Below are positions 1 through 64,000 of a DNA stretch of 64,000 bases, in pieces; position 1 is the stretch's first letter, and the number at the start of each line of letters is the position of its first letter. The position numbers and the translations under genes were made by a program. The notes under the pieces are model-generated. The model was not told where the DNA came from. It saw only the letters and a list, made by a program, of their open reading frames with translations, and did no database searches. The stretch lies in NCBI GenBank assembly GCA_031266535.1, contig JAISAS010000004.1:192531-256530 (forward strand), read 5' to 3'. The DNA comes from Endomicrobium sp. (GTDB lineage Bacteria > Elusimicrobiota > Endomicrobiia > Endomicrobiales > Endomicrobiaceae).

Positions 1-70
1 TATTTAATATTTTTTAGTTAAAAAAATAAGTGGTTTTACAATCGCTGATATAGACTCTCAAAAAATTCGA

Positions 71-1030
71 TTAAATATAATCTATTAATTCAAAAACATC
101 GGATAATTTAGATGCCTTATAAAAAGAAGCTTTTATTTTTGATGCACTTGGTAAATTTTTAACGTAATAATGAATGATTCTTTTTATCTTGACCAATCCT
201 TTTCTTTCGCCATAATGTAATATTAAATGTTGAATATGTTCTTTCAACCATTGCATTTTTTCTTCTTTTAAAGGAGACGGTGTTTTTTCACCGTTACTAA
301 AAAATTTCTCAAGTCTCCTAAAAATAGAATAATTAGCTATAGCTCCACGTCCTATCATAATCCCACTACAATTTGGTATCTTAAAAAAATTATGTGCCGT
401 CTCTTCATTTATAATACCTCCATTTGCTACAACAGGAATTTTTGCATTTTCACAAGCATCTGCAAATGATTTTAAATCTGGCGCTCCCATATGTTTTTGC
501 AAAACCGATCTAGCATGAACAACCACCATTTTTATTCCACAATCTTGAGCTATATTAATAATTTCTGGAGCTATATTTTGACCTGTTAAAAGACCTATTC
601 GTATTTTAATTGTTACTGGAATGTCAATACTTTTTACAACAGATTTCAAAATTTTAAAAATAAGCTTTTCATTGTCTAAAAGTTTTGCACCTCCACCTGA
701 TTTGAAAATTTTTTTCATAGGACATCCAAAATTTATATCTACAATATCAGCACCTATATCTCTAACAATTTTTGCCGCTTCCGACATATCATAAGCATCA
801 CATCCAAAAATCTGTACAGAAATAGGCCTTTCATGAGGAGATATTTTTATAATTTCTTTTGTTTTTTCACTGTTATGTATAAGCGCTTTTGCCGATATCA
901 TCTCTGTGTAAACAAGACCAGCTCCACCATTTTTAGCAAGACACCGCAAAGATATATTAGTTATTCCAGCCATAGGAGCAAGAATAATATTATTATTAAG
1001 TTTAATATTTCCTACACATAATTTTTGCAT
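71..1030 (-). CDS. dusB: tRNA-dihydrouridine synthase, DusB-like
   Basis: FMN-dependent enzyme that reduces uridines in the tRNA D-loop to dihydrouridine in the cytosol. The 319-residue product has the usual length. The TIM-barrel start motif APMAG is at residues 18-22, the catalytic cysteine is Cys103 in NFGCP, KIRIG lies near 142-146 and the phosphate-binding GRG near 227-229, all standard Dus features. It is the last gene of a minus-strand run following tsaD, with about 40 bases between them. The DusB subgroup is assigned on overall similarity (for example the NFGCPMKK stretch); the family call is firm, the exact subgroup less so. Confidence 0.93.
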   Translation of the reverse strand: MQKLCVGNIKLNNNIILAPMAGITNISLRCLAKNGGAGLVYTEMISAKALIHNSEKTKEIIKISPHERPISVQIFGCDAYDMSEAAKIVRDIGADIVDINFGCPMKKIFKSGGGAKLLDNEKLIFKILKSVVKSIDIPVTIKIRIGLLTGQNIAPEIINIAQDCGIKMVVVHARSVLQKHMGAPDLKSFADACENAKIPVVANGGIINEETAHNFFKIPNCSGIMIGRGAIANYSIFRRLEKFFSNGEKTPSPLKEEKMQWLKEHIQHLILHYGERKGLVKIKRIIHYYVKNLPSASKIKASFYKASKLSDVFELIDYI

Positions 1031-1070
1031 TTTTATTTATTCATACAAGAAGATTCTATAATCTAAATTC

Positions 1071-2096
1071 TCAACACCAATTCACAAGTTTAAGACGTGC
1101 TGACGATTTTAGATTATCTTGGTCATATTTTAAACCACATTTTTTTTGTTTTAGATATGCTGCACAACCAATCATTGCAGCATTATCCGTGCAATAAATT
1201 TTAGATGGAATAAAAATCTTTATTTTATTTTCATTCCCTATTCGTAGAAACATTCTTCTTATTAGTAAATTAGCACTTACACCTCCACCTAAAACAATTT
1301 TACGTAGATTAAATTTCTTTGCAGCATCAAATGATTTAAAACAAAGTGTTTCAACTACAGCTTGTCTAAAAGAAGCACAAATGTCATTTAAATGATTTTT
1401 ATTTTTTATAGGATTCCTTTTTAAATAATTTAAAAGAGATGTCTTTATCCCAGAAAAAGAAAAATCCCAGCTTCCTTTCATATAAGATCTTGGAAATTTA
1501 ATTGCTTCAGGATTACCTTTATCCGCTTTTTTATCTATAATAGGGCCACCAGGATAAGAAAAACCCAGCATTTTAGCAGCTTTGTCAAAAGCTTCGCCAA
1601 CAGCATCATCTCTTGTGTTACCAAGTATTTTATATTTACCAAAATCTTCAACTATTATAAGAGCTGTGTGACCTCCTGATATTATTAGGCTTAAAAATGG
1701 GGGCGTAATATTCTTTTTTTCAATAAAAATAGAATATATATGTCCTTCTAAATGATTTACAGATATTATTGGTTTTTTATAAATGCAAGCAATGGATTTT
1801 GCAGCTACCGCTCCCACAAGCAAAGCCCCGGATAAACCTGGTCCTGCCGTAAAAGCTACAGCATCTATTTGTTTATTAAAATTAATAAAATTTATACCAG
1901 CATCTTTTAAAGCTTTATGTATTACTAAATTTATATTTTCCATATGCGCTCTACTTGCAAGCTCAGGAACAACACCAAAAAATTTGGAATGTATCTTTAT
2001 TTGAGAAGAAATTACAACGGATTTTATTTTCGTCCCACCTAAAACTACAGATGCAGAAGTTTCATCACAAGAAGTTTCTATGGCAAAAATGTTCAT
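1071..2096 (-). CDS. tsaD: tRNA N6-threonylcarbamoyladenosine transferase TsaD
   Basis: Transfers the threonylcarbamoyl group to A37 of ANN-decoding tRNAs, working with TsaB/TsaE. The reading frame opens at 2111 with a TTG, but the family N-terminus (MNIFAIETSCDETS) begins at the ATG at 2096. AAAAGG sits directly against the TTG, too close to serve it, so 2096 is the more likely start (341 aa). The metal-binding pair is present in HLEGH (His120 and His124 counted from the longer start). The glycine-rich GGGVSANLL and the late NAAMIG motif are also present. It lies downstream of a small membrane-anchored protein and upstream of dusB. Confidence 0.94.
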   Translation of the reverse strand: MNIFAIETSCDETSASVVLGGTKIKSVVISSQIKIHSKFFGVVPELASRAHMENINLVIHKALKDAGINFINFNKQIDAVAFTAGPGLSGALLVGAVAAKSIACIYKKPIISVNHLEGHIYSIFIEKKNITPPFLSLIISGGHTALIIVEDFGKYKILGNTRDDAVGEAFDKAAKMLGFSYPGGPIIDKKADKGNPEAIKFPRSYMKGSWDFSFSGIKTSLLNYLKRNPIKNKNHLNDICASFRQAVVETLCFKSFDAAKKFNLRKIVLGGGVSANLLIRRMFLRIGNENKIKIFIPSKIYCTDNAAMIGCAAYLKQKKCGLKYDQDNLKSSARLKLVNWC

Positions 2097-2142
2097 ATTG
2101 TTAAAATTCAACCTTTTAAATATCCATCAATTAATGCTTATT

Positions 2143-2559
2143 TTACCTACTATAAATAAAAGTTATACTATAATAATTTCTATTTGATAAATAAAATTTA
2201 TATGTTATGGAACCATCAGAATTATTCATTCTTCTTAAATTCATTCGCATAGAACGAGCAATATTTTTAAAATTTGTTTCAAAAGATTGCACAATTCTAT
2301 TATCTTTAAGTTTTATAATTTTATAAAACTTATTCCACTTGACTGTTTTTTCAGTTTTTTCCCTTACATACTGAATTAAAATATCATTTTGAACAATACC
2401 ATTCGCAACTAAAACATTTATTATTTTTTTTTCGAGAAGTACATCAGAGGATACTTTATGCTTTTGTATAAAATGTATGAAGATCCATATCCCAACACAA
2501 CACAAAAATAATAAAATTAAATATATTCCAACTAACACACCCTTTTTTATTATCTTCAC
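2143..2559 (-). CDS. small membrane-anchored protein of unknown function
   Basis: I do not recognise this 138-residue protein. Residues about 7-31 form a strongly hydrophobic segment after a lysine-rich start (MKIIKKG), so it is probably anchored with its C-terminal part outside the cytoplasm. The soluble part is rich in Lys, Asn and Ile with no clear motif. In many bacteria the EnvC-type gene is followed by a divergent polysaccharide deacetylase (YibQ type). Position and an N-terminal region of similar style make a truncated relative possible, but the catalytic deacetylase domain is absent. That link is inference only. Confidence 0.6.
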   Translation of the reverse strand: MKIIKKGVLVGIYLILLFLCCVGIWIFIHFIQKHKVSSDVLLEKKIINVLVANGIVQNDILIQYVREKTEKTVKWNKFYKIIKLKDNRIVQSFETNFKNIARSMRMNLRRMNNSDGSITYKFYLSNRNYYSITFIYSR

Positions 2560-2677
2560 AACACTCTCCTCACAAAAATTAATCTTTAAATCTCAATTTA
2601 TTGTTTTTTCACCATCTAGCTTTTATCTTATGAACAAATTTCTGCTACTAAAAACAATAAAATATAAATAATAAGGA

Positions 2678-3856
2678 TTATTTTGCTTTAAGCCACAGCA
2701 CTGGATTGTCAGGAATATTTTTATATCTTATTTCAAAATATAATACACCATGCTCACCGCTACCAAGCTCTGCAATAATTTTTTCCTTAGGGACTACCTC
2801 TCCTTCCTTTACAAATATTTTATTTAAAAGACCGTAAATAGCAAAAATTTCATTTTTATGATCTATTATGATAATTTTACCATAAGTACGAAACGAACCA
2901 GTAAAAACCACGGTTCCAGAATTAATACTTTTTATGCTACTAAAATTAGCAGCATTTATTTTTATTCCATTGCTTATTATACAAGTATCAAGCTCTGGGT
3001 GCCTATTTCTACCAAAACTAACAACAATCTCCCCATCTACAGGCCAAGAAAAAGATTTTTTTATTTTTATTTGCTGCACAGACATAGATCTTTGTTTTTG
3101 TTTATTTGCTAAATTTATTTTATCTATTAAATTTTGTAATGCTCTTGCACTATCATTCAAAATCTTTATTTCTTTTTCTGCCATAAGCCTTTTATTTAGA
3201 GTTGTTTTTAAATACTTACTTTTTTCTAAAAAAATATTTTTATGTTTTGTTACCAATTTATTTTCTCTATATTGTAAATCTAAAAGATTTTTTTTTAATT
3301 TTCCACATCGTTTTATATTTAATGTTGAGATAGCAACATACTTTTTTTCCTTATCAATTTTTTTCTTTTCATATTCCAAACACTCACGTTTTATCTTATA
3401 TGCCATAGGATTCTGTTCATAAGAAAACATAAAAGTCATTTTGTTAAAAAAATTTATATCTATAATCATTATTTTATTCCAATTAGCCCTTCTCATAGAT
3501 GCATCCTCATAATTTTTTAAAAACTTTTTTAAATTAAATTGAACAGATTTAATGTCAGATAAACATTTTTCAAGTTTCTCCTCAGTTCTCTCTATATCAC
3601 AACTAAGAACTTTAATTTCTTTTTTAAAAATTTTTTCTTTTAAAATAAGATTATTTTTTTCCAATTCTTTTTCTTTCAGCGACTTCCTAATCTTATAAAG
3701 TTCTTGTGAATGTACCTGTATACTTTCACATTTTGCAATATCTATTGTGAAAATTTGGAAAATACAAAACAATAAAAAAAATAAAATCCGTGATATAAAA
3801 TCAACGTAAAATTTTAAAGATGATAGATAAATTTTGCAGTGTATTACTATTTTCAT
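2678..3856 (-). CDS. EnvC-like degenerate LytM (M23) protein, amidase activator
   Basis: This 392-residue exported protein has an N-terminal hydrophobic segment (about 15-42), a long charged coiled coil (about 50-250) and a C-terminal LytM/M23 domain (about 270-392). Active M23 enzymes carry zinc ligands in HxxxD and HxH motifs. Here the matching places read CIISNGIKI, IYGLL and LYFEIR, so the histidines are missing. That is the EnvC situation: a non-hydrolytic LytM domain that activates cell-wall amidases at division. It starts one base after the ftsX stop, and FtsEX is the known controller of EnvC. It is therefore probably a periplasmic activator coupled to FtsX. The assignment rests on architecture and context. 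Confidence 0.8.
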   Translation of the reverse strand: MKIVIHCKIYLSSLKFYVDFISRILFFLLFCIFQIFTIDIAKCESIQVHSQELYKIRKSLKEKELEKNNLILKEKIFKKEIKVLSCDIERTEEKLEKCLSDIKSVQFNLKKFLKNYEDASMRRANWNKIMIIDINFFNKMTFMFSYEQNPMAYKIKRECLEYEKKKIDKEKKYVAISTLNIKRCGKLKKNLLDLQYRENKLVTKHKNIFLEKSKYLKTTLNKRLMAEKEIKILNDSARALQNLIDKINLANKQKQRSMSVQQIKIKKSFSWPVDGEIVVSFGRNRHPELDTCIISNGIKINAANFSSIKSINSGTVVFTGSFRTYGKIIIIDHKNEIFAIYGLLNKIFVKEGEVVPKEKIIAELGSGEHGVLYFEIRYKNIPDNPVLWLKAK

Positions 3857-3857
3857 A

Positions 3858-4601
3858 TTATCTCAATATAATTTCAAAAGCAGTTGTAAAAAATATTATC
3901 ACTCCTATTGATGTCATACAAATTGATAGAGGATAATGCATATAAAAGCAAATAATCAACAAAACAACATAACTAAAAATAGAAACCAATAAGTATAAAA
4001 AAATATTAGAAATTAATTTTTTAGTATTCTTATTTTTTTTAATCATAAAAAGAATACACTTTAAAATAAATAAAATAAAAATAATAATTGAAAATATAAA
4101 AAATACTCTCATATAAAACAATAATAAATTCTTAATTTTTACATAATTATTAAAAAGAAATGTATCATAAACTAATTCATCAATCGCATGAATTTTATTT
4201 AGCATGTTTTTAACATTTAAAAGAAATTTTTCATTAGGAATAAATTTCGGAACAGTTACAGCATATGATTGAATTATTTCAAAATTATTTTCTTCAACAA
4301 TATTTTTTAAAAATGGATTTTTTTCAATTGCTCGTAAACATGCTTCTTGAGCGGTTACATACTCTTTTACATCTACAAGTCCAGTATCTTTAATTTTTTT
4401 AATTACAGAAAGAGATAAATCATCGTTAAAATTTTTATTAAAGAAGACAATTATCTTAACATTATCATATAATTTAGAAGCATAGTCTCTAATTTTATAA
4501 TAATGATCTACTCCAAAGATACAAAATATATAAAAAAACGCTAAAGCAAAAAATTTTAAAATTTTATGTGCAAACTCTATTGTAAATTTTTTATTTACCA
4601 T
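3858..4601 (-). CDS. ftsX: cell division protein FtsX
   Basis: Membrane subunit of the FtsEX complex, which uses ATP hydrolysis by FtsE to switch on periplasmic peptidoglycan hydrolase activators. The 247-residue product has one N-terminal membrane helix (about 14-31), an extracytoplasmic domain (about 35-150) and three C-terminal helices, the normal FtsX topology. GGAGG lies about 10 bases before the ATG. The EnvC-like gene follows immediately. FtsE, which normally precedes ftsX, is not here: the upstream 340 bases show no Walker motifs or recognisable remnant, so FtsE must be elsewhere or lost. Confidence 0.85.
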   Translation of the reverse strand: MVNKKFTIEFAHKILKFFALAFFYIFCIFGVDHYYKIRDYASKLYDNVKIIVFFNKNFNDDLSLSVIKKIKDTGLVDVKEYVTAQEACLRAIEKNPFLKNIVEENNFEIIQSYAVTVPKFIPNEKFLLNVKNMLNKIHAIDELVYDTFLFNNYVKIKNLLLFYMRVFFIFSIIIFILFILKCILFMIKKNKNTKKLISNIFLYLLVSIFSYVVLLIICFYMHYPLSICMTSIGVIIFFTTAFEIILR

Positions 4602-4945
4602 TTTAAATATTTCCTCCGTAATCGTAATTATATAATTTTATACTATTATCTAAATTAATTATAAATATAACATTTATATATACACAAAAGACAGTAATTT
4701 TACTTCATTGAATTTTTTAATTATTTTTTTATGTACAAATATCATATACAATACACTTTAAATATAAATATCACAAAATCACATATCTTTATTACTGATT
4801 AATTTTCTAAAAATTTCCTATTTTTATATAATATCTTGCGTTTTGTTACTGTTTATATGAATATTAAGATGTATAAATGTAAATTTTGCTGTAAAAAATA
4901 AAAAAATTTACAATATTATATAAGTTTCATAAATAAGGTAAACAA
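4602..4945. other. AT-rich gap between ftsX and the hisA remnant
   Basis: About 340 bases, almost entirely A and T, between divergently oriented material. I see no frame with family motifs on either strand, in particular no trace of ftsE. The GGAGG ribosome-binding site of ftsX is at its left edge (4613-4617). Confidence 0.5.
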
Positions 4946-5276
4946 ATGATAATCATACCAGCTATCGATATATACAGGAAAATTCTGTAGAATTAAAACA
5001 ATGCAGAATTGATACTGAAACTATTTATTCTACAAATTCGGTATTTATAGCTAAACTTTGTAAAGTAAAAGGTGCACAGTATCGTATACATGTTTATAGA
5101 TTTAGATAATACTTTGGATGGACATGCAAAAATTATAGTTACAAATGTAACCTCAGTTAGTATTTTAAAACATGTAAATGAGCCTAAAGATAGGTGCTCA
5201 AGAAATTTTGTATATCAATATATAAAGATATGAAATATCTATTAAGCTGATTTTATTGGACTAAAAAATTGTTCAA
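4946..5276 (+). pseudogene. hisA: hisA remnant (phosphoribosylformimino-AICAR isomerase)
   Basis: The piece starts with an ATG encoding MIIIPAIDI, the classic HisA N-terminus, then meets a stop. A one-base frame change (about 4981) continues with NSVELKQ...[14 protein letters not shown]...KGA, matching the HisA pattern VRLxQG...VYS(N/D)xPxxxAKxWxxxGA. A further shift gives DLDNTLDG and SILKHVN, the equivalents of VVDLDGA and the helix before it. Roughly 80 codons are then missing. The last part, GAQEILYINI, resembles the C-terminal YTDISRDG segment of HisA. HisF has a similar motif, so the tail could come from a neighbouring hisF. The fragment is clearly non-functional. Confidence 0.8.
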
Positions 5277-5451
5277 AATAAAAATAAGAAAATGGAAATA
5301 AAACTCTGTATAATCTGTATAATTTAAGATAGCCATAAAAATCAATTAAACATTGTTCAATAAATATTCATTTCTGAATTTGTTTAACTTGATAAATATA
5401 GAAAAAAACAATATATACGCAGTATCTTTTCTTGTCTAGTTAAAATGCTCG

Positions 5452-5457
5452 TATAAT
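5452..5457 (+). promoter_or_regulatory. probable -10 element upstream of kdsD
   Basis: A perfect TATAAT ends 19 bases before the kdsD ATG. The -35 region is poor (TTCTTG at a 17-base spacing), and AGAGG at 5466-5470 is the likely ribosome-binding site. This is the only good promoter-like match ahead of the kdsD-accD-folC-lptD run. Confidence 0.45.
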
Positions 5458-5476
5458 TTAGAAATAGAGGTTTAAA

Positions 5477-6439
5477 ATGAAAAAATTTATAATAGCTGAG
5501 CAAATTTTAAAAATAGAGTCTAAGGCCGTAAACAACCAAATTAAGCATTTAGATTCAAATTTTGAAAAAGCAGTCTCTTTCATTCAAAATTGTACAGGTC
5601 GTATTGTAGTTATGGGTCTTGGAAAATCTGGATTAATAGGAAAAAAAATTTCTGGGACTATGTCTTCCGTAGGTATACCTTCTACATTTTTACATTCATC
5701 AGACGGATTACATGGAGATATAGGAATGTTAATAAGAAATGACATTGTATTGATGCTTTCTTATTCAGGGGGAACAGAAGAAATAAAAAAAATCTTTTCT
5801 ATTTTAAAAAGAATAAAAATTAAAATTATAGCAATGACTGGTAAAATTAAAGCTCAAATATGGCAAAATTGTGATTGTATTATTAACTGTAGCGTTGAAA
5901 AAGAAGCTTGTCCATATAACATTATTCCCACTTCATCAACTACTGCAATGCTTGCAATGGGCGATGCTTTAGCACTTACAGTTTCAAACTTAAAAGGCTT
6001 TACAAAAAAAGATTTAGCAATATTACATCCTTTAGGTTCAATAGGAAAACGACTTACTGTAAAAGTAAGTGACATCATGAGAAAAGACAAAAAAAATCCA
6101 ATTGTACAGTGTACATCAACAGTTGAGGATGCTATTTTTATCATGACAAATACAAAAATTGGTGCCACAAGTATTGTTGATTCTGAGGGCAAAATTATAG
6201 GATTTTTTACTGATGGAGATTTACGTAGGCACATTCAAAAAAATTATCAAATACTAAGTGAAAATATAACTAATGTCATGACAAAACACCCCAAAACAGT
6301 AAAATCTGAAGTTATGGCCGTAGAAGCAATTAAAATCTTAAAAAAATATAATATAGATAACATCCCAGTTGTAGATAAAAACCAAAAACTTTTGGGTATT
6401 TTAGATCTAGGAGACTTATTATCCGAAGGAATTTCATAA
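5477..6439 (+). CDS. kdsD: arabinose-5-phosphate isomerase KdsD
   Basis: Converts D-ribulose 5-phosphate to D-arabinose 5-phosphate, the first committed step to Kdo for LPS inner core. The 320-residue protein has an N-terminal SIS sugar-isomerase domain (about 30-180) with GLGKSG, a conserved SSDGLHGD stretch and PTSSTTAMLA. Two C-terminal CBS domains follow (about 205-260 and 270-320). Length and order match KdsD/KpsF. It leads a plus-strand run containing another LPS gene (lptD), in keeping with an envelope role. Confidence 0.94.
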   Translation: MKKFIIAEQILKIESKAVNNQIKHLDSNFEKAVSFIQNCTGRIVVMGLGKSGLIGKKISGTMSSVGIPSTFLHSSDGLHGDIGMLIRNDIVLMLSYSGGTEEIKKIFSILKRIKIKIIAMTGKIKAQIWQNCDCIINCSVEKEACPYNIIPTSSTTAMLAMGDALALTVSNLKGFTKKDLAILHPLGSIGKRLTVKVSDIMRKDKKNPIVQCTSTVEDAIFIMTNTKIGATSIVDSEGKIIGFFTDGDLRRHIQKNYQILSENITNVMTKHPKTVKSEVMAVEAIKILKKYNIDNIPVVDKNQKLLGILDLGDLLSEGIS

Positions 6440-6475
6440 AAATAATCGACAATTCATAGAATTTAAGGAGAAAAA

Positions 6476-7279
6476 ATGAAAATAGTATCTGAAAATAGAT
6501 CTGAAAAGAAAGGTTTTCCAGCTGGTATTTGGACAAAATGCAAAAAATGTGACGAAATCTTTCTACAAAAAGATTTTGAAGAAAACTTTATGGTATGCCT
6601 TAAATGTGGTTATTATACAAGACTCAGTGCATATCAAAGAATCGAATTTACAGTAGATAAAAAAAGTTTTAAAGAAATAAACGCAGATATTAACAGCATC
6701 AATTTTTTAAATTTTCCTGGTTATTCTGATAAAATTGAAAATTCAAAAATAAATGAAGCTATAATTACAGGAGAAGCAAAAATTAATGGATTCAATGTTA
6801 TAATAGCAGTTATGGATTTTGAATTTATGGGTGGAAGCATGGGATCTGTAGTTGGTGAAAAAATAGTAAGAGCTGTAGAAAAAGCAATTAAAAAAAAATA
6901 TCATTTAATTATCATTTCAGCATCAGGTGGAGCAAGAATGCAAGAAGGAACAATGTCTCTTATGCAAATGGCTAAAACAAGCGCTTCCATTGCAAAACTT
7001 GCCGATAGTAAACTTGCTTATATTTCAATATTAACAGATCCTACAACTGGTGGTGTAGCAGCAAGTTTTGCTATGCTTGGTGATATAAATATTGCAGAAC
7101 CTAAAGCTTTAATAGGTTTTGCAGGCCCAAGAGTTATTGAACAAACAATAAAACAAAAACTTCCAGAAGGATTCCAACTTTCAGAATTTTTAGAAAAACA
7201 TGGAATGATTGATATTATCGCTGAAAGAAAAAATATGAAAGATATTTTAACTAAAATATTGAGATTTTTTAGTAAATAA
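6476..7279 (+). CDS. accD: acetyl-CoA carboxylase carboxyltransferase subunit beta
   Basis: Beta half of the carboxyltransferase that makes malonyl-CoA for fatty acid synthesis. The N-terminal zinc ribbon is intact, with Cys22, Cys25, Cys41 and Cys44 in CKKC and CLKC pairs. The crotonase-like core holds [11 protein letters not shown] and the TDPTTGGV stretch typical of AccD. At 267 residues it is slightly shorter than the usual 280-300. A strong AAGGAG precedes the ATG. folC follows after 3 bases, the common accD-folC pairing. Confidence 0.95.
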
Positions 7280-7282
7280 ATA

Positions 7283-8537
7283 ATGTTTTATAAAAATTTG
7301 AAAGAATATGAAGGGATGAACTCAGGACTTTCAAGAATAAAAAAATTTCTTAAAAGTGTGAATAATCCTCAGACCAACATAAAGATAATACATATAACTG
7401 GCACTAATGGAAAAGAATCAACAGTTGCCTTTATATCAGAAATTTTAATAACAAATGGATATAAAACTACTTTATATACTTCTCCTCATATAGTTAATAT
7501 CACTGAAAGAATTAAAATCAATAATAAGAACATATCTTTAAAAGATTTTACAAATTTATCAAAAAAATACTTTAATAAAATCACGAAATATAAACTTTCA
7601 TATTTTGAATACTTAACCGCACTAGTTTTTATATATTTTACGAAACATAAAGTTGATATTACAATAATAGAAACTGAGCTTGTTGTAGGACGTTTTGATA
7701 CAACAAATGTCATAAAAAACCTTTTAATATGTGTAATAACATCAATTACAATAGAACATCAGGAAATATTAGGTAATAGTATCACAAAAATAGCTTCTGA
7801 AAAATTTGGAATAATAAAAAGAGGAACTTGTATCGTTTGTGGATATATCTCCAAAAAAGCAATTAGTATAATTAAAAATAAATCAAATTTCTATATTTAT
7901 GGAAAAGATTTTAAGGCAATAAATAATAAGTTAGGCAACAACCAAAAATTTGACTATATAAATAAAAATATGAAACTATGTACATCTCTTTTTGGTAAAC
8001 ATCAATTGATGAACGCTTCAGTTGCCATTTTTGTTGCAAACATTTTAAGTAAAATGGGCTACTATTTATATAAGACTAATATAAAAAAAGGTTTGAAAAA
8101 TACTATTTGGCATGGAAGATTTGATATAAGAAAAGTTATTAATAATTCAAAAAATTTTAAATTAATTCTATATGGTGCTCATATACATGGATTAAATGCA
8201 TTTTTTGAGATGTTTAACCAATTAGGATTTTCAAAAACAAAACAAGTTTTTATTTTTGCTGTTATGAAAGAAAAAAAATATAAATACATAATTAAAAAAA
8301 TAGTTCCTTACACAAAAAAAATAATATTACCTAAAATAAATAATGAAAGAGCAGTGAATCCTGAAATTCTAAAATTTGAGATTTTGTACTATACTACTGT
8401 AAAAAGTAAAATTTATATTGTAAATTCGATAAAAATGCTTCAGATATATTAATGGTGAAATCGCAATAACAATAGACTCTCTTTATCTTGTGGGAGAAAT
8501 TTTAAAATATCTTTTTTCTCAAAATACAAAAAAATGA
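7283..8537 (+). pseudogene. folC: folC, degenerate folylpolyglutamate/dihydrofolate synthase
   Basis: FolC adds glutamate to dihydropteroate and folates. The main frame (7283-8452, 389 aa) is recognisable throughout but altered at key points. The ATP loop GTNGKGS reads GTNGKES (Glu45), EVGLGGRLDATN reads ETELVVGRFDTTN (130-142), and the late DGAHN box reads YGAHI (297-301). It stops in NSIKMLQIY. After two frame changes between about 8430 and 8460 the normal ending continues (IDSLYLVGEIL), stopping at 8537. Loss of the loop glycine plus a scrambled C-terminus points to a decaying or dead gene. Sequencing error could explain the shifts but not the substitutions. Confidence 0.75.
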
Positions 8538-8614
8538 GTAAACTTAAGTGATGCAACTTAAATTTATTATAAAAATATAAACAGTATAAATGGGTTTTTA
8601 CAAATTAAAATTAA

Positions 8615-10567
8615 ATGAATAAATCGTACAAATTTACTATTTTTATTTTGATACTTTTTGCTATCAAAGCTTTCGCTCATAAAATTGATATAGTTGCAGA
8701 TAATTTAGAATATGATGATTTATATAGTAAACTTGATGCAAAAGGACATGTTGTTCTTTATTGGAAGAATATAAAATTACATGCCGATCATGTAGAACTT
8801 TTTATAGATAAAAAAATTCTTAATAGTGACGGTAATATTAAATTCGAAGAATCTAAAAATACAATTTATGCAAACAGATTAACATACAATTATAAAACAG
8901 AAAGTGGTAATATAGAAGAAACTTTTTCTTATTTACATCCTATATTTATTCGTGCATGTTCTATGGAAAAATTAAATAAAGATACATATTTGATTAAAAA
9001 TATAAAACTTTCAAATTGTGATTTAAATAATCCTCATGTATATTTTAAAGCAAAACGAGGAAAAATTAGTATGAATAAAAGAGTAACCCTTTATTGGCCA
9101 TTTTTTTATATTGGAAAAGTTCCAATATTTTTTTCACCAATAATTACAAAATCGCTTAAAAATAAAAAATCTTTTGCTTCAGATTTTGAAATTACAATTG
9201 AACCAAGCTATACAAATAATGAGGGTATATCTTTAAAAACTAAAATTTTATCACCATTAAATAAATATTCAACAGCTGGAGTTAAATATGATTATTTAGG
9301 AATTAGAGGACATGGTTATGGGGGAAATATTAAATACTTAAATAAAAATAAAAAATTAGACATTGATATATATACAATTAATGATTTAATTGAAAAAAGA
9401 AAAAGATGGAAGCTGAATACTTATTATGAACAAAAAATAAATAAATGGGAAGTAAAATCTGAGATAAAATTTATGAGTGACAAAGATTTTAATACTCATT
9501 TCGATAAAAATAACAAAAATATTGAAAATATCTTAAGATCTTATGCATATTTAATAAAGCAAGGGAAGAATACAGCTTTAGAAATATATGCTAAACGCTT
9601 CGATAAATATAATAAATTTAATAAAAATTATGAAATATTGTCTTCAGATATACCAATTATAAAATTCACATATTTTCCAAAAAGTATTTTATTTAATATA
9701 ACACATGATTTTATTTTTAAATATAAATATAACAATAATTATGAAGAACATACTCATACAAACATAAGTTCTTTAAATTATGGTTTAAAAAAAGCTTTTA
9801 CTTTAGGAAAATTCACATTAAAACCAAATTTTATAATAACTAAAAATTTATATGATAAAAATAAATTAAATAATAAAAGAAATATTTTTATAACAAAATA
9901 TTCAAACTCTTTAAATTTAAGATACAGAGCTACAAATTGGATAGATTGTGACATAAATTATTTGTTAAGAACTAGAACTAAGGAAAATTCCTTATATATA
10001 GATAGATTTGCAGAAGATCATGGGATAGAAATAAATAAATTTTTCTTTAAAAATTTTATGTATATTGGAAGCAAAGCCATAATCATAACCGATTTTTCGT
10101 ATAATTTTAATTCTCAACAACATAAGAATAATCAAAAAAAAGGAATATACATGCCACTTAAATCTGAAATAATATGGACCCCAAAACATTACTTTACAAC
10201 AAATATAACACAGACACACTTATTAAATCCTTTTCAATGTCAAAATTTAAACTTAGATTTAAAGATAGGAGATAGTGAAAAAATTTATTTAGAACTTGGA
10301 ATTTTTTACAAAAAACATAAACCAATAAATAATATTTTTGGTTTTGGTATATGGCTTACTCCAAAATGGAAATTTGATTATTACGCAACAGCAAATAATG
10401 AACATAAAATAAAACTATATAGAGACAGCCACTGTTATAATCTAAATATAGGATATAACATAAAGAAAAAAAAACACGAAGAATTCTTAAAATTTGATAT
10501 TAAAACAAATATGTCTTTTAACAAAAAAAATGAAAAATTTAATAATGATAAAAATTCATTCTATTAA
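8615..10567 (+). CDS. lptD: LPS-assembly protein LptD (OstA)
   Basis: Outer-membrane beta-barrel that inserts LPS into the outer leaflet. The 650-residue product begins with a signal peptide (about 1-21, ending in AFA). An OstA/LptA-like beta-jellyroll follows (about 25-120: IVADNLEYDD, LDAKGHVVLYW, LHADHVEL). The remainder is beta-rich, aromatic barrel sequence with alternating polar and hydrophobic residues. It is shorter than E. coli LptD (about 780) but within the range of the wider family. No strong ribosome-binding site is visible. tRNA-Ser starts 18 bases after its stop. Confidence 0.85.
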   Translation: MNKSYKFTIFILILFAIKAFAHKIDIVADNLEYDDLYSKLDAKGHVVLYWKNIKLHADHVELFIDKKILNSDGNIKFEESKNTIYANRLTYNYKTESGNIEETFSYLHPIFIRACSMEKLNKDTYLIKNIKLSNCDLNNPHVYFKAKRGKISMNKRVTLYWPFFYIGKVPIFFSPIITKSLKNKKSFASDFEITIEPSYTNNEGISLKTKILSPLNKYSTAGVKYDYLGIRGHGYGGNIKYLNKNKKLDIDIYTINDLIEKRKRWKLNTYYEQKINKWEVKSEIKFMSDKDFNTHFDKNNKNIENILRSYAYLIKQGKNTALEIYAKRFDKYNKFNKNYEILSSDIPIIKFTYFPKSILFNITHDFIFKYKYNNNYEEHTHTNISSLNYGLKKAFTLGKFTLKPNFIITKNLYDKNKLNNKRNIFITKYSNSLNLRYRATNWIDCDINYLLRTRTKENSLYIDRFAEDHGIEINKFFFKNFMYIGSKAIIITDFSYNFNSQQHKNNQKKGIYMPLKSEIIWTPKHYFTTNITQTHLLNPFQCQNLNLDLKIGDSEKIYLELGIFYKKHKPINNIFGFGIWLTPKWKFDYYATANNEHKIKLYRDSHCYNLNIGYNIKKKKHEEFLKFDIKTNMSFNKKNEKFNNDKNSFY

Positions 10568-10585
10568 ATAATATTATCATATACT

Positions 10586-10676
10586 GGAGAAGTGGCCGAG
10601 TTGGTTTAAGGCGTTAGTTTCGAAAACTAATATACGAATAAATTTCGTATCGGGGGTTCAAATCCCCCTTTCTCCG
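10586..10676 (+). tRNA. tRNA-Ser (anticodon CGA)
   Basis: A class II tRNA of 91 bases. The acceptor pairs GGAGAAG with TTTCTCC (one G-U). The anticodon arm TTAGT/ACTAA encloses the loop TTCGAAA, giving anticodon CGA. The long variable arm ATACGAA/TTCGTAT is typical of serine tRNAs. The T arm is GGGGG-TTCAAAT-CCCCC. CCA is not encoded after the discriminator G. It lies between lptD and serS, all on the plus strand. Confidence 0.95.
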
Positions 10677-10849
10677 ATAATACAGATAAAAATTAAAGCT
10701 TATATATTATAATTTTATTGTAATTATTGTAATAAAAATTTTTCTATAAATATTGTAGTATGTTCCTTAATAAAATTATTTAAAATTCAATACATAAATA
10801 GTATGTTTTAAAACGCTCAATATTTCAAGAATTAAAAAATTATATTAAG

Positions 10850-10880
10850 TTGTCACTTTCATAGAAATATTTGCTAAAAT
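10850..10880 (+). promoter_or_regulatory. probable serS promoter
   Basis: TTGTCA (10850-10855) and TAAAAT (10875-10880) are separated by 19 bases. The -10 is preceded by TGC, an extended -10 feature that can offset the long spacer. It lies 85 bases before the serS ATG. Confidence 0.4.
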
Positions 10881-10965
10881 TAAGTTAAATTAATTTGAAA
10901 GAAGAAAAATAAAAAATTTTAATAACAAAAATAATATTTTTTAGATACGTAAAAAGGTAAAAAAA

Positions 10966-12228
10966 ATGTTAGATATCAAATTCATTAGAGAAAATTTAAA
11001 AAAAGTTAAACAAGCAATGCTTAATAGAAATATCTCTATTGATCTAGAAAAACTTTTAAATTTAGATGATAAAAGAAAAATTTTAATAACAAAAATAGAA
11101 CAACTAAGATCTAAAAGAAATACAGAATCTAAAAAAATAGGCAAATATAAAATAACAGGTAAAAAACCTTCACAAGAACTTCTTTCAGAAATAAATAAGT
11201 TAAGAAATAAAATACAGAAATATCAAAAACAATTTTTAGAAATCAAAAATCAAACAGATAATCTTTTACTACGTGTTCCAAATATTCCAGATGAAAATGT
11301 GCCTATAGGCAAAAATAATAAAATCATAAAATTTATTGGAAAACCTAAAAAATTTTCTTTTCATCCAAAACAACATTGGGAAATAGGAGAACAATTAGAT
11401 ATTCTTGATTTTATAGTAGCTTCAAAAATTTCTGGTTCACGTTTTGTGATTTTAAAAAATGAAGGTTGTGCTTTAGAAAGAGCAATTATTAATTTTTTTT
11501 TAGATACACATAAAGCTAAAGGATATAAAGAAATAATGACACCATATCTTGTAAATCAAACATCAATGATAGGAACTGGGCAATTTCCAGAATTTGAAGA
11601 AGAAGTATTCAAATGCAGTAACGAATTATATTTAATACCAACAGCAGAAGTATCAGTAACAAACATTTATAGAGATGTTGTTTTAGAAGAATCTATTTTA
11701 CCAGAAAAATATGTTTCCTACTCAGCGTGCTTTAGAAGAGAATCCGGAACTTATGGAAAAGATACAAGGGGACTTATCAGAAATCATCAGTTTAATAAAG
11801 TAGAACTTGTGAAGTTTGTTAAACCAGAAACTTCGAACGAAGAGCTTGAATCTCTTGTCAACGATGCTGAAAATATTCTTAAATTACTAAATCTTCCATA
11901 TAGAGTTATGCTTTTATCTACAGAAGATATAAGTTTTACGTCATCAAAAACCTATGATCTGGAAGTATGGTTCGCAGGAAATGCAACATATAGAGAAATT
12001 TCGTCATGCTCAAATTTTAAAGATTTTCAGGCAAGAAGGATGAATATAAAAATAAAATTACAAAATAAAAAAAAAGAATTCCTCCATACACTAAATGCTT
12101 CAGGTGTAGCAGTCGGAAGAACTTTCGCTGCAATATTAGAGAATTATCAACAAAAAGACGGTTCTGTACTAATTCCTGAAGTATTACGTAAATATACAGG
12201 GTTTGATATCATAAGTCCTAAGTTTTAA
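10966..12228 (+). CDS. serS: seryl-tRNA synthetase
   Basis: Charges tRNA-Ser. The 420-residue product has the N-terminal tRNA-binding helical hairpin (about 1-110, basic and coiled-coil-like) and a class II catalytic core. Motif 2 is around [14 protein letters not shown] and motif 3 is [16 protein letters not shown]. Length and motif order are standard. AAAGG precedes the ATG. A tRNA-Ser gene lies just upstream on the same strand, so enzyme and substrate may share transcription or simply be neighbours. Confidence 0.96.
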
Positions 12229-12427
12229 ATAAGTACATTTCACTCAATAGAAAATTTGAAAATATTTTGTTTGCTGTCTTTTGTCTTTTTTATAAAACAT
12301 AAAACACAGTTACATAATTTTTGTAAAAATTATAAAAACCCTAGCTTGTTTACATAAAACAAAATTTACTTACGTTTTACTTCAAACACTAATAAATAAA
12401 TTATTACAAAATCTTCATTGCTTTTTT

Positions 12428-13297
12428 TTACATATTCCTATTATTAAATGCTTTAAGCGTATTTTCTAAAAGCATTGCTATAGTCATAGGGCCTACTCCT
12501 CCAGGCACATGTGTTATTTTTATATTCATATTTTTAACAGCATCAAAATCAACATCACCACATAATTTACTTACTACTCTATTTATACCTACATCAATAA
12601 CAGTAGCACCATCTTTAATAAAATCTCCATTTATGAATTTAGGTTTACCTATAGCTACAATAAGAATTTCTGCAGATTTACATATTTCTTTAAGATTTTT
12701 AGTTTTTGAATGACAAATTATAACTGTGGCATTATTGGCAAGCAAAAGCATTGAAAGAGGCTTACCCACAAGATTTGATCTTCCAATAATAACAACAATT
12801 TTACCATCAATTTCAATATTAGAATGCTTTAATAGATATATCACCCCAAGAGGAGTACAAGAAATAAGAATGTTTTTTTTAATTATTTCATCCCAATTTT
12901 TTGATAAATTTAAAAGTCCTGCATTAGTAGGATGAAGCCCATCAACATCTTTTGAAGGACAAATTGCGTTAATACATTTTTGCGTATAATTGCTTTTCGG
13001 AAGTGGCAATTGTAATAAAATACCATCAATATTAGAATCGTTATTTAAATTTTTTATTAAAGCAATAATATTTTTTTGAGATGAATTTTTATCAAGATTA
13101 ATATGAAAAGATTTTATTCCAACACGTTTACAAGCTTGCATTTTTAATTTTATATAAATTTGACTTGCAGGATTATTTCCCACAAGAATTGTCATAAGAC
13201 TTGGAACAATTCCTCTACTATTTTTTATTTCATCAATTCTTTTTTTAATTTCGGCTATTTTATTATTAGAAATTTTTATACCATCAATAAGTTCCAC
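12428..13297 (-). CDS. folD: FolD, methylene-THF dehydrogenase/cyclohydrolase
   Basis: Bifunctional enzyme interconverting 5,10-methylene- and 10-formyl-tetrahydrofolate. An open frame begins at the ATG at 13315. GGAG at 13306-13309 sits 8 bases before a GTG at 13297, however, and the family N-terminus (ELIDG) starts there, so GTG is chosen (289-290 aa). Conserved parts include the catalytic lysine in YIKLK, GILLQLPLP, VDGLHP, the NADP-binding GRSNLVGKP and the ending PGGVGPMT. It is intact, in contrast to folC. Confidence 0.94.
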   Translation of the reverse strand: MELIDGIKISNNKIAEIKKRIDEIKNSRGIVPSLMTILVGNNPASQIYIKLKMQACKRVGIKSFHINLDKNSSQKNIIALIKNLNNDSNIDGILLQLPLPKSNYTQKCINAICPSKDVDGLHPTNAGLLNLSKNWDEIIKKNILISCTPLGVIYLLKHSNIEIDGKIVVIIGRSNLVGKPLSMLLLANNATVIICHSKTKNLKEICKSAEILIVAIGKPKFINGDFIKDGATVIDVGINRVVSKLCGDVDFDAVKNMNIKITHVPGGVGPMTIAMLLENTLKAFNNRNM

Positions 13298-13305
13298 TTT
13301 TATTA

Positions 13306-13309
13306 CTCC
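13306..13309 (-). promoter_or_regulatory. ribosome-binding site deciding the folD start
   Basis: GGAG 8 bases upstream of the GTG at 13297. It lies inside the longer reading frame that opens at 13315, so the longer start is unlikely. Confidence 0.6.
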
Positions 13310-13438
13310 ATACAAAATAATGTAGTATCTACAAAACTTTAAGCAATTATCAAAATTAAAAAAAACAAAAAAATAACAATAAATGAATTCTTATTTTTCT
13401 TTTACAAAATTAATTTAAATATGTAAAACTAAATAGAA

Positions 13439-14011
13439 TTAAATTTTTTTATTATTTTTAATTATAAAATTAACTGCTTGCTTTAAATTTTTACATACAA
13501 AAAATGGTTTAATTTTTTCTAATGTTAAGTTTTTTTGATGTTTTTTACCCTGACCTGTAAGAATTAAAATACCTTTGCCACCCATAGCAAAACCAAGTAA
13601 ATAATCTCTTATACTATCACCTATAGTATAAGATTTTGAAAGATCTATATTAAAATCTTTTGCTGCCTCCAACACCATTCCTATCCTCGGTTTTCTACAG
13701 GAGCAATTATCAGAATCAATATGTGGACAATAATAAAGACCATCAACTTTTGCTCCTTTATTATGGAGCATAAATAAAAAATTCTTATTAATTTTATGTA
13801 AATCTTTTTTAGTTAATAATCCTCTACGAACAGCAGACTGATTTGTCACTATTATTATTTTAAATCCCGCTACACGTAGCTTATTTATACTTTCTGCAAC
13901 ATATGCATAAAACTTTATATTTATGGAAGACCTTAAATAATTTTTATCAAAAATAACTGTACCATCTCTATCTAGAAAAACTGCAGATTTTTTAATACTT
14001 TTTTCCCCCAT
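13439..14011 (-). CDS. gmhB: D-glycero-D-manno-heptose 1,7-bisphosphate phosphatase, GmhB-like
   Basis: HAD-superfamily phosphatase expected to remove the C7 phosphate of heptose bisphosphate on the route to ADP-heptose for LPS core. The 190-residue product has the HAD nucleophile motif FLDRDGT near residue 12, TNQSAVRRG, the GmhB-type zinc knuckle CPH...CSCRKP and the acidic GDSIRD. Its start overlaps the end of lpxK by 40 bases, indicating coupling. The imidazoleglycerol-phosphate phosphatase branch is similar, but the LPS context supports GmhB. Confidence 0.88.
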   Translation of the reverse strand: MGEKSIKKSAVFLDRDGTVIFDKNYLRSSINIKFYAYVAESINKLRVAGFKIIIVTNQSAVRRGLLTKKDLHKINKNFLFMLHNKGAKVDGLYYCPHIDSDNCSCRKPRIGMVLEAAKDFNIDLSKSYTIGDSIRDYLLGFAMGGKGILILTGQGKKHQKNLTLEKIKPFFVCKNLKQAVNFIIKNNKKI

Positions 14012-14997
14012 TCTTCTTCTCCAATTTCAAATTTAGGCTTTACAATAAGAACTACAATTTTCTTTTTTATATTTATGTCAATATTTTGAAATTTAACAGC
14101 ATCTTTAGCTGTAATAATAAAATATGAATTTTTTTTATTTAGATTGTTACTTCTTATTATCTTACTAATCATACTATTATTGTAATAACTGTGATCCCTT
14201 AACACTATATTACACTTTATTTTTACTCCTGATTTCTTAATAGAATTTTCAAAACTTTTATTAAACCCTATCGCACTTAATGAATATACTTCAGATTTTT
14301 TTAACAAATCTAAATCAAAATTTGTTTTCAAATCTGTATTTTTATATTCAAAATCTCCATAATAAGTTACAATAGGTTCTTTACCTGAAAAATTAAATAA
14401 AGTTTCTTTTAATTTTTTAAGATCTTCATTTGAAATCATATCAGAGTTCGTAATAATTACAATCATAGCCCTTTTAAGAGCTTTTGGTTTTTCTCTTAAA
14501 ATTCCTGCTGGTATAAGCATTCCATTGCCAAAAGGATTAACTGCATTGACACAAACTATATCTAAATCCCTATTAATACTCCAATGTTGAAACCCATCAT
14601 CTAAAATATAAATATTAGAATTTATTTCATTTTTAAATTTTAAAGCATTGTCATATCTATCAGCACCTACTACTACAATAGATTGCGGAACACTTCTAGA
14701 AATTAAAAGAGGTTCATCTCCGGTATCTAACACATTAACTCCTACTGCTCCATCTCTTAGAATTATCGGATGTTTAGCATATCTAAAATAACCCCTCATT
14801 AAAACTGCAGGTTTAAAATTTTCTTTAATAAGTAATTTCAAAAGTTCAATTACAATCGGAGTCTTACCTGTTCCTCCCCATGTAATATTGCCAACACTTA
14901 TTACAGGCACTGAGAACTTTCTATGAATACTAAAAAATCTGTCCATTTTTAATAAAACAGAATATATCAAAGAAAATGGATACAAAAGTCTATTCAT
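13972..14997 (-). CDS. lpxK: tetraacyldisaccharide 4'-kinase LpxK
   Basis: Inner-membrane-associated kinase that phosphorylates the lipid A precursor disaccharide at the 4' position. The 341-residue product has the Walker-type loop GNITWGGTGKTP (about 37-48), MRGY and the DDGFQH motif, all signatures of LpxK. Its ATG overlaps the stop of the upstream glycosyltransferase by 4 bases, and gmhB starts inside its 3' end. It is the central gene of an LPS operon. Confidence 0.95.
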   Translation of the reverse strand: MNRLLYPFSLIYSVLLKMDRFFSIHRKFSVPVISVGNITWGGTGKTPIVIELLKLLIKENFKPAVLMRGYFRYAKHPIILRDGAVGVNVLDTGDEPLLISRSVPQSIVVVGADRYDNALKFKNEINSNIYILDDGFQHWSINRDLDIVCVNAVNPFGNGMLIPAGILREKPKALKRAMIVIITNSDMISNEDLKKLKETLFNFSGKEPIVTYYGDFEYKNTDLKTNFDLDLLKKSEVYSLSAIGFNKSFENSIKKSGVKIKCNIVLRDHSYYNNSMISKIIRSNNLNKKNSYFIITAKDAVKFQNIDINIKKKIVVLIVKPKFEIGEEEWGKKVLKNLQFF

Positions 14998-15776
14998 TTA
15001 TTTAAATTTGTTCCCTTTTGAAGTTCCCAAAGTTTTATATACTTCATTAAGGTATAAAAAAAAGAATACAACAAAGCAAGTATTAACCCTACAAAACCAT
15101 CAAGAAATCCTAATTTTATAAAATACATTTTAAAAAATATAACTATTGGATTCCCAAAAAGATTTACAATTTTACATTTTTTACCTTTCTGAAACATTTC
15201 TTTAGAACATAAATCTGTATATAAATCAGATTTTCTTATAAATTGTTTTATATTACTATAAGGATAATGAACAATATCTCCATTAAAATAATATTTCTTG
15301 CCTTTATAATCAACATTCTCATGAACTAACTGATCTTTGTAATAAACTTTTTTTTTGTTAAAAAAAACTGGATGTCTATAATCCGGATACCAACCAGAAT
15401 GCAAAATCCATTTGTCTATAAACTTATTTTTTCTTGGAGCAAAAAAAATATTACTCCTTGGAAAATTTTGCAATTCATATTTTATCTCCATTTTCAATTT
15501 TGTTGTTATTCTTTCATCAGCATCGAGACATATAACCCAATCATAAGAACATTTCGATAAGGCAAAATTTCTCTGTCTACTAAAATATTCAAATTTATTT
15601 TGCACAATTCTACAGCCCATTTCTTCTGCAATTTTTACCGTATCATCTATACTAAAACTATCAATAATAACGATTTCATCAACCCACTTAACACTTTCTA
15701 TACATTCTCTAATGTACTTTTCTTCATTTCTTGTTAAAATATATGCTGAAACTTTTTCCACATTATAACTCCCCAC
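14994..15776 (-). CDS. family 2 glycosyltransferase, LPS core type (WaaE/KdtX-like)
   Basis: Transfers a sugar, probably to the LPS core, on the cytoplasmic side of the inner membrane. The 260-residue GT-A protein has the N-terminal ILTRNEE motif, VIIDSFSIDDT and the metal-binding LDADERI. A membrane-associating hydrophobic C-terminal segment (about 215-240) follows. The sequence style around HSGWYPDYRHPVFF resembles WaaE/KdtX glucosyltransferases. The substrate cannot be read from sequence. It is coupled to lpxK by a 4-base overlap. Confidence 0.85.
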   Translation of the reverse strand: MGSYNVEKVSAYILTRNEEKYIRECIESVKWVDEIVIIDSFSIDDTVKIAEEMGCRIVQNKFEYFSRQRNFALSKCSYDWVICLDADERITTKLKMEIKYELQNFPRSNIFFAPRKNKFIDKWILHSGWYPDYRHPVFFNKKKVYYKDQLVHENVDYKGKKYYFNGDIVHYPYSNIKQFIRKSDLYTDLCSKEMFQKGKKCKIVNLFGNPIVIFFKMYFIKLGFLDGFVGLILALLYSFFYTLMKYIKLWELQKGTNLNK

Positions 15777-15809
15777 ATTAATATATTAATAATATGAAAT
15801 CTTATAATT

Positions 15810-16925
15810 TTAATTAAAATCTGAATTTGTTATTCTACTGTAAACTTTTAATATGTTATTAACCATATTATCCATAGAAAAATTCATTTTTACAAAATAT
15901 TTACCAGCAATACCCATTTGTTTTGATAAATTAGGATTATCAACAAATTTTTTTATGGCTTCTGAAACTTGAAAAGAATTAGAAGGTCCAACCATAACAC
16001 CTGTTATACCATTAATAAACGACTCAGAATTACCACCTATATTTGTTACAATAACTGGTTTGCCAAGCATCTGAGCTTCAATTACGACATTTGGCATACC
16101 CTCAGTATGCCAGGACAATAAACAAAAAATATTCATTATTAAAATAAATTTTTGAACTTGTTCTTGATGTCCCGTAAAATAAACAATATCATGAACATTT
16201 AATTTTTTTGCATAATCCTTCTGCTTTGCAATTCCTTTTCCATCACCTACAATTAAATATCTCAATTGAGGATATCTATTTTTTAAAATTTTTGCTGCTT
16301 CAATCAAATATATTTGTCCCTTACCTTTAAAATTTAAAGCTGATCCGACTGTGCCAACAACTATTTTATTTTTTAAATTATATTTCTTTACAATTTCATC
16401 ACAATTAATACGACAATTATTAAATTTATCAAAATTCACACCATTATAGATCACGCTAATCTTATTAAATGGCACTTTTTCATATTTAATCAATCCTTCA
16501 GCTACAGCCCTAGAAACAGCTATGACTGCATCAGCAAAATAATAATGAACTTTACTTATAAAACCATGTCTTGTATCCTGTCTTCTATGAAAAACAACTT
16601 TAATTCTAAAATAAAATATTTTTGCGAATAATGCAGTCCAATATAATTTTCCTTGATGAACATGCACTATATTAATTTTATATTTTTTAATTATCCTAAC
16701 AAGTGCCAAAATTCCAAATGGATCAAGAGAATTATTTGTTTTGAAGTGAACAGTTTTAAAATCCTGATAAACCGCTTGTTCAAATAGTTTACTATTCTTA
16801 GGAACAGCAACTATATTTATACTTTTTTTTGATTTTTGAAGATTTTTGGCCAAAAGGAGCATAGCTCTCTCAGCACCACCCATAGAATATGATGAAAAAA
16901 TATGTAACACTTTATATTCTTTCAT
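15810..16925 (-). CDS. GT4-family glycosyltransferase
   Basis: Retaining GT-B glycosyltransferase of 371 residues. The N-terminal GGAERAML motif (about 17-24), the central nucleotide-sugar region VGSALNFKGKGQ and the C-terminal EGMPNVVIEAQMLGKPVI (the E-x7-E box) are present. No signal peptide is seen, so it acts in the cytoplasm. Its ATG overlaps the PIG-L deacetylase stop by 4 bases, so the two are probably translated together. A role in LPS core or another surface glycan is inferred from lpxK and gmhB downstream. Confidence 0.88.
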   Translation of the reverse strand: MKEYKVLHIFSSYSMGGAERAMLLLAKNLQKSKKSINIVAVPKNSKLFEQAVYQDFKTVHFKTNNSLDPFGILALVRIIKKYKINIVHVHQGKLYWTALFAKIFYFRIKVVFHRRQDTRHGFISKVHYYFADAVIAVSRAVAEGLIKYEKVPFNKISVIYNGVNFDKFNNCRINCDEIVKKYNLKNKIVVGTVGSALNFKGKGQIYLIEAAKILKNRYPQLRYLIVGDGKGIAKQKDYAKKLNVHDIVYFTGHQEQVQKFILIMNIFCLLSWHTEGMPNVVIEAQMLGKPVIVTNIGGNSESFINGITGVMVGPSNSFQVSEAIKKFVDNPNLSKQMGIAGKYFVKMNFSMDNMVNNILKVYSRITNSDFN

Positions 16926-17635
16926 TTAAATATTTTTCGTCCTAAATCTATATATTCTTTAACTGTAGCTCTAAAAAAAGTTTCAGCATATTGCATAGGT
17001 GGAGTTTTTATTTCACCCCAATATTGATTTAACCCTCGTGCAATTTTAACATAATCTCTAGTAATAATTTGTGTTTTATAACATTCTATAGCTTTTTTCT
17101 TAAGTTTCCAAACATCACTTATATCAAATAAACAATTAGGATTTAATGTTGTCCAAATAGAATAAGAATAAATCATGAAATTCAAATTTATTTCTTTTTT
17201 TATATCCATTAAAACTACAGAAACTGCTCTATGATCTTCATGTTTATCAAACCAAAAAGGAAGAAATATAACATCAGGAGCAATTTTATTTATTAATGAA
17301 AACAAACTGTACTTAAACTCTTTATTGTTATATAAATTCCTTATAGAAAATTGCATATAATAATTTTTAAATGAACCAATAATTAAAGTTGCTTTTTTAG
17401 ACTCCTCCATTCTTTCTGAAGTATCATGTGTACAAAAAATTACCTCAACACGTCCCCCATTCTGAACATGCTTTATTAAAGTTCCAGCACACCCTATAGC
17501 TTCATCATCCTGATGTGGAGCAATAACTAAAACTTTATCGCCATAAATTACTTTTTCTCTTGGAACAGAATAATTTATAAAAGGCTGTACATATTCATAC
17601 ATCTTAAATAAATGTCTATTTTTTAAATATTTCAT
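16922..17635 (-). CDS. PIG-L/LmbE-family deacetylase
   Basis: Zinc-dependent N-deacetylase of 237 residues acting on N-acetylated sugars. The motif APHQDDEAIG (about 54-63) supplies the zinc His-Asp-Asp set, and HEDHRAV near 150 supplies the second ligand group. There is no export signal. As first gene of the GT4-GT2-lpxK-gmhB run it is likely to deacetylate a sugar or glycolipid intermediate of LPS or a related glycan. The exact substrate is unknown. Confidence 0.85.
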   Translation of the reverse strand: MKYLKNRHLFKMYEYVQPFINYSVPREKVIYGDKVLVIAPHQDDEAIGCAGTLIKHVQNGGRVEVIFCTHDTSERMEESKKATLIIGSFKNYYMQFSIRNLYNNKEFKYSLFSLINKIAPDVIFLPFWFDKHEDHRAVSVVLMDIKKEINLNFMIYSYSIWTTLNPNCLFDISDVWKLKKKAIECYKTQIITRDYVKIARGLNQYWGEIKTPPMQYAETFFRATVKEYIDLGRKIFK

Positions 17636-17726
17636 TATTTTTGATAACCTATATAAAAAAACATCTCTTCTATTATATCTTTAACAGATTAATTTTTTGT
17701 ACTATAGATCTAATAGAGAAAACTTA

Positions 17727-18953
17727 TTAATCAATACTCATCTCAATTTTTGCCATCAAACTTCCTCTAGAAAGACGCACGTTAATACTATCACCTGAGT
17801 TAACATTTTTTGAACTTGTAACAATTTTATTATTACTATCGAAACAAATAGAAAAGCCTCTTTTTAAAACAGATGTAGGGGATACAATATTCAATTTATA
17901 AGAAATATTTTTCAATTTTTCAGATTTTAAGTCAAATATTCTTCTAATATTTTTTAGAAAATGACTATTAAGCATATCTATATAAGATATTTTATCTTCA
18001 TATATTAAGCAAGGTTTAGTCATTGCCCTAGATAATACAAATCTATCAAGTTTACTTTTACAATCATTTAATATGGAATACATAGCATTAATTAGAGATT
18101 TTTCCAAAAAATCTATATGAATCAAAATACTATTTCTATTCCTTAGAATCATTTCAGCTGCCGCAGATGGTGTTGGAGCTCTCACATCTGAAACAAAATC
18201 TGCTATTGTAAAATCAACTTCATGTCCTATACATGATACAATGGGTATTTTTGAATAAAAAATCGCCTTAGCTACAGATTCTGTATTAAAAGCCCACAAA
18301 TCTTCTATTGAACCTCCACCTCTACCTACAAGTAAAACATCTAAATTACTATGATACAAATTCAAATATTCTATCGCTTCCAAAATTTCTTTTTCAGATT
18401 CTTTCCCCTGAACTCTTACAGGATACACCAAAACTTCCACATTAGCATTCAAATCATCAATAACTTTCAAAATATCTTTCAATGCAGCCCCATCTTGAGA
18501 CGTAATAATACCTATCTTATTTATAAAATTTGGTATTTTTTTCTTCACATTCTTGTCAAAAAAACCTGCAGACTTCAATTTTTCTTTTAATTTTTCATAA
18601 GATTGATATAAATTGCCTTTTCCATATTGTTCTATATGATTCACAATTATTTGATAATCACTATATCTAACATAAGAACTAATCTTTCCACAAATTAAAA
18701 CTCTCATTCCATTTTCAGGAATAAAAGTTAAAGCTACGTTTATTTTTTTGAATATTACAACTTTTATTTGAGCATTTAAATCTTTAATATTAAAATACAT
18801 ATGCCCAGAATTATAAAACTTAAAATTTGAAATTTCTCCTTCTACCCAGACCAAATGATATGAATTTTCAAGAATTGATTTTATCTCATTACTTAATTCA
18901 GTAACTGTATATACCAATCTATTATCCTCATTACTAGTAGTTTTATGCATCAA
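17727..18953 (-). CDS. xseA: exonuclease VII large subunit
   Basis: Catalytic subunit of exonuclease VII, which degrades single-stranded DNA to oligonucleotides. The 408-residue product has an N-terminal OB fold (about 10-110) with WVEGEISNF and GHMYF. The catalytic core carries TSQDGAALKD, GRGGGSIEDLWAFN and GHEVDFTIADFVSD-RAPTPSAAAE, all diagnostic. A coiled-coil tail follows. The small subunit XseB was not found nearby. Confidence 0.95.
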   Translation of the reverse strand: MMHKTTSNEDNRLVYTVTELSNEIKSILENSYHLVWVEGEISNFKFYNSGHMYFNIKDLNAQIKVVIFKKINVALTFIPENGMRVLICGKISSYVRYSDYQIIVNHIEQYGKGNLYQSYEKLKEKLKSAGFFDKNVKKKIPNFINKIGIITSQDGAALKDILKVIDDLNANVEVLVYPVRVQGKESEKEILEAIEYLNLYHSNLDVLLVGRGGGSIEDLWAFNTESVAKAIFYSKIPIVSCIGHEVDFTIADFVSDVRAPTPSAAAEMILRNRNSILIHIDFLEKSLINAMYSILNDCKSKLDRFVLSRAMTKPCLIYEDKISYIDMLNSHFLKNIRRIFDLKSEKLKNISYKLNIVSPTSVLKRGFSICFDSNNKIVTSSKNVNSGDSINVRLSRGSLMAKIEMSID

Positions 18954-18989
18954 TTCTTTTTTATAAAATTCAAAAAATATATTGTTACA

Positions 18990-20546
18990 TTATTTCGCCA
19001 CATCTTGAGCTCTTATTTCTCTTATTACTGTTATTTTAATTTGTCCTGGATATTCTAACTCTTGTTCCACTTTTTTTGCTATATCATGTGCCAAAACACT
19101 AGTATGTTTATCATCTATCTTTTCTGGTTCTACAAGCACCCTTACTTCCCTTCCAGCCTGTATAGCATAAGCCATCGAAACCCCACTGAATTCTCTAACA
19201 ACTTTTTCAAGTTTCTCAAGGCGCTTTATATAATGTCCTATAGACTCCATTCTTGCACCTGGCCTAGATGCTGAAATTGCATCCGCTGCTGCTATAACAA
19301 ACGCTTCAGGACTAGATGGTATTTCAAACCCTTCGTGATGAGATAAAATTGCATTTATCATTTTCTTGGATTCACCATATCTTTTAGCCAAATCTGCAGA
19401 AATTTGATGATGTGTGCCTTCAACTTCATGATCAACCGCTTTACCTATATCATGTAGTAATCCAGCTTTTTTACAAAACATTATATCAAGTCCAAGTTCA
19501 CCAGCAATAGCACCAGCAAGCCATGCAACTTCTAAAGTATGTTGAAGTTGATTTTGTCCATATGAAGTTCTATATTTTAATTTTCCAAGTAATCTTATAA
19601 TTTCCGAATTAAGACCAGGAACTCCAGCATCTATTGTGGCTTGTTCTCCAATATCTTTGATATGCTGTTCCATTTCTTTACTTACTCTATCAACAATTTC
19701 TTCAATTCTTGCTGGATGTATTCTTCCATCAACAATCAATTTCTCTAAAGCAATTTTTGCTATTTGCCTCCTCACACCATCAAAAGCTGAAATTGTAATT
19801 ATCTCAGGAGTATCATCAACTATAAGGTCAACACCTGTTACTTGTTCAAAAGCTCTAATATTCCTACCTTCTCTTCCTATAATCCTTCCCTTTATTTCAT
19901 CATTTGATATATGTACAGTAGAAACAGTAATATCTGCAGTGTGTTCTACAGCTACACGTTGAATTGCAACAGAAAGAATTGTTTTAGATTTTTTATCAGC
20001 ATTTTCTAGCATTTCTTGTTCAATTTTTTGCATTAAAATTGAGGCATCTTGTTTTGCTTCATCTTCCATTTCATTTATAAGATTTTTTTTTGCTTCTTCT
20101 CTTGTCATACTTGAAATTTTTTCAAGCAATTTTCTTTGTTCTTCTTTTATTTTTTCTACTTCAACAAATTCCTTACAAAGTTTTTGCTCTTTTATATCAA
20201 AATTTTTCCATTTATCAATTAAATCCTTTTCTCTCTTGTCAACTATATCTATTTTTCGATCTAAATTTTCTTCACGCTGAATAATCCTATTTTCTGTACT
20301 TTTTATAAACTGTCTCTTTTCTCTTATTTCTTGCTCAAATTCTCTTCTTTCTTTATCAGCAAGAATTTTAGCCTCTAGAAGAATTTCTTTTGATTTTGCT
20401 TCAGCTAGAAGATTAGCTTCTTTTATAGCTCTTTCTGAAATTTGTTCCATTGATTTAACATTTAATTTTGCATAAATAATTCGCAAAATATACCCTATAA
20501 CAAGAAATATAAAAGCAATTATAGTGATTATTATTAATTTATTCAT
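18990..20546 (-). CDS. rny: ribonuclease Y
   Basis: Membrane-anchored endoribonuclease that initiates mRNA decay. The 518-residue protein has an N-terminal transmembrane helix (about 4-25), a long coiled coil (about 28-200), a KH domain (about 208-270, with [15 protein letters not shown]) and an HD domain with [12 protein letters not shown] (His-Asp catalytic pair). It starts 11 bases after the 5-formyl-THF cyclo-ligase stop, and xseA follows, making a nucleic-acid turnover cluster. Confidence 0.96.
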
Positions 20547-20557
20547 TCTTTACTCCT

Positions 20558-21142
20558 TTAAATACATATAATCCTTTTTTCAGTAATGACGGAACCAACA
20601 GGAATATCATATTTTTCATTTGGAAGTTTATCTATTACCTGAAAATCATAAGCAAGTCCTATAGTTTTTTTATGCGACTTACTAAGCCACATATCATAAC
20701 ACCCTTTACCATACCCTATCCTATAACCTCGAATGTCAAAAATAAGTCCAGGTACAAAAATTAAATCAATATTATCCTGTTCTATAACATTACTCATAAT
20801 TATTTCAGGTTGCCTTATACCATAAATAAACTGAGAAGCATCTGAGAGCTGAGAAATCTTTACAGCATACATTTTCATATATTCAAAATTAGAAAATTTT
20901 AAAGCTGGTACAGCAACAGTTTTTCCTTCACTAATAGCAGAATTTATCATATTATCTGTAATAACCTCAGACCCACAGGATATATAAAACATAACAATTT
21001 TAGCTTCATTATAAATTTGAATATTTTGAATTTTAGTAAAAATATTAACACTACTAACTAAAGCCACATTTGGCATTATTTTATTTCTTAAAATTAAAAA
21101 TTTATATCTTATTTTCCTTTTTTCCGATTTTAAATCATCCAT
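20558..21142 (-). CDS. 5-formyltetrahydrofolate cyclo-ligase
   Basis: ATP-dependent conversion of 5-formyl-THF to 5,10-methenyl-THF (YgfA/Fau family). The 194-residue product shows the N-terminal basic helix (KRKIRYKFL), VPGLIFD and the ATP-binding RIGYGKGCYDMWL. The family's second glycine is replaced by lysine here (GYGKG), which is common. It lies downstream of zapA, as in many proteobacteria. It is intact although folC in the same window is decaying. Confidence 0.9.
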   Translation of the reverse strand: MDDLKSEKRKIRYKFLILRNKIMPNVALVSSVNIFTKIQNIQIYNEAKIVMFYISCGSEVITDNMINSAISEGKTVAVPALKFSNFEYMKMYAVKISQLSDASQFIYGIRQPEIIMSNVIEQDNIDLIFVPGLIFDIRGYRIGYGKGCYDMWLSKSHKKTIGLAYDFQVIDKLPNEKYDIPVGSVITEKRIICI

Positions 21143-21573
21143 AAAGTTTATCTTTGTTTTTTCTCAAATTTATACTGCAATAAAACCAAAAAAACTAATC
21201 TAGCAAATTAACACCATATACCATCTTTATAATTAAACACATTAAATTTTAAAACTAATTTTTCTCCCAACCCTTCCTTTTCCACCCCCCCCCAAAAAAA
21301 AATTTTTTTAGTTATTTATAATGCATTTTAATCAACAAAATTTACATATCTCTAATTAGCAATTTGATATGTACATAAAAATACTTAAAATCACTTAATA
21401 CAAATTTATACAACTTTTTCAAAATAAATATCTTAAATTAAATCAATAAATCTTTACAAAAAAAAACTAAAATATATCTTATTCTTGTCAAAATTCTCTC
21501 ACTCTAACTCATAAACTTTTCAATCACATATGATACCGTAAATCCATGACATTGTTTCCAATAACATTTAAAT
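21143..21573. other. zapA to cyclo-ligase spacer with a G9 / purine tract
   Basis: 430 bases without a gene. On the minus strand it contains a purine-rich block (about 21265-21293) starting with nine consecutive G, then TGG, AAAA, GG, AA, GGG, TT, GGG. It is flanked by A/T runs (AACTAA... and ...TTAGTT) that could pair. A TTGACA (minus strand, 21484-21489) lies about 190 bases upstream. In many bacteria 6S RNA sits exactly between zapA and this ligase gene. I could not fold a convincing 6S structure by eye, so no RNA gene is called. Confidence 0.4.
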
Positions 21574-21864
21574 TCATTTTTGATGATCATATTCATCTAA
21601 ATGCATTATAAGTTCCTTAATTTTGCTTTCATAATTATTCAAAATATTTTTTTGTAGATCCCCTAGTTTAAATAATTCCACTACAATTTTTACAGCTGTT
21701 AAAGCCGCTATTTTTTGAGTATCAGGAACACAAACATTTTCATTTTTTACCTCTAGCCATTTTTCATTTATAAAACCCACAATTCTATCAAAATATATCT
21801 CATCTATATCATCTATACTAAAATTAATATCTCTTCCCATAATTTTTTTTCTTGTAGTTATCAT
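21574..21864 (-). CDS. zapA: ZapA-like cell division protein
   Basis: A 96-residue protein with the ZapA layout: an N-terminal beta/alpha head starting with a short strand and G-R-DINFSIDD, a conserved DTQKIAALTAVKIVVEL helix, and a C-terminal coiled coil. ZapA bundles FtsZ filaments at mid-cell. A small coiled-coil gene lies 4 bases upstream and the 5-formyl-THF cyclo-ligase downstream, both supporting context. Small size limits certainty. Confidence 0.75.
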   Translation of the reverse strand: MITTRKKIMGRDINFSIDDIDEIYFDRIVGFINEKWLEVKNENVCVPDTQKIAALTAVKIVVELFKLGDLQKNILNNYESKIKELIMHLDEYDHQK

Positions 21865-21868
21865 AAAC

Positions 21869-22105
21869 CTAAACTCTTATTGTATCGATCTTTTTTATAA
21901 TTCTTTCTATCTTAATAACAGCTTCTTCAGTATTTTTTTTTAATATTGTATATCCATTTATTTGTTTTTTATTATATTCACATTCTTTTTTAAAATATTC
22001 TAGTTCTAACATAAGCATATGATTTTTCATATTAAGTATTTTTAATTTTTTCATTACTTCATTTATTTTTGTAGTTAGGATATCAATATCATTCATAATT
22101 TTCAT
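21869..22105 (-). CDS. small coiled-coil protein upstream of zapA
   Basis: A 78-residue, Lys/Glu/Ile-rich protein that looks like one continuous coiled coil, with heptad-like leucines and isoleucines throughout. It has no signal peptide or membrane segment. It is 4 bases upstream of zapA and probably co-translated. Position and shape suggest a ZapB-like or other divisome accessory protein, but there is no motif to prove it. Confidence 0.6.
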   Translation of the reverse strand: MKIMNDIDILTTKINEVMKKLKILNMKNHMLMLELEYFKKECEYNKKQINGYTILKKNTEEAVIKIERIIKKIDTIRV

Positions 22106-22332
22106 TCTATAAATTGCTTGTTAAAATTGTCAATCATTTCATAAAAATCAATACAAATATATTTTTCAATCTAAAATTATACTAAGGATATGAAAAAACA
22201 AGTCTTATTTTTTCATAAAAACAAATATACTAACCTATACGCATGCAAAACTTAATTCACTTGATTTTATCAAACACAAAATCAATTCATTAATAAAGCT
22301 CAAAAACTAAATATTTAAATCTTCATTTGGTG

Positions 22333-22734
22333 TGGAGGTGGCGGGAATTGAACCCGCGTCCGAAAATGTTTTAGTAAGACCAACTACAGGTTTAGTTTGG
22401 AAATATTCTCTTATTTATAACGCCATCTTCCAAACAGGAAACACGTTACAAACCAGTACCGTTTTATTTTTTTATTTTAAATAGACGGAACAAGCTATTT
22501 AAAAGCTACCCTATTTCTGCCACTTTTCATTCTCCTAGCTTTTATAATCTAAGAGATAAAATAAAATCAAACTAAGCAACCATAGGTACTACATTTGAAT
22601 CAACAAAGCTATTAAAGTTTTGCGTTGAAATAATTTCATTGTCGTTTATTTTTTAGTCGATTTTTTCGGAGCCATCGACTAACTCCGACCTGCTGTCATT
22701 ACCTCTACCATTTCCGTCGAATCCTGTCACCCCC
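22333..22734 (-). ncRNA. ssrA: transfer-messenger RNA (tmRNA)
   Basis: Trans-translation RNA of about 402 bases that rescues stalled ribosomes. The 5' end GGGGGTGACAGGATTCGAC pairs its first seven bases with CACCTCC at the 3' end. The T arm GGGTTCAATTCCCGC is standard. The tag frame runs from about 22649 or 22646 to the TAG at 22572-22574. It reads NDNEIISTQNF...NSFVDSNVVPMVA, 24 residues after the first, ambiguous codon. The codon in the usual resume position is ATA rather than Ala, which is odd. After the discriminator A the genome reads CACCA, so CCA is not encoded flush. Three extra G precede the mature 5' end. Confidence 0.95.
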
Positions 22735-22787
22735 CCCTACATAACAAAAAAATAAACACCATTGCTATTATTATTTATAGATATTTT

Positions 22788-23252
22788 TTATCTTTTTTCT
22801 TTAAAAAATTTTTGTATAACATCAGCACATTGTGTACTTAAATATTTCTTTTTACCACCTACAATTTCTATTTCATGATTAAGTTCTTTATTAAATCCCA
22901 TTCTAAAAATACTCATACAAGCACCAGATTTACCATTAAAAGCTCCAAAAATAATTCTTTTCAATCTTGCGTTTATCAAAGCACCGAAACACATAATACA
23001 CGGCTCGATTGTAACATATATATAACAACCATTCAAACGATAATTTCTAAGTTTTCGAGCTGCTTTTTTCAAAACTAAAATCTCAGCATGAGCACTAGGA
23101 TCAGACAACGTAACACATCTATTAAATCCTCTAGCTATTATTTTATTATCCTTAACTACAACTGCCCCAACTGGAACCTCTTCCATATCTCTGGCCTTAT
23201 AAGCCTCCTTCAACGCTTGAGACATGAAATAAATATTATCCTTTACAATCAA
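22788..23252 (-). CDS. tadA: tRNA-specific adenosine deaminase TadA
   Basis: Makes inosine at position 34 of tRNA-Arg(ACG). The 154-residue cytidine-deaminase-fold protein has the zinc and catalytic site HAE (His55, Glu57) and PCIMC (Cys85, Cys88). VPVGAVVV and LNARLKRIIFGA are typical TadA segments. It ends just upstream of ssrA on the same strand. The length is normal. Confidence 0.94.
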   Translation of the reverse strand: MIVKDNIYFMSQALKEAYKARDMEEVPVGAVVVKDNKIIARGFNRCVTLSDPSAHAEILVLKKAARKLRNYRLNGCYIYVTIEPCIMCFGALINARLKRIIFGAFNGKSGACMSIFRMGFNKELNHEIEIVGGKKKYLSTQCADVIQKFFKEKR

Positions 23253-24066
23253 ATTTATTCCTCAAAATAAAATTCATCATTCTAAAATAATAATATCATG
23301 TAAAAAATGCAATTACTGTAAGTAATTAACAAATCTTCACTAAAACAAAATTAATTGTTTTATTTCTACACTAAAACTATTTCTTTTAAATATACAACAA
23401 AACATAACGTGATTACATGTTAAATAAACAAATCTATAGTATATTTTGATTTATATAAATTATACAAATCAAAAATACACCCATATACACTTCATATAAA
23501 ATTCGAAACTAAAGAAATTTATCATTTCCACAATTATTATAATAAAAGAAACACAGTAAATAAACATTCCAAAATATTACATTTACAATTAATGAAACTC
23601 AAATTACAACAGAAAATAAAGTTTTCACTATTCAAAATATAACAGATATTATATCAGATAATTAATACCATTAACAAAAACTTTATATTCGTACATCCAT
23701 AATATAAAAATAACCTAAAGTTATATGTTAATCTGCTATAGATTCATGATAAAAAACAAACATAATTAAATGAATACAATCATATCAAATATATTTCTTT
23801 ATACACTACTTTTGTAAATGAAAATGCTCAATTATTACACTCTATTTGCATTAACTTTCTTAATTCACACAAACAACACAAAATAGTCTAAAATTATAAT
23901 TAATTCTTACAGCACAAAATCATATTCTTTAAAAACAGATTATTCTTTATTTTAAAAAAATTTTGATTTATTAATAAATGTTATTATGAATAAATCACGG
24001 AAAACGAATTATCACTACTACAATGATGCATCAGCTTTGATATCACTAAAATTTATTTCTTCTCAT
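23253..24066. other. 814-base gene-free stretch between coaD and tadA
   Basis: Very A/T-rich with stops in every frame. I read all frames for family motifs and found none. There is no RNA-gene signature and no obvious hairpin terminator. It probably holds the tadA promoter and perhaps a gene decayed beyond recognition. Confidence 0.5.
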
Positions 24067-24597
24067 TTATATTCTTTTGTTTTTTTTCTCAATTTTTGAA
24101 AGATTAATAATACGTTTTTTCATTTTTTCTTCTACATATTTATGCACAAAACCCTTAATATCACCTCCCAAAATTGCAATTTCTTTTACAATACTGGAAG
24201 AAAGAAAAGTATAGTTTTGATCTGTCATTAAAAATACAGTTTCAATTTTTTTATTTAATTTTCTATTCATAAGTGCCATTTGAAATTCATATTCAAAATC
24301 AGAAAGTACTCTCAATCCTCTTATCAACACAAAAGAATTAATTTGTTCAACATAATCCACTAATAATGAATCAGAGAAGGATACAATATTTACATTTTTC
24401 AACCCTTTTGTAATCTTTTGCACTAGACTAATTCTCTCATGCTTACGAAACATATACTTCTTATTTATATTATCCGTAACCGCAATTATTATTTTTGGAA
24501 ACAAACGAGAAGCCCTAATTATAATATCCAAATGTCCATTTGTAGGAGGATCAAAACTTCCAGGGTAAACAGCTGAAATTATTTTTTTCATAAACAA
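24067..24597 (-). CDS. coaD: phosphopantetheine adenylyltransferase
   Basis: Penultimate enzyme of coenzyme A synthesis. The 176-residue nucleotidyltransferase has the N-terminal YPGSFDPPTNGHLDII (HxGH-type motif TNGH), RGLRVLSDFEYE and the SSSIVKE stretch near the C-terminus. The start could be the first ATG (24597) or the ATG two codons later. The family N-terminus (MKKIISAVYPG) favours the latter. coaD often sits beside rsmD; here rsmD is 2.9 kb upstream with a nuclease, argB and argD between them. Confidence 0.94.
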   Translation of the reverse strand: MFMKKIISAVYPGSFDPPTNGHLDIIIRASRLFPKIIIAVTDNINKKYMFRKHERISLVQKITKGLKNVNIVSFSDSLLVDYVEQINSFVLIRGLRVLSDFEYEFQMALMNRKLNKKIETVFLMTDQNYTFLSSSIVKEIAILGGDIKGFVHKYVEEKMKKRIINLSKIEKKNKRI

Positions 24598-24711
24598 TTT
24601 AATTTCTTAAATTTACTTTACATTTTATAATATATTTTGAAAAAATCCTATAAAACTAAAACAGAACCTATCATATAAAAAACAAGAAAATTACATATCT
24701 CCCACTAAGTA

Positions 24712-25926
24712 TTATATATACTTTTTCGTATAATTTTTTGTTTGATATTCTAATGATTCCTCCAAAATTTTTATAGCAAAATCTACATCAGACTCTTTGA
24801 TTATCAATGGTGGCAATAATCTTAAAACGGTATCACTAGTGCAATTTATAATTAATCCATTATTCATGCAACATGTTACTATATCTCTACCATTTATCAT
24901 AAGATCCACTCCAACCATCAAACCAATCCCTCTTATACACTTTATGATAGAAAACTTTTCTTTTAATTCTTCAAGTCTTACATATAAATATTTTGCAACT
25001 TTTAAAGAATTATTCAAAAATTCTGAATTAACAATTTTTAACACCTCTAGAGAAGCAGCACACGATACTGGATTTCCCCCAAAAGTCGAACCATGATCAC
25101 CATATTCAAAAGCATAAGCACATTTTTTATTAGCAATAGTAGCTCCTAATGGTAATCCATTAGCTAAAGATTTCGCTAGGGTTACAATATCTGGTTTAAC
25201 ATCATAATTTTCAAAAGCATAAAATTTCCCAGTTCTTCCTACACCACACTGTATTTCATCAAAAATTAAAAGAATATTTTTATCATCACAAAGTTTTCTT
25301 AACGCTTTTAAAAACATCTTATCTGATGGGAATATTCCACCTTCCCCTTGTATAGGTTCTATCATTACAGCAACTGTTTTATCATTTATAAGTTTTTTTA
25401 CTGAATTGATATCATTAAATTTAGCAAAAACAAATTTCTCTTGCAAAGGCATCAGATATTTATGAAATTTCTCTTGTCCAGTTGCAGATATAGTAGCAAG
25501 TGTTCTTCCATGAAATGAATTATTAAAACACACTATCTCATATTTATTACATATTTTTGAAGAATTTAAAAATCCCCATTTCCTTGCAAGTTTAATGGCA
25601 CATTCATTTGCTTCTGCCCCTGAATTTGAAAAAAAAACTTTTCCTTTTTCAAATGTACGACTAACAAGTTTTTTAGCTAAAATAATCTGAGGTGATCCAT
25701 AATATAGATTTGAAATATGTATAAAATTATTTATTTGATTTTTCACAGCATCAACAACCAATTTATTACAATGACCAACATTGCAAACACTTATACCTGA
25801 AAAAAAATCAAGGTATCTTTTTCCATTTTCATCCCATAGAAATTGATCTTTAGATTTTTTTATAACTAAATCATTGCGTTTATACGTTTGCATAATATAT
25901 TCACTTTCAATTTTTTTTATATTCAT
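24712..25926 (-). CDS. argD: acetylornithine aminotransferase
   Basis: PLP-dependent class III aminotransferase of arginine synthesis (N-acetylornithine from its semialdehyde). The 404-residue protein has the features SNSGAEANECAIKLARKW, FDEIQCGVGRTGKFYA and the PLP lysine in TLAKSLANGLP. It follows argB by 16 bases, which supports ArgD over other class III aminotransferases such as GabT or BioA. Other arg genes are not in the window. Confidence 0.92.
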   Translation of the reverse strand: MNIKKIESEYIMQTYKRNDLVIKKSKDQFLWDENGKRYLDFFSGISVCNVGHCNKLVVDAVKNQINNFIHISNLYYGSPQIILAKKLVSRTFEKGKVFFSNSGAEANECAIKLARKWGFLNSSKICNKYEIVCFNNSFHGRTLATISATGQEKFHKYLMPLQEKFVFAKFNDINSVKKLINDKTVAVMIEPIQGEGGIFPSDKMFLKALRKLCDDKNILLIFDEIQCGVGRTGKFYAFENYDVKPDIVTLAKSLANGLPLGATIANKKCAYAFEYGDHGSTFGGNPVSCAASLEVLKIVNSEFLNNSLKVAKYLYVRLEELKEKFSIIKCIRGIGLMVGVDLMINGRDIVTCCMNNGLIINCTSDTVLRLLPPLIIKESDVDFAIKILEESLEYQTKNYTKKYI

Positions 25927-25942
25927 TCTATACCCTCTCTTA

Positions 25943-26692
25943 TTAAGATTTTAATAATGTTCCATTTATATTAATTACTCCAGATGCTCCATCTGCTATC
26001 CAAATTTCTTTCACACCCTTCTTAACTGAAACAACACAGGCCTTAATTTTTGGTATCATACCACCTGTTACAATTTGATTTTTTATTAAATTACCCACTT
26101 CATTAACTCTAATCTCTTCAATTTTATTTTTATTTTTATCAAAAACCCCAGAAACGTCTGTTAAAAATATAAGCTTTTTTGCCTTAAAAGACACAGCTAT
26201 CGAAGCAGCTAGAGTATCAGCATTAACATTCATAATATTACCATTAGCATCAGAAGCAATAGAAGCTATAACTAACAAAAAGCCAGCTTTCATCAAGACA
26301 TCTATAAGTTTTTTGTTAATTTTAATTGGTTTACCCACGAAACCAAGACTTTTAATTTGTTTACAGATAACACTTTTACCATCTTTACCAGATATTCCTA
26401 CAGCATTAACACCATTTTTTATAAGGCCAGTAGTTAAAAATCTATTTACTTTCCCACTTAAAGCCATCTCAACAATTTCAATCGTACTTGCATCAGTAAA
26501 TCTCAATCCATTTACAAATTTACTTCTCAATGAAAACTTTTTAAGTAATATATCTATTTCTTGTCCACCACCATGTACTAAAATAACATGTTGTTTCCGT
26601 GAAATTATAGCAAGCTCTCTAAAAAATCTATTCTGTATTTCAACATTTCTAACCAAACTTCCCCCAAACTTAACCACCGTCAAAGATTTCAT
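25943..26692 (-). CDS. argB: acetylglutamate kinase
   Basis: Phosphorylates N-acetylglutamate, the second step of arginine synthesis. The 249-residue amino-acid kinase has the phosphate loop VKFGGSLV (7-14), LVHGGGQEID, GLRFTD, VNADTLAA and the late TGGMIPKI. It is slightly short for the family but complete. It is followed closely by argD, so the two form an arginine pair. Confidence 0.93.
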   Translation of the reverse strand: MKSLTVVKFGGSLVRNVEIQNRFFRELAIISRKQHVILVHGGGQEIDILLKKFSLRSKFVNGLRFTDASTIEIVEMALSGKVNRFLTTGLIKNGVNAVGISGKDGKSVICKQIKSLGFVGKPIKINKKLIDVLMKAGFLLVIASIASDANGNIMNVNADTLAASIAVSFKAKKLIFLTDVSGVFDKNKNKIEEIRVNEVGNLIKNQIVTGGMIPKIKACVVSVKKGVKEIWIADGASGVININGTLLKS

Positions 26693-26750
26693 TTATAATA
26701 AAAACCTCTTTTTCAATAATCAATAAATTTTGTACATACATAATTTAATT

Positions 26751-27482
26751 TTATTTTTCTAGATCCTTAACTGAAGAATATTCACATTTTAATTTAAAAT
26801 CACATATCTTACATTTTAAAATATTTGGACAAAATTTTTCAGACTCTATATTTTTTGCAATCTCTATAGCAATATTTACTGCATTGGTTATACTATCTTT
26901 AGATCTCTGAGTATAAATTTTCCTATTTTCAGATAAAAAATAAATTGACATTTTACTTACATTAAAATCAAAAACATTTTTACAAGCATACGCATAAAAA
27001 CTCAATTGTAAATCTTGATCTATTTTTTTTTGTGACCATATTTTACTATGAGTTTTATAATCTGTAACTTCATATTTACCATCATTACATTTATCAATTC
27101 TATCAATAATACCTATAAATTTATATTTACCTATATTTGTATAAAATGCTTTTTCAACATATAAAATTTTTGCATTCAAGTTAGTAAAAGACTTATAATA
27201 GTCAACAAGCATTTGTTTCCCACGGCTATAATACTCAAAAATCTGCTGAGAATCCTTAAATCCATCATTTTTCCAAGCATCATCATAACACTCAAATAGA
27301 GTATCATAAATTTGTTTTCCATTTTTATGAAATCGTTCTAACGTTTTATGAATAATATGCCCGAAAGTAATATCCGCATTTACTGGTATATGAAAATCGT
27401 CAAGGTATATAAGCTTGTATTTATATGGACAAAATAAATATGTATTAATTCTTGAATAACTTATTTTAAAATCTTGTTTCAT
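26751..27482 (-). CDS. PD-(D/E)XK nuclease with Cas4/AddB-type iron-sulfur staple
   Basis: A stand-alone RecB/Cas4-family nuclease of 243 residues. The N-terminal SYSRINTYLFCPYKY carries one cysteine. The catalytic core has GIIDRID and EVTDYKT (the D...D-x-K set) followed by the QLSFYAYA motif. The C-terminus has CPNILKCKICDFKLKC, giving C-x2-C-x5-C. One N-terminal and three C-terminal cysteines form the iron-sulfur staple known in AddB and Cas4. No CRISPR genes or helicase partners are nearby. It probably acts in DNA repair, but its partner cannot be named from here. Confidence 0.82.
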   Translation of the reverse strand: MKQDFKISYSRINTYLFCPYKYKLIYLDDFHIPVNADITFGHIIHKTLERFHKNGKQIYDTLFECYDDAWKNDGFKDSQQIFEYYSRGKQMLVDYYKSFTNLNAKILYVEKAFYTNIGKYKFIGIIDRIDKCNDGKYEVTDYKTHSKIWSQKKIDQDLQLSFYAYACKNVFDFNVSKMSIYFLSENRKIYTQRSKDSITNAVNIAIEIAKNIESEKFCPNILKCKICDFKLKCEYSSVKDLEK

Positions 27483-27499
27483 TTTTCATACTTTTATCA

Positions 27500-28069
27500 T
27501 TATTTTTTATAAAAAGAAACTATAGTATCACCATATTTTTTTATTCTAAAACATTTTAAATTTACAATATCTTTTGAGAACTCTTTTATATATTTTTGTA
27601 CCACAACAATAGCACCATTATTTAAAATATCGTACCTTACTATATTACTTAAAACTGGATATGTAAAGGCACAAGAACTATCTGTATTATCTTTTTTATA
27701 CGGAGAACCTACAAAAACTATATCATACTTACCTTTTAAAATATAAAAATTTTTAACTATATCACATTTAATAATTTCAGATCTACTGCCAAATCCCAAC
27801 ATATTTACATTATGTTTAATTAGAGATAACGAAATAGTATTTAACTCTGCAAAAACTACTTTTTTTGCACCTCTAGAAAGAGCTTCGATCCCAACCGAAC
27901 CTACTCCTGCAAATAAGTCAATAAAAACAGAATTATAAATTTTAAGCTGCATTATATCAAAAATAGATTTTTTAATTCTACCGAGTATAGGCCTTATAGA
28001 CAGATTCCCATAAGGTAATGTTTTCAACATTCTTCCTCGAGCAGTACCTGCAATAACTTTCAAAACCAA
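27500..28069 (-). CDS. rsmD: RsmD-family 16S rRNA m2G966 methyltransferase, altered active site
   Basis: RsmD methylates G966 of 16S rRNA using SAM. The 189-residue product keeps the N-terminal AGTARGRML, the SAM motif DLFAGVGSVGIEALSRGA (51-68) and overall length. The catalytic (D/N)PPY motif, which positions the exocyclic amine, reads GSPY (121-124), with Asp lost. The upstream RPTxDR element reads RPILGR. It may be impaired. It begins 2 bases after yjbQ and lies upstream of the nuclease gene. Confidence 0.82.
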   Translation of the reverse strand: MVLKVIAGTARGRMLKTLPYGNLSIRPILGRIKKSIFDIMQLKIYNSVFIDLFAGVGSVGIEALSRGAKKVVFAELNTISLSLIKHNVNMLGFGSRSEIIKCDIVKNFYILKGKYDIVFVGSPYKKDNTDSSCAFTYPVLSNIVRYDILNNGAIVVVQKYIKEFSKDIVNLKCFRIKKYGDTIVSFYKK

Positions 28070-28071
28070 TT

Positions 28072-28473
28072 TTATTCTCCAAAAATTCCAACAAAAATTT
28101 TTCTAATTCTTGGTCTATTATCAAAATCTACCAAAATTATTTGTTGCCAAGTTCCCAATATTAATGATTTAGATACAAGCGGTATAGTTTTTGATATACC
28201 TACTAGCGAAGAACGCACATGTGAAAAACCATTACTTTTATGATTATAAACACCTTTTACCGGAGCAACTACCTCAAGAGCTTTGCGAAAATCCGCAATA
28301 AGTCCTGGTTCAAATTCAATAGTTGTAATAGCAGATGTAGAACTTGTTACACTTAAAGTTACTATACCATTTTCAATATCAGAACGAAAAATAATTCTTT
28401 TAACATCATCAGTTATATCGAGAATATCATTGTAACCTTTAGTTCTACAATTTATGTATTCTGAATAAATCAT
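28072..28473 (-). CDS. YjbQ-family protein (UPF0047)
   Basis: A 133-residue single-domain protein of the YjbQ/UPF0047 family, some members of which have weak thiamine phosphate synthase activity. Recognised from ITTIEFEPGL, the histidine-containing centre (YNHKSNGFSHVRSSLVG) and the near-invariant LGTWQQIILVDFDNRPR. The cellular role is unsettled for the family. It is the first protein gene after tRNA-Ala and is tightly packed with rsmD. Confidence 0.88.
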   Translation of the reverse strand: MIYSEYINCRTKGYNDILDITDDVKRIIFRSDIENGIVTLSVTSSTSAITTIEFEPGLIADFRKALEVVAPVKGVYNHKSNGFSHVRSSLVGISKTIPLVSKSLILGTWQQIILVDFDNRPRIRKIFVGIFGE

Positions 28474-28577
28474 TTTAAATCCTTACATTACAGAAAAATT
28501 ACTAAAATACAATTAATTCAATTTTAAACACAACAGTATCAATATATTTACATTTAATCTACATACCGCTATTTCAA

Positions 28578-28650
28578 TGGAGCTAAGGGGGATCGAACCC
28601 CTAACCTCTTGCATGCCATGCAAGCACTCTTCCAACTGAGCTATAGCCCC
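28578..28650 (-). tRNA. tRNA-Ala (anticodon GGC)
   Basis: A 73-base cloverleaf. The acceptor pairs GGGGCTA with TAGCTCC (one mismatch or wobble). D arm GCTC-AGTTGGAA-GAGT, anticodon arm CTTGC/GCAAG with loop ATGGCAT giving GGC, and T arm AGGGG-TTCGATC-CCCCT are all standard. The discriminator is A and CCA is not encoded. It lies upstream of yjbQ and about 220 bases downstream of a consensus promoter. Confidence 0.96.
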
Positions 28651-29013
28651 ACATTAATCAAAACTTACTTAGCAACACATTTATAAATTTAAATCTTGAT
28701 ATAAAAATCTTTTTACTTCCAGATAATACGTCACACTTTTATCATAAATAATTCACTTTTACTATTTCTTTTCCTAATAAGTACAATTTTTACTATATAC
28801 GACAATATACATTATGCACATATATCAAATTGCAATAAAAAACATTTTCTTTATATAATTACATGATTAGTTACGTGGATTATAGCGAAAATGTGCTAGT
28901 ATTGTCAATAAAATAATTTTAATAAATTTCTCGTGTGATTTTTTTCTATTAAAAAAAATAAGCACAAATTAGTGATAATGATGATAAATAGTATTTATTT
29001 TGGATAAAAGACT
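28651..29013. other. divergent intergenic region, tRNA-Ala and MBL hydrolase
   Basis: 363 bases holding the strong minus-strand promoter at 28879-28908 and a roughly 220-base leader before tRNA-Ala. I saw no second RNA gene in the leader and no clear plus-strand promoter for the hydrolase. Confidence 0.5.
28879..28908 (-). promoter_or_regulatory. consensus sigma-70 promoter, minus strand
   Basis: Perfect TTGACA (28903-28908) and perfect TATAAT (28879-28884) with an 18-base spacer, reading toward tRNA-Ala, yjbQ and rsmD. It is the best promoter match noticed in the window. Initiation near 28872 would leave a leader of about 220 bases before the tRNA. Confidence 0.75.
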
Positions 29014-29838
29014 TTGAGTTTAAATTTTTGTATCCTTTCAAGTGGATCGAGCGGTAATTGTTCAGTAATTTGGACTGAAAAAGCAACTATTTTAATTGAT
29101 TGTGGATGTAGTATTAAATATATAACAAAAAATCTTAGTAACTTAGGTATTTCTACAAAAAACTTAACTGCAACAGTTATAACACATGGCCATACAGATC
29201 ACATGAGTCCATCAGTATTTAGCCTTTTGTTTAAAAATAACATTCCAATTTACCTACACAAAGATGTCTTTGAAGATCTTTTTAGAAAATACGGTAAAAA
29301 AATTGAAAAATGTACTAATATACTTTTTAATAAAACTTTTAAAATTGAAAATATTTATATTAAACCTTTTTATGTTCATCATAAAGATCAATATGTTACT
29401 CGTACGTTCGGTTTTACATTTTCATCTATAGTAAATACAAAAGAATACAAAATAGGATATATTACAGATACCGGAAAAATATGTAATGAAATTATAAAAA
29501 ATTTAGTTAATAGCAATATTTTAATAATAGAATCAAATTATGATGAAGCAATGTTGGAATCAAGCCTTAGATTTCATGATAACAAAAAATGGGTGTCAAG
29601 TGATTGGGGACATTTATCAAATGAAAGTGCTGCTGACGCCATTGTTAAAATTAGACAACTTTCTAATAATAAAGAAAATCTAAAATACGTTTTTCTTGCA
29701 CATATAAGTAAGCATCACAATAATGTCAAAATAGCTATAGACACTACAAAAAAAATACTTACGAAGAACGGTATTTCAAATATAAGTCTATTTGCCACTA
29801 AAAATAAGAAACGATGCCCATCTATTAAAATTATTTAA
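29014..29838 (+). CDS. metallo-beta-lactamase-fold hydrolase (YycJ/WalJ-like)
   Basis: A 274-residue hydrolase with the N-terminal SSGSSGNCSVI, the zinc motif THGHTDH (His58, His60, Asp62, His63), GYITDTG and the late HISKHHN. This layout is that of the YycJ/WalJ group of exonuclease-like MBL proteins, related to RNase Z. The start is a TTG with no clear ribosome-binding site, chosen because the family N-terminus begins there. The substrate is probably nucleic acid, by family only. Confidence 0.85.
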   Translation: MSLNFCILSSGSSGNCSVIWTEKATILIDCGCSIKYITKNLSNLGISTKNLTATVITHGHTDHMSPSVFSLLFKNNIPIYLHKDVFEDLFRKYGKKIEKCTNILFNKTFKIENIYIKPFYVHHKDQYVTRTFGFTFSSIVNTKEYKIGYITDTGKICNEIIKNLVNSNILIIESNYDEAMLESSLRFHDNKKWVSSDWGHLSNESAADAIVKIRQLSNNKENLKYVFLAHISKHHNNVKIAIDTTKKILTKNGISNISLFATKNKKRCPSIKII

Positions 29839-29866
29839 AGCTATACATAAATATAGCTCAAATTTT
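29839..29866 (+). terminator. possible terminator after the MBL hydrolase gene
   Basis: AGCTATA and TATAGCT pair perfectly around a 6-base loop directly after the stop codon, followed by CAAA and five T. The stem is short and AT-rich, so it would be weak. It lies in the convergent gap with pta. Confidence 0.35.
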
Positions 29867-29937
29867 TCAAAAACTATAATATGTAACAACCAATGCATTT
29901 TATTTTACGGCTATATTACAAAAAATTATTTATCAAT

Positions 29938-30939
29938 TCATTTAAGTAACATAATTGCACTTATTAAATAAATATCATCTGGATTAACACCTCTGCTTAA
30001 ATCACTTACTGGAAAAGCAAGTCCCTGAATTATGGGTCCTAAAGCCTGAAAACCTCCATATCTTTCAGCGATTTTATAACCAATATTTCCAGAATTTAAA
30101 TCAGGAAAAATTAAAATATTTGCATTACCAGCAACAAGAGAATATGGAGCTTTTCTCTTACCAATACTCTGAACAACAGACGCATCAAATTGAAATTCCC
30201 CATCAATATTTATATCAGAATTTTTTTTAAAATAATTCTTTGTAGCTTCTACAGCTTCCTTTACTTTTAATAAAATTTCACTGTTTGCACTACCTTTGGT
30301 TGAAAAAGAAAGCATTGCGACATTTACCTGTTTACCTGGAAAAAGCTTTCTAAAATTAATAACTGTTGATATTGTTATATCTTTTAAACCTAATGCTTGA
30401 GGATCTGGATTTACTGCACAATCTGCAAATATTACAGGTTCTTTTGCTAAAAAATGCCCTTTTGGAGGAATCATAAGAAAATATGAAGAAACTAATTTTA
30501 CACCTTCTGCTGGACCAATTACACGAATTGCTGCTCTTAAAACATCCGCAGTATCATAAACAGCTCCTCCAACACAAGCATCACACCTACCACTTTTTAA
30601 ATACATCATTGAAAAATACAAAGGCTCATTTAAAAGATTTAACGTATCTTGCACATCAATCCCTTTTTGTAATCTTACATTAATAAATTCTTTAACCTTC
30701 TTTTCATCAAGAAGATTTTCATTTATTTTAATTATTTCAATACCATTTAAGTTTATATCTGATATCAACGCTAATTTCTCAATTTCTCCAACACTTTTTA
30801 CAGGTAATACAACTGAAGCTATACCATCTCTCACAAGCATTTGTGCGGCTTTTAAAACTCTTACATCAAAACTTTCAGGAAAAATCACTTTTCCTTTTAT
30901 TTTCTTCGCTAAATTTAAAATATGCTCTCGCATGTTCAT
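29938..30939 (-). CDS. pta: phosphate acetyltransferase
   Basis: Interconverts acetyl-CoA and acetyl phosphate. The 333-residue single-domain PTA has the family signatures DACVGGAVYDTADVLRA, the central FADCAVNPDP, SFSTKGSA, GEFQFDAS and the C-terminal NILIFPDLNSGNIGYK. It is the short form, without an N-terminal DRTGG domain. Acetate kinase is not adjacent; the upstream gene is an AMP-forming acyl-CoA ligase, a possible acetate-activating partner. Confidence 0.95.
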   Translation of the reverse strand: MNMREHILNLAKKIKGKVIFPESFDVRVLKAAQMLVRDGIASVVLPVKSVGEIEKLALISDINLNGIEIIKINENLLDEKKVKEFINVRLQKGIDVQDTLNLLNEPLYFSMMYLKSGRCDACVGGAVYDTADVLRAAIRVIGPAEGVKLVSSYFLMIPPKGHFLAKEPVIFADCAVNPDPQALGLKDITISTVINFRKLFPGKQVNVAMLSFSTKGSANSEILLKVKEAVEATKNYFKKNSDINIDGEFQFDASVVQSIGKRKAPYSLVAGNANILIFPDLNSGNIGYKIAERYGGFQALGPIIQGLAFPVSDLSRGVNPDDIYLISAIMLLK

Positions 30940-30974
30940 TTTAAATAATTCCTCCTAAATGAACTAGATTCAAA

Positions 30975-32639
30975 TTATTTCAACGGCACTATATTATTTT
31001 TCTTTATTTCTTTTCTTTTAATTTTTCCACTTATTGTCTTTGGAAGTTCCTCTACAAATTCAATAACTCTAGGATATTTATAGGGAGCTGTAACTTTTTT
31101 AACATGATCTTGAAGTTCCATTGCAAGTTTTAAACTTGGTTGATATTTTTTTACAAGAACTATCGAGGCTTTTACTACAGTACCTCTATCTTTATCAAAC
31201 ACTCCAGTTACTGCACATTCTAAAACACAAGGATGTTCCATTAAAACACTTTCAACCTCAAAAGGACCTATTTTATATCCAGAACTTTTTATAATATCAT
31301 CAGAACGACCAACAAACCAAATATATCCATCATTATCCTTATACGCTACATCTCCAGTATCATAAATGCCATTTTTCCAAAAAGTTTTCGTAATATTTTC
31401 ATTTTTATAATATTCCGAAAACAAACCTATAGGCTTTTGTTCCCCAGTTCTTATTACAAGCCGTCCTTCTTCACCACAACTACAAGGATTATCTTCCATA
31501 TCAACAATATCAACATCCCAACCTGGAGATGGTTTACCTATAGCCCCAGGTTTTACTTGTATCCATGGAAAAGTTGCTGCAAAAGCAACAGTTTCAGTCT
31601 GACCAAATCCCTCTTTAATTTCAATACCCGTATATTTTTTAAACTCATAGAAAACTTCAGGATTTAGTGGCTCTCCAGCAGTCGTAGCATATCTTAATTT
31701 TGATAAATCATATTTGGAAATATCTTCTTTAATTATATGCCTATAAACAGTGGGTGGAGCACAAAATGAAGTTATTCCATATTTTGCTATTTTTTCCATT
31801 AAATCTCTAGAATTAAATCTTTCATAGTCATAAGTAAAAATACATGCTCCACATAACCATTGGCCATACATCTTCCCCCATGCAGCTTTTGCCCAGCCAG
31901 TATCAGCCACAGTAAGATGCAAACTTGAATCATTTAAATTTTGCCAAAACCTAGCGGTCAAAATATGCCCTAAAGGATACGCGAAATCATGACATACCAT
32001 CTTAGGCATCCCAGTAGTTCCAGAAGTGAAATATAACAAAAACTTATCTTTTATATTTGTAGCCTCTATGCCTTCTAATCTTTTAAAAACATCAGAAAAT
32101 TTTTCAACTTCTTTAGAATATTCAAACCAACCATGAGCATAACCATTTACAGAGACTAAAGTTCGTAACTCTATCAAATTTTTCCTTGCTTCATTAATAA
32201 CATCTATAATTCTTCTATCAGCTGCTGCAATAATCATAACAACACCAGCTACTTTAACTCTATATTCTACATCTTTAGTAGTTAAAAGATGTGTAGCAGG
32301 AATTACCATAGCCCCTAATTTATGAAGAGCAATTGTACAATACCAGTACTCATAGCGCCTTTTTAGCATAAGCATTACGGCATCACCTTTCTTAATCCCT
32401 AAAGATTTAAAAAAATTTGCAGCACGATTACTTTCTTTTTTTATATCATCAAAAGTAAATACTTTCTCTTCTCCATAAGGATTACACCATATCATTGCTT
32501 TTTTATTAGGCAAAATCTTTGCAATTTCATCTACAACATCAAAAGCAAAATTAAAATTTTCAGGGACATATATCTTATAGTTTTTTACAAAATCTTCATA
32601 CGATTCATATCCGATCTTCACATATTTATCTGCTAGCAT
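30975..32639 (-). CDS. AMP-forming acyl-CoA (acetyl-CoA-like) synthetase
   Basis: ANL-superfamily ligase of 554 residues that adenylates a carboxylic acid and joins it to CoA. The phosphate loop TSGTTGMPK, the GFGQTET motif, YDTGDVAY, the hinge GRSDDIIKSSGYKIG and the catalytic C-terminal lysine in KTISGKIKR are all intact. The sequence style is that of the ACSM-like group found in anaerobes rather than the 650-residue Acs. Acetate or another short acid is a likely substrate. It lies 35 bases upstream of pta. Confidence 0.9.
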   Translation of the reverse strand: MLADKYVKIGYESYEDFVKNYKIYVPENFNFAFDVVDEIAKILPNKKAMIWCNPYGEEKVFTFDDIKKESNRAANFFKSLGIKKGDAVMLMLKRRYEYWYCTIALHKLGAMVIPATHLLTTKDVEYRVKVAGVVMIIAAADRRIIDVINEARKNLIELRTLVSVNGYAHGWFEYSKEVEKFSDVFKRLEGIEATNIKDKFLLYFTSGTTGMPKMVCHDFAYPLGHILTARFWQNLNDSSLHLTVADTGWAKAAWGKMYGQWLCGACIFTYDYERFNSRDLMEKIAKYGITSFCAPPTVYRHIIKEDISKYDLSKLRYATTAGEPLNPEVFYEFKKYTGIEIKEGFGQTETVAFAATFPWIQVKPGAIGKPSPGWDVDIVDMEDNPCSCGEEGRLVIRTGEQKPIGLFSEYYKNENITKTFWKNGIYDTGDVAYKDNDGYIWFVGRSDDIIKSSGYKIGPFEVESVLMEHPCVLECAVTGVFDKDRGTVVKASIVLVKKYQPSLKLAMELQDHVKKVTAPYKYPRVIEFVEELPKTISGKIKRKEIKKNNIVPLK

Positions 32640-32791
32640 TAATTTCTCTTTTACACAATTTTTTGTTAAATATATTTAAGTTTTATCTCTTTATTATATA
32701 AGAAAGTCTATAAAAATAACAAATACCCTAATCAAGCAACTCCTCCATACATTAACTGTCTATTACACTACAGATTTGCCAACTCTATATA

Positions 32792-33514
32792 TTATTTTAT
32801 CAACAAATTTTCATTATTGAATAAATAATAATTTTTTATAGGTATTAAATTTTTATCAAATTCATAAATAAGCGGACTCGCAGTAGGAATATTTAAATCT
32901 ACTATACGATCATCGCTTATTTTATCAAGATATTTTATTAAAGCTCTCAAACTATTACCATGAGCTACTATAATAATTTTTTTACGCATTTTCATATTAT
33001 GTATAATCTCTTTCTCCCAGTAAGGTACAACTCTTGTTACAGTATCTTTTAAACACTCTGTTAAAGGAATCTCCTTTTTTTGAAGACACGAATACCTTAT
33101 ATCATTACCTGGGTACCTATCATCATTTTCATTTAGAGGAATCGGAGAAACAGAATAACTCCTCCTCCAAAGTTTTACTTGAGTTTTTCCATATTTCACA
33201 GCTGTTTCTGATTTATTTAATCCTTGTAAAGCACCATAATGCCGCTCATTTAATCTCCAACTCTTAATTACTGGAATCCACAGTAAATTCATTACATCCA
33301 AAATATTCCACAAGGTCTTAATCGCTCTTTTAAGAACTGAAGTATACGCTATATCAAAAGTAAATCCATTTCTTTTCATTTGCTCTCCAGCCAGTAAAGC
33401 TTCCTCTTTCCCTTTTTCAGATAGATCAACATCAGACCATCCTGTAAATATATTCTCCTTATTCCAAACACTTTCACCATGTCTAATTAAAACAATTTTA
33501 TACATTTCATTCAC
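32792..33514 (-). CDS. gpmA: 2,3-bisphosphoglycerate-dependent phosphoglycerate mutase
   Basis: Glycolytic interconversion of 3- and 2-phosphoglycerate. The 240-residue histidine phosphatase-fold enzyme has [16 protein letters not shown] with the phosphorylated histidine, [14 protein letters not shown] and [10 protein letters not shown]. The length is typical of the dPGM family. Enolase, the next step, is also in the window (38298-39617). Confidence 0.95.
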
Positions 33515-33615
33515 CTCTATAACATAAAAACTTAAATATTATAAATATAAATATAACAAGATAAATATTATAACTTAAACACACAACTGAATCAAATAAA
33601 ATATATAAAAATTTA

Positions 33616-35100
33616 TCAAATCAATTTACTTGGTTGCTTAATATGCTTTAATTTTAAAGAAATTATTCTAAAAGCTCCATCTGTATCATGAACTTTACCT
33701 TCTTGTTGTGCCTCAAAGACTAAATTTAGAAGCTCACCAATTAATGGTCCTGATTTTAAATTAAATTTTATCATTATCATATTTCCATCAATAATTTTAT
33801 GTGTAAATGTTACTTTTTTTAGTTCATAGTAATATCTTAAAAGTTCTTCTATGAATTTTTCTTGAAATTTTAATGTTTCTTTAGAAAAAATTCTTAATTC
33901 CTTATATGAGTGCCAATCAGACATTGAAAGAATGAGCAAATCTGGTGTATTATCACCTATATCTCTAAAAAATTTTAATGCAGCTTTTCTTGTTATCGTA
34001 CTATTCCTTACTAAAGTAGAAGGACGCATATGTTTCTTTATTAACAACGTTACAAATTCGATATCTTTTTTGCCAAATTTTAGGTTAGACATAATTTTTT
34101 TTATTTTTTCTGCTCCTATTTCTTCATGTCCAAGAAAATGTAATTTTCCTTTTTCAAATTTTGCAGTTTCTGGTTTTGCATTATCATGAAAGAAAGCAGC
34201 AAATTTTAACAACCCTATCCTTGTAACATTTTCAGAAAAAATATTGTCATTATTAAAATGTTGTTGAATATTTAAATAATTTCCAGGAAAATATTTTTTT
34301 AAATTATTCAGAATATTTTCTATGGATCTCATAGTTTCAAAAGAGTGTTGGAACAATCCTCCAGAATGATAATAATATTTTTTACAAATTTCCTTCATAA
34401 TATTAACTTCGGTAAAAACTTCTGAAAATAATCCACTTTTATCCATTTTTTCTATAAATATTACACTATTGTTAATTGCTAATATTTTAAAGAATTCATT
34501 TTTTATTCGTATAGGTGATACTTTAGATATGAGCCTTACGTTTTGCTTTATTTGTTTCAATGTTTTACAAGAAATATTAAAATTCAGCTCAGCAGCAAAA
34601 CGAAATGCTCTCAACATTCGTAACGGATCTATTCTAAATGATTCAATTGAAACTACATTTATAACCTTCAATTTAAAATCTTTTAAAACATTTTTATTAA
34701 CTAAAATAGGATACTTATTAAAATTTTTAAAAAATTTTAAATCAAAAGCTACCGCATTAATTGTAAAATCTCTATTCTGTAAATCTTGCCATATAGTTTT
34801 ACCATGAATAAGAGAAATATCTATATTATCAACAATATAATTTTCAAGTATTATTCTATAAATTTTATTTTTATCATCCAGAATTACAAGTTTGGATTTC
34901 AAAGCACACGCTATTTTCTCAGAATAGTTTAAAGCATCTTTGTTAACAACTAAATCAATATCATTACATCTACGTTTTAGAATAAGATCTCTTGAGAATC
35001 CACCCACAGCATATACTTTAAAATCTTGTGATAAACTATTTATCTTATTAATAAGCTTATTCAATTCTAAAATCCATTGCATGTTTGATATAGTCATCAA
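33616..35100 (-). CDS. CCA-adding enzyme / poly(A) polymerase family with HD domain
   Basis: Class II tRNA nucleotidyltransferase of 494 residues. The nucleotidyltransferase motif GGFSRDLIL...NDIDLVV, RDFTINAVA, RMLRAFRFA and a C-terminal HD domain (AAFFHDNAKPE, near 310) are seen. Neither tRNA gene in the window encodes a flush CCA, so CCA addition is needed, which suits this enzyme. Poly(A) polymerase activity cannot be excluded. Its start overlaps the M16 gene stop by 4 bases. Confidence 0.88.
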   Translation of the reverse strand: MMTISNMQWILELNKLINKINSLSQDFKVYAVGGFSRDLILKRRCNDIDLVVNKDALNYSEKIACALKSKLVILDDKNKIYRIILENYIVDNIDISLIHGKTIWQDLQNRDFTINAVAFDLKFFKNFNKYPILVNKNVLKDFKLKVINVVSIESFRIDPLRMLRAFRFAAELNFNISCKTLKQIKQNVRLISKVSPIRIKNEFFKILAINNSVIFIEKMDKSGLFSEVFTEVNIMKEICKKYYYHSGGLFQHSFETMRSIENILNNLKKYFPGNYLNIQQHFNNDNIFSENVTRIGLLKFAAFFHDNAKPETAKFEKGKLHFLGHEEIGAEKIKKIMSNLKFGKKDIEFVTLLIKKHMRPSTLVRNSTITRKAALKFFRDIGDNTPDLLILSMSDWHSYKELRIFSKETLKFQEKFIEELLRYYYELKKVTFTHKIIDGNMIMIKFNLKSGPLIGELLNLVFEAQQEGKVHDTDGAFRIISLKLKHIKQPSKLI

Positions 35101-36341
35101 TCCTCAATTTGAGAATTGATAATTATAGTCACAGGATATTTAGAAAATATTTTATTAGTTATATTCAAAATATCTTTTGTTGAAATCTTATTTACATCAT
35201 TAAGATATTCAGTATCATATTCATAACCTTGCCCAATAATTTCTCGCCATCCGTAATAGTAAGATTGTTTATTTACGGTTTGTCGTTCCATAGCATAAAG
35301 ACTTTTTATATATATTTTAGCATCTTTTAGTTCTCTATCTGAAATTTCTGTAACACAAAAATTTTTTAAAATTTCATATATTTTATCTAATACTAAATCA
35401 ATATTTTTTTTATCAAGCCCTACATAAATTGCAAAATAACTTCCTTCTACTCTTGGAGGGTATATAGAACCCACTTCATAAGCAAGCCCAAAATTTTCTC
35501 TTAATTCAATAAATAATCTACTACTCATTTTTCCACCTAAAATAGTATTTGCAATTTTCATAGGAATAAAATCTAAATCAAAAATGCTAGGAGCCTGAAA
35601 TCCCATATATATATAAGATTGATCAAACTTTCCATCAATTTCTTTTTTTATTGGCTTATAATGCTGTACGTTATTAAAAGCAGATTTTTTTGACTTCATT
35701 CCATCAGGAACTAATGAAAAATATTTCTCTAAAGACTTTTTTACAACATTTTTATTTATATTCCCTGAAACGGAAATTAAGATATTAGAAGAATTGTAAG
35801 AATATTCATACCAATGCTTTACATTTTCTCTACTAATTTTTTTAACTGATATATTTGTACCAAAAACAGGTACAGCATAAGGCGTTTTATAATAAAATAA
35901 CTTTATAAATTCATCATAAGCAACATCTCCTATATTATCCTTTCGTGATTTAAGAATCGCTATAACTTTTTGCTTTTCAAAAAACAAATTCTTATCATCT
36001 AAAGTAGGATTTAACACTACATCAGAAAGAATTTCAACTGCTTTATTAAAATATTCGCTAGTAAACGTCATACAAAACCCAGATATATCATAGTCAGTAA
36101 AAGCATATAATTGTGCTCCTATATTTTCTATATCATTTATAAGAATTTCATTCGAGCGGTTTTTTGTAGATCGTATCATAAGTTTCGAAGTAATATATGA
36201 TATTCCCGCATTATTCAAAATTTCATTTACAACAGAAACAGATGTAACCACTCTTAATGCAACAACATCAGCTCCACTAGTTTTATTAAATACAATTTTA
36301 ACATTATTTTTAAGAATAAAATTCTCCACCAGACCCTCCAA
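35097..36341 (-). CDS. M16-family peptidase homologue, lacking HxxEH
   Basis: A 414-residue M16B protein with the two-lobe insulinase fold. Where the active subunit has HFLEH, this one reads SYITSKLM, so zinc binding is lost. The C-terminal lobe keeps the M16 SSRLFIELREN...AYEVGS motif. It lies 59 bases downstream of a second M16 gene with an intact site. The pair resembles two-subunit M16B proteases in which one subunit is catalytic and the other binds substrate. Confidence 0.88.
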   Translation of the reverse strand: MEGLVENFILKNNVKIVFNKTSGADVVALRVVTSVSVVNEILNNAGISYITSKLMIRSTKNRSNEILINDIENIGAQLYAFTDYDISGFCMTFTSEYFNKAVEILSDVVLNPTLDDKNLFFEKQKVIAILKSRKDNIGDVAYDEFIKLFYYKTPYAVPVFGTNISVKKISRENVKHWYEYSYNSSNILISVSGNINKNVVKKSLEKYFSLVPDGMKSKKSAFNNVQHYKPIKKEIDGKFDQSYIYMGFQAPSIFDLDFIPMKIANTILGGKMSSRLFIELRENFGLAYEVGSIYPPRVEGSYFAIYVGLDKKNIDLVLDKIYEILKNFCVTEISDRELKDAKIYIKSLYAMERQTVNKQSYYYGWREIIGQGYEYDTEYLNDVNKISTKDILNITNKIFSKYPVTIIINSQIED

Positions 36342-36400
36342 ATTTAACTCGTAAACACACTTTTTATAAATAAAACTCTATCAAAAGTAAACACAATTTT

Positions 36401-37672
36401 TTATTTTCTTACATATGAAGCAAATGTTTTAGGCAATAAAGCCACATTAGAAATTGTTTTTGATAAGTAATATTTTTCAAAAAAATCTTTTATATCTGTA
36501 GTTGTTATTTTATTTAATTTTCTTATATATTTTGTCATAAAATTAGAGTTGTTCATTAAATGCCAATATCCAATATTTTCTGCAACGTCAATAGATGTTT
36601 CAAAAGAAAAATTTAAATTTGTTTTTATCGAAAGTTTTGCCCTATCCAATTCCTTCTTAGTAACACCAATATCGATAATATTTTGAATTTGATTTTTTAT
36701 TTCATTTTTAATATTCATCATATTTTTTGGATTAAAAACAGACATAATACAAATATTTCCAGCTTCTTTCTTATGAACAAAAAAAGAAACTATGGAAAAT
36801 ACTAAATGTTTTTCTTCGTACAAAGATCTATAAAGTCTTGAGCTCTTTCCTCCACCTAAAATATCTACAGCTAAATTTGCTATATATATATCCTCTTCAT
36901 CTAAACTTGGCCCAAGAAAACCACTAAGCATGTACCCAATTCCAACTTTTCCATAGTCTATTACATCTTTTCTATTATGAACATCTTCAACAAATAACGG
37001 CTTTGTTGGTAAAAATCGTTTAGGAAATTTACCAAAAGTTTCATCTACAACCTTCTTAATTTTTAATTCATTAAAATCACCTGATATAGAAAGTACTATG
37101 TTACTGGGAACATAATGCATCTTGTAATAATTATATATCTCTTTATAAGAAATATTTTCAATAATTTGTAATTTCCCTATAACACTATTTTTTAATGTAC
37201 TTTTTACGTAAATAGATTCATAAAATTTTTCATAAAGAACAGCTACAGGATTATCAAAATATCTCCTAATTTCTTCAATAACAACCTTTCTTTCTTTATC
37301 AATCTCATACTTAGAAAAAAGTGGATTTTGTATAATATCGGCAAGTATTTTTATACATTTTTTCATTCCATTTTTTTGAATATTTACATAATACATAGTA
37401 TATTCTTTTGTTGTAACAGCATTTATATACCCACCCATATTTTCAATATTTTTACATGCCAAATCACCTGGATAATTTTTACTACCTTTAAACATTAGAT
37501 GTTCTAAAAAGTGAGATAATCCAGATTGAAAAAACTGTTCATTAACAGAACCCACTTTCACAAAAATAACCACAGAAGCTATAAAATTATTTTTATTGTT
37601 TTTTAAAACTAATTTAAGTCCATTTTTATATTTTACAGTTTTTGCTCTCATTATAAAATAAATCCTTGTCAT
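36401..37672 (-). CDS. M16-family zinc peptidase (catalytic partner)
   Basis: A 423-residue M16B protease. The inverted zinc motif HFLEH (His54, Glu57, His58) is intact, and the SSRLYRSLYEE...VFSIVSF segment is in the second half. Two starts are possible. The second ATG (eighth codon) is preceded at about 11 bases by AAGGA and matches the family N-terminus better. No signal peptide is evident. It probably works with the non-catalytic M16 protein encoded just downstream. Confidence 0.9.
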   Translation of the reverse strand: MTRIYFIMRAKTVKYKNGLKLVLKNNKNNFIASVVIFVKVGSVNEQFFQSGLSHFLEHLMFKGSKNYPGDLACKNIENMGGYINAVTTKEYTMYYVNIQKNGMKKCIKILADIIQNPLFSKYEIDKERKVVIEEIRRYFDNPVAVLYEKFYESIYVKSTLKNSVIGKLQIIENISYKEIYNYYKMHYVPSNIVLSISGDFNELKIKKVVDETFGKFPKRFLPTKPLFVEDVHNRKDVIDYGKVGIGYMLSGFLGPSLDEEDIYIANLAVDILGGGKSSRLYRSLYEEKHLVFSIVSFFVHKKEAGNICIMSVFNPKNMMNIKNEIKNQIQNIIDIGVTKKELDRAKLSIKTNLNFSFETSIDVAENIGYWHLMNNSNFMTKYIRKLNKITTTDIKDFFEKYYLSKTISNVALLPKTFASYVRK

Positions 37673-37966
37673 AAAAAAATATTTATCTATAATAAAGAAA
37701 GATCAAATTACAACAAGCATCTTTCACACATAAATATTCTACTAATTGTTATAATGTTATAACAATTACAAATTTTTCACCTAAACTTCATTCAATATAA
37801 AAAAACGTTTAATACATGAGACTTATAATTATTTATTTAACATAGTTATTTTTCTATATGAGAACAAAAATTTTTATTTTTCTCAAATTTTACTTTAAAT
37901 ATTTATTGCAATTCTTCCTCAATAAAATAAATAGATAAACTAGACAAGTACTAATTTTATGTTTTA

Positions 37967-38251
37967 TTATATATTAAATCTATACTCTATTTCATATTGT
38001 GCCGTAACATCCAATTCACTACGAACCATTTTCTCTAAATAGATTGGTTCTTTTTCAAGATAATATATTCTTTTTTTAAACAAATCATTTTGACGGCAAG
38101 CATTCTTTATATTTTTTTTCAATTTATATTGACTAAAAAAATTTTCTAAAAGAACTCTATTCCCTTTATTGAGAATTAAAATCAATAAAATCACCATAAA
38201 AACCACATAACGAACTTTAAATTTTTTCATATAAAAATTATTTTGGAACAA
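37967..38251 (-). CDS. FtsB/DivIC-like septum protein
   Basis: A 94-residue protein with a short cytoplasmic start, one transmembrane helix (about 14-28) and a periplasmic coiled coil, ending in a tail with LEKMVRSELD. This is the layout of FtsB/DivIC, which joins FtsL and FtsQ in the divisome. It directly follows eno, the same neighbourhood as ftsB in many bacteria. The second methionine (residue 8, MKKFKVRY) is an alternative start. Confidence 0.78.
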   Translation of the reverse strand: MFQNNFYMKKFKVRYVVFMVILLILILNKGNRVLLENFFSQYKLKKNIKNACRQNDLFKKRIYYLEKEPIYLEKMVRSELDVTAQYEIEYRFNI

Positions 38252-38297
38252 CAGAACCTTATCAATTAATTTTAAAACATTTATTTAAAAGATTACC

Positions 38298-39617
38298 TTA
38301 TTCCATCATCTTTATACTTGAAAATGCAGATTTTCCTAAATAACTCGCTCTAGAACCCAATTCTTCTTCAATTCTTAACAATTGATTATATTTACATATT
38401 CTATCAATCCTTGATACAGATCCAGCTTTAATCTGCCCTGTATTTAAAGCTACAGCCAAATCTGAAATAATATTATCTTCAGTTTCACCTGAACGATGAG
38501 ATATAATCGCAGTATACCCAGCTTTATAAGCCATTTGAACAGTCTCAATAGTCTCTGAAAGCGAACCTATTTGATTAACCTTTATTAAAACTGAATTTGC
38601 AACATCATTATCAATTCCTCTTTTTAATATTTTAGAATTAGTTACGAAGAGATCATCACCCACAAGTTGAAGTTTCGATTTCAAATTTGCTGTTAAAATT
38701 CTCCATCCACTCCAATCAAATTCACTCAATCCATCCTCAATCGATATAATAGGGTATTTTCTCAGAAGATTTTCATAAAAATCAATCATTTCTTCCGATG
38801 TTTTTACTTTATTTAATATTTCTCCTTTAAATATATAATTATTATTTTCATATAATTCATTTGCAGCAACATCTAAAGCAAAAACAATATCTCTACCTAT
38901 GCTATAACCGGCAGTTGTAACAGCTTCGCACATTATTTCAAGAGCCTGATCATTATCCCTTAAATTTGGAGCAAACCCCCCTTCATCTCCAACACTTGTA
39001 GTATAACCTTTTTTATTTAAAATCTTTTTTAAACTATGAAAAACTTCGCAACCTACCCTCAAAGCTTCATGAAAATTAGGAACATTCACAGGAACTATCA
39101 TAAATTCCTGTAAATCAACATTATTATCTGCATGTTTACCTCCATTAATGATATTCATAAGTGGTACAGGTAAAATATATTTATCATTCTGAATATTATA
39201 AATTTTTCTTATATATTCATATATTGGAAGTTTGTTTGAATTTGCACCAGCTTTAGCACAAGCAAGTGATACTCCTAAAATTGCATTAGCCCCTAAATTA
39301 CTTTTAGAATCAGTCCCATCAAGTTCTATCATTATATTATCTATTTCTTGTTGTTTTGTTATTTCAAAATTCAATAATTTAGGTGCAATTACATCATTAA
39401 TATTTGAAACTGCCTTTAACACACCTTGACCTTTAAATCTTATGTTATCAATATCTCTAAGTTCTAATGCTTCTCCTGAACCAACCGATGCTCCTGACGG
39501 AACAGCAGCTCTTCCTAAAGTCCCATCACTAAGCCTTACATCAGATTCAACAGTAGGATTTCCACGCGAATCAATAATTTCCCTCCCTACAATTTTTACA
39601 ATTTTAACCATAACCAA
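38298..39617 (-). CDS. eno: enolase
   Basis: Converts 2-phosphoglycerate to phosphoenolpyruvate. The 439-residue protein shows [46 protein letters not shown], the catalytic lysine region [13 protein letters not shown] and SHRSGETED. Length and motif order are standard. The first codons read [13 protein letters not shown]; the true start may be the third codon (MVKIVKI). It lies 6 bases after the lipoprotein gene and before the ftsB-like gene. Confidence 0.97.
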
Positions 39618-39623
39618 GCCCTC

Positions 39624-40046
39624 CTATTTTCTATGATCAAGCTTATTGAATAATCTAATTGATAACATTTGCGCTAATAAGCTATTATTAGAAATAACTT
39701 CAATTTTGGAATTAAAATCATCAATTTTTGTTACAAAAATAGCTATCTCAGTCGAATCTAAACAACAATTAAAATCCTTTGAAAAATTAAAAGCAACTAT
39801 GTATCCTTTATTGAAATTTTTATGAGTTATTCTTGCTTCAAAAGTTTTTATTAAGCTAATAACTTTATTAAAGCAATCTTTTTTTTGCATCGCAAAAATC
39901 TTAACAAATCTTCCTGAATTCTCATTCTTAAATTTCACAATAGAAAAACCCAACATACGTGTCGAATAATCAAGAACTGAGCACGACATCATTAAAAACA
40001 GAAAAACAAAAATTAAAATAGAAAAAAATCGCATAAAAAATCGCAT
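39624..40046 (-). CDS. small predicted lipoprotein of unknown function
   Basis: A 140-residue protein. A basic start (MRFFMRF) and hydrophobic core lead to LMMSC, a good lipobox with the cysteine near residue 22, so it should be a lipid-anchored envelope protein. The mature part has no recognised motif and looks like a small alpha/beta domain. It is 6 bases upstream of eno and divergent from hydE. I do not recognise a family. Confidence 0.7.
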   Translation of the reverse strand: MRFFMRFFSILIFVFLFLMMSCSVLDYSTRMLGFSIVKFKNENSGRFVKIFAMQKKDCFNKVISLIKTFEARITHKNFNKGYIVAFNFSKDFNCCLDSTEIAIFVTKIDDFNSKIEVISNNSLLAQMLSIRLFNKLDHRK

Positions 40047-40204
40047 ATAACTAAATTATGATTATAGCAAATCACATAAATAAACAGTACATAATTGAAA
40101 ATTATTTACTATTGTTTACCGTTTATTTTAATAAAAATTTAGAAATATTAGAAACAATAAACAATTTTAATGTAATCTGTTTTTTTGCTACAATAAGTGG
40201 GCAT

Positions 40205-41254
40205 ATGATAAGTACTAAAAACATATTAAGCAAAGCTATACATTTTCACACGCTAAATAAAAACGAAATATTATATATTCTTAAAGAAAAAAACACAAAA
40301 ATGCTTTTTTATATGGCTAATAAGATACGAAAAGAATACGTTGGAGATGAAGTTCATTTACGTGCTCTTATAGAATTTTCAAATTACTGTATACGAAACT
40401 GTCTATATTGCGGTTTAAGAAAAGATAATTATCGGCTAGTACGTTATAGATTAGAACCATGGAAAATTATAGAATTAGCACAAAAAGCAAAAAACTGTAA
40501 TTATAAAACGGTTGTTTTACAATCTGGAGAAGATCCGTATTATACCACTAAAAAAATGAAAGATATTATTTCAGCTATTAAAAGCTTAGACATTGTTGTT
40601 ACGTTAAGCATTGGAGAAAAAACTTTTAACGAATACGAAGCATATCGCAATAGCGGAGCTGATAGATATCTGCTTAGAATAGAAACCACAAATAGTATCC
40701 TCTACAATAAACTTAATCCAGAGATGAATTTAAAGAATAGAATGAAATGTATTGAGTATATAAAAAAATTAGGATATGAAGTAGGATCAGGAATAATGGT
40801 AGGACTTCCAGGTCAAACATTAGAAAGCATAGCAAAAGACATACTGTATCTTAAGTCAATTCCTGTTGATATGGCAGGCATAGGTCCATTTATTTATCAT
40901 CCTAATACTCCAATAAGTTTAAAAACTAATTCTCATGGAACAAATAATGCATTTGAATTGTCTCTTAAAGTAATGGCAATTTTACGTTTACTTATGCCAT
41001 GGATTAATATACCTGCAACAACTGCAATGGAAACTTTAAATACACAAGGACGTCTAATAGCTTTACAAAGCGGAGCAAATGTAGTTATGCCAAACGCAAC
41101 AGAAACAATTTATAGAAAATACTACGAAATATATCCTGGTAAAATTTGTCTAAAAGATTCCACACAATACTGTAGATTTTGCATAGAAAATAAAATCAAA
41201 TCAATAAATAGATACGTATCAAATGGAAAAGGATTTTGCAAAAAAACAAAATGA
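40205..41254 (+). CDS. hydE: HydE-like radical SAM protein ([FeFe]-hydrogenase maturation)
   Basis: HydE helps build the diiron subcluster of [FeFe] hydrogenase. The radical-SAM motif CIRNCLYC is present, then VVLQSGED, VTLSIGE, GSGIMVGLPGQT, MAGIGPFIYHPNTP and IPATTA, the standard HydE order. A second cysteine group (CLKDSTQYCRFC) is near the C-terminus. An open frame extends upstream to 40058. The family length (about 350 aa) and the need for a promoter between the divergent genes favour the ATG at 40205. RHET of HydE reads RIET here. HydF, HydG and hydrogenase genes are not in the window. mnmA overlaps its stop by 4 bases. Confidence 0.85.
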   Translation: MISTKNILSKAIHFHTLNKNEILYILKEKNTKMLFYMANKIRKEYVGDEVHLRALIEFSNYCIRNCLYCGLRKDNYRLVRYRLEPWKIIELAQKAKNCNYKTVVLQSGEDPYYTTKKMKDIISAIKSLDIVVTLSIGEKTFNEYEAYRNSGADRYLLRIETTNSILYNKLNPEMNLKNRMKCIEYIKKLGYEVGSGIMVGLPGQTLESIAKDILYLKSIPVDMAGIGPFIYHPNTPISLKTNSHGTNNAFELSLKVMAILRLLMPWINIPATTAMETLNTQGRLIALQSGANVVMPNATETIYRKYYEIYPGKICLKDSTQYCRFCIENKIKSINRYVSNGKGFCKKTK

Positions 41255-42321
41255 ATATACTAACTGGACTAAGTGGTGGAGTTGACTCTTCTGTTGCCGC
41301 TTATTTATTAAAAAAACAAGGACATAAAGTAATTGGTGTAATAATGTCAATATGGGATAAGTCTTTTAAACCACATGAAATTAAAAACACAAATACTTGC
41401 TTTGGTCCTGAAGATGATGATATAGAAGCAGCACAAAGAACAGCTGATTTTCTCAAAATTCCTCTACATATAATAGATTGTAGCAAAGAATATAAAAAAA
41501 TTGTTATTGAAAATTTTAAAATTGAATATAAAGAAGGACGTACTCCAAATCCATGTATACGCTGTAATGCCTATATTAAATTTTTAGTTCTACCTTCAAT
41601 CGCTAAAATTAAAGGAATATTTTTCGACAAATTTGCTACTGGACATTATGCAAACATAAGATTTAATAATTTTCTAAATATGTATCAATTGTGCAGAGCT
41701 ATTGACTCAAGCAAAGACCAAACTTATTTTTTATACAGACTTGTACAAAAAATTCTCTCAAAAACTTTTTTTCCTCTTGGTTCTTATACAAAAGAACAAG
41801 TAAGAAATATCGCTAAAAAAATAGGTCTCCCAACAGCTGAAAGACCAGATAGTCAAAATTTTTATTGTGGAGATTATAAAAATATTTTACAATTTCGAAA
41901 AAATTGTGGAAATATCATAGATAAAAATGGCCAAATTCTTGGACAACATAATGGAATTTGGAATTATACCGTAGGAAAACGCAAAGGTCTTGGACTCAAT
42001 GGAGGAACAAAACAACCACTATACGTTATAAATATTTCAGCTAAACAAAATACTATAATAGTAGGAGAAAAAGAAGATTTATACGTTTCATCTTTTATAG
42101 CCGAGAAAGTATTTTGGAGTTCAATTCCTATTCCAAAAGATATTTTTGAAGCAACCGCAAAAATACGTCAACATCATAAACCAGCAAAAGCTATAATTAT
42201 TCCACAAGAAAAATCAAGAGTAAAAGTTAAATTTTATGAACCTCAAATGACCATTACACCAGGACAAAGCGTTGTATTCTATAAAGATAATATAGTATTA
42301 GGTGGAGGAATATTATTATAA
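41251..42321 (+). CDS. mnmA: tRNA-specific 2-thiouridylase MnmA
   Basis: Forms 2-thiouridine at the wobble base of Lys, Glu and Gln tRNAs. The PP-loop SGGVDSSVAAY is at residues 8-18 of the chosen start. The catalytic cysteines lie in TPNPCIRCN and FYCGDY, and ATGHYAN and SKDQTYFLY are typical. A frame opens at a TTG at 41236, but the ATG at 41251 overlaps the hydE stop as ATGA and matches the family N-terminus, giving 356 residues. Confidence 0.96.
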   Translation: MNILTGLSGGVDSSVAAYLLKKQGHKVIGVIMSIWDKSFKPHEIKNTNTCFGPEDDDIEAAQRTADFLKIPLHIIDCSKEYKKIVIENFKIEYKEGRTPNPCIRCNAYIKFLVLPSIAKIKGIFFDKFATGHYANIRFNNFLNMYQLCRAIDSSKDQTYFLYRLVQKILSKTFFPLGSYTKEQVRNIAKKIGLPTAERPDSQNFYCGDYKNILQFRKNCGNIIDKNGQILGQHNGIWNYTVGKRKGLGLNGGTKQPLYVINISAKQNTIIVGEKEDLYVSSFIAEKVFWSSIPIPKDIFEATAKIRQHHKPAKAIIIPQEKSRVKVKFYEPQMTITPGQSVVFYKDNIVLGGGILL

Positions 42322-42760
42322 ATTTTCGTTTCATTTAATATAGTTACAACAAGCTTTACTATATTTAGACATTTATAGCCCTTATAAATATCAACAAAAT
42401 CAAATTTTATAATAAAATTAATTCACATAAGAAAAATATGTTCTTGAAACTTTATGATAGTCTTTGTAAAATAAAAAAGTAAAAAATAATTTGAAATAGA
42501 ATTTATAATTCTCATACACAAAGGTAATTACAAAAGAAATAAAACAAAATTAAAATTGTACTTTAAATAACTAAGTTCTCAACGTGTTCTATAAAATAAA
42601 ATTTTAAGCACAATATTTAAAATAAAGTTATTATAATTTAGAACAAATCATATGTTTGATATAATATAAAGGATTTGTTTGTAAGTACAATTAATATTTT
42701 TTTACACATATTCATATAAAATAAGATGAGAAGGATATAAATAATTTTGGAGGTAAGATT
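42322..42760 (+). other. intergenic region ahead of hppA
   Basis: About 440 A/T-rich bases without a gene. TATAAT occurs at 42632-42637 and 42660-42665; neither has a good -35. A strong ribosome-binding site GGAGGT (42749-42754) precedes the hppA ATG by 6 bases. I saw no hairpin terminator after mnmA. Confidence 0.45.
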
Positions 42761-45175
42761 ATGTTAAAAAATATTCTCAAGCTCAAAAATATCTTAGTGA
42801 TTTTTATCTCTATGTTTACGTCAATAAGTTTATCTTTCGCAAGCGAAGCTAGTTTAATTATTCCTGATTTGACGTCTGTTAGCTTTTTAAAAAATTTAGT
42901 TAATGGTAAAACATTTTTATTATTTGGTTTTTTTATTTGTATTTTTGGATTATTATTTGGACTCTATTGTTTCTTTAATATTAAAAATCTTCCAGTACAT
43001 AAATCTATGGAATCTGTTTCAGAGCTCATTTATGAAACTTGCAAGACATATCTTATAACACAAGGTAAATTCATAATCATACTTGAAATTTTACTTGCAA
43101 TTACAATAATAATTTATTTTGGCTTTTTACAACATTTTGGAATAGCAAAAGTTTTTACAATAGTATTATGTAGTATTATCGGAATTTTAGGAAGTTACGT
43201 AGTATCATGGTTTGGGATGAGAATTAACACATTTGCAAATTCAAGAACTGCTTTCGCAAGTTTAAAAGGTAAACCTTTTCCACTTCATGCAATACCACTC
43301 AGAGCAGGGATGAGTATAGGAATGCTCTTAATAAGTGTAGAGCTATTTATAATGCTTGTAATTTTACTTTTTATCCCATCAGATTTTGCTGGTGCATGCT
43401 TTATAGGATTTGCAATCGGGGAATCTTTAGGAGCATCAGTGCTTAGAATAGCAGGGGGAATATTTACAAAAATTGCAGATATTGGTTCAGATTTAATGAA
43501 AATTATATTCAAAATTAAAGAAGACGATGCAAGAAATCCAGGAGTTATCGCAGACTGCACGGGAGATAATGCTGGGGACTCTGTAGGGCCTACTTCTGAT
43601 GCTTTTGAAACTTATGGAGTGACAGGAGTAGCTTTAATAACCTTCATAGTACTTGCAATAGGCAATTTAGAGTTACAAGTTAAACTTTTAGTGTGGATTT
43701 TTGTAATGCGTTTAACTATGCTCTTATCAAGCGCTATTTCTTACATTATTAATTCTGTAATTACAAAAATAAAATATTTTTCTTTGGAAAAAATGAATTT
43801 TGAAGCTCCTTTAACATCTTTGGTGTGGATAACTTCTATAGTTTCGATAATACTAACTTTCATTGTCTCAAACCTGATAATTGGTGATTTCGGAGATGGA
43901 ACTTTTTGGTGGAAACTTTCACTAATTATAAGCTGCGGTACAATAGCTGGAGCAATTATTCCTGAAATTGTAAAAATTTTTACTTCTGTAAAAAGTGTAT
44001 TTGTACAAAACATTGTTACATCATCAAAACGAGGAGGAGCTTCACTCAACATTCTTGCAGGCCTTACAGCTGGAAATTTCAGCGCATACTGGATGGGGAT
44101 TGCAATTATAATCCTTATGAGTATTTCTTATGCAATAAGTTTAAGCGGTCTTGCTTCAATTATGATAGCTCCAGCTGTATTCGCATTTGGTCTTGTAGCT
44201 TTTGGATTTTTAAGCATGGGGCCTGTCACAATAGCAATTGATTCTTACGGTCCAGTAACTGATAACGCACAATCGATATACGAACTCTCACTTATTGAAA
44301 ATATCATTAACATTGACAAAGAAATAGAAAAAGATTTTGGATTTAAGCCATATTTTGATAAATCAAAACTATTACTTGAAGAAAATGACGGAGCTGGTAA
44401 TACATTTAAAGCTACAGCAAAACCAGTCCTTATAGGAACAGCTGTAGTAGGTGCGACTACAATGATATTTTCGACAATATTTGTACTTACAGAATGCCTT
44501 ACAACAGGACTCGAAAAATTATCACTGCTACATGCACCTTTTCTACTAGGATTAATTGCCGGTGGAGCAATCATTTATTGGTTTACAGGAGCTTCCAATC
44601 ATGCCGTAACAAGTGGAGCTTACAAAGCAGTGGAATTTATTAAAGATAATATAAAACTTGAAAATAATGCAGAAAAAGCTTCTACTGAAGATTCTAAAAA
44701 AGTTGTTACAATATGCACAAAATATGCACAAAAAGGTATGATAAACCTATTTCTTGTTATTTTCTTCACAACTTTTTCTTTCGTATTTATTGATCCTTAT
44801 TTTTTTATAGGATATCTTATTGCAATAGCTTTATTTGGCTTATTTCAAGCAATATTTATGGCAAATGCCGGTGGAGCTTGGGACAATGCAAAAAAATATG
44901 TTGAAGTTGACTTGCATGAAAAAGGAACTGAACTTCACAAAGCTGTTATTATTGGAGATACAGTTGGAGATCCATTTAAAGATACTTCTTCAGTTGCAAT
45001 GAACCCAATAATTAAATTTACAACACTTTTTGGACTTTTGGCCATGGAACTCGCATTAGTACTTGCTAGAAAAAAAATATTAAATCTTATATTCGCAACA
45101 ATATTCTTTATTATTGCAATAATATTCATAATAAAATCGTTTACTGATATGCAAAGTAAAGATAAAGAAATATAA
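42761..45175 (+). CDS. hppA: ion-translocating membrane pyrophosphatase, divergent K+-independent type
   Basis: Couples pyrophosphate hydrolysis to H+ (or Na+) export across the inner membrane. The 804-residue protein has about 16 membrane helices. The usual DVGADLVGKVE reads DIGSDLMK (about 240-247), followed by EDDARNP and TGDNAGDSVGPTSDAFETYG. The cation switch position reads AGNTFKAT: a lysine (about residue 549) where K+-dependent enzymes have alanine, so K+ independence is expected. The altered motifs resemble the divergent, Chlorobium-type Na+-regulated H+-PPases. Two membrane-protein genes follow with overlaps. Confidence 0.92.
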   Translation: MLKNILKLKNILVIFISMFTSISLSFASEASLIIPDLTSVSFLKNLVNGKTFLLFGFFICIFGLLFGLYCFFNIKNLPVHKSMESVSELIYETCKTYLITQGKFIIILEILLAITIIIYFGFLQHFGIAKVFTIVLCSIIGILGSYVVSWFGMRINTFANSRTAFASLKGKPFPLHAIPLRAGMSIGMLLISVELFIMLVILLFIPSDFAGACFIGFAIGESLGASVLRIAGGIFTKIADIGSDLMKIIFKIKEDDARNPGVIADCTGDNAGDSVGPTSDAFETYGVTGVALITFIVLAIGNLELQVKLLVWIFVMRLTMLLSSAISYIINSVITKIKYFSLEKMNFEAPLTSLVWITSIVSIILTFIVSNLIIGDFGDGTFWWKLSLIISCGTIAGAIIPEIVKIFTSVKSVFVQNIVTSSKRGGASLNILAGLTAGNFSAYWMGIAIIILMSISYAISLSGLASIMIAPAVFAFGLVAFGFLSMGPVTIAIDSYGPVTDNAQSIYELSLIENIINIDKEIEKDFGFKPYFDKSKLLLEENDGAGNTFKATAKPVLIGTAVVGATTMIFSTIFVLTECLTTGLEKLSLLHAPFLLGLIAGGAIIYWFTGASNHAVTSGAYKAVEFIKDNIKLENNAEKASTEDSKKVVTICTKYAQKGMINLFLVIFFTTFSFVFIDPYFFIGYLIAIALFGLFQAIFMANAGGAWDNAKKYVEVDLHEKGTELHKAVIIGDTVGDPFKDTSSVAMNPIIKFTTLFGLLAMELALVLARKKILNLIFATIFFIIAIIFIIKSFTDMQSKDKEI

Positions 45176-45864
45176 TGAGATTCATAAGAAATATTTTTGC
45201 GATTTTATTAATACCTGTAATTAGCGTGTCTGGTTATATTCTTGCCAAAGATTTTCTATATTTTACAGTATTATATGGAGATAGATATGTTTTGTTTTGG
45301 ATTGGAATATTATCTTATATAATATTCCATATGCTAATTTATAGACCCACAAAAATTTATGTGTTTGGGCATGAACTTTCTCACATACTAATAGGGATTT
45401 TAAGCGGGGCAAAAATTAAAAAATTCAGCATTAATAGAAAATCTGGTAGTGTAGTTTTAACTAAAGATAATATTTGGATAACTCTCGCCCCATATTTTTT
45501 CCCCATATACACTTTTGTGTTAATAATAATTCATATTTTCTTAGGATGGTTTGTAAATGTAGAACAAATTTATGGATATTTTCTTTTTCTTATAGGATTT
45601 TCTATAGCTTTTCATATAGCTTTTACAGTATATATACTCTATATAAAACAACCAGACTTAAAGATTTATGGAAGATTTTTTTCTTATACTATAATTCTTA
45701 CAGCAAATATTGCGATATTCACTTTGTTCATGTTATTAGTTTTTCAATATAAAATAAATATAAAGGATATTTGTCTAAAAATGTTAAAAAATACAATAGC
45801 TGTTTATAAATTTATATATATTGGAGCATTAGATATATGGTTAACATTCCAAAAGATGAAATAA
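45175..45864 (+). CDS. membrane protein with HELSH motif, M50-like
   Basis: A 229-residue protein with about five membrane helices. FGHELSHILIGI (about 65-76) gives an HExxH zinc motif inside a hydrophobic stretch, followed by a glycine-containing loop (SGAKIKKFSIN), as in site-2 (M50) proteases. The second M50 motif (NxxPxPxxDG) is not evident. A divergent or non-classical relative is therefore the most that can be said. It shares a base with the hppA stop (TAATG) and overlaps the next gene by 28 bases. Confidence 0.65.
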   Translation: MRFIRNIFAILLIPVISVSGYILAKDFLYFTVLYGDRYVLFWIGILSYIIFHMLIYRPTKIYVFGHELSHILIGILSGAKIKKFSINRKSGSVVLTKDNIWITLAPYFFPIYTFVLIIIHIFLGWFVNVEQIYGYFLFLIGFSIAFHIAFTVYILYIKQPDLKIYGRFFSYTIILTANIAIFTLFMLLVFQYKINIKDICLKMLKNTIAVYKFIYIGALDIWLTFQKMK

Positions 45865-46430
45865 AAAGAAAAGGAATTCACTTTGCAACACTTTTATACG
45901 TTCTTGGATACTGGTATTTTTCTAAAACAATAGTTATCTCTGGACTTATTCTTTTGATTGCAGTTATTGCATTTCTTGAATTTTTAAGATTTAAAATTAT
46001 TAAACTAAATAATTTTTTTAAGACTAATTTTAAGGGATACTATAGAAATGAAGAAACTAATAAAGTCAGCGGTTTGATAGGTACATTATCAGGAGCTTTA
46101 CTTACAATATTAATGTTCTCAAATAGACATATAGTTCTCGCAAGTTTTCTCTATCTTGTATTTGGTGATTCTTTAGCTGCTTTAGTTGGAAAAAGTTTTG
46201 GCAAACACAGAATAATTTTCACAAAAAAAACTTTAGAAGGTACTCTTGCATGTTTCTTTGCTTGTTTTTTTATAGGTATCTTTATATTTAATTTACAATT
46301 TGCATTTATCGGAGCTATTATATCAGCTATAGTCGAAGCAATACCATGGAAGATAAATGATAACTTTTGGATGCAAATACTTAACGCTTTATTTTTAACG
46401 TTGTTATCAAATGCTATATGCATAAGATAA
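45837..46430 (+). CDS. polyprenol/diacylglycerol kinase-like membrane protein (SEC59/VTE5 type)
   Basis: A 197-residue protein with about six membrane helices. The family motifs are DEIKRKGIHF near the start, LVFGDSLAALVGKSFGKHRI (about 111-130) and KTLEGTLACFF. These place it with CTP-dependent dolichol/phytol/diacylglycerol kinases and related cytidylyltransferase-like proteins. The actual substrate is unknown; an isoprenoid alcohol or lipid is likely. It ends the hppA run and overlaps the HELSH protein gene by 28 bases, so coupled translation is likely. Confidence 0.8.
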   Translation: MVNIPKDEIKRKGIHFATLLYVLGYWYFSKTIVISGLILLIAVIAFLEFLRFKIIKLNNFFKTNFKGYYRNEETNKVSGLIGTLSGALLTILMFSNRHIVLASFLYLVFGDSLAALVGKSFGKHRIIFTKKTLEGTLACFFACFFIGIFIFNLQFAFIGAIISAIVEAIPWKINDNFWMQILNALFLTLLSNAICIR

Positions 46431-46491
46431 TCAATCGAAACAATTATAAGTTTTTTCTTTATTTTTATTTATTTCAAGAAATATAAAAAAA

Positions 46492-46896
46492 CTAAGATTT
46501 TGATATATTATTCTTCATATCAACAAATGATTTTTTTAAGTTTTTTCTAAAAGAAATTTCTGAAATTCTTGCAGCTTTCCCTGAAAGATTTCTCAGATAG
46601 TAAAGCTTCGATCTACGTATTTTTCCGCGCTTTACAATTTGAATTTTATCAATACGCGGTGAATTTAGAGGAAAAATTTTTTCAACTCCTACGCCAAAAG
46701 AAACTTTTCGTACTGTAAAAGTTTTCGAAAGTCTACTACCTCTTATACGTATAACTATACCTTCAAAAATTTGTATTCTTTCATTTTCACCTTCGATTAC
46801 TCTTAAATATACCTTTAATTGATCTCCCGGCTTAAAAATAACTTCCCAAATTTTTTCTCGTGATGCTTGAACTTGATCTAACAACGATAATGCCAC
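46492..46896 (-). CDS. rplS: 50S ribosomal protein L19
   Basis: Ribosomal protein at the 30S-50S interface. The core [12 protein letters not shown]...[15 protein letters not shown]...[24 protein letters not shown] is standard L19. The frame opens at 46947, but AAAGGAG (46905-46911) lies 8 bases before a GTG at 46896, so that start is preferred (about 134 aa). A lysine-rich C-terminal tail extends past the usual end (SGKAARISE). It is the last gene of the rpsP-rimM-trmD-rplS operon. Confidence 0.93.
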
Positions 46897-46904
46897 CTTT
46901 GCTA

Positions 46905-46911
46905 CTCCTTT
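46905..46911 (-). promoter_or_regulatory. ribosome-binding site deciding the rplS start
   Basis: AAAGGAG 8 bases upstream of the GTG at 46896. It is the only good Shine-Dalgarno match near the beginning of rplS and lies inside the longer open frame. Confidence 0.6.
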
Positions 46912-46948
46912 AGAAATAATACGTAAACCGGCAACCACCGCATACATA

Positions 46949-47656
46949 TTATTTTTTTATTTTTAATAAATCTGGACGACGTTCTTTTGTTCTTTTATAC
47001 GATTCTATCTGTCGCCATTTGCTAATTTTCTTATGATTTCCTGACAAAAGAACTTTTGGAACTTTATATCCTCTAAATAATGCGGGCCTCGTATAACTTG
47101 GATAATCTAACATACCATTATAAAATGAATCGTTCTGAACAGAAAATGCTTCTTTAACAACACCAGGAATCATTCTTGTAATACTATCTATTAAAACCAT
47201 AGCCGGAATTTCTCCACCTGTAAGAACATAATCTCCTATAGATATTTCATCATCTACATAATTAACAATGCGCTCATCAATTCCTTCATAATGACCACAT
47301 ACAATAACTAAATGTTTAAATTTCACAAGACGCTTTATAATATTATCATTCAATGTCTTTCCCTGAGGAGACATTAATATAACATAAGGTTTTGTATAAG
47401 GATTCTTATAAAACATATTTTTTCTTTTCACCCCTATACTTCTTATGGCATCATACAATGGCTCAGGCTTCATTACCATACCATTTCCACCACCAAAAGG
47501 TCTATCATCAACTTTCTTATGTTTATCCTTACAAAAAGACCTCACATCTATTAAACTAATTTCAATAATTTTTTTTTCTAATGCCCTGCTTATCAAGCTT
47601 TCTGTAAGAGGGCCTTTGAACATTAATGGAAATATCGTAAGAACATTAATCTTCAT
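46949..47656 (-). CDS. trmD: tRNA (guanine-N1)-methyltransferase TrmD
   Basis: Methylates G37 of tRNAs to prevent frameshifting. The SPOUT core has [11 protein letters not shown], the knot motif [12 protein letters not shown] and GDYVLTGGE. The first half carries [16 protein letters not shown]. The open frame begins at 47680, but [13 protein letters not shown] at 47656 is the family N-terminus, giving 235 residues and an 11-base overlap with rimM. It lies in the classical ribosomal operon. Confidence 0.96.
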
Positions 47657-47963
47657 ATACAAAATAACAGTTATACTCAAGAATATTATCTGCAGACTTC
47701 ACGTGACCATAAATATCTTCATATACTTTTGGCAAAACAACAAAAATTTTCTCCCCTACGATACTTACTTTTTTTATTATATCATTCAACGCTGGTATTA
47801 AAATTTCTTCATCATAATCTTTTACAACCCAAATATCATTACTTTTTGTTGACATAACATCAGAGAAAACTCCTAATCGGGTCCCATTTTGATTAAAAAC
47901 TTCAAAACCCAAAATATCTGAAATCTTCCATCTTAGATTTAAATTACTTCCTTTATGTTCCAT
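47646..47963 (-). CDS. rimM: RimM, truncated to the C-terminal PRC-barrel domain
   Basis: RimM is a 30S maturation factor of about 165-175 residues: an N-terminal beta-barrel and a C-terminal PRC barrel. Only 105 residues are present here. They match the PRC half (LRWKISDILGFEVFNQNG...LGVFSDVMSTKSNDIWVVK...EILIPALNDIIKKV). The N-terminal domain is absent, and upstream DNA leads directly into the khpA remnant with no space for it. There is no strong ribosome-binding site at the ATG. Operon position (between rpsP and trmD) confirms identity. It is either a functional minimal RimM or an eroding gene. Confidence 0.8.
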   Translation of the reverse strand: MEHKGSNLNLRWKISDILGFEVFNQNGTRLGVFSDVMSTKSNDIWVVKDYDEEILIPALNDIIKKVSIVGEKIFVVLPKVYEDIYGHVKSADNILEYNCYFVYED

Positions 47964-47970
47964 TTAATAA

Positions 47971-48080
47971 TTATTCAACTACTTCAATAACCACCTTTAA
48001 TTTCTTTTATCTCTACTCGATCTGAATTACCAACTAAAGACTTAGTGATTAAAAGAACTAAATCTTTCTTAAATGCACAT
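47971..48080 (-). pseudogene. khpA: khpA (KH-domain RNA-binding protein) remnant
   Basis: Between rpsP and rimM, where khpA normally lies. From about 48066 the frame reads KKDLVLLITKSLVGNS then DRVEIKEIKGG, a good match to the KhpA N-terminus (KDLVEYIxKxLVDNPxxVxVxExxG). A one-base shift leads directly to VIEVVE and a stop, the family's C-terminal ending. The central part, including the GxxG loop, is deleted. The possible ATG at 48080 is out of frame with the first block. This is a clear deletion scar. Confidence 0.85.
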
Positions 48081-48139
48081 ATTTCTTTTTAATTACTAAT
48101 CAACATATCAACAACATAACAATACAATACATAAATACA

Positions 48140-48388
48140 CTACTTAATCTTTATGAGTGATTTTTTTATTAACGTAGCCACTGTACCTGAAGCTTTAGCT
48201 CCAACACCTAGCCAATAACTCACCCTTTTCACATTAACATCAAACTTATCATTATCAGCAATAGGATCATACCTACCAAGAATCTCAATCGGTTTTCCAT
48301 CTCTTCTTGATCTTCTATCAATTGCTACAATTCTGTAATGAGGCTTTTTAGATCTTCCTTTCCTCTGTAAACGTAACCGAACTACCAC
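48140..48388 (-). CDS. rpsP: 30S ribosomal protein S16
   Basis: Small-subunit protein. VVVRLRLQRKGRSKKPHYRIVAID, then SRRDGKPIEILGRYDP, are typical of S16. The frame opens at 48439, but GGAGG at 48400-48404 followed by a GTG at 48388 gives an 82-residue protein, exactly the usual size and N-terminus. It heads the rpsP-(khpA remnant)-rimM-trmD-rplS operon. Confidence 0.95.
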   Translation of the reverse strand: MVVRLRLQRKGRSKKPHYRIVAIDRRSRRDGKPIEILGRYDPIADNDKFDVNVKRVSYWLGVGAKASGTVATLIKKSLIKIK

Positions 48389-48399
48389 CTGTTTCTTTA

Positions 48400-48404
48400 C
48401 CTCC
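48400..48404 (-). promoter_or_regulatory. ribosome-binding site deciding the rpsP start
   Basis: GGAGG 11 bases upstream of the GTG at 48388. It supports that start over the ATG codons at 48439 and 48406. Confidence 0.6.
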
Positions 48405-48608
48405 ATAACCTCATGTTGAGCATACAAAAAACCCAACAAAAATTATAAACTACACAATTCAACACACAAAATAGATTATATATAAGTAACGCATAAATTG
48501 TCAACTTTAATAGTAAAAACTTTTTTCTTATATTAAATCAATTTTCTTTAACATAAAACTAGCAAATAGTAAATTTAGGTGATAAAATAAGACAATAAAT
48601 AAAATTAA

Positions 48609-50747
48609 TTAAAAACCTTCTTTTTTTTCCAGATTTAAATTTTGTCTTTTATAATCTGAAATTGTTTGATCATGGTATTGTTTTGGAACTGTTCCTTCTT
48701 TAAATGCTTCTAAAAGTATATCTGAAGTTTTATTTAAAGCTAAAAGTCCAGTATTTGAATTAATTAAAGCCAATTCAATATTTTCCGGTTGTATAAAATC
48801 CAGTATTGGTTCTCCATCTAGAACCTCTTTCATAAATTGTGTCCATACTGGACATGCAATTACTCCACCTGTAGATCTACTACCCAATGATATTGAACGA
48901 TCATCATATCCTATCCATACCCCAGCAACTAGTTGTGGTGTATATCCTATAAACCACGCATCACTTGAATTATTTGTTGTGCCCGTTTTACCTGCACACG
49001 GTCTTCCTAAATTTTTCGCCTGCCATCCACTACCTTTTTCTATAACAGCTTTAAGCATATTTGTTATGATAAAGCAAGTCTGTGGAGAAAGAACCTCCTC
49101 ATGATGAGGAATATTTTGTTCCAAAATTTTTCCATATCTATCAGTTATTTTAGTTATAATATAAGGTGTGAATTTAATCCCATCCGAAGCAAAAACTGAA
49201 AAAGCTGACACCATTTCTTGTAAAGTTACATCACTTGACCCCAAAGCAAGAGAAAAAGAATTTATAAGGGGGGTTGTTATACCTAAATTTTTAGCAATTT
49301 GTATAACTTTAATTGGAGTTACACGCATAATTGCTTCAATAGCACATATATTAATAGATAAAGCAATAGCTGTTCTTAACGTCACATGACCTCTATATTT
49401 TTTTCCATAATTTACAGGGACCCAAACTTTATTTGTATTAATTAAATCTTTTTCAGGCATAATCTCAGCTATAGTCTCAATTGTTGTTATATCTCTTGAT
49501 ATTAATTTCCAAGAACCTCCTTCATTAATAAAAACCATAGGTTCATCATTAAAAATAGTTGCAGGAGTAAGTCCATCTTCAATCGCTGCAAGATATACAA
49601 ATGGTTTAAATGATGAACCAGGTTGACGTTTAGCCTGAACAGCCCTATTAAATTGAGATTCTCTAAAACTACGTCCACCTACCATAGCTCTTATTGCACC
49701 GTTTTTAGGATCTATAGCTATTAACGCACCTTGTACTTTTACAAATTTTTGTTTTGCTCTATTAAAAGTCTTAAACTTACTTTCATCAAATTTTGTAAGC
49801 GCAACTTCAATTATTTTTTCAGCAGCAACTTGAGCTCGCATATCTAAAGTAGTATAGATTGAAAGTCCTGCATTAAATAAAATATTTGTTCCATATTTTG
49901 ATTCAAGAATCACTCTTAAAAGTTCTAAAAAATAATCTCCTACATTTTCTATTTTTTCTTTTATAGGAAGAGGAACCTCAAATGCTTCTTTTTCTTGCTC
50001 TTTTGTAATATAACCTAATTTTCTCATCCTAGATAGAACAAAATTCCTTCTAATAAGAGCTTTTTTTGAATTTCTAAATGGATTATAATAATTTGGAGAT
50101 TTCGGTATAGCCGCAAGCATTGCACATTCTGCAAGATTTAAATTTGCAATATCCTTATTAAAATATACTAAAGATGCTGTTTGAGCTCCATAAGCTCCAC
50201 TTCCGAAATATATCTGATTTATATAGAATTGTAAAATTTCATATTTAGAATATTTTTTTTCAAGTTGTATAGTTAACAATATTTCTTTAATTTTTCTAGG
50301 AAATGTTTTTTCACGTGTTAAAAATATAGTCTTTGCTAATTGTTGTGTTATTGTTGACCCACCTCCCTCGATTTTTCCATTTAAAAGAATTCTCAAAGTA
50401 GCCCGTATAATTCCTTTGATAGAAATACCCCAATGTTTAAAAAAATCATTATCTTCAACAGATATAAAAGCATTTTGAAGATTAATCGGTATTTCATTAA
50501 TAGATACAAGAATACGTCTTTCTGTAAAAAATTCAGATATTAAATTATCATTTTTATCATAAATTTTAGTTGACAAATTAGGAATATAATTATTAAGTTG
50601 TTGTATAGACGGTAAATTATTTATAAAATTTATTACAATTTTACTAGCTAAAATTATTATTAACATTACTATAATAATTAATGTAAATGATTTTGAAAAA
50701 AATTTATTTTTTAATTTATTTTGTCGTATCATGCTCGTATGGTTCAA
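48609..50747 (-). CDS. penicillin-binding protein 1A (bifunctional)
   Basis: Class A PBP of 712 residues that polymerises and crosslinks peptidoglycan. A transmembrane helix (about 21-45) is followed by the GT51 domain with EDNDFFKHWGIS and GGSTITQQLAK. The transpeptidase domain has the SxxK motif in PGSSFKPF, SIN (SxN) and KTGTTNNSSDAWF. All catalytic motifs are intact. The length is a little shorter than E. coli PBP1a. It stands alone, with a 770-base gap upstream. Confidence 0.94.
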   Translation of the reverse strand: MNHTSMIRQNKLKNKFFSKSFTLIIIVMLIIILASKIVINFINNLPSIQQLNNYIPNLSTKIYDKNDNLISEFFTERRILVSINEIPINLQNAFISVEDNDFFKHWGISIKGIIRATLRILLNGKIEGGGSTITQQLAKTIFLTREKTFPRKIKEILLTIQLEKKYSKYEILQFYINQIYFGSGAYGAQTASLVYFNKDIANLNLAECAMLAAIPKSPNYYNPFRNSKKALIRRNFVLSRMRKLGYITKEQEKEAFEVPLPIKEKIENVGDYFLELLRVILESKYGTNILFNAGLSIYTTLDMRAQVAAEKIIEVALTKFDESKFKTFNRAKQKFVKVQGALIAIDPKNGAIRAMVGGRSFRESQFNRAVQAKRQPGSSFKPFVYLAAIEDGLTPATIFNDEPMVFINEGGSWKLISRDITTIETIAEIMPEKDLINTNKVWVPVNYGKKYRGHVTLRTAIALSINICAIEAIMRVTPIKVIQIAKNLGITTPLINSFSLALGSSDVTLQEMVSAFSVFASDGIKFTPYIITKITDRYGKILEQNIPHHEEVLSPQTCFIITNMLKAVIEKGSGWQAKNLGRPCAGKTGTTNNSSDAWFIGYTPQLVAGVWIGYDDRSISLGSRSTGGVIACPVWTQFMKEVLDGEPILDFIQPENIELALINSNTGLLALNKTSDILLEAFKEGTVPKQYHDQTISDYKRQNLNLEKKEGF

Positions 50748-51520
50748 AAATATTCATTATTCATCATATTAAAATAAGTCAAATATTTAATTAAAACGCT
50801 AACTTATATGGGTTCCAAAGCACCCCCCCCTAAAAACTTTTTAAACTTTCCTAATTATTTCAAAAAAATCATTGTGTAAAAAATCTCTCGACCACATAAT
50901 TTCTACGATCTTTCATAATTTTATGGTTATTAGCTATAATTATTTCTAAAATGGTCAAATAATTTATCAGAAACTTCTGTATTTTTTACATACGCAAAAC
51001 ATCTTTAAAAATATGAGTCATCAACATCATATATTTTATTTAAGATTTTTTCTTTTAATAGATTAAAACATAATATGGAATTTTAAAACACCAAAAATCG
51101 AACATACTAAAAATTATTCCCATATCCTACACTTAATTTATCCGTAGTAACAAAATTTAAAACTATTATCACTCTCCAGACGAAGACGTTTTAAGTATAA
51201 GTAACTACTTTCAGAACAAATTGCAAAATTATTTTATTAACAAAATTCTGTATATGTTGTATTCGTTTCTTCCAAGAGAAATAACTGCTTCACAATAACG
51301 AGTAAATATATTTAAGAAATACTTTTAACTTTCTTTTCAATTTCATTAAGTTCCTTACAAAAAAAATTCAAGTTGAATTATTAAAAACAGTACAATGCTT
51401 TGCGATATAAATACTTAATACCTCTAACAAATTTACACTAGATTAATTATACATATACAAAATTTCTTAATTTAACATTCCATATTCTTTTTTAATCATT
51501 TTTTTTATTTTTTTATATAT
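50748..51520. other. 770-base gene-free stretch downstream of lpxC-fabZ
   Basis: A/T-rich with stops in all frames. On the minus strand GGGGGGGGTG occurs at about 50820-50829. A minus-strand stretch near 51250-51310 reads EAVISLGRNEYNIYRIL for a short distance without a recognised family. lpxA often follows lpxC-fabZ, but I see no hexapeptide repeats here. It may hold a decayed gene. Confidence 0.45.
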
Positions 51521-52912
51521 CTAACTTTCACTTGCAACTTTGTTTCTATCAACTTTATCAACAATAACAAACATAAACTCAGCTTCTGCCGTCAACTTTC
51601 CATCAACATAGGCTTCACCTTTCATTTTTCCACGTCTTCCGCTATCTTTTAACACTTCAACCTTAAGTTCAAGAACATCTCCAGGTTTTACTGGTCTACG
51701 AAACTTTGCTTTATCTATAGACGTAAAATATGCAAGACAACCCCTAAGTTTAGGCCTTGAGAGAAACATAACACATGATGTTTGAGCCATTGCTTCAATA
51801 ATTAAAACACCAGGCATTATAGGAAATCCTGGAAAATGTCCTTGAAAAAAATTTTCATTAGCACTCACACACTTATATCCTATAGCTTTCAAAGGACTTG
51901 CAACATTTATTTTCACTTTATCAATCATCAAAAATGGATATCTATGAGGAATATAATTCAAAATCTCTTCTAATCCTAATATTTTTTCTGTTTCTGTTTC
52001 TGTTTCTATAAAACTTAGATTCATCGTACTTTTGTCCGTTATATTATTTGCAATTTCATCTTTTTCAACAACTGCTTTTTTTAAAAATTCTTTTACAAAA
52101 TTTATATTATTGTTATGACCTGGCTTATCAGCAATTATTTTAGCTTTTATAGGTCTGCCTGCCAAATATAAATCTCCTATTAAGTCAAGAATTTTATGCC
52201 TTACAAATTCATCTTTATAACGTAATGGTTCTTTATTATGTATTCCATTTAACGCTATAACTATTGCATTATCCATGGATCCACCTAAAGCAAGTCCCTT
52301 TTTTTGTAAAACTTCTATTTCATAGTCAAAACAAAATGTTTTTGCAGAAGCAATATGTGTTAAATAAAAATTCTTATCTAAATTTTTTAAAATCATTTTT
52401 TGAAATCTTAGAAATGGATGATCAAATCCTATGGTACATTCTATCTCAAGTTGTTCTGATGGTTGTGCAAATATTTTTGTTTTACCAGATTCAAAATATA
52501 CAGATTCTTTTAAAACATAATATTCTTTAACAGCACTAAATTCCTTCAATCCTCCATTTAATAGAATTTCTGTAAATATTTTTGCACTACCATCTAAGAT
52601 AGGAGGCTCGCTATTGCTCAATTCTATAATTAAATTATCTATACCTAAAGCAAAACAAGCCGACATAATATGTTCTATTGTATGAATTTTTATACCATTT
52701 TTTTCAATAACTGTTCCTCTTACAGCTGATCCTGCAATAGTATTTGATAAAAGAGCTTCAACCACAGGATTACCAGGTAAATCCGTTCTAATAAATTTAA
52801 TACCATATCCAGAGTCAGGAGCAGGTTTAAAAATAATAACACTTTTATTTCCTGTGTGGAGTCCTATACCTTCCACGGAAACTTCTTTTAAAATAGTTGT
52901 TTGCTTAGCCAT
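51521..52912 (-). CDS. bifunctional LpxC-FabZ fusion
   Basis: A 463-residue fusion. Residues 1 to about 290 are UDP-3-O-acyl-GlcNAc deacetylase LpxC ([17 protein letters not shown] and [14 protein letters not shown] with zinc ligands). Residues about 325-463 are the (3R)-hydroxyacyl-ACP dehydratase FabZ ([11 protein letters not shown] and [20 protein letters not shown]). LpxC commits to lipid A; FabZ makes the acyl chains, so the fusion ties both pathways together. Such fusions are known in several diderm phyla. The linker has an ETETETE repeat. The gene overlaps lpxD by 8 bases. Confidence 0.94.
51985..52008 (-). repeat. hexanucleotide tandem repeat in the LpxC-FabZ linker
   Basis: Three perfect copies of TTTCTG (plus strand) and a fourth ending in A, encoding the ETETETE linker. 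The unit is six bases, so copy number changes would keep the frame and only alter linker length. Confidence 0.7.
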
Positions 52913-53954
52913 ATCTATTATTTTTTTTACCTATCTTTAATTTTTTTTTAATTTGATTCAAATCTTTATACATTTCCGGTAATTTTCTCATCAATGTCCT
53001 TATTTTAATACTTTGATTTATGGGGGCTATAGGATTCCCACCAACTTGTTTATCATCTCCTATATTTTTTGAAACACCTGACTGACTTGCTATCATTACA
53101 TTGTTACCTATTTTTAAATGTCCAGCAAGTCCTGTTTGACCACCTATTGTTACATCATTTCCAAGATTAGTTGATCCTGCTATACCAGTTTGAGCAACAA
53201 TTATACAATTTTCACCAATCTGAACGTTATGTGCTATTTGAACAAGATTATCAACCTTTGTCCAATTCCCTATTCTCGTAGTATCAAATGTGGCTCTATC
53301 AACTGTAGTGTTTGCACCTATTTCAACATCATTTCCTATCTCAACTCTACCTATTTGAGGTATTTTATGTGTTCTATTTTTTATTTTTATAAAACCAAAA
53401 CCATCGCCACCTATAACAACTCCCGGTTGAATAGTAACTCTATCCCCTATTACAGTATTTTCTCTTATGACGACATTAGGGTATATAAGACAATTTTCTC
53501 CAATTTTTACATTTTTACCTATATAAACATTAGGGAATATCCTTACATTATCACCTATTTTAACTTCATTTTCAATAACAACATTTTGCCCTACATAAAC
53601 ATTTTTTCCGATCTTTGCATCATTCGATATTGAAGCTGATTCATGTACACTTCCTACTATTGAATTTAATCTCTCTTTTTCAATAATAGAAAGTACAATA
53701 CTGTAAGCATACTGTGGATTCAATACTTTAATAAAATTCTTGTTTTTAATTTTAGAAATATCCATATCAGTTCTAACTAAAATAACTCCTGCTTTGCTTT
53801 TTAAAGCTAAAGATAAATATTTTAAATTTCCTAAGAAAGAAATTTCATTTTTCTTAGCATTTGCAAGTTCATTTATTCCAGTTAAAATAATATTACTATC
53901 ACCAACAAGCTCTCCAGAAACAATTTTTGCAAGTTCAAACGAGCTAAGTTCCAT
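52905..53954 (-). CDS. lpxD: UDP-3-O-acylglucosamine N-acyltransferase LpxD
   Basis: Adds the N-linked acyl chain in lipid A synthesis. The 349-residue protein has an N-terminal uridine-binding domain (about 1-100), then left-handed beta-helix hexapeptide repeats (about 105-315: IGKNVY, IGENCL, IGDRVT and others), with GGDGFGF and the catalytic-region IAHNVQIG. The C-terminal helix has KLPEMYKDL. It lies between bamA and lpxC-fabZ. The skp/ompH gene often found here is absent. Confidence 0.95.
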
Positions 53955-53987
53955 TTTTTAATTCCTCAATTAACATAATAAAATATC

Positions 53988-56294
53988 TTAAAAAGTATTT
54001 CCAATATTAAAATAAAATTGTTGTAATGCCTCTCCCTTCTTATGATTTAGCCCATAACCCCAATCGAGTCTTAAAGGAAATATTGGAGTTACAAATTTTA
54101 TACCAAAACCAACTCCAGATCGCAAATCTTTCGAACTTGTTCCTAAATGTAGTCTCACATCACTTGAATCTTTCCAAACCCCACCTATATCGTAAAATAT
54201 TAATCCATGAATAACTGGCTTATTTTCTCGAAAAATTAACGGAAATTTATATTCGATGTTAATCAAACACTTAGCTTTACCTCCATTAGAAGGTCCAATT
54301 TCTGTTCTATATGCATAACCTCTAACACTATCCGCTCCACCTAAGTAAAATTTTTCAGATTTAAGAATCCTATGCTGACCAGTAAGTGTTTTAATAACCC
54401 CACATTCAAAATTAACTTTCAATATAAATTTCCAGAAAGTCGGAAAATACCAAGTTGACATAATATTTCCTTTAATAAAATTCTCATTACTCCCTAACAA
54501 AGCACTCGCAAACTCAACATCTACAGATTGTCTATTACCTTTTGAAGGATCGAATATATAATCTCTTGAATCATATACTATTCCTGGAGAAATACTAGAT
54601 ATTCTACTAGAATTAATTTCATCTGATTCTAATTTTTTCTTTACTCTTTCTTTCATATGTAAAAATTCAACATATTCATATTTATACATAGACGATAATG
54701 TTACATAACTATTAATTCTATAGTTTATTTTTGCCATACCACCAATTTTATGTTCATCATAAGTAAGATCTGTTTTTTTCTTATAATCATGCTCTTTTTT
54801 TTGTCTATAATCTCTTTGTTTGTTAAGATCAAACACCCCTAAAGCAAAATCCATATTTTTGTCAAAAACCCATGGATACACCCAATTTATTTGATAATTT
54901 TGTCTTTTTGAACCAAATTCACACGAAAAATTTAATTTTTGAGCTAATCCAAACATATTCATATGTCGCAATTGAAATGATCCTATAAACTCATAAATCG
55001 AAGAATATCCAACACCCATACTAAAAATTCCAGCCTTACCTTCAGTAATAGAAAAATTTAAATCTACAGAATCAGTTGTTTGAAAAAAATGTGGTTCTAC
55101 TTTTTCAATAAAACCCAGATTATTAATTTGTTCAAGACTTCTCTGTAATTTAGTAACTGAAAAAACATCGCCTGATGTCAAAAGAATCTCTCTTCTTATA
55201 ACTTTTTCTTTTGTAGAAATAAGCCCATCAATATGAATATCTCCAACATAAATAATTGAATTTTCTTTAATCAATAAACTTATATCAACAAGACCTTTAG
55301 TACATGTTTTACTAAAAGATGGTATAATTTCAGAGTGTAAATATCCATTATCCAAATAAATTTTAGATATATTCTTTATTGTTTCGATAACTTTATTTTG
55401 ATTAAAAATTTGTCCTTTCTTAATTTTAATTACCCTTTTTATTTTTTTATCATCGATCACAAAATTACCATAAAAAACTACAGAATTAATCTTATACTTC
55501 ACCCCTTCACTAATATTTAATTTTAAAAATATTTTCGTTCTAGATTCATTATACAAAGTGGTTAAGGAAATAAACTTATAATCTATAAAACCATTATTTT
55601 TATAAAACTTTTTTATCAATTTTAAATCATTTCGATATATGTCTTCTTTAAATATTTTTGCTGGTTTCATTTTTATAAATTTAAGGATTTTTTCTTTTTT
55701 AAAATATACAACGCCTTCTACATCAACACCACCGATGACTATTTTATTGTTTTCAGTTATAAGAAAAGTTACTACCATTTTATTCGTATTAGAATCAATA
55801 GTAGGATAAATTTCAATTTTGCAATCAACATAACCATTATCTGCATATAATTTTCTTATACTTCTTTTTGATTTTTCAAGTTTCGAAATATCATAATAAT
55901 CTTTTTCTTTTAAAGCACTTAGATTTTTAAGCTTTCTCTTAGAAAATTTAAAATTTCCTTTAAAAACAATAGATTTTATATAAGGTTTTTCGATAATTAC
56001 ATAAGTAAGTTTACCTGTGTTATCATCAAATTTAGACTCAACATTATCAAAATTTCCTAATTTAAGAATAGAATAAATATCTTTTTTTATAAGATCGCTT
56101 GAATAATAATTACCTTTCTTTAGGCTTATAGATGATAAAATATATTTTAATTCTATATTTTTTAACCCTTTAATCGAAATCTCAGAAATTTTAGTAAAAT
56201 TCGCAATATTCTCTGCAACCTTATCATTGGAATAAACAGAGACAGAAAAAAACATCAAAAATACCGTTAAAACAAGACGACACAACAACTTCAT
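53988..56294 (-). CDS. bamA: outer membrane assembly factor BamA
   Basis: Inserts beta-barrel proteins into the outer membrane. The 768-residue protein has a signal peptide (about 1-22), five POTRA domains (about 35-420, with repeated IKGLKNI, VFKGNFKF, VDVEGVV-type starts) and a 16-strand barrel. The barrel has YDSRDYIFDPSKG, the lid-loop motif VRGY and a C-terminal strand ending in FNIGNTF with a terminal Phe. All are family hallmarks. lpxD and lpxC-fabZ follow. Confidence 0.95.
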   Translation of the reverse strand: MKLLCRLVLTVFLMFFSVSVYSNDKVAENIANFTKISEISIKGLKNIELKYILSSISLKKGNYYSSDLIKKDIYSILKLGNFDNVESKFDDNTGKLTYVIIEKPYIKSIVFKGNFKFSKRKLKNLSALKEKDYYDISKLEKSKRSIRKLYADNGYVDCKIEIYPTIDSNTNKMVVTFLITENNKIVIGGVDVEGVVYFKKEKILKFIKMKPAKIFKEDIYRNDLKLIKKFYKNNGFIDYKFISLTTLYNESRTKIFLKLNISEGVKYKINSVVFYGNFVIDDKKIKRVIKIKKGQIFNQNKVIETIKNISKIYLDNGYLHSEIIPSFSKTCTKGLVDISLLIKENSIIYVGDIHIDGLISTKEKVIRREILLTSGDVFSVTKLQRSLEQINNLGFIEKVEPHFFQTTDSVDLNFSITEGKAGIFSMGVGYSSIYEFIGSFQLRHMNMFGLAQKLNFSCEFGSKRQNYQINWVYPWVFDKNMDFALGVFDLNKQRDYRQKKEHDYKKKTDLTYDEHKIGGMAKINYRINSYVTLSSMYKYEYVEFLHMKERVKKKLESDEINSSRISSISPGIVYDSRDYIFDPSKGNRQSVDVEFASALLGSNENFIKGNIMSTWYFPTFWKFILKVNFECGVIKTLTGQHRILKSEKFYLGGADSVRGYAYRTEIGPSNGGKAKCLINIEYKFPLIFRENKPVIHGLIFYDIGGVWKDSSDVRLHLGTSSKDLRSGVGFGIKFVTPIFPLRLDWGYGLNHKKGEALQQFYFNIGNTF

Positions 56295-56359
56295 TAAAGA
56301 CCTCCATTAAATTACACAAAAACTTGTATAAATCTAGACATCTTAATTTTTTTACTTAC

Positions 56360-56386
56360 TTGTATAATATTTTTGTATAATATTTT
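56360..56386. repeat. short direct repeat upstream of bamA
   Basis: Two adjacent copies of TTGTATAATATTT (13 bases each, one extra T) 65-90 bases before the bamA start. Each contains a TATAAT-like hexamer on both strands, so it may be part of the bamA promoter region. Confidence 0.45.
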
Positions 56387-56441
56387 ATAGTCTTCTTATA
56401 TAGATTCACAAAACAATTTTTCAGAAAGAAACATTATTTTA

Positions 56442-57116
56442 TCATATACTAATTTTACCATCATTGATTTTTATTATTGTATCAGCTTTTAAAGCAAACT
56501 CTTTATTATGAGTAACAAAAATAAGAGTTGAACCAGTTTGCAAAGAATTTTCGAATAATAAATTTTCTATTTCGAGGCCTGTGGACTGATCTAAATTACC
56601 TGTTGGTTCATCAGCAAAAATTATTTTAGGATCATTTATTAAAGCCCTTGCTAAAGCAACTCTTTGTTGCTCTCCTCCAGATAATTCATTTGGAAAATGA
56701 TCTTGCCTATTAAAAAGACCAATTTTCTTTAAAATATACTTTGCATATTTAAATTTTATACTCCTTTCGCTCCATACAGGTAATAAAATATTTTCTAACA
56801 CAGTAAAATCAGACATGAGATAATGAAATTGAAAAATAAATCCTATATTTCTTTTTCTCATATTACATAAATATTCATCATTACACGCAAAACAATCAAT
56901 ATCTCCCATATACATTTTACCATATGTCGGTCTGTCCATAAGTCCTAAAATATGTATCAAAGTACTCTTACCTGATCCAGATGGTCCAATAAAAGCTACT
57001 TTTTGTCCAGATATTATTTCAAAATTAACATTTTTTAATACTTTAACAATTTGCGAATTTTTTTTATTATAGTTATTGATATAATTCTTACTTAAATTTT
57101 TTATCTTTATGTTCAT
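56442..57116 (-). CDS. lolD: lipoprotein-releasing ABC ATPase LolD
   Basis: ATPase of the LolCDE complex that extracts outer-membrane lipoproteins from the inner membrane. The 224-residue MacB-type ATPase has Walker [10 protein letters not shown], the Q-loop [15 protein letters not shown], signature [15 protein letters not shown], Walker [10 protein letters not shown] and the D-loop NLD. It starts 6 bases after lolC/E. MacB and FtsE are close relatives, but the LolC/E partner decides. The Q-loop stretch HYLMSDFT is LolD-like. Confidence 0.92.
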
Positions 57117-57122
57117 TAAATC

Positions 57123-58349
57123 TTATCCATATTTTATAGCCTTAAGCGGATCCAACTTTGAAATTTTATATGCAGGATAAATTCCCGTTAATATCGTAAT
57201 GATAAAAACACTTACAGCAATAATAACTATATCTGACGGTACTATCATTACAGGTAATTTATTAACATAATAAATATCTTCAGGTAATTTGAATATATTA
57301 AAATATTTTAATACAAAACTCACAACAATACCAACTATAATCCCAAAAATATTCCCAATGAATCCTATACTAATTCCTTCATAAAAATATATCTTCGAAA
57401 TCATAAATTTTGAAAATCCCATAGCAGACATTATACCTATATCCTTAAATTTTTGAACACTTAAAAACAAAATATTTGAAATAATATTAAATGCAGCTAT
57501 AAGGACTATAAGCCCTAAAATTAAGAACATCATTATTCTTTCAAGTTTAAGCGCGGAAAAAAGATTTTTATTCATTTCAATCCACGTCTTCACTCTATAC
57601 TTATAATGTAAATTATCTTGTAATTGCGATGCTATCACTACAGCTTTATCAAAATTGTTTATATTTATATCAAAACCAGAAATCTCATCCCACATAGAAA
57701 AAAGTCTTTGCCCTTCATCAAGATCAATAAATCCAAAAAAAGAATCAAAATCATACATACCAAATTCTGCAATAGCTACAATCACAAATTTATGTATTTT
57801 AGGAGCATTTACAAAATCATTTGAAAACATTAAAACAATTTCATCACCTACATTAGAAGCAATATTTTTTGCTAATTCTTTGCCTAGTATTATTGATTTT
57901 TTTCCTATTTTTTTGTTATCAAAACTTATGTTTGAAACTTTTATTTGTTTTGAAATATTTAGTATTTTATTTTCTTCCTCATAATTTACAGCCTTCACCA
58001 ATATGTTAGTTAAAACTGATGAGTTAAAACTTCTTATAATACCCTGTCTACATATAAATGGAGAAATATATAAAACAGATTTATTTTCTTTAATTTTATT
58101 TTCAATGGTAAGGTAATTTTTAAATGCAGATTCATTTTTAGTAACAATTATATGTGGCTGCACCCCTAGAATTTTATTTCGTATATCATTCTGAAATCCA
58201 TTCATAATTGCCAGCGCAACTATAAGAACTGCTACTCCCAAGGCAGTACCACCAACAGCCACGAAAGTAGTAAGCGTAGAAAAAAAACCACTCCTTCTTG
58301 CTTTTAAATATCTAAAAGCTATAAAAAATTCTACTGGTAGCATATACAT
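57123..58349 (-). CDS. lipoprotein-releasing permease LolC/LolE
   Basis: Membrane subunit partnering LolD. The 408-residue protein has one N-terminal helix (about 22-48, with VGGTALGVAVLIVALAIMNGF), a large periplasmic domain (about 50-265) and three C-terminal helices, ending with the family YPAYKISKLDPLKAI. There is only one such gene here, so the complex may use a homodimer of this protein. The start may be the third codon. It follows lysS by 19 bases. Confidence 0.93.
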   Translation of the reverse strand: MYMLPVEFFIAFRYLKARRSGFFSTLTTFVAVGGTALGVAVLIVALAIMNGFQNDIRNKILGVQPHIIVTKNESAFKNYLTIENKIKENKSVLYISPFICRQGIIRSFNSSVLTNILVKAVNYEEENKILNISKQIKVSNISFDNKKIGKKSIILGKELAKNIASNVGDEIVLMFSNDFVNAPKIHKFVIVAIAEFGMYDFDSFFGFIDLDEGQRLFSMWDEISGFDININNFDKAVVIASQLQDNLHYKYRVKTWIEMNKNLFSALKLERIMMFLILGLIVLIAAFNIISNILFLSVQKFKDIGIMSAMGFSKFMISKIYFYEGISIGFIGNIFGIIVGIVVSFVLKYFNIFKLPEDIYYVNKLPVMIVPSDIVIIAVSVFIITILTGIYPAYKISKLDPLKAIKYG

Positions 58350-58368
58350 GAATATACCATAAAAAATC

Positions 58369-59826
58369 TTACTCTGGTTTCATAACTGGAAATGTTATTA
58401 CCTCTTTGATTGATTCTGTACCTGTCAAAACCATAACAAGCCTATCTATACCTATACCTAAACCACCAGTAGGAGGGAGTCCTTGTTCAAGGGCAAAAAT
58501 AAAATCTTCATCATATAATGCAAAAAACTCGTCATTTTGTTTTTTAGACTCTATTTGTTGAATAAACTTCATTTTTTGAAGTTGCGGATCATTAAGTTCA
58601 GAATAAGCATTTCCTATTTCTACACCATTCATATAAAGTTCAAATCTTTCAGCTATTTCAGGTTGGTCAAATTTAGCTTTGGAAAGTAACGAATATACAG
58701 CAGGATAATCTATTACAAAGGTAGGATCTTTTAAATTGGGAACAACTTTTTCATCAAAAACTTGATCTAAAACTTTTTTATCAGTTGCATTTTCAGGTAG
58801 ATTAAGATTTAGATGTTTTACACGATCAAACATTTTTCCACTTTCGACATATGATAGTAATTTAAGACCAGTATATTCTTCTATTAAATCGAACATTTTT
58901 GCTTTTTTAAACTCTAAATTAAAATTTAAATTTATTTTTTCAGCAGCTACCTTAATCAAAACTTCGGTAATTTGCATCATATCATTGTAATCAGCATAAG
59001 CTTGATAAAGTTCGAGCATAGTAAATTCTGGATTATGATTTTTATCTACACCTTCATTCCTAAAATTTCTTCCTATCTCAAAAACTCTATCCATACCTCC
59101 TACAACAAGACGTTTTAAAAAAAGTTCAGGTGCAATTCTTAAAAATAAATCCATATCTAAAGCATTATGATGCGTCATAAACGGTTTTGCATTTGCTCCA
59201 CCAGCAATGGGTTGTAAAATAGGAGTTTCAACCTCAATAAAATTAAGACCTTCAAGTTCATGTCTTATAGCAGAAACAATTTTACATCTATTTACAAGAA
59301 TATCTTTCACTTTACTATTCGCAATTAAATCAAGATATCTCTGCCTATATCTCGCTTGGGTATCTTTTAGCCCATGCCATTTTTCAGGAAGTGGTCTGAA
59401 TGCTTTAGTAAGCATAGTCCACTTTTCGACCATTATACTAAGCTCATTTGTTTTAGTTTTAAAAAGTATTCCCTCAACAGCAATAATATCAGATATATCA
59501 ACCATGTCCATAAAAAATTTATATTGTCCAGCTACTAAATTATCCTTTTTAACATAAATTTGAATTTTTGCATAACCATCTCTTATATCAAGGAACATAG
59601 CTTTACCCATATTCCTGCATGTCATAACTCTACCCACAGCCCTAATCTTTATATTTGATATTTTCCCAATTTTAAGAAAATTAAATGTTTTTTGTATATC
59701 AGCATTATTTTTATCTAAATTATATTTTGCAGGATAAGGATTCATTCCTAAATTTACAAAATCTTTAGCTTTTTGTTTTCTTTGTTCAATTATATGTTCT
59801 ATAGGACTCTGTTCTTTAATTCTCAT
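58369..59826 (-). CDS. lysS: lysyl-tRNA synthetase, class II
   Basis: Charges tRNA-Lys. The 485-residue protein has an N-terminal OB-fold anticodon-binding domain (about 55-160) and a class II core. Motif 2 is in [11 protein letters not shown] and motif 3 in [14 protein letters not shown], followed by the standard ending ITFPVMKP. The length is normal. It heads the lysS-lolC/E-lolD run on the minus strand. Confidence 0.97.
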
Positions 59827-60177
59827 TTTTTTTATTTTTCCTTTTGTTCATATCATGATATGATTGTCAAACATTTTGAAAACACAACAATAATTTTCAA
59901 CCACAAATTATTACAAACCTTAGGGATTATATCATTTTTTTTAGAATTCAAACAAATTATAGGTTTTGTAATTTTGCAAAAAATTAAAAAAAAATAAACT
60001 AAAAAAACAAATATAAATTTGATAGAATAAAAAAATAAGATAAACATAATTTTCAAAATTTCTATGTAACAGATATTATTATATTTAGTTTTTATGTACT
60101 AGACTTTTTAAAATTTTGAGACAAGATATTTTTTTATTACGTGTCATATAACTGATGTATAATTCAAGGAGATAGCA
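59827..60177. other. divergent region between lysS and the M48 protease gene
   Basis: 350 bases, strongly A/T-rich. It holds the -10 (60158-60163) and ribosome-binding site AAGGAGA (60166-60172) of the plus-strand gene. I see no further gene or RNA. Confidence 0.5.
60158..60163 (+). promoter_or_regulatory. probable -10 element of the M48 protease gene
   Basis: TATAAT 14 bases before the ATG, overlapping the approach to AAGGAGA. The leader would be very short (under 10 bases), so the element may instead be chance in AT-rich DNA. No good -35 is seen. Confidence 0.3.
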
Positions 60178-61440
60178 ATGAATATTTACACTTCTTTTAT
60201 ACTTTTTTCTATCGTTGTCATATACATGTTTAAAACTACAGCAGATTTACTTAATATTAAAAATATTTCAACTGACATTCCTGAAGAATTTAATAAATAT
60301 TTTGATATAAAAAAATATACAAAAGCACAAAAATATTTAATATCTAATACAAAATTTTCTTTAATTTCATCAACTTTTTTTTTAATAATACAAATTGTCT
60401 TTATAGTTTTTGGAGGATTTAACAGTATAAATAAAATAGCAACGTCTTTTAGGTTTAATTATATTTTAACTGGGCTTATCTTTGTGTCCATTCTTTTTTT
60501 AATTTCTGAAATTTTAAAAATACCTTTTTCAATTTATCATACATTTGTGATAGAAGAAAATTTCGAGTTCAATAAAACAACCGCAAAAATATTTATTACA
60601 GACCTGTTAAAATCATGGATCATAAATATAATGATATTATGCATCATTTTTTCTGTAATATTATATCTTTTTACAAGTAATCATAAAAATATATTGCTAT
60701 ATATTTTTATGATTATTGTAATATTTGAACTTTTTATCATATTTATTGCTCCTGTAACTATAATGCCTCTATTTAACAAATATACTCCATTAGAAAATGG
60801 AGAACTCAAAAATTCTATTGAAGAATACATAAAAAAAGAAAATTTCAAAATGAAAGGTTTATTTAAAATGGACGGCTCAAAACGCTCAACTAAGTCAAAT
60901 GCATTTTTTACTGGATTTGGAAAATTTCGCAGAATAGTTTTATTTGATACTCTTATAAATAAACACACAACAGATGAATTAATAAATATTTTAGCACACG
61001 AAATGGGACATTTTAAATTAGGACACATTGTAAAACATATTATCTTTTCATTCATTTCAATTGGAGCAATGCTTTTTACATCTTCATTTTTTATATATCA
61101 AAAATGGCTTTATGCTGCTTTTTTTATGCAAAGTAGACCAATATACGCTGGAATAATATTTTGCGTGTTTTTATATACACCTATTTCATTCATAACATCA
61201 ATAATATTAAATTATATTTCACGCAAATATGAATATCAAGCTGATAATTATGCAGTAACAACATATGAAAAACCTGAAGCTATGGTAAGTGCTTTAAAAA
61301 AACTTTCAGTTGATAATTTATCAAATTTACACCCTAATAAGTTAAAAGTATTTTTAGAATATTCACATCCACCTATTTTAGAAAGAATTAAAGCCATAAA
61401 AAACATAGCGAAAATTAATGAAAAATTAAAAACAAAATAA
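60178..61440 (+). CDS. M48-family membrane protease, Ste24/CAAX protease-like
   Basis: A 420-residue integral membrane zinc protease. The N-terminal M48 extension with several helices (about 1-200) is followed by HEMGHFKLGH (zinc HExxH) and the downstream glutamate in EYQADNYAV. SNAFFTGFGKFRRIVLFDTL is the typical Ste24-type substrate-strand region. Bacterial members probably take part in membrane-protein quality control; prenylated substrates are not implied. It is flanked by divergent lysS and convergent nth. Confidence 0.93.
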   Translation: MNIYTSFILFSIVVIYMFKTTADLLNIKNISTDIPEEFNKYFDIKKYTKAQKYLISNTKFSLISSTFFLIIQIVFIVFGGFNSINKIATSFRFNYILTGLIFVSILFLISEILKIPFSIYHTFVIEENFEFNKTTAKIFITDLLKSWIINIMILCIIFSVILYLFTSNHKNILLYIFMIIVIFELFIIFIAPVTIMPLFNKYTPLENGELKNSIEEYIKKENFKMKGLFKMDGSKRSTKSNAFFTGFGKFRRIVLFDTLINKHTTDELINILAHEMGHFKLGHIVKHIIFSFISIGAMLFTSSFFIYQKWLYAAFFMQSRPIYAGIIFCVFLYTPISFITSIILNYISRKYEYQADNYAVTTYEKPEAMVSALKKLSVDNLSNLHPNKLKVFLEYSHPPILERIKAIKNIAKINEKLKTK

Positions 61441-61443
61441 ATT

Positions 61444-61472
61444 AATATCTATTTATGTTAAAATAAGATATT
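61444..61472. terminator. weak hairpin in the convergent M48-nth gap
   Basis: AATATCT and AGATATT pair perfectly over a 15-base A/T loop just after the protease stop codon. There is no following T-run, so termination function is doubtful. Confidence 0.25.
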
Positions 61473-61491
61473 ACATAATTTCGATAGATTT

Positions 61492-62139
61492 TTATTTACT
61501 AGAAAGCTGCTTAGGACATATAGAATTTAGAGGACAAATTACATGATTTTGGTTTCTTGCTTTACAAATTCTTCTTCCTAATATTTGCATCAAAAAAGGT
61601 AACTTTATCCAATATTTTTGTGGAACTATTTTCATTAAATCTTTTTCAATTCGTACAGAATTATTATTCTCTGTAAGTTCAAGCAAATTTGAGATCCTCA
61701 TAACATGAGTATCAACAACAATACCTTCAATTTTTTTAAAAGCACTGCTTAAAACAACATTTGCAGTTTTCCTTGCAACTCCTGGTAGTTTAAGCAACTT
61801 TTTCATTGTTTGTGGTACGTTACCATTATATTCACTCATTATTAATTTTGCAGATCCAACAATATTTTTCGCTTTGTTCCTAAAAAAACCTGCAGACCTT
61901 ATATAATTCTCAATAACAGAAACGTCAGCTTCTGCATATTCCTTTATATTTTTGTATTTTTTAAAAAGAATTTCTGTTATCTTATTGATCCTTTCATCCT
62001 TACATTGCGCAGATAAAATCGTAGCAACAAGAAGTTCAAATGGATTCGAAAAATTGAGAGTACATCCCGCAAACTTATAATTTTCACTTAATATATCTAT
62101 TATATTTAATACGTAGCTTTTCTTCTTATTTATTATCAT
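61492..62139 (-). CDS. nth: endonuclease III with altered Fe-S cluster ligand
   Basis: Base-excision repair glycosylase/AP lyase for oxidised pyrimidines. The 215-residue product has the helix-hairpin-helix LPGVARKTANVVL with catalytic Lys124 and the VDTHV aspartate Asp143. The C-terminal cluster motif, normally C-x6-C-x2-C-x5-C, reads Cys192-x6-His199-x2-Cys202-x5-Cys208. One cysteine is therefore replaced by histidine. Catalytic residues are intact. The gene is convergent with the M48 gene. Confidence 0.9.
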   Translation of the reverse strand: MIINKKKSYVLNIIDILSENYKFAGCTLNFSNPFELLVATILSAQCKDERINKITEILFKKYKNIKEYAEADVSVIENYIRSAGFFRNKAKNIVGSAKLIMSEYNGNVPQTMKKLLKLPGVARKTANVVLSSAFKKIEGIVVDTHVMRISNLLELTENNNSVRIEKDLMKIVPQKYWIKLPFLMQILGRRICKARNQNHVICPLNSICPKQLSSK

Positions 62140-62253
62140 TTATATATTTCAATTTTAAAAATCAAAGAAAGTAAAATAACAAATCATACACAAACAAATT
62201 AATCCTTCTACATATAACCTAATTTTAAACCATCCTTATGAATTTCTTATTAC

Positions 62254-63533
62254 TTATTCATCTTTCATAGCACAAAAATTCCCACACATTGTACATACAT
62301 CTTCTTGTTGTGATAATAATTTAGATCTTTCTTTCATAAATTTTATTTGATCTATACAATATTCTTTTTGTTTTTCCCAATTCCTCAATTTACGCCACTT
62401 AGACATTTCGTTATCACGTTCCTTAGCACCCTAATACCTTTAACAATATCAGCAGCATGTCCAGCTATTCTCGCAGAAATAACACCCTCATGAACATCTT
62501 GAATATCAGGAAGTCTCAAATGTTCTGCAAGGCGTAACATAACATATAAAATCAACCCCATAAATGGTCGCTAATACGCTTCCAATTGCAGCTGTTATAT
62601 GGGTTCCATAAACCTGGAGCTATATCAGTTATAAGTGGCCCTAAAAAATATAAAGGAACATCGTAACCTAATCTCTTTGCAATAATTACATTTGCTTCAA
62701 TCTGATTTATAGAGATATGACCTGGTCCCTCTATCATTATAGATTGAACACCCATTTTTCTTGCTTTTAAACAAGTTCTCTCACCCAAAACTGAAAGCTC
62801 AGCAAATTGAGAAGCATCTTGAAGCATCAAAAAAACAACCTGGTCTAAAACCATCCCCTAAGCTCAGTATAACATTGTACCTTTTAGCTATTCTTAGAAG
62901 TCTATCAAAATTTTCAAATAGAGGATTTTCTTTTCCTGTGGCATTTATACATTTAACCGAGAAAGATCCTCCTCTACTTACATACAATGCCTGCAAGACG
63001 TCCATGACGCCTTAATATTTCCACATTTGCCTTATTAACCACACAGTGAATAGTCATAAAATCTACACCTTGTTGAGCCTGTTCCTCTATTATGTCAAAT
63101 AATAATTCCTCATCAATTTCAAATATTTTTTTACCTTTGGCAACAGCTCTACATGCAGCCTCATAAATAGGCACAGTACCTACCTGAACAGAAGAAGCTG
63201 CAAGAATTTCTTTTCTTATATGAGTTAAATCACCTCCAGTAGATAGATCCATTACAGCATCAGCACCAGCTTTAACAGCAACATCAAGTTTAGCAAGTTC
63301 TTCAGCAATATCAATATGATCAGGAGAAGTCCCAATATTAGCATTAACTTTTGTTCTCAATCCTTTTCCAATACCAACAATTTTTTCAAATTTTCTATTA
63401 ATATTTTTCGGAATCACAATTGTGCCTGAAACAATTCCATTTCTTATAAATTCTTCATTTAAATTTTCGATCCGTGCAATACTGCTTATTAAATTATTAT
63501 TTTTTTATTTTGAGCATCTTCCATCAATCCCAT
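62254..63533 (-). pseudogene. thiC: thiC pseudogene (HMP-phosphate synthase)
   Basis: ThiC is the radical-SAM enzyme making the pyrimidine half of thiamine. The whole gene can be traced in pieces across frames: MGLMEDAQ at the start (stop near 63495), then GTIVIPKNIN...GKGLRTKVNANIGTSPDH...MDLSTGGDL (63417-62974). Next come [20 protein letters not shown], then LSVLGERT...MIEGPGHI...DIAPG (to 62552), [26 protein letters not shown], and finally the cluster motif CTMCGNFCAMKDE. At least four frame changes and internal stops make it non-functional. Confidence 0.92.
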
Positions 63534-63599
63534 TTTTACAGTCCTTAAACTTTATAGTTAACACTACACTTATACTATTTTAAAATAATAGAATTAAAA

Positions 63600-64000
63600 T
63601 TAGATATTTAAAAAATTTTTATACCTTAAGTAAACTAATTTCTCCATAACATATATAGCATATCTTTCTCTCTTAAAACATATAGAAACCGTAGGTTCAA
63701 AAATTTTCGAATATTCTTCTAAAACTCTCAAGGATTCTTGAATACGCTTAAAATTTGAAACTATCACATCAGACATTTTTTTTTTGGACGTTTCCATCAA
63801 CCATTTGCCAAAATCATCATGAGAATTTCTCTTTTGCATAAACTCTGCATATCGATTCCTAAAAATTTTATCTATATCATGACGTATAGAACGAATCTTT
63901 TTATAAAAAATTTCATCATTTAATACAAAACGCAAACTATCTTCAATAACCCTTAACCCTTCTCTGCAACGATTTAAATTAGCATCAAGTATTCTTTTAA
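63600..64000 (-). CDS. ThiE-type N-terminal domain protein, partial at window edge
   Basis: The frame is open to the window edge, where it reads LKRILDANLNRCREGLRVIEDSLRFVLND, so the gene starts beyond 64000. This resembles the roughly 120-residue domain found ahead of thiamine-phosphate synthase in cyanobacterial and other ThiE proteins (RILDANLDRxREGLRVxED). It ends with VMEKLVYLRYKNFLNI and a stop, without the ThiE TIM barrel. It may be a stand-alone domain or the remainder of a truncated gene. The dead thiC just downstream suggests loss of the thiamine pathway. Confidence 0.6.
   Translation of the reverse strand, partial: KRILDANLNRCREGLRVIEDSLRFVLNDEIFYKKIRSIRHDIDKIFRNRYAEFMQKRNSHDDFGKWLMETSKKKMSDVIVSNFKRIQESLRVLEEYSKIFEPTVSICFKRERYAIYVMEKLVYLRYKNFLNI

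Follow-up and report, generated by a model that had tools for sequence, protein, structure and literature searches.

We identified a decayed khpA gene between rpsP and rimM in a genome of the termite-gut bacterium Endomicrobium (Elusimicrobiota). Our preferred reading, to which we assign a probability of about 0.93, is that it is a pseudogene formed under genome reduction, with khpB probably lost earlier and khpA lost solely in this lineage. The small protein KhpA is a type-II KH domain and nothing more, with the RNA-binding GxxG loop in the middle of the protein; it homodimerises and pairs with KhpB/EloR (PMC6403258). The 64,000-nucleotide stretch of DNA analysed here (the window) comes from a metagenome-assembled genome (MAG) of 395 kb in 5 contigs that is 52.9% complete, and its placement in the termite-gut genus follows from the named loci of its TrmD relatives. 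Recent work divides the genus into Endomicrobium and Endomicrobiellum and places all established flagellate endosymbionts in the latter (PMC11257099).

The khpA remnant occupies positions 47971..48070 on the minus strand, from an AAG triplet in place of the original start codon to the family stop codon TAA, and was recognized by its size, profile match and synteny. Read on the minus strand from 48070 to 47971, its sequence is AAGAAAGATTTAGTT...GAAATTAAAGGTGGTTATTGAAGTAGTTGAATAA. It is 100 nt long versus 231 nt for the intact genes of congeners (240 nt in the relative G033), and the net loss of 131 nt changes the reading frame, as 131 mod 3 is 2. The first frame encodes the 26 N-terminal codons (47993..48070, minus strand; profile positions 2-27, 29.5 bits) and translates as KKDLVLLITKSLVGNSDRVEIKEIKG(G), with M1 replaced by K and the conserved D14 by G. 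The second frame encodes the eight C-terminal codons and the stop, (K)VVIEVVE-stop (47971..47997, minus strand). The two pieces overlap at their junction, where the breakpoint can be placed no more precisely than to within a few bases. Intact khpA of congeners has 76 codons, and the two ends of the protein from the relative G018 read MKGLVLLITKALVDNPDQVEVREVTG... and ...KRVTVEIVE. Alignment to the intact relatives showed that codons ~27-68, including the GKEG loop, have been lost. The preliminary description of this DNA had recognized an N-terminal KhpA block joined to the last residues of the family in a shifted frame, and had ascribed the removal of the RNA-binding core to a single internal deletion. 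Both pieces and the deletion of the core were confirmed; "single" was not, since the start codon and the ribosome-binding site have been lost as well.

Chance likeness to KhpA was ruled out by shuffling, as the preliminary description had proposed: the N-terminal piece scored 29.5 bits (E=3.4e-7 with a 10-sequence KhpA profile searched against its own genome), while 3000 dinucleotide-preserving shuffles of the same 176-nt gap reached at most 7.0 bits. The C-terminal octamer before the stop was reached by 11 of 5000 shuffles and is thus the weaker match, yet it is correctly placed. The N-terminal piece alone had no Pfam match; the congeneric orthologue matches the KhpA family PF13083 (KH_KhpA-B; E=2.1e-19), to which Streptococcus pneumoniae KhpA, for example, belongs. 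The remnant thus keeps the N- and C-terminal sequence of this family at the locus used by its congeners, but has no start codon, no ribosome-binding site and no central part of the KH domain.

The neighbouring genes are intact and lie on the same (minus) strand. The 176-nt gap between rpsP (ribosomal protein S16; 48140..48406, PF00886, E=6.1e-23) and rimM (47646..47963, PRC_RimM PF24986, E=2.1e-9) contains both khpA pieces, and the order rpsP-remnant-rimM is the same as in 29 congeneric loci that were read base by base. It is followed by trmD (46949..47659, used for the relatives search and the tree) and rplS (L19; 46492..46947, PF01245, E=3.8e-42), the last gene of the collinear run. Synteny and alignment thus support the identity of the remnant as a khpA pseudogene at the rpsP-khpA-rimM-trmD-rplS locus. 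The RimM protein of the window is the PRC-barrel half only (105 aa). Its N-terminal domain PF01782 was not detected in the window gene, nor in any of the 35 other genus genomes and seven order outgroups that were searched, but 8 of 12 class-level relatives have it.

Besides the deletion, the remnant carries lesions that affect translation. In the DNA alignment its start-codon triplet is AAG where relatives have ATG, and position 1 is methionine in 37/37 intact KhpA proteins. The former ribosome-binding region (48071..48090, minus strand) is degenerate, with a Shine-Dalgarno duplex energy of -0.2 kcal/mol versus -5.8 to -11.9 in 29/29 congeners. With these two losses, KhpA should no longer be translated, whatever the deletion does. 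In addition, positions 1, 14, 21 and 69, which are invariant in the 37 intact proteins, are changed in the remnant pieces; none of the most divergent intact KhpA sequences breaks more than one of the invariant positions. With 100 of 231 nt left and GKEG within the deleted codons, the remnant has neither a complete type-II KH domain (about 76 aa) nor the RNA-binding loop. The order in which the deletion, the start-codon change and the loss of the ribosome-binding site occurred cannot be told.

The loss is confined to the window genome. Intact khpA covers the full profile length in 38 of the 41 other genus genomes (in one of them 75 of 76 positions), and khpA is present in 21/21 outgroup genomes tested. 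The remaining three (G002, G023 and G035) lack rpsP, khpA and trmD in their assemblies; we read this as incomplete assembly and not as khpA loss, since rpsP and trmD are missing too. The partly deleted state that the preliminary description had envisaged in sister genomes was found in none of them: 38 are intact, three have no such locus in the assembly, and the window genome is broken. TrmD, whose gene was found in 57 of 60 relatives, was used for tree construction. This tree pairs the window genome with G028 as its sister (98/92) and places the two in a clade with G018 and G017 (99/97); G028 has intact khpA. Consequently, the claim that the remnant dates the erosion holds in relative terms, for a time later than the divergence from the G028 and G018 lineages, and not as an absolute date. 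The most divergent intact copy is that of G033 (locus L019), which has an altered and longer C-terminus (79 aa, ...ELVRVMK) and may mark the onset of relaxation.

Across the genus, strong purifying selection acts on KhpA, with a median pairwise dN/dS of 0.08 (197 pairs). For the 26 codons of the remnant, dN/dS versus G018 was about 0.22, compared with 0.10 for the intact pair G018-G028; this small excess reflects either recent decay or too little power in a 26-codon test. Much of the divergence of the remnant arose while khpA still worked.

The function of KhpA could have been taken over by another KH protein or by an unassembled khpA copy, which we regard as improbable. A profile search of the 395-kb assembly (52.9% complete) returned, apart from the remnant, only the KH domain of RNase Y, and a second intact khpA in the assembly was thereby rejected. 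The intact same-strain copy that the preliminary description had named as contrary evidence is accordingly absent from the assembly, and the 53% completeness of the MAG leaves some chance that one lies elsewhere in the genome. In the congeners examined, khpA is single-copy and located between rpsP and rimM, and a second khpA was found in no genome examined. RNase Y itself is intact in the window and its KH domain weakly matches the KhpA profile, which would make it a candidate replacement; however, most congeners with KhpA also have RNase Y-like matches of comparable length.

It is very improbable that the lesion is an assembly or sequencing artefact, in which case khpA would be intact in the living population and the deletion in the contig either false or a rare variant. 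The lesion is known from one MAG, 53% complete and with no second genome of the same species, which is what gives this explanation its weight. Against it, three separate lesions (the start substitution, the lost Shine-Dalgarno sequence and the 131-nt deletion) are improbable as one error, the adjacent genes have open reading frames, coding sequence makes up 86% of the window and the contig spans 270 kb.

A promoter-like sequence, TTGACA-18-TATAAT, lies upstream of rpsP (48475..48504, minus strand) and matches the consensus at 12/12 positions, and most congeners have a counterpart between -50 and -99 upstream of rpsP. As this promoter is conserved and no terminator was predicted in the 176-nt gap, rimM, trmD and rplS are likely still transcribed. 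The earlier claim that the operon stayed transcribed is therefore plausible as a prediction from promoter and terminator signals, and for transcription itself it goes beyond them.

The last alternative is that the remnant still works, as a short untranslated spacer or mini-ORF, coupling rimM to upstream translation or shaping the rpsP-rimM mRNA. After the khpA stop of congeners, an ATG first occurs at -1 to 14 nt, usually with a weak Shine-Dalgarno sequence, so that coupling is plausible there, and in the window only a few nucleotides still separate the C-terminal piece and its stop from the rimM ATG. Had rimM depended on khpA by translational coupling, rimM translation may have changed here. 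Nevertheless, the N-terminal frame has neither start codon nor Shine-Dalgarno sequence, the gap has no match to a known RNA in Rfam, and the broken state is shared with no relative. We thus give a working remnant very little credence.

The reading of the remnant as a decayed pseudogene suggests the following course. The ancestral KhpA (76 aa, consisting of one type-II KH domain) would have been translated between rpsP and rimM. Later, and in the window lineage only, khpA would have lost its start codon, its ribosome-binding site and ~131 nt (codons ~27-68), the latter perhaps because a short repeat such as AAAGGTG allowed slippage or recombination. This heptamer is common to both sides of the junction and may be the microhomology behind the deletion. 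The loss of these codons, which takes the GxxG loop and most of the fold, would leave no KH domain to be made. With the remaining operon genes and the promoter in place, transcription probably continues through the region, where the remnant forms a 176-nt spacer, and the loss of khpA would have been neutral or nearly so.

Such decay fits what is known of the genus. Endomicrobium draft genomes have 10-37 annotated pseudogenes, and decay has turned a pilus region of Rs-D17 into pseudogenes (PMC8809381); genome reduction is documented in the endosymbiont genus (PMC11257099). The present case resembles these in that it concerns the small, AT-rich genomes of termite-gut flagellate symbionts, and differs in that khpA is kept by every congener with a located copy. 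The available parts of both papers make no mention of khpA or khpB loss, and a literature search on khpA loss in endosymbionts returned nothing relevant. The window contains another pseudogene, thiC (62140-63417, minus strand), now in at least three fragments, each similar to another part of PF01964; it was counted in favour of genome reduction. A ThiD2-like ORF (63600-63935) adjoins it. Elsewhere in the window, a 463-aa ORF (51521-52912) resembles, by eye from its translation, a putative LpxC-FabZ fusion.

The partner gene khpB has eroded in most of the genus. KhpB (Jag/EloR) consists of Jag_N, KH and R3H domains, and the R3H domain was found in 7/7 order outgroups versus 6/42 genus genomes. 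With a full KhpB query, full-length khpB was located after yidC in five genus genomes and was split by a stop in one. Many genus genomes, about 15, have no more of khpB than Jag_N, in an ORF of about 60-90 aa directly after yidC (L169-L171, L174-L176, L178-L181, L183-L186, L191). These stubs have a pairwise dN/dS of around 0.15 (44 pairs), like full-length khpB, and this holds also within a subclade in which every member is truncated, which suggests that the stub may be a maintained mini-protein. The khpB of G018 survives as a 156-aa fragment, flanked by yidC and the convergent dnaJ. The corresponding interval between dnaJ and yidC in the window genome is about 79 bp long with nothing recognizable inside, and that of G028 has no KhpB match. 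Since the sister genome G028 is without khpB and its khpA is intact, khpB was probably lost before khpA in the window line, before its split from G028; two independent losses of khpB, in the window lineage and in G028, are also conceivable. The RNA-binding system appears to have been shut down in two steps, khpB first and khpA second.

The khpA remnant is nothing unusual for a shrinking symbiont and, taken alone, one more pseudogene. What it adds is the order of loss, khpB before khpA, together with the selection on KhpA without KhpB. We slightly favour a dismantling in fixed order in these symbionts, in which KhpB begins by losing KH and R3H, so that often a selected Jag_N-only mini-protein is left after yidC, KhpA then remains under strong selection without KhpB, and the window species is the first sampled one to lose KhpA too. 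If this is true, KhpA has a KhpB-independent role that is important even in very reduced genomes. The genus and its relatives provide an ordered natural experiment, with both proteins in the order outgroups, KhpA and a Jag_N stub in many symbionts, KhpA alone in G028 and apparently neither in the window species. This series separates the role of KhpA itself from that of the heterodimer and names the lineages in which it can be tested.
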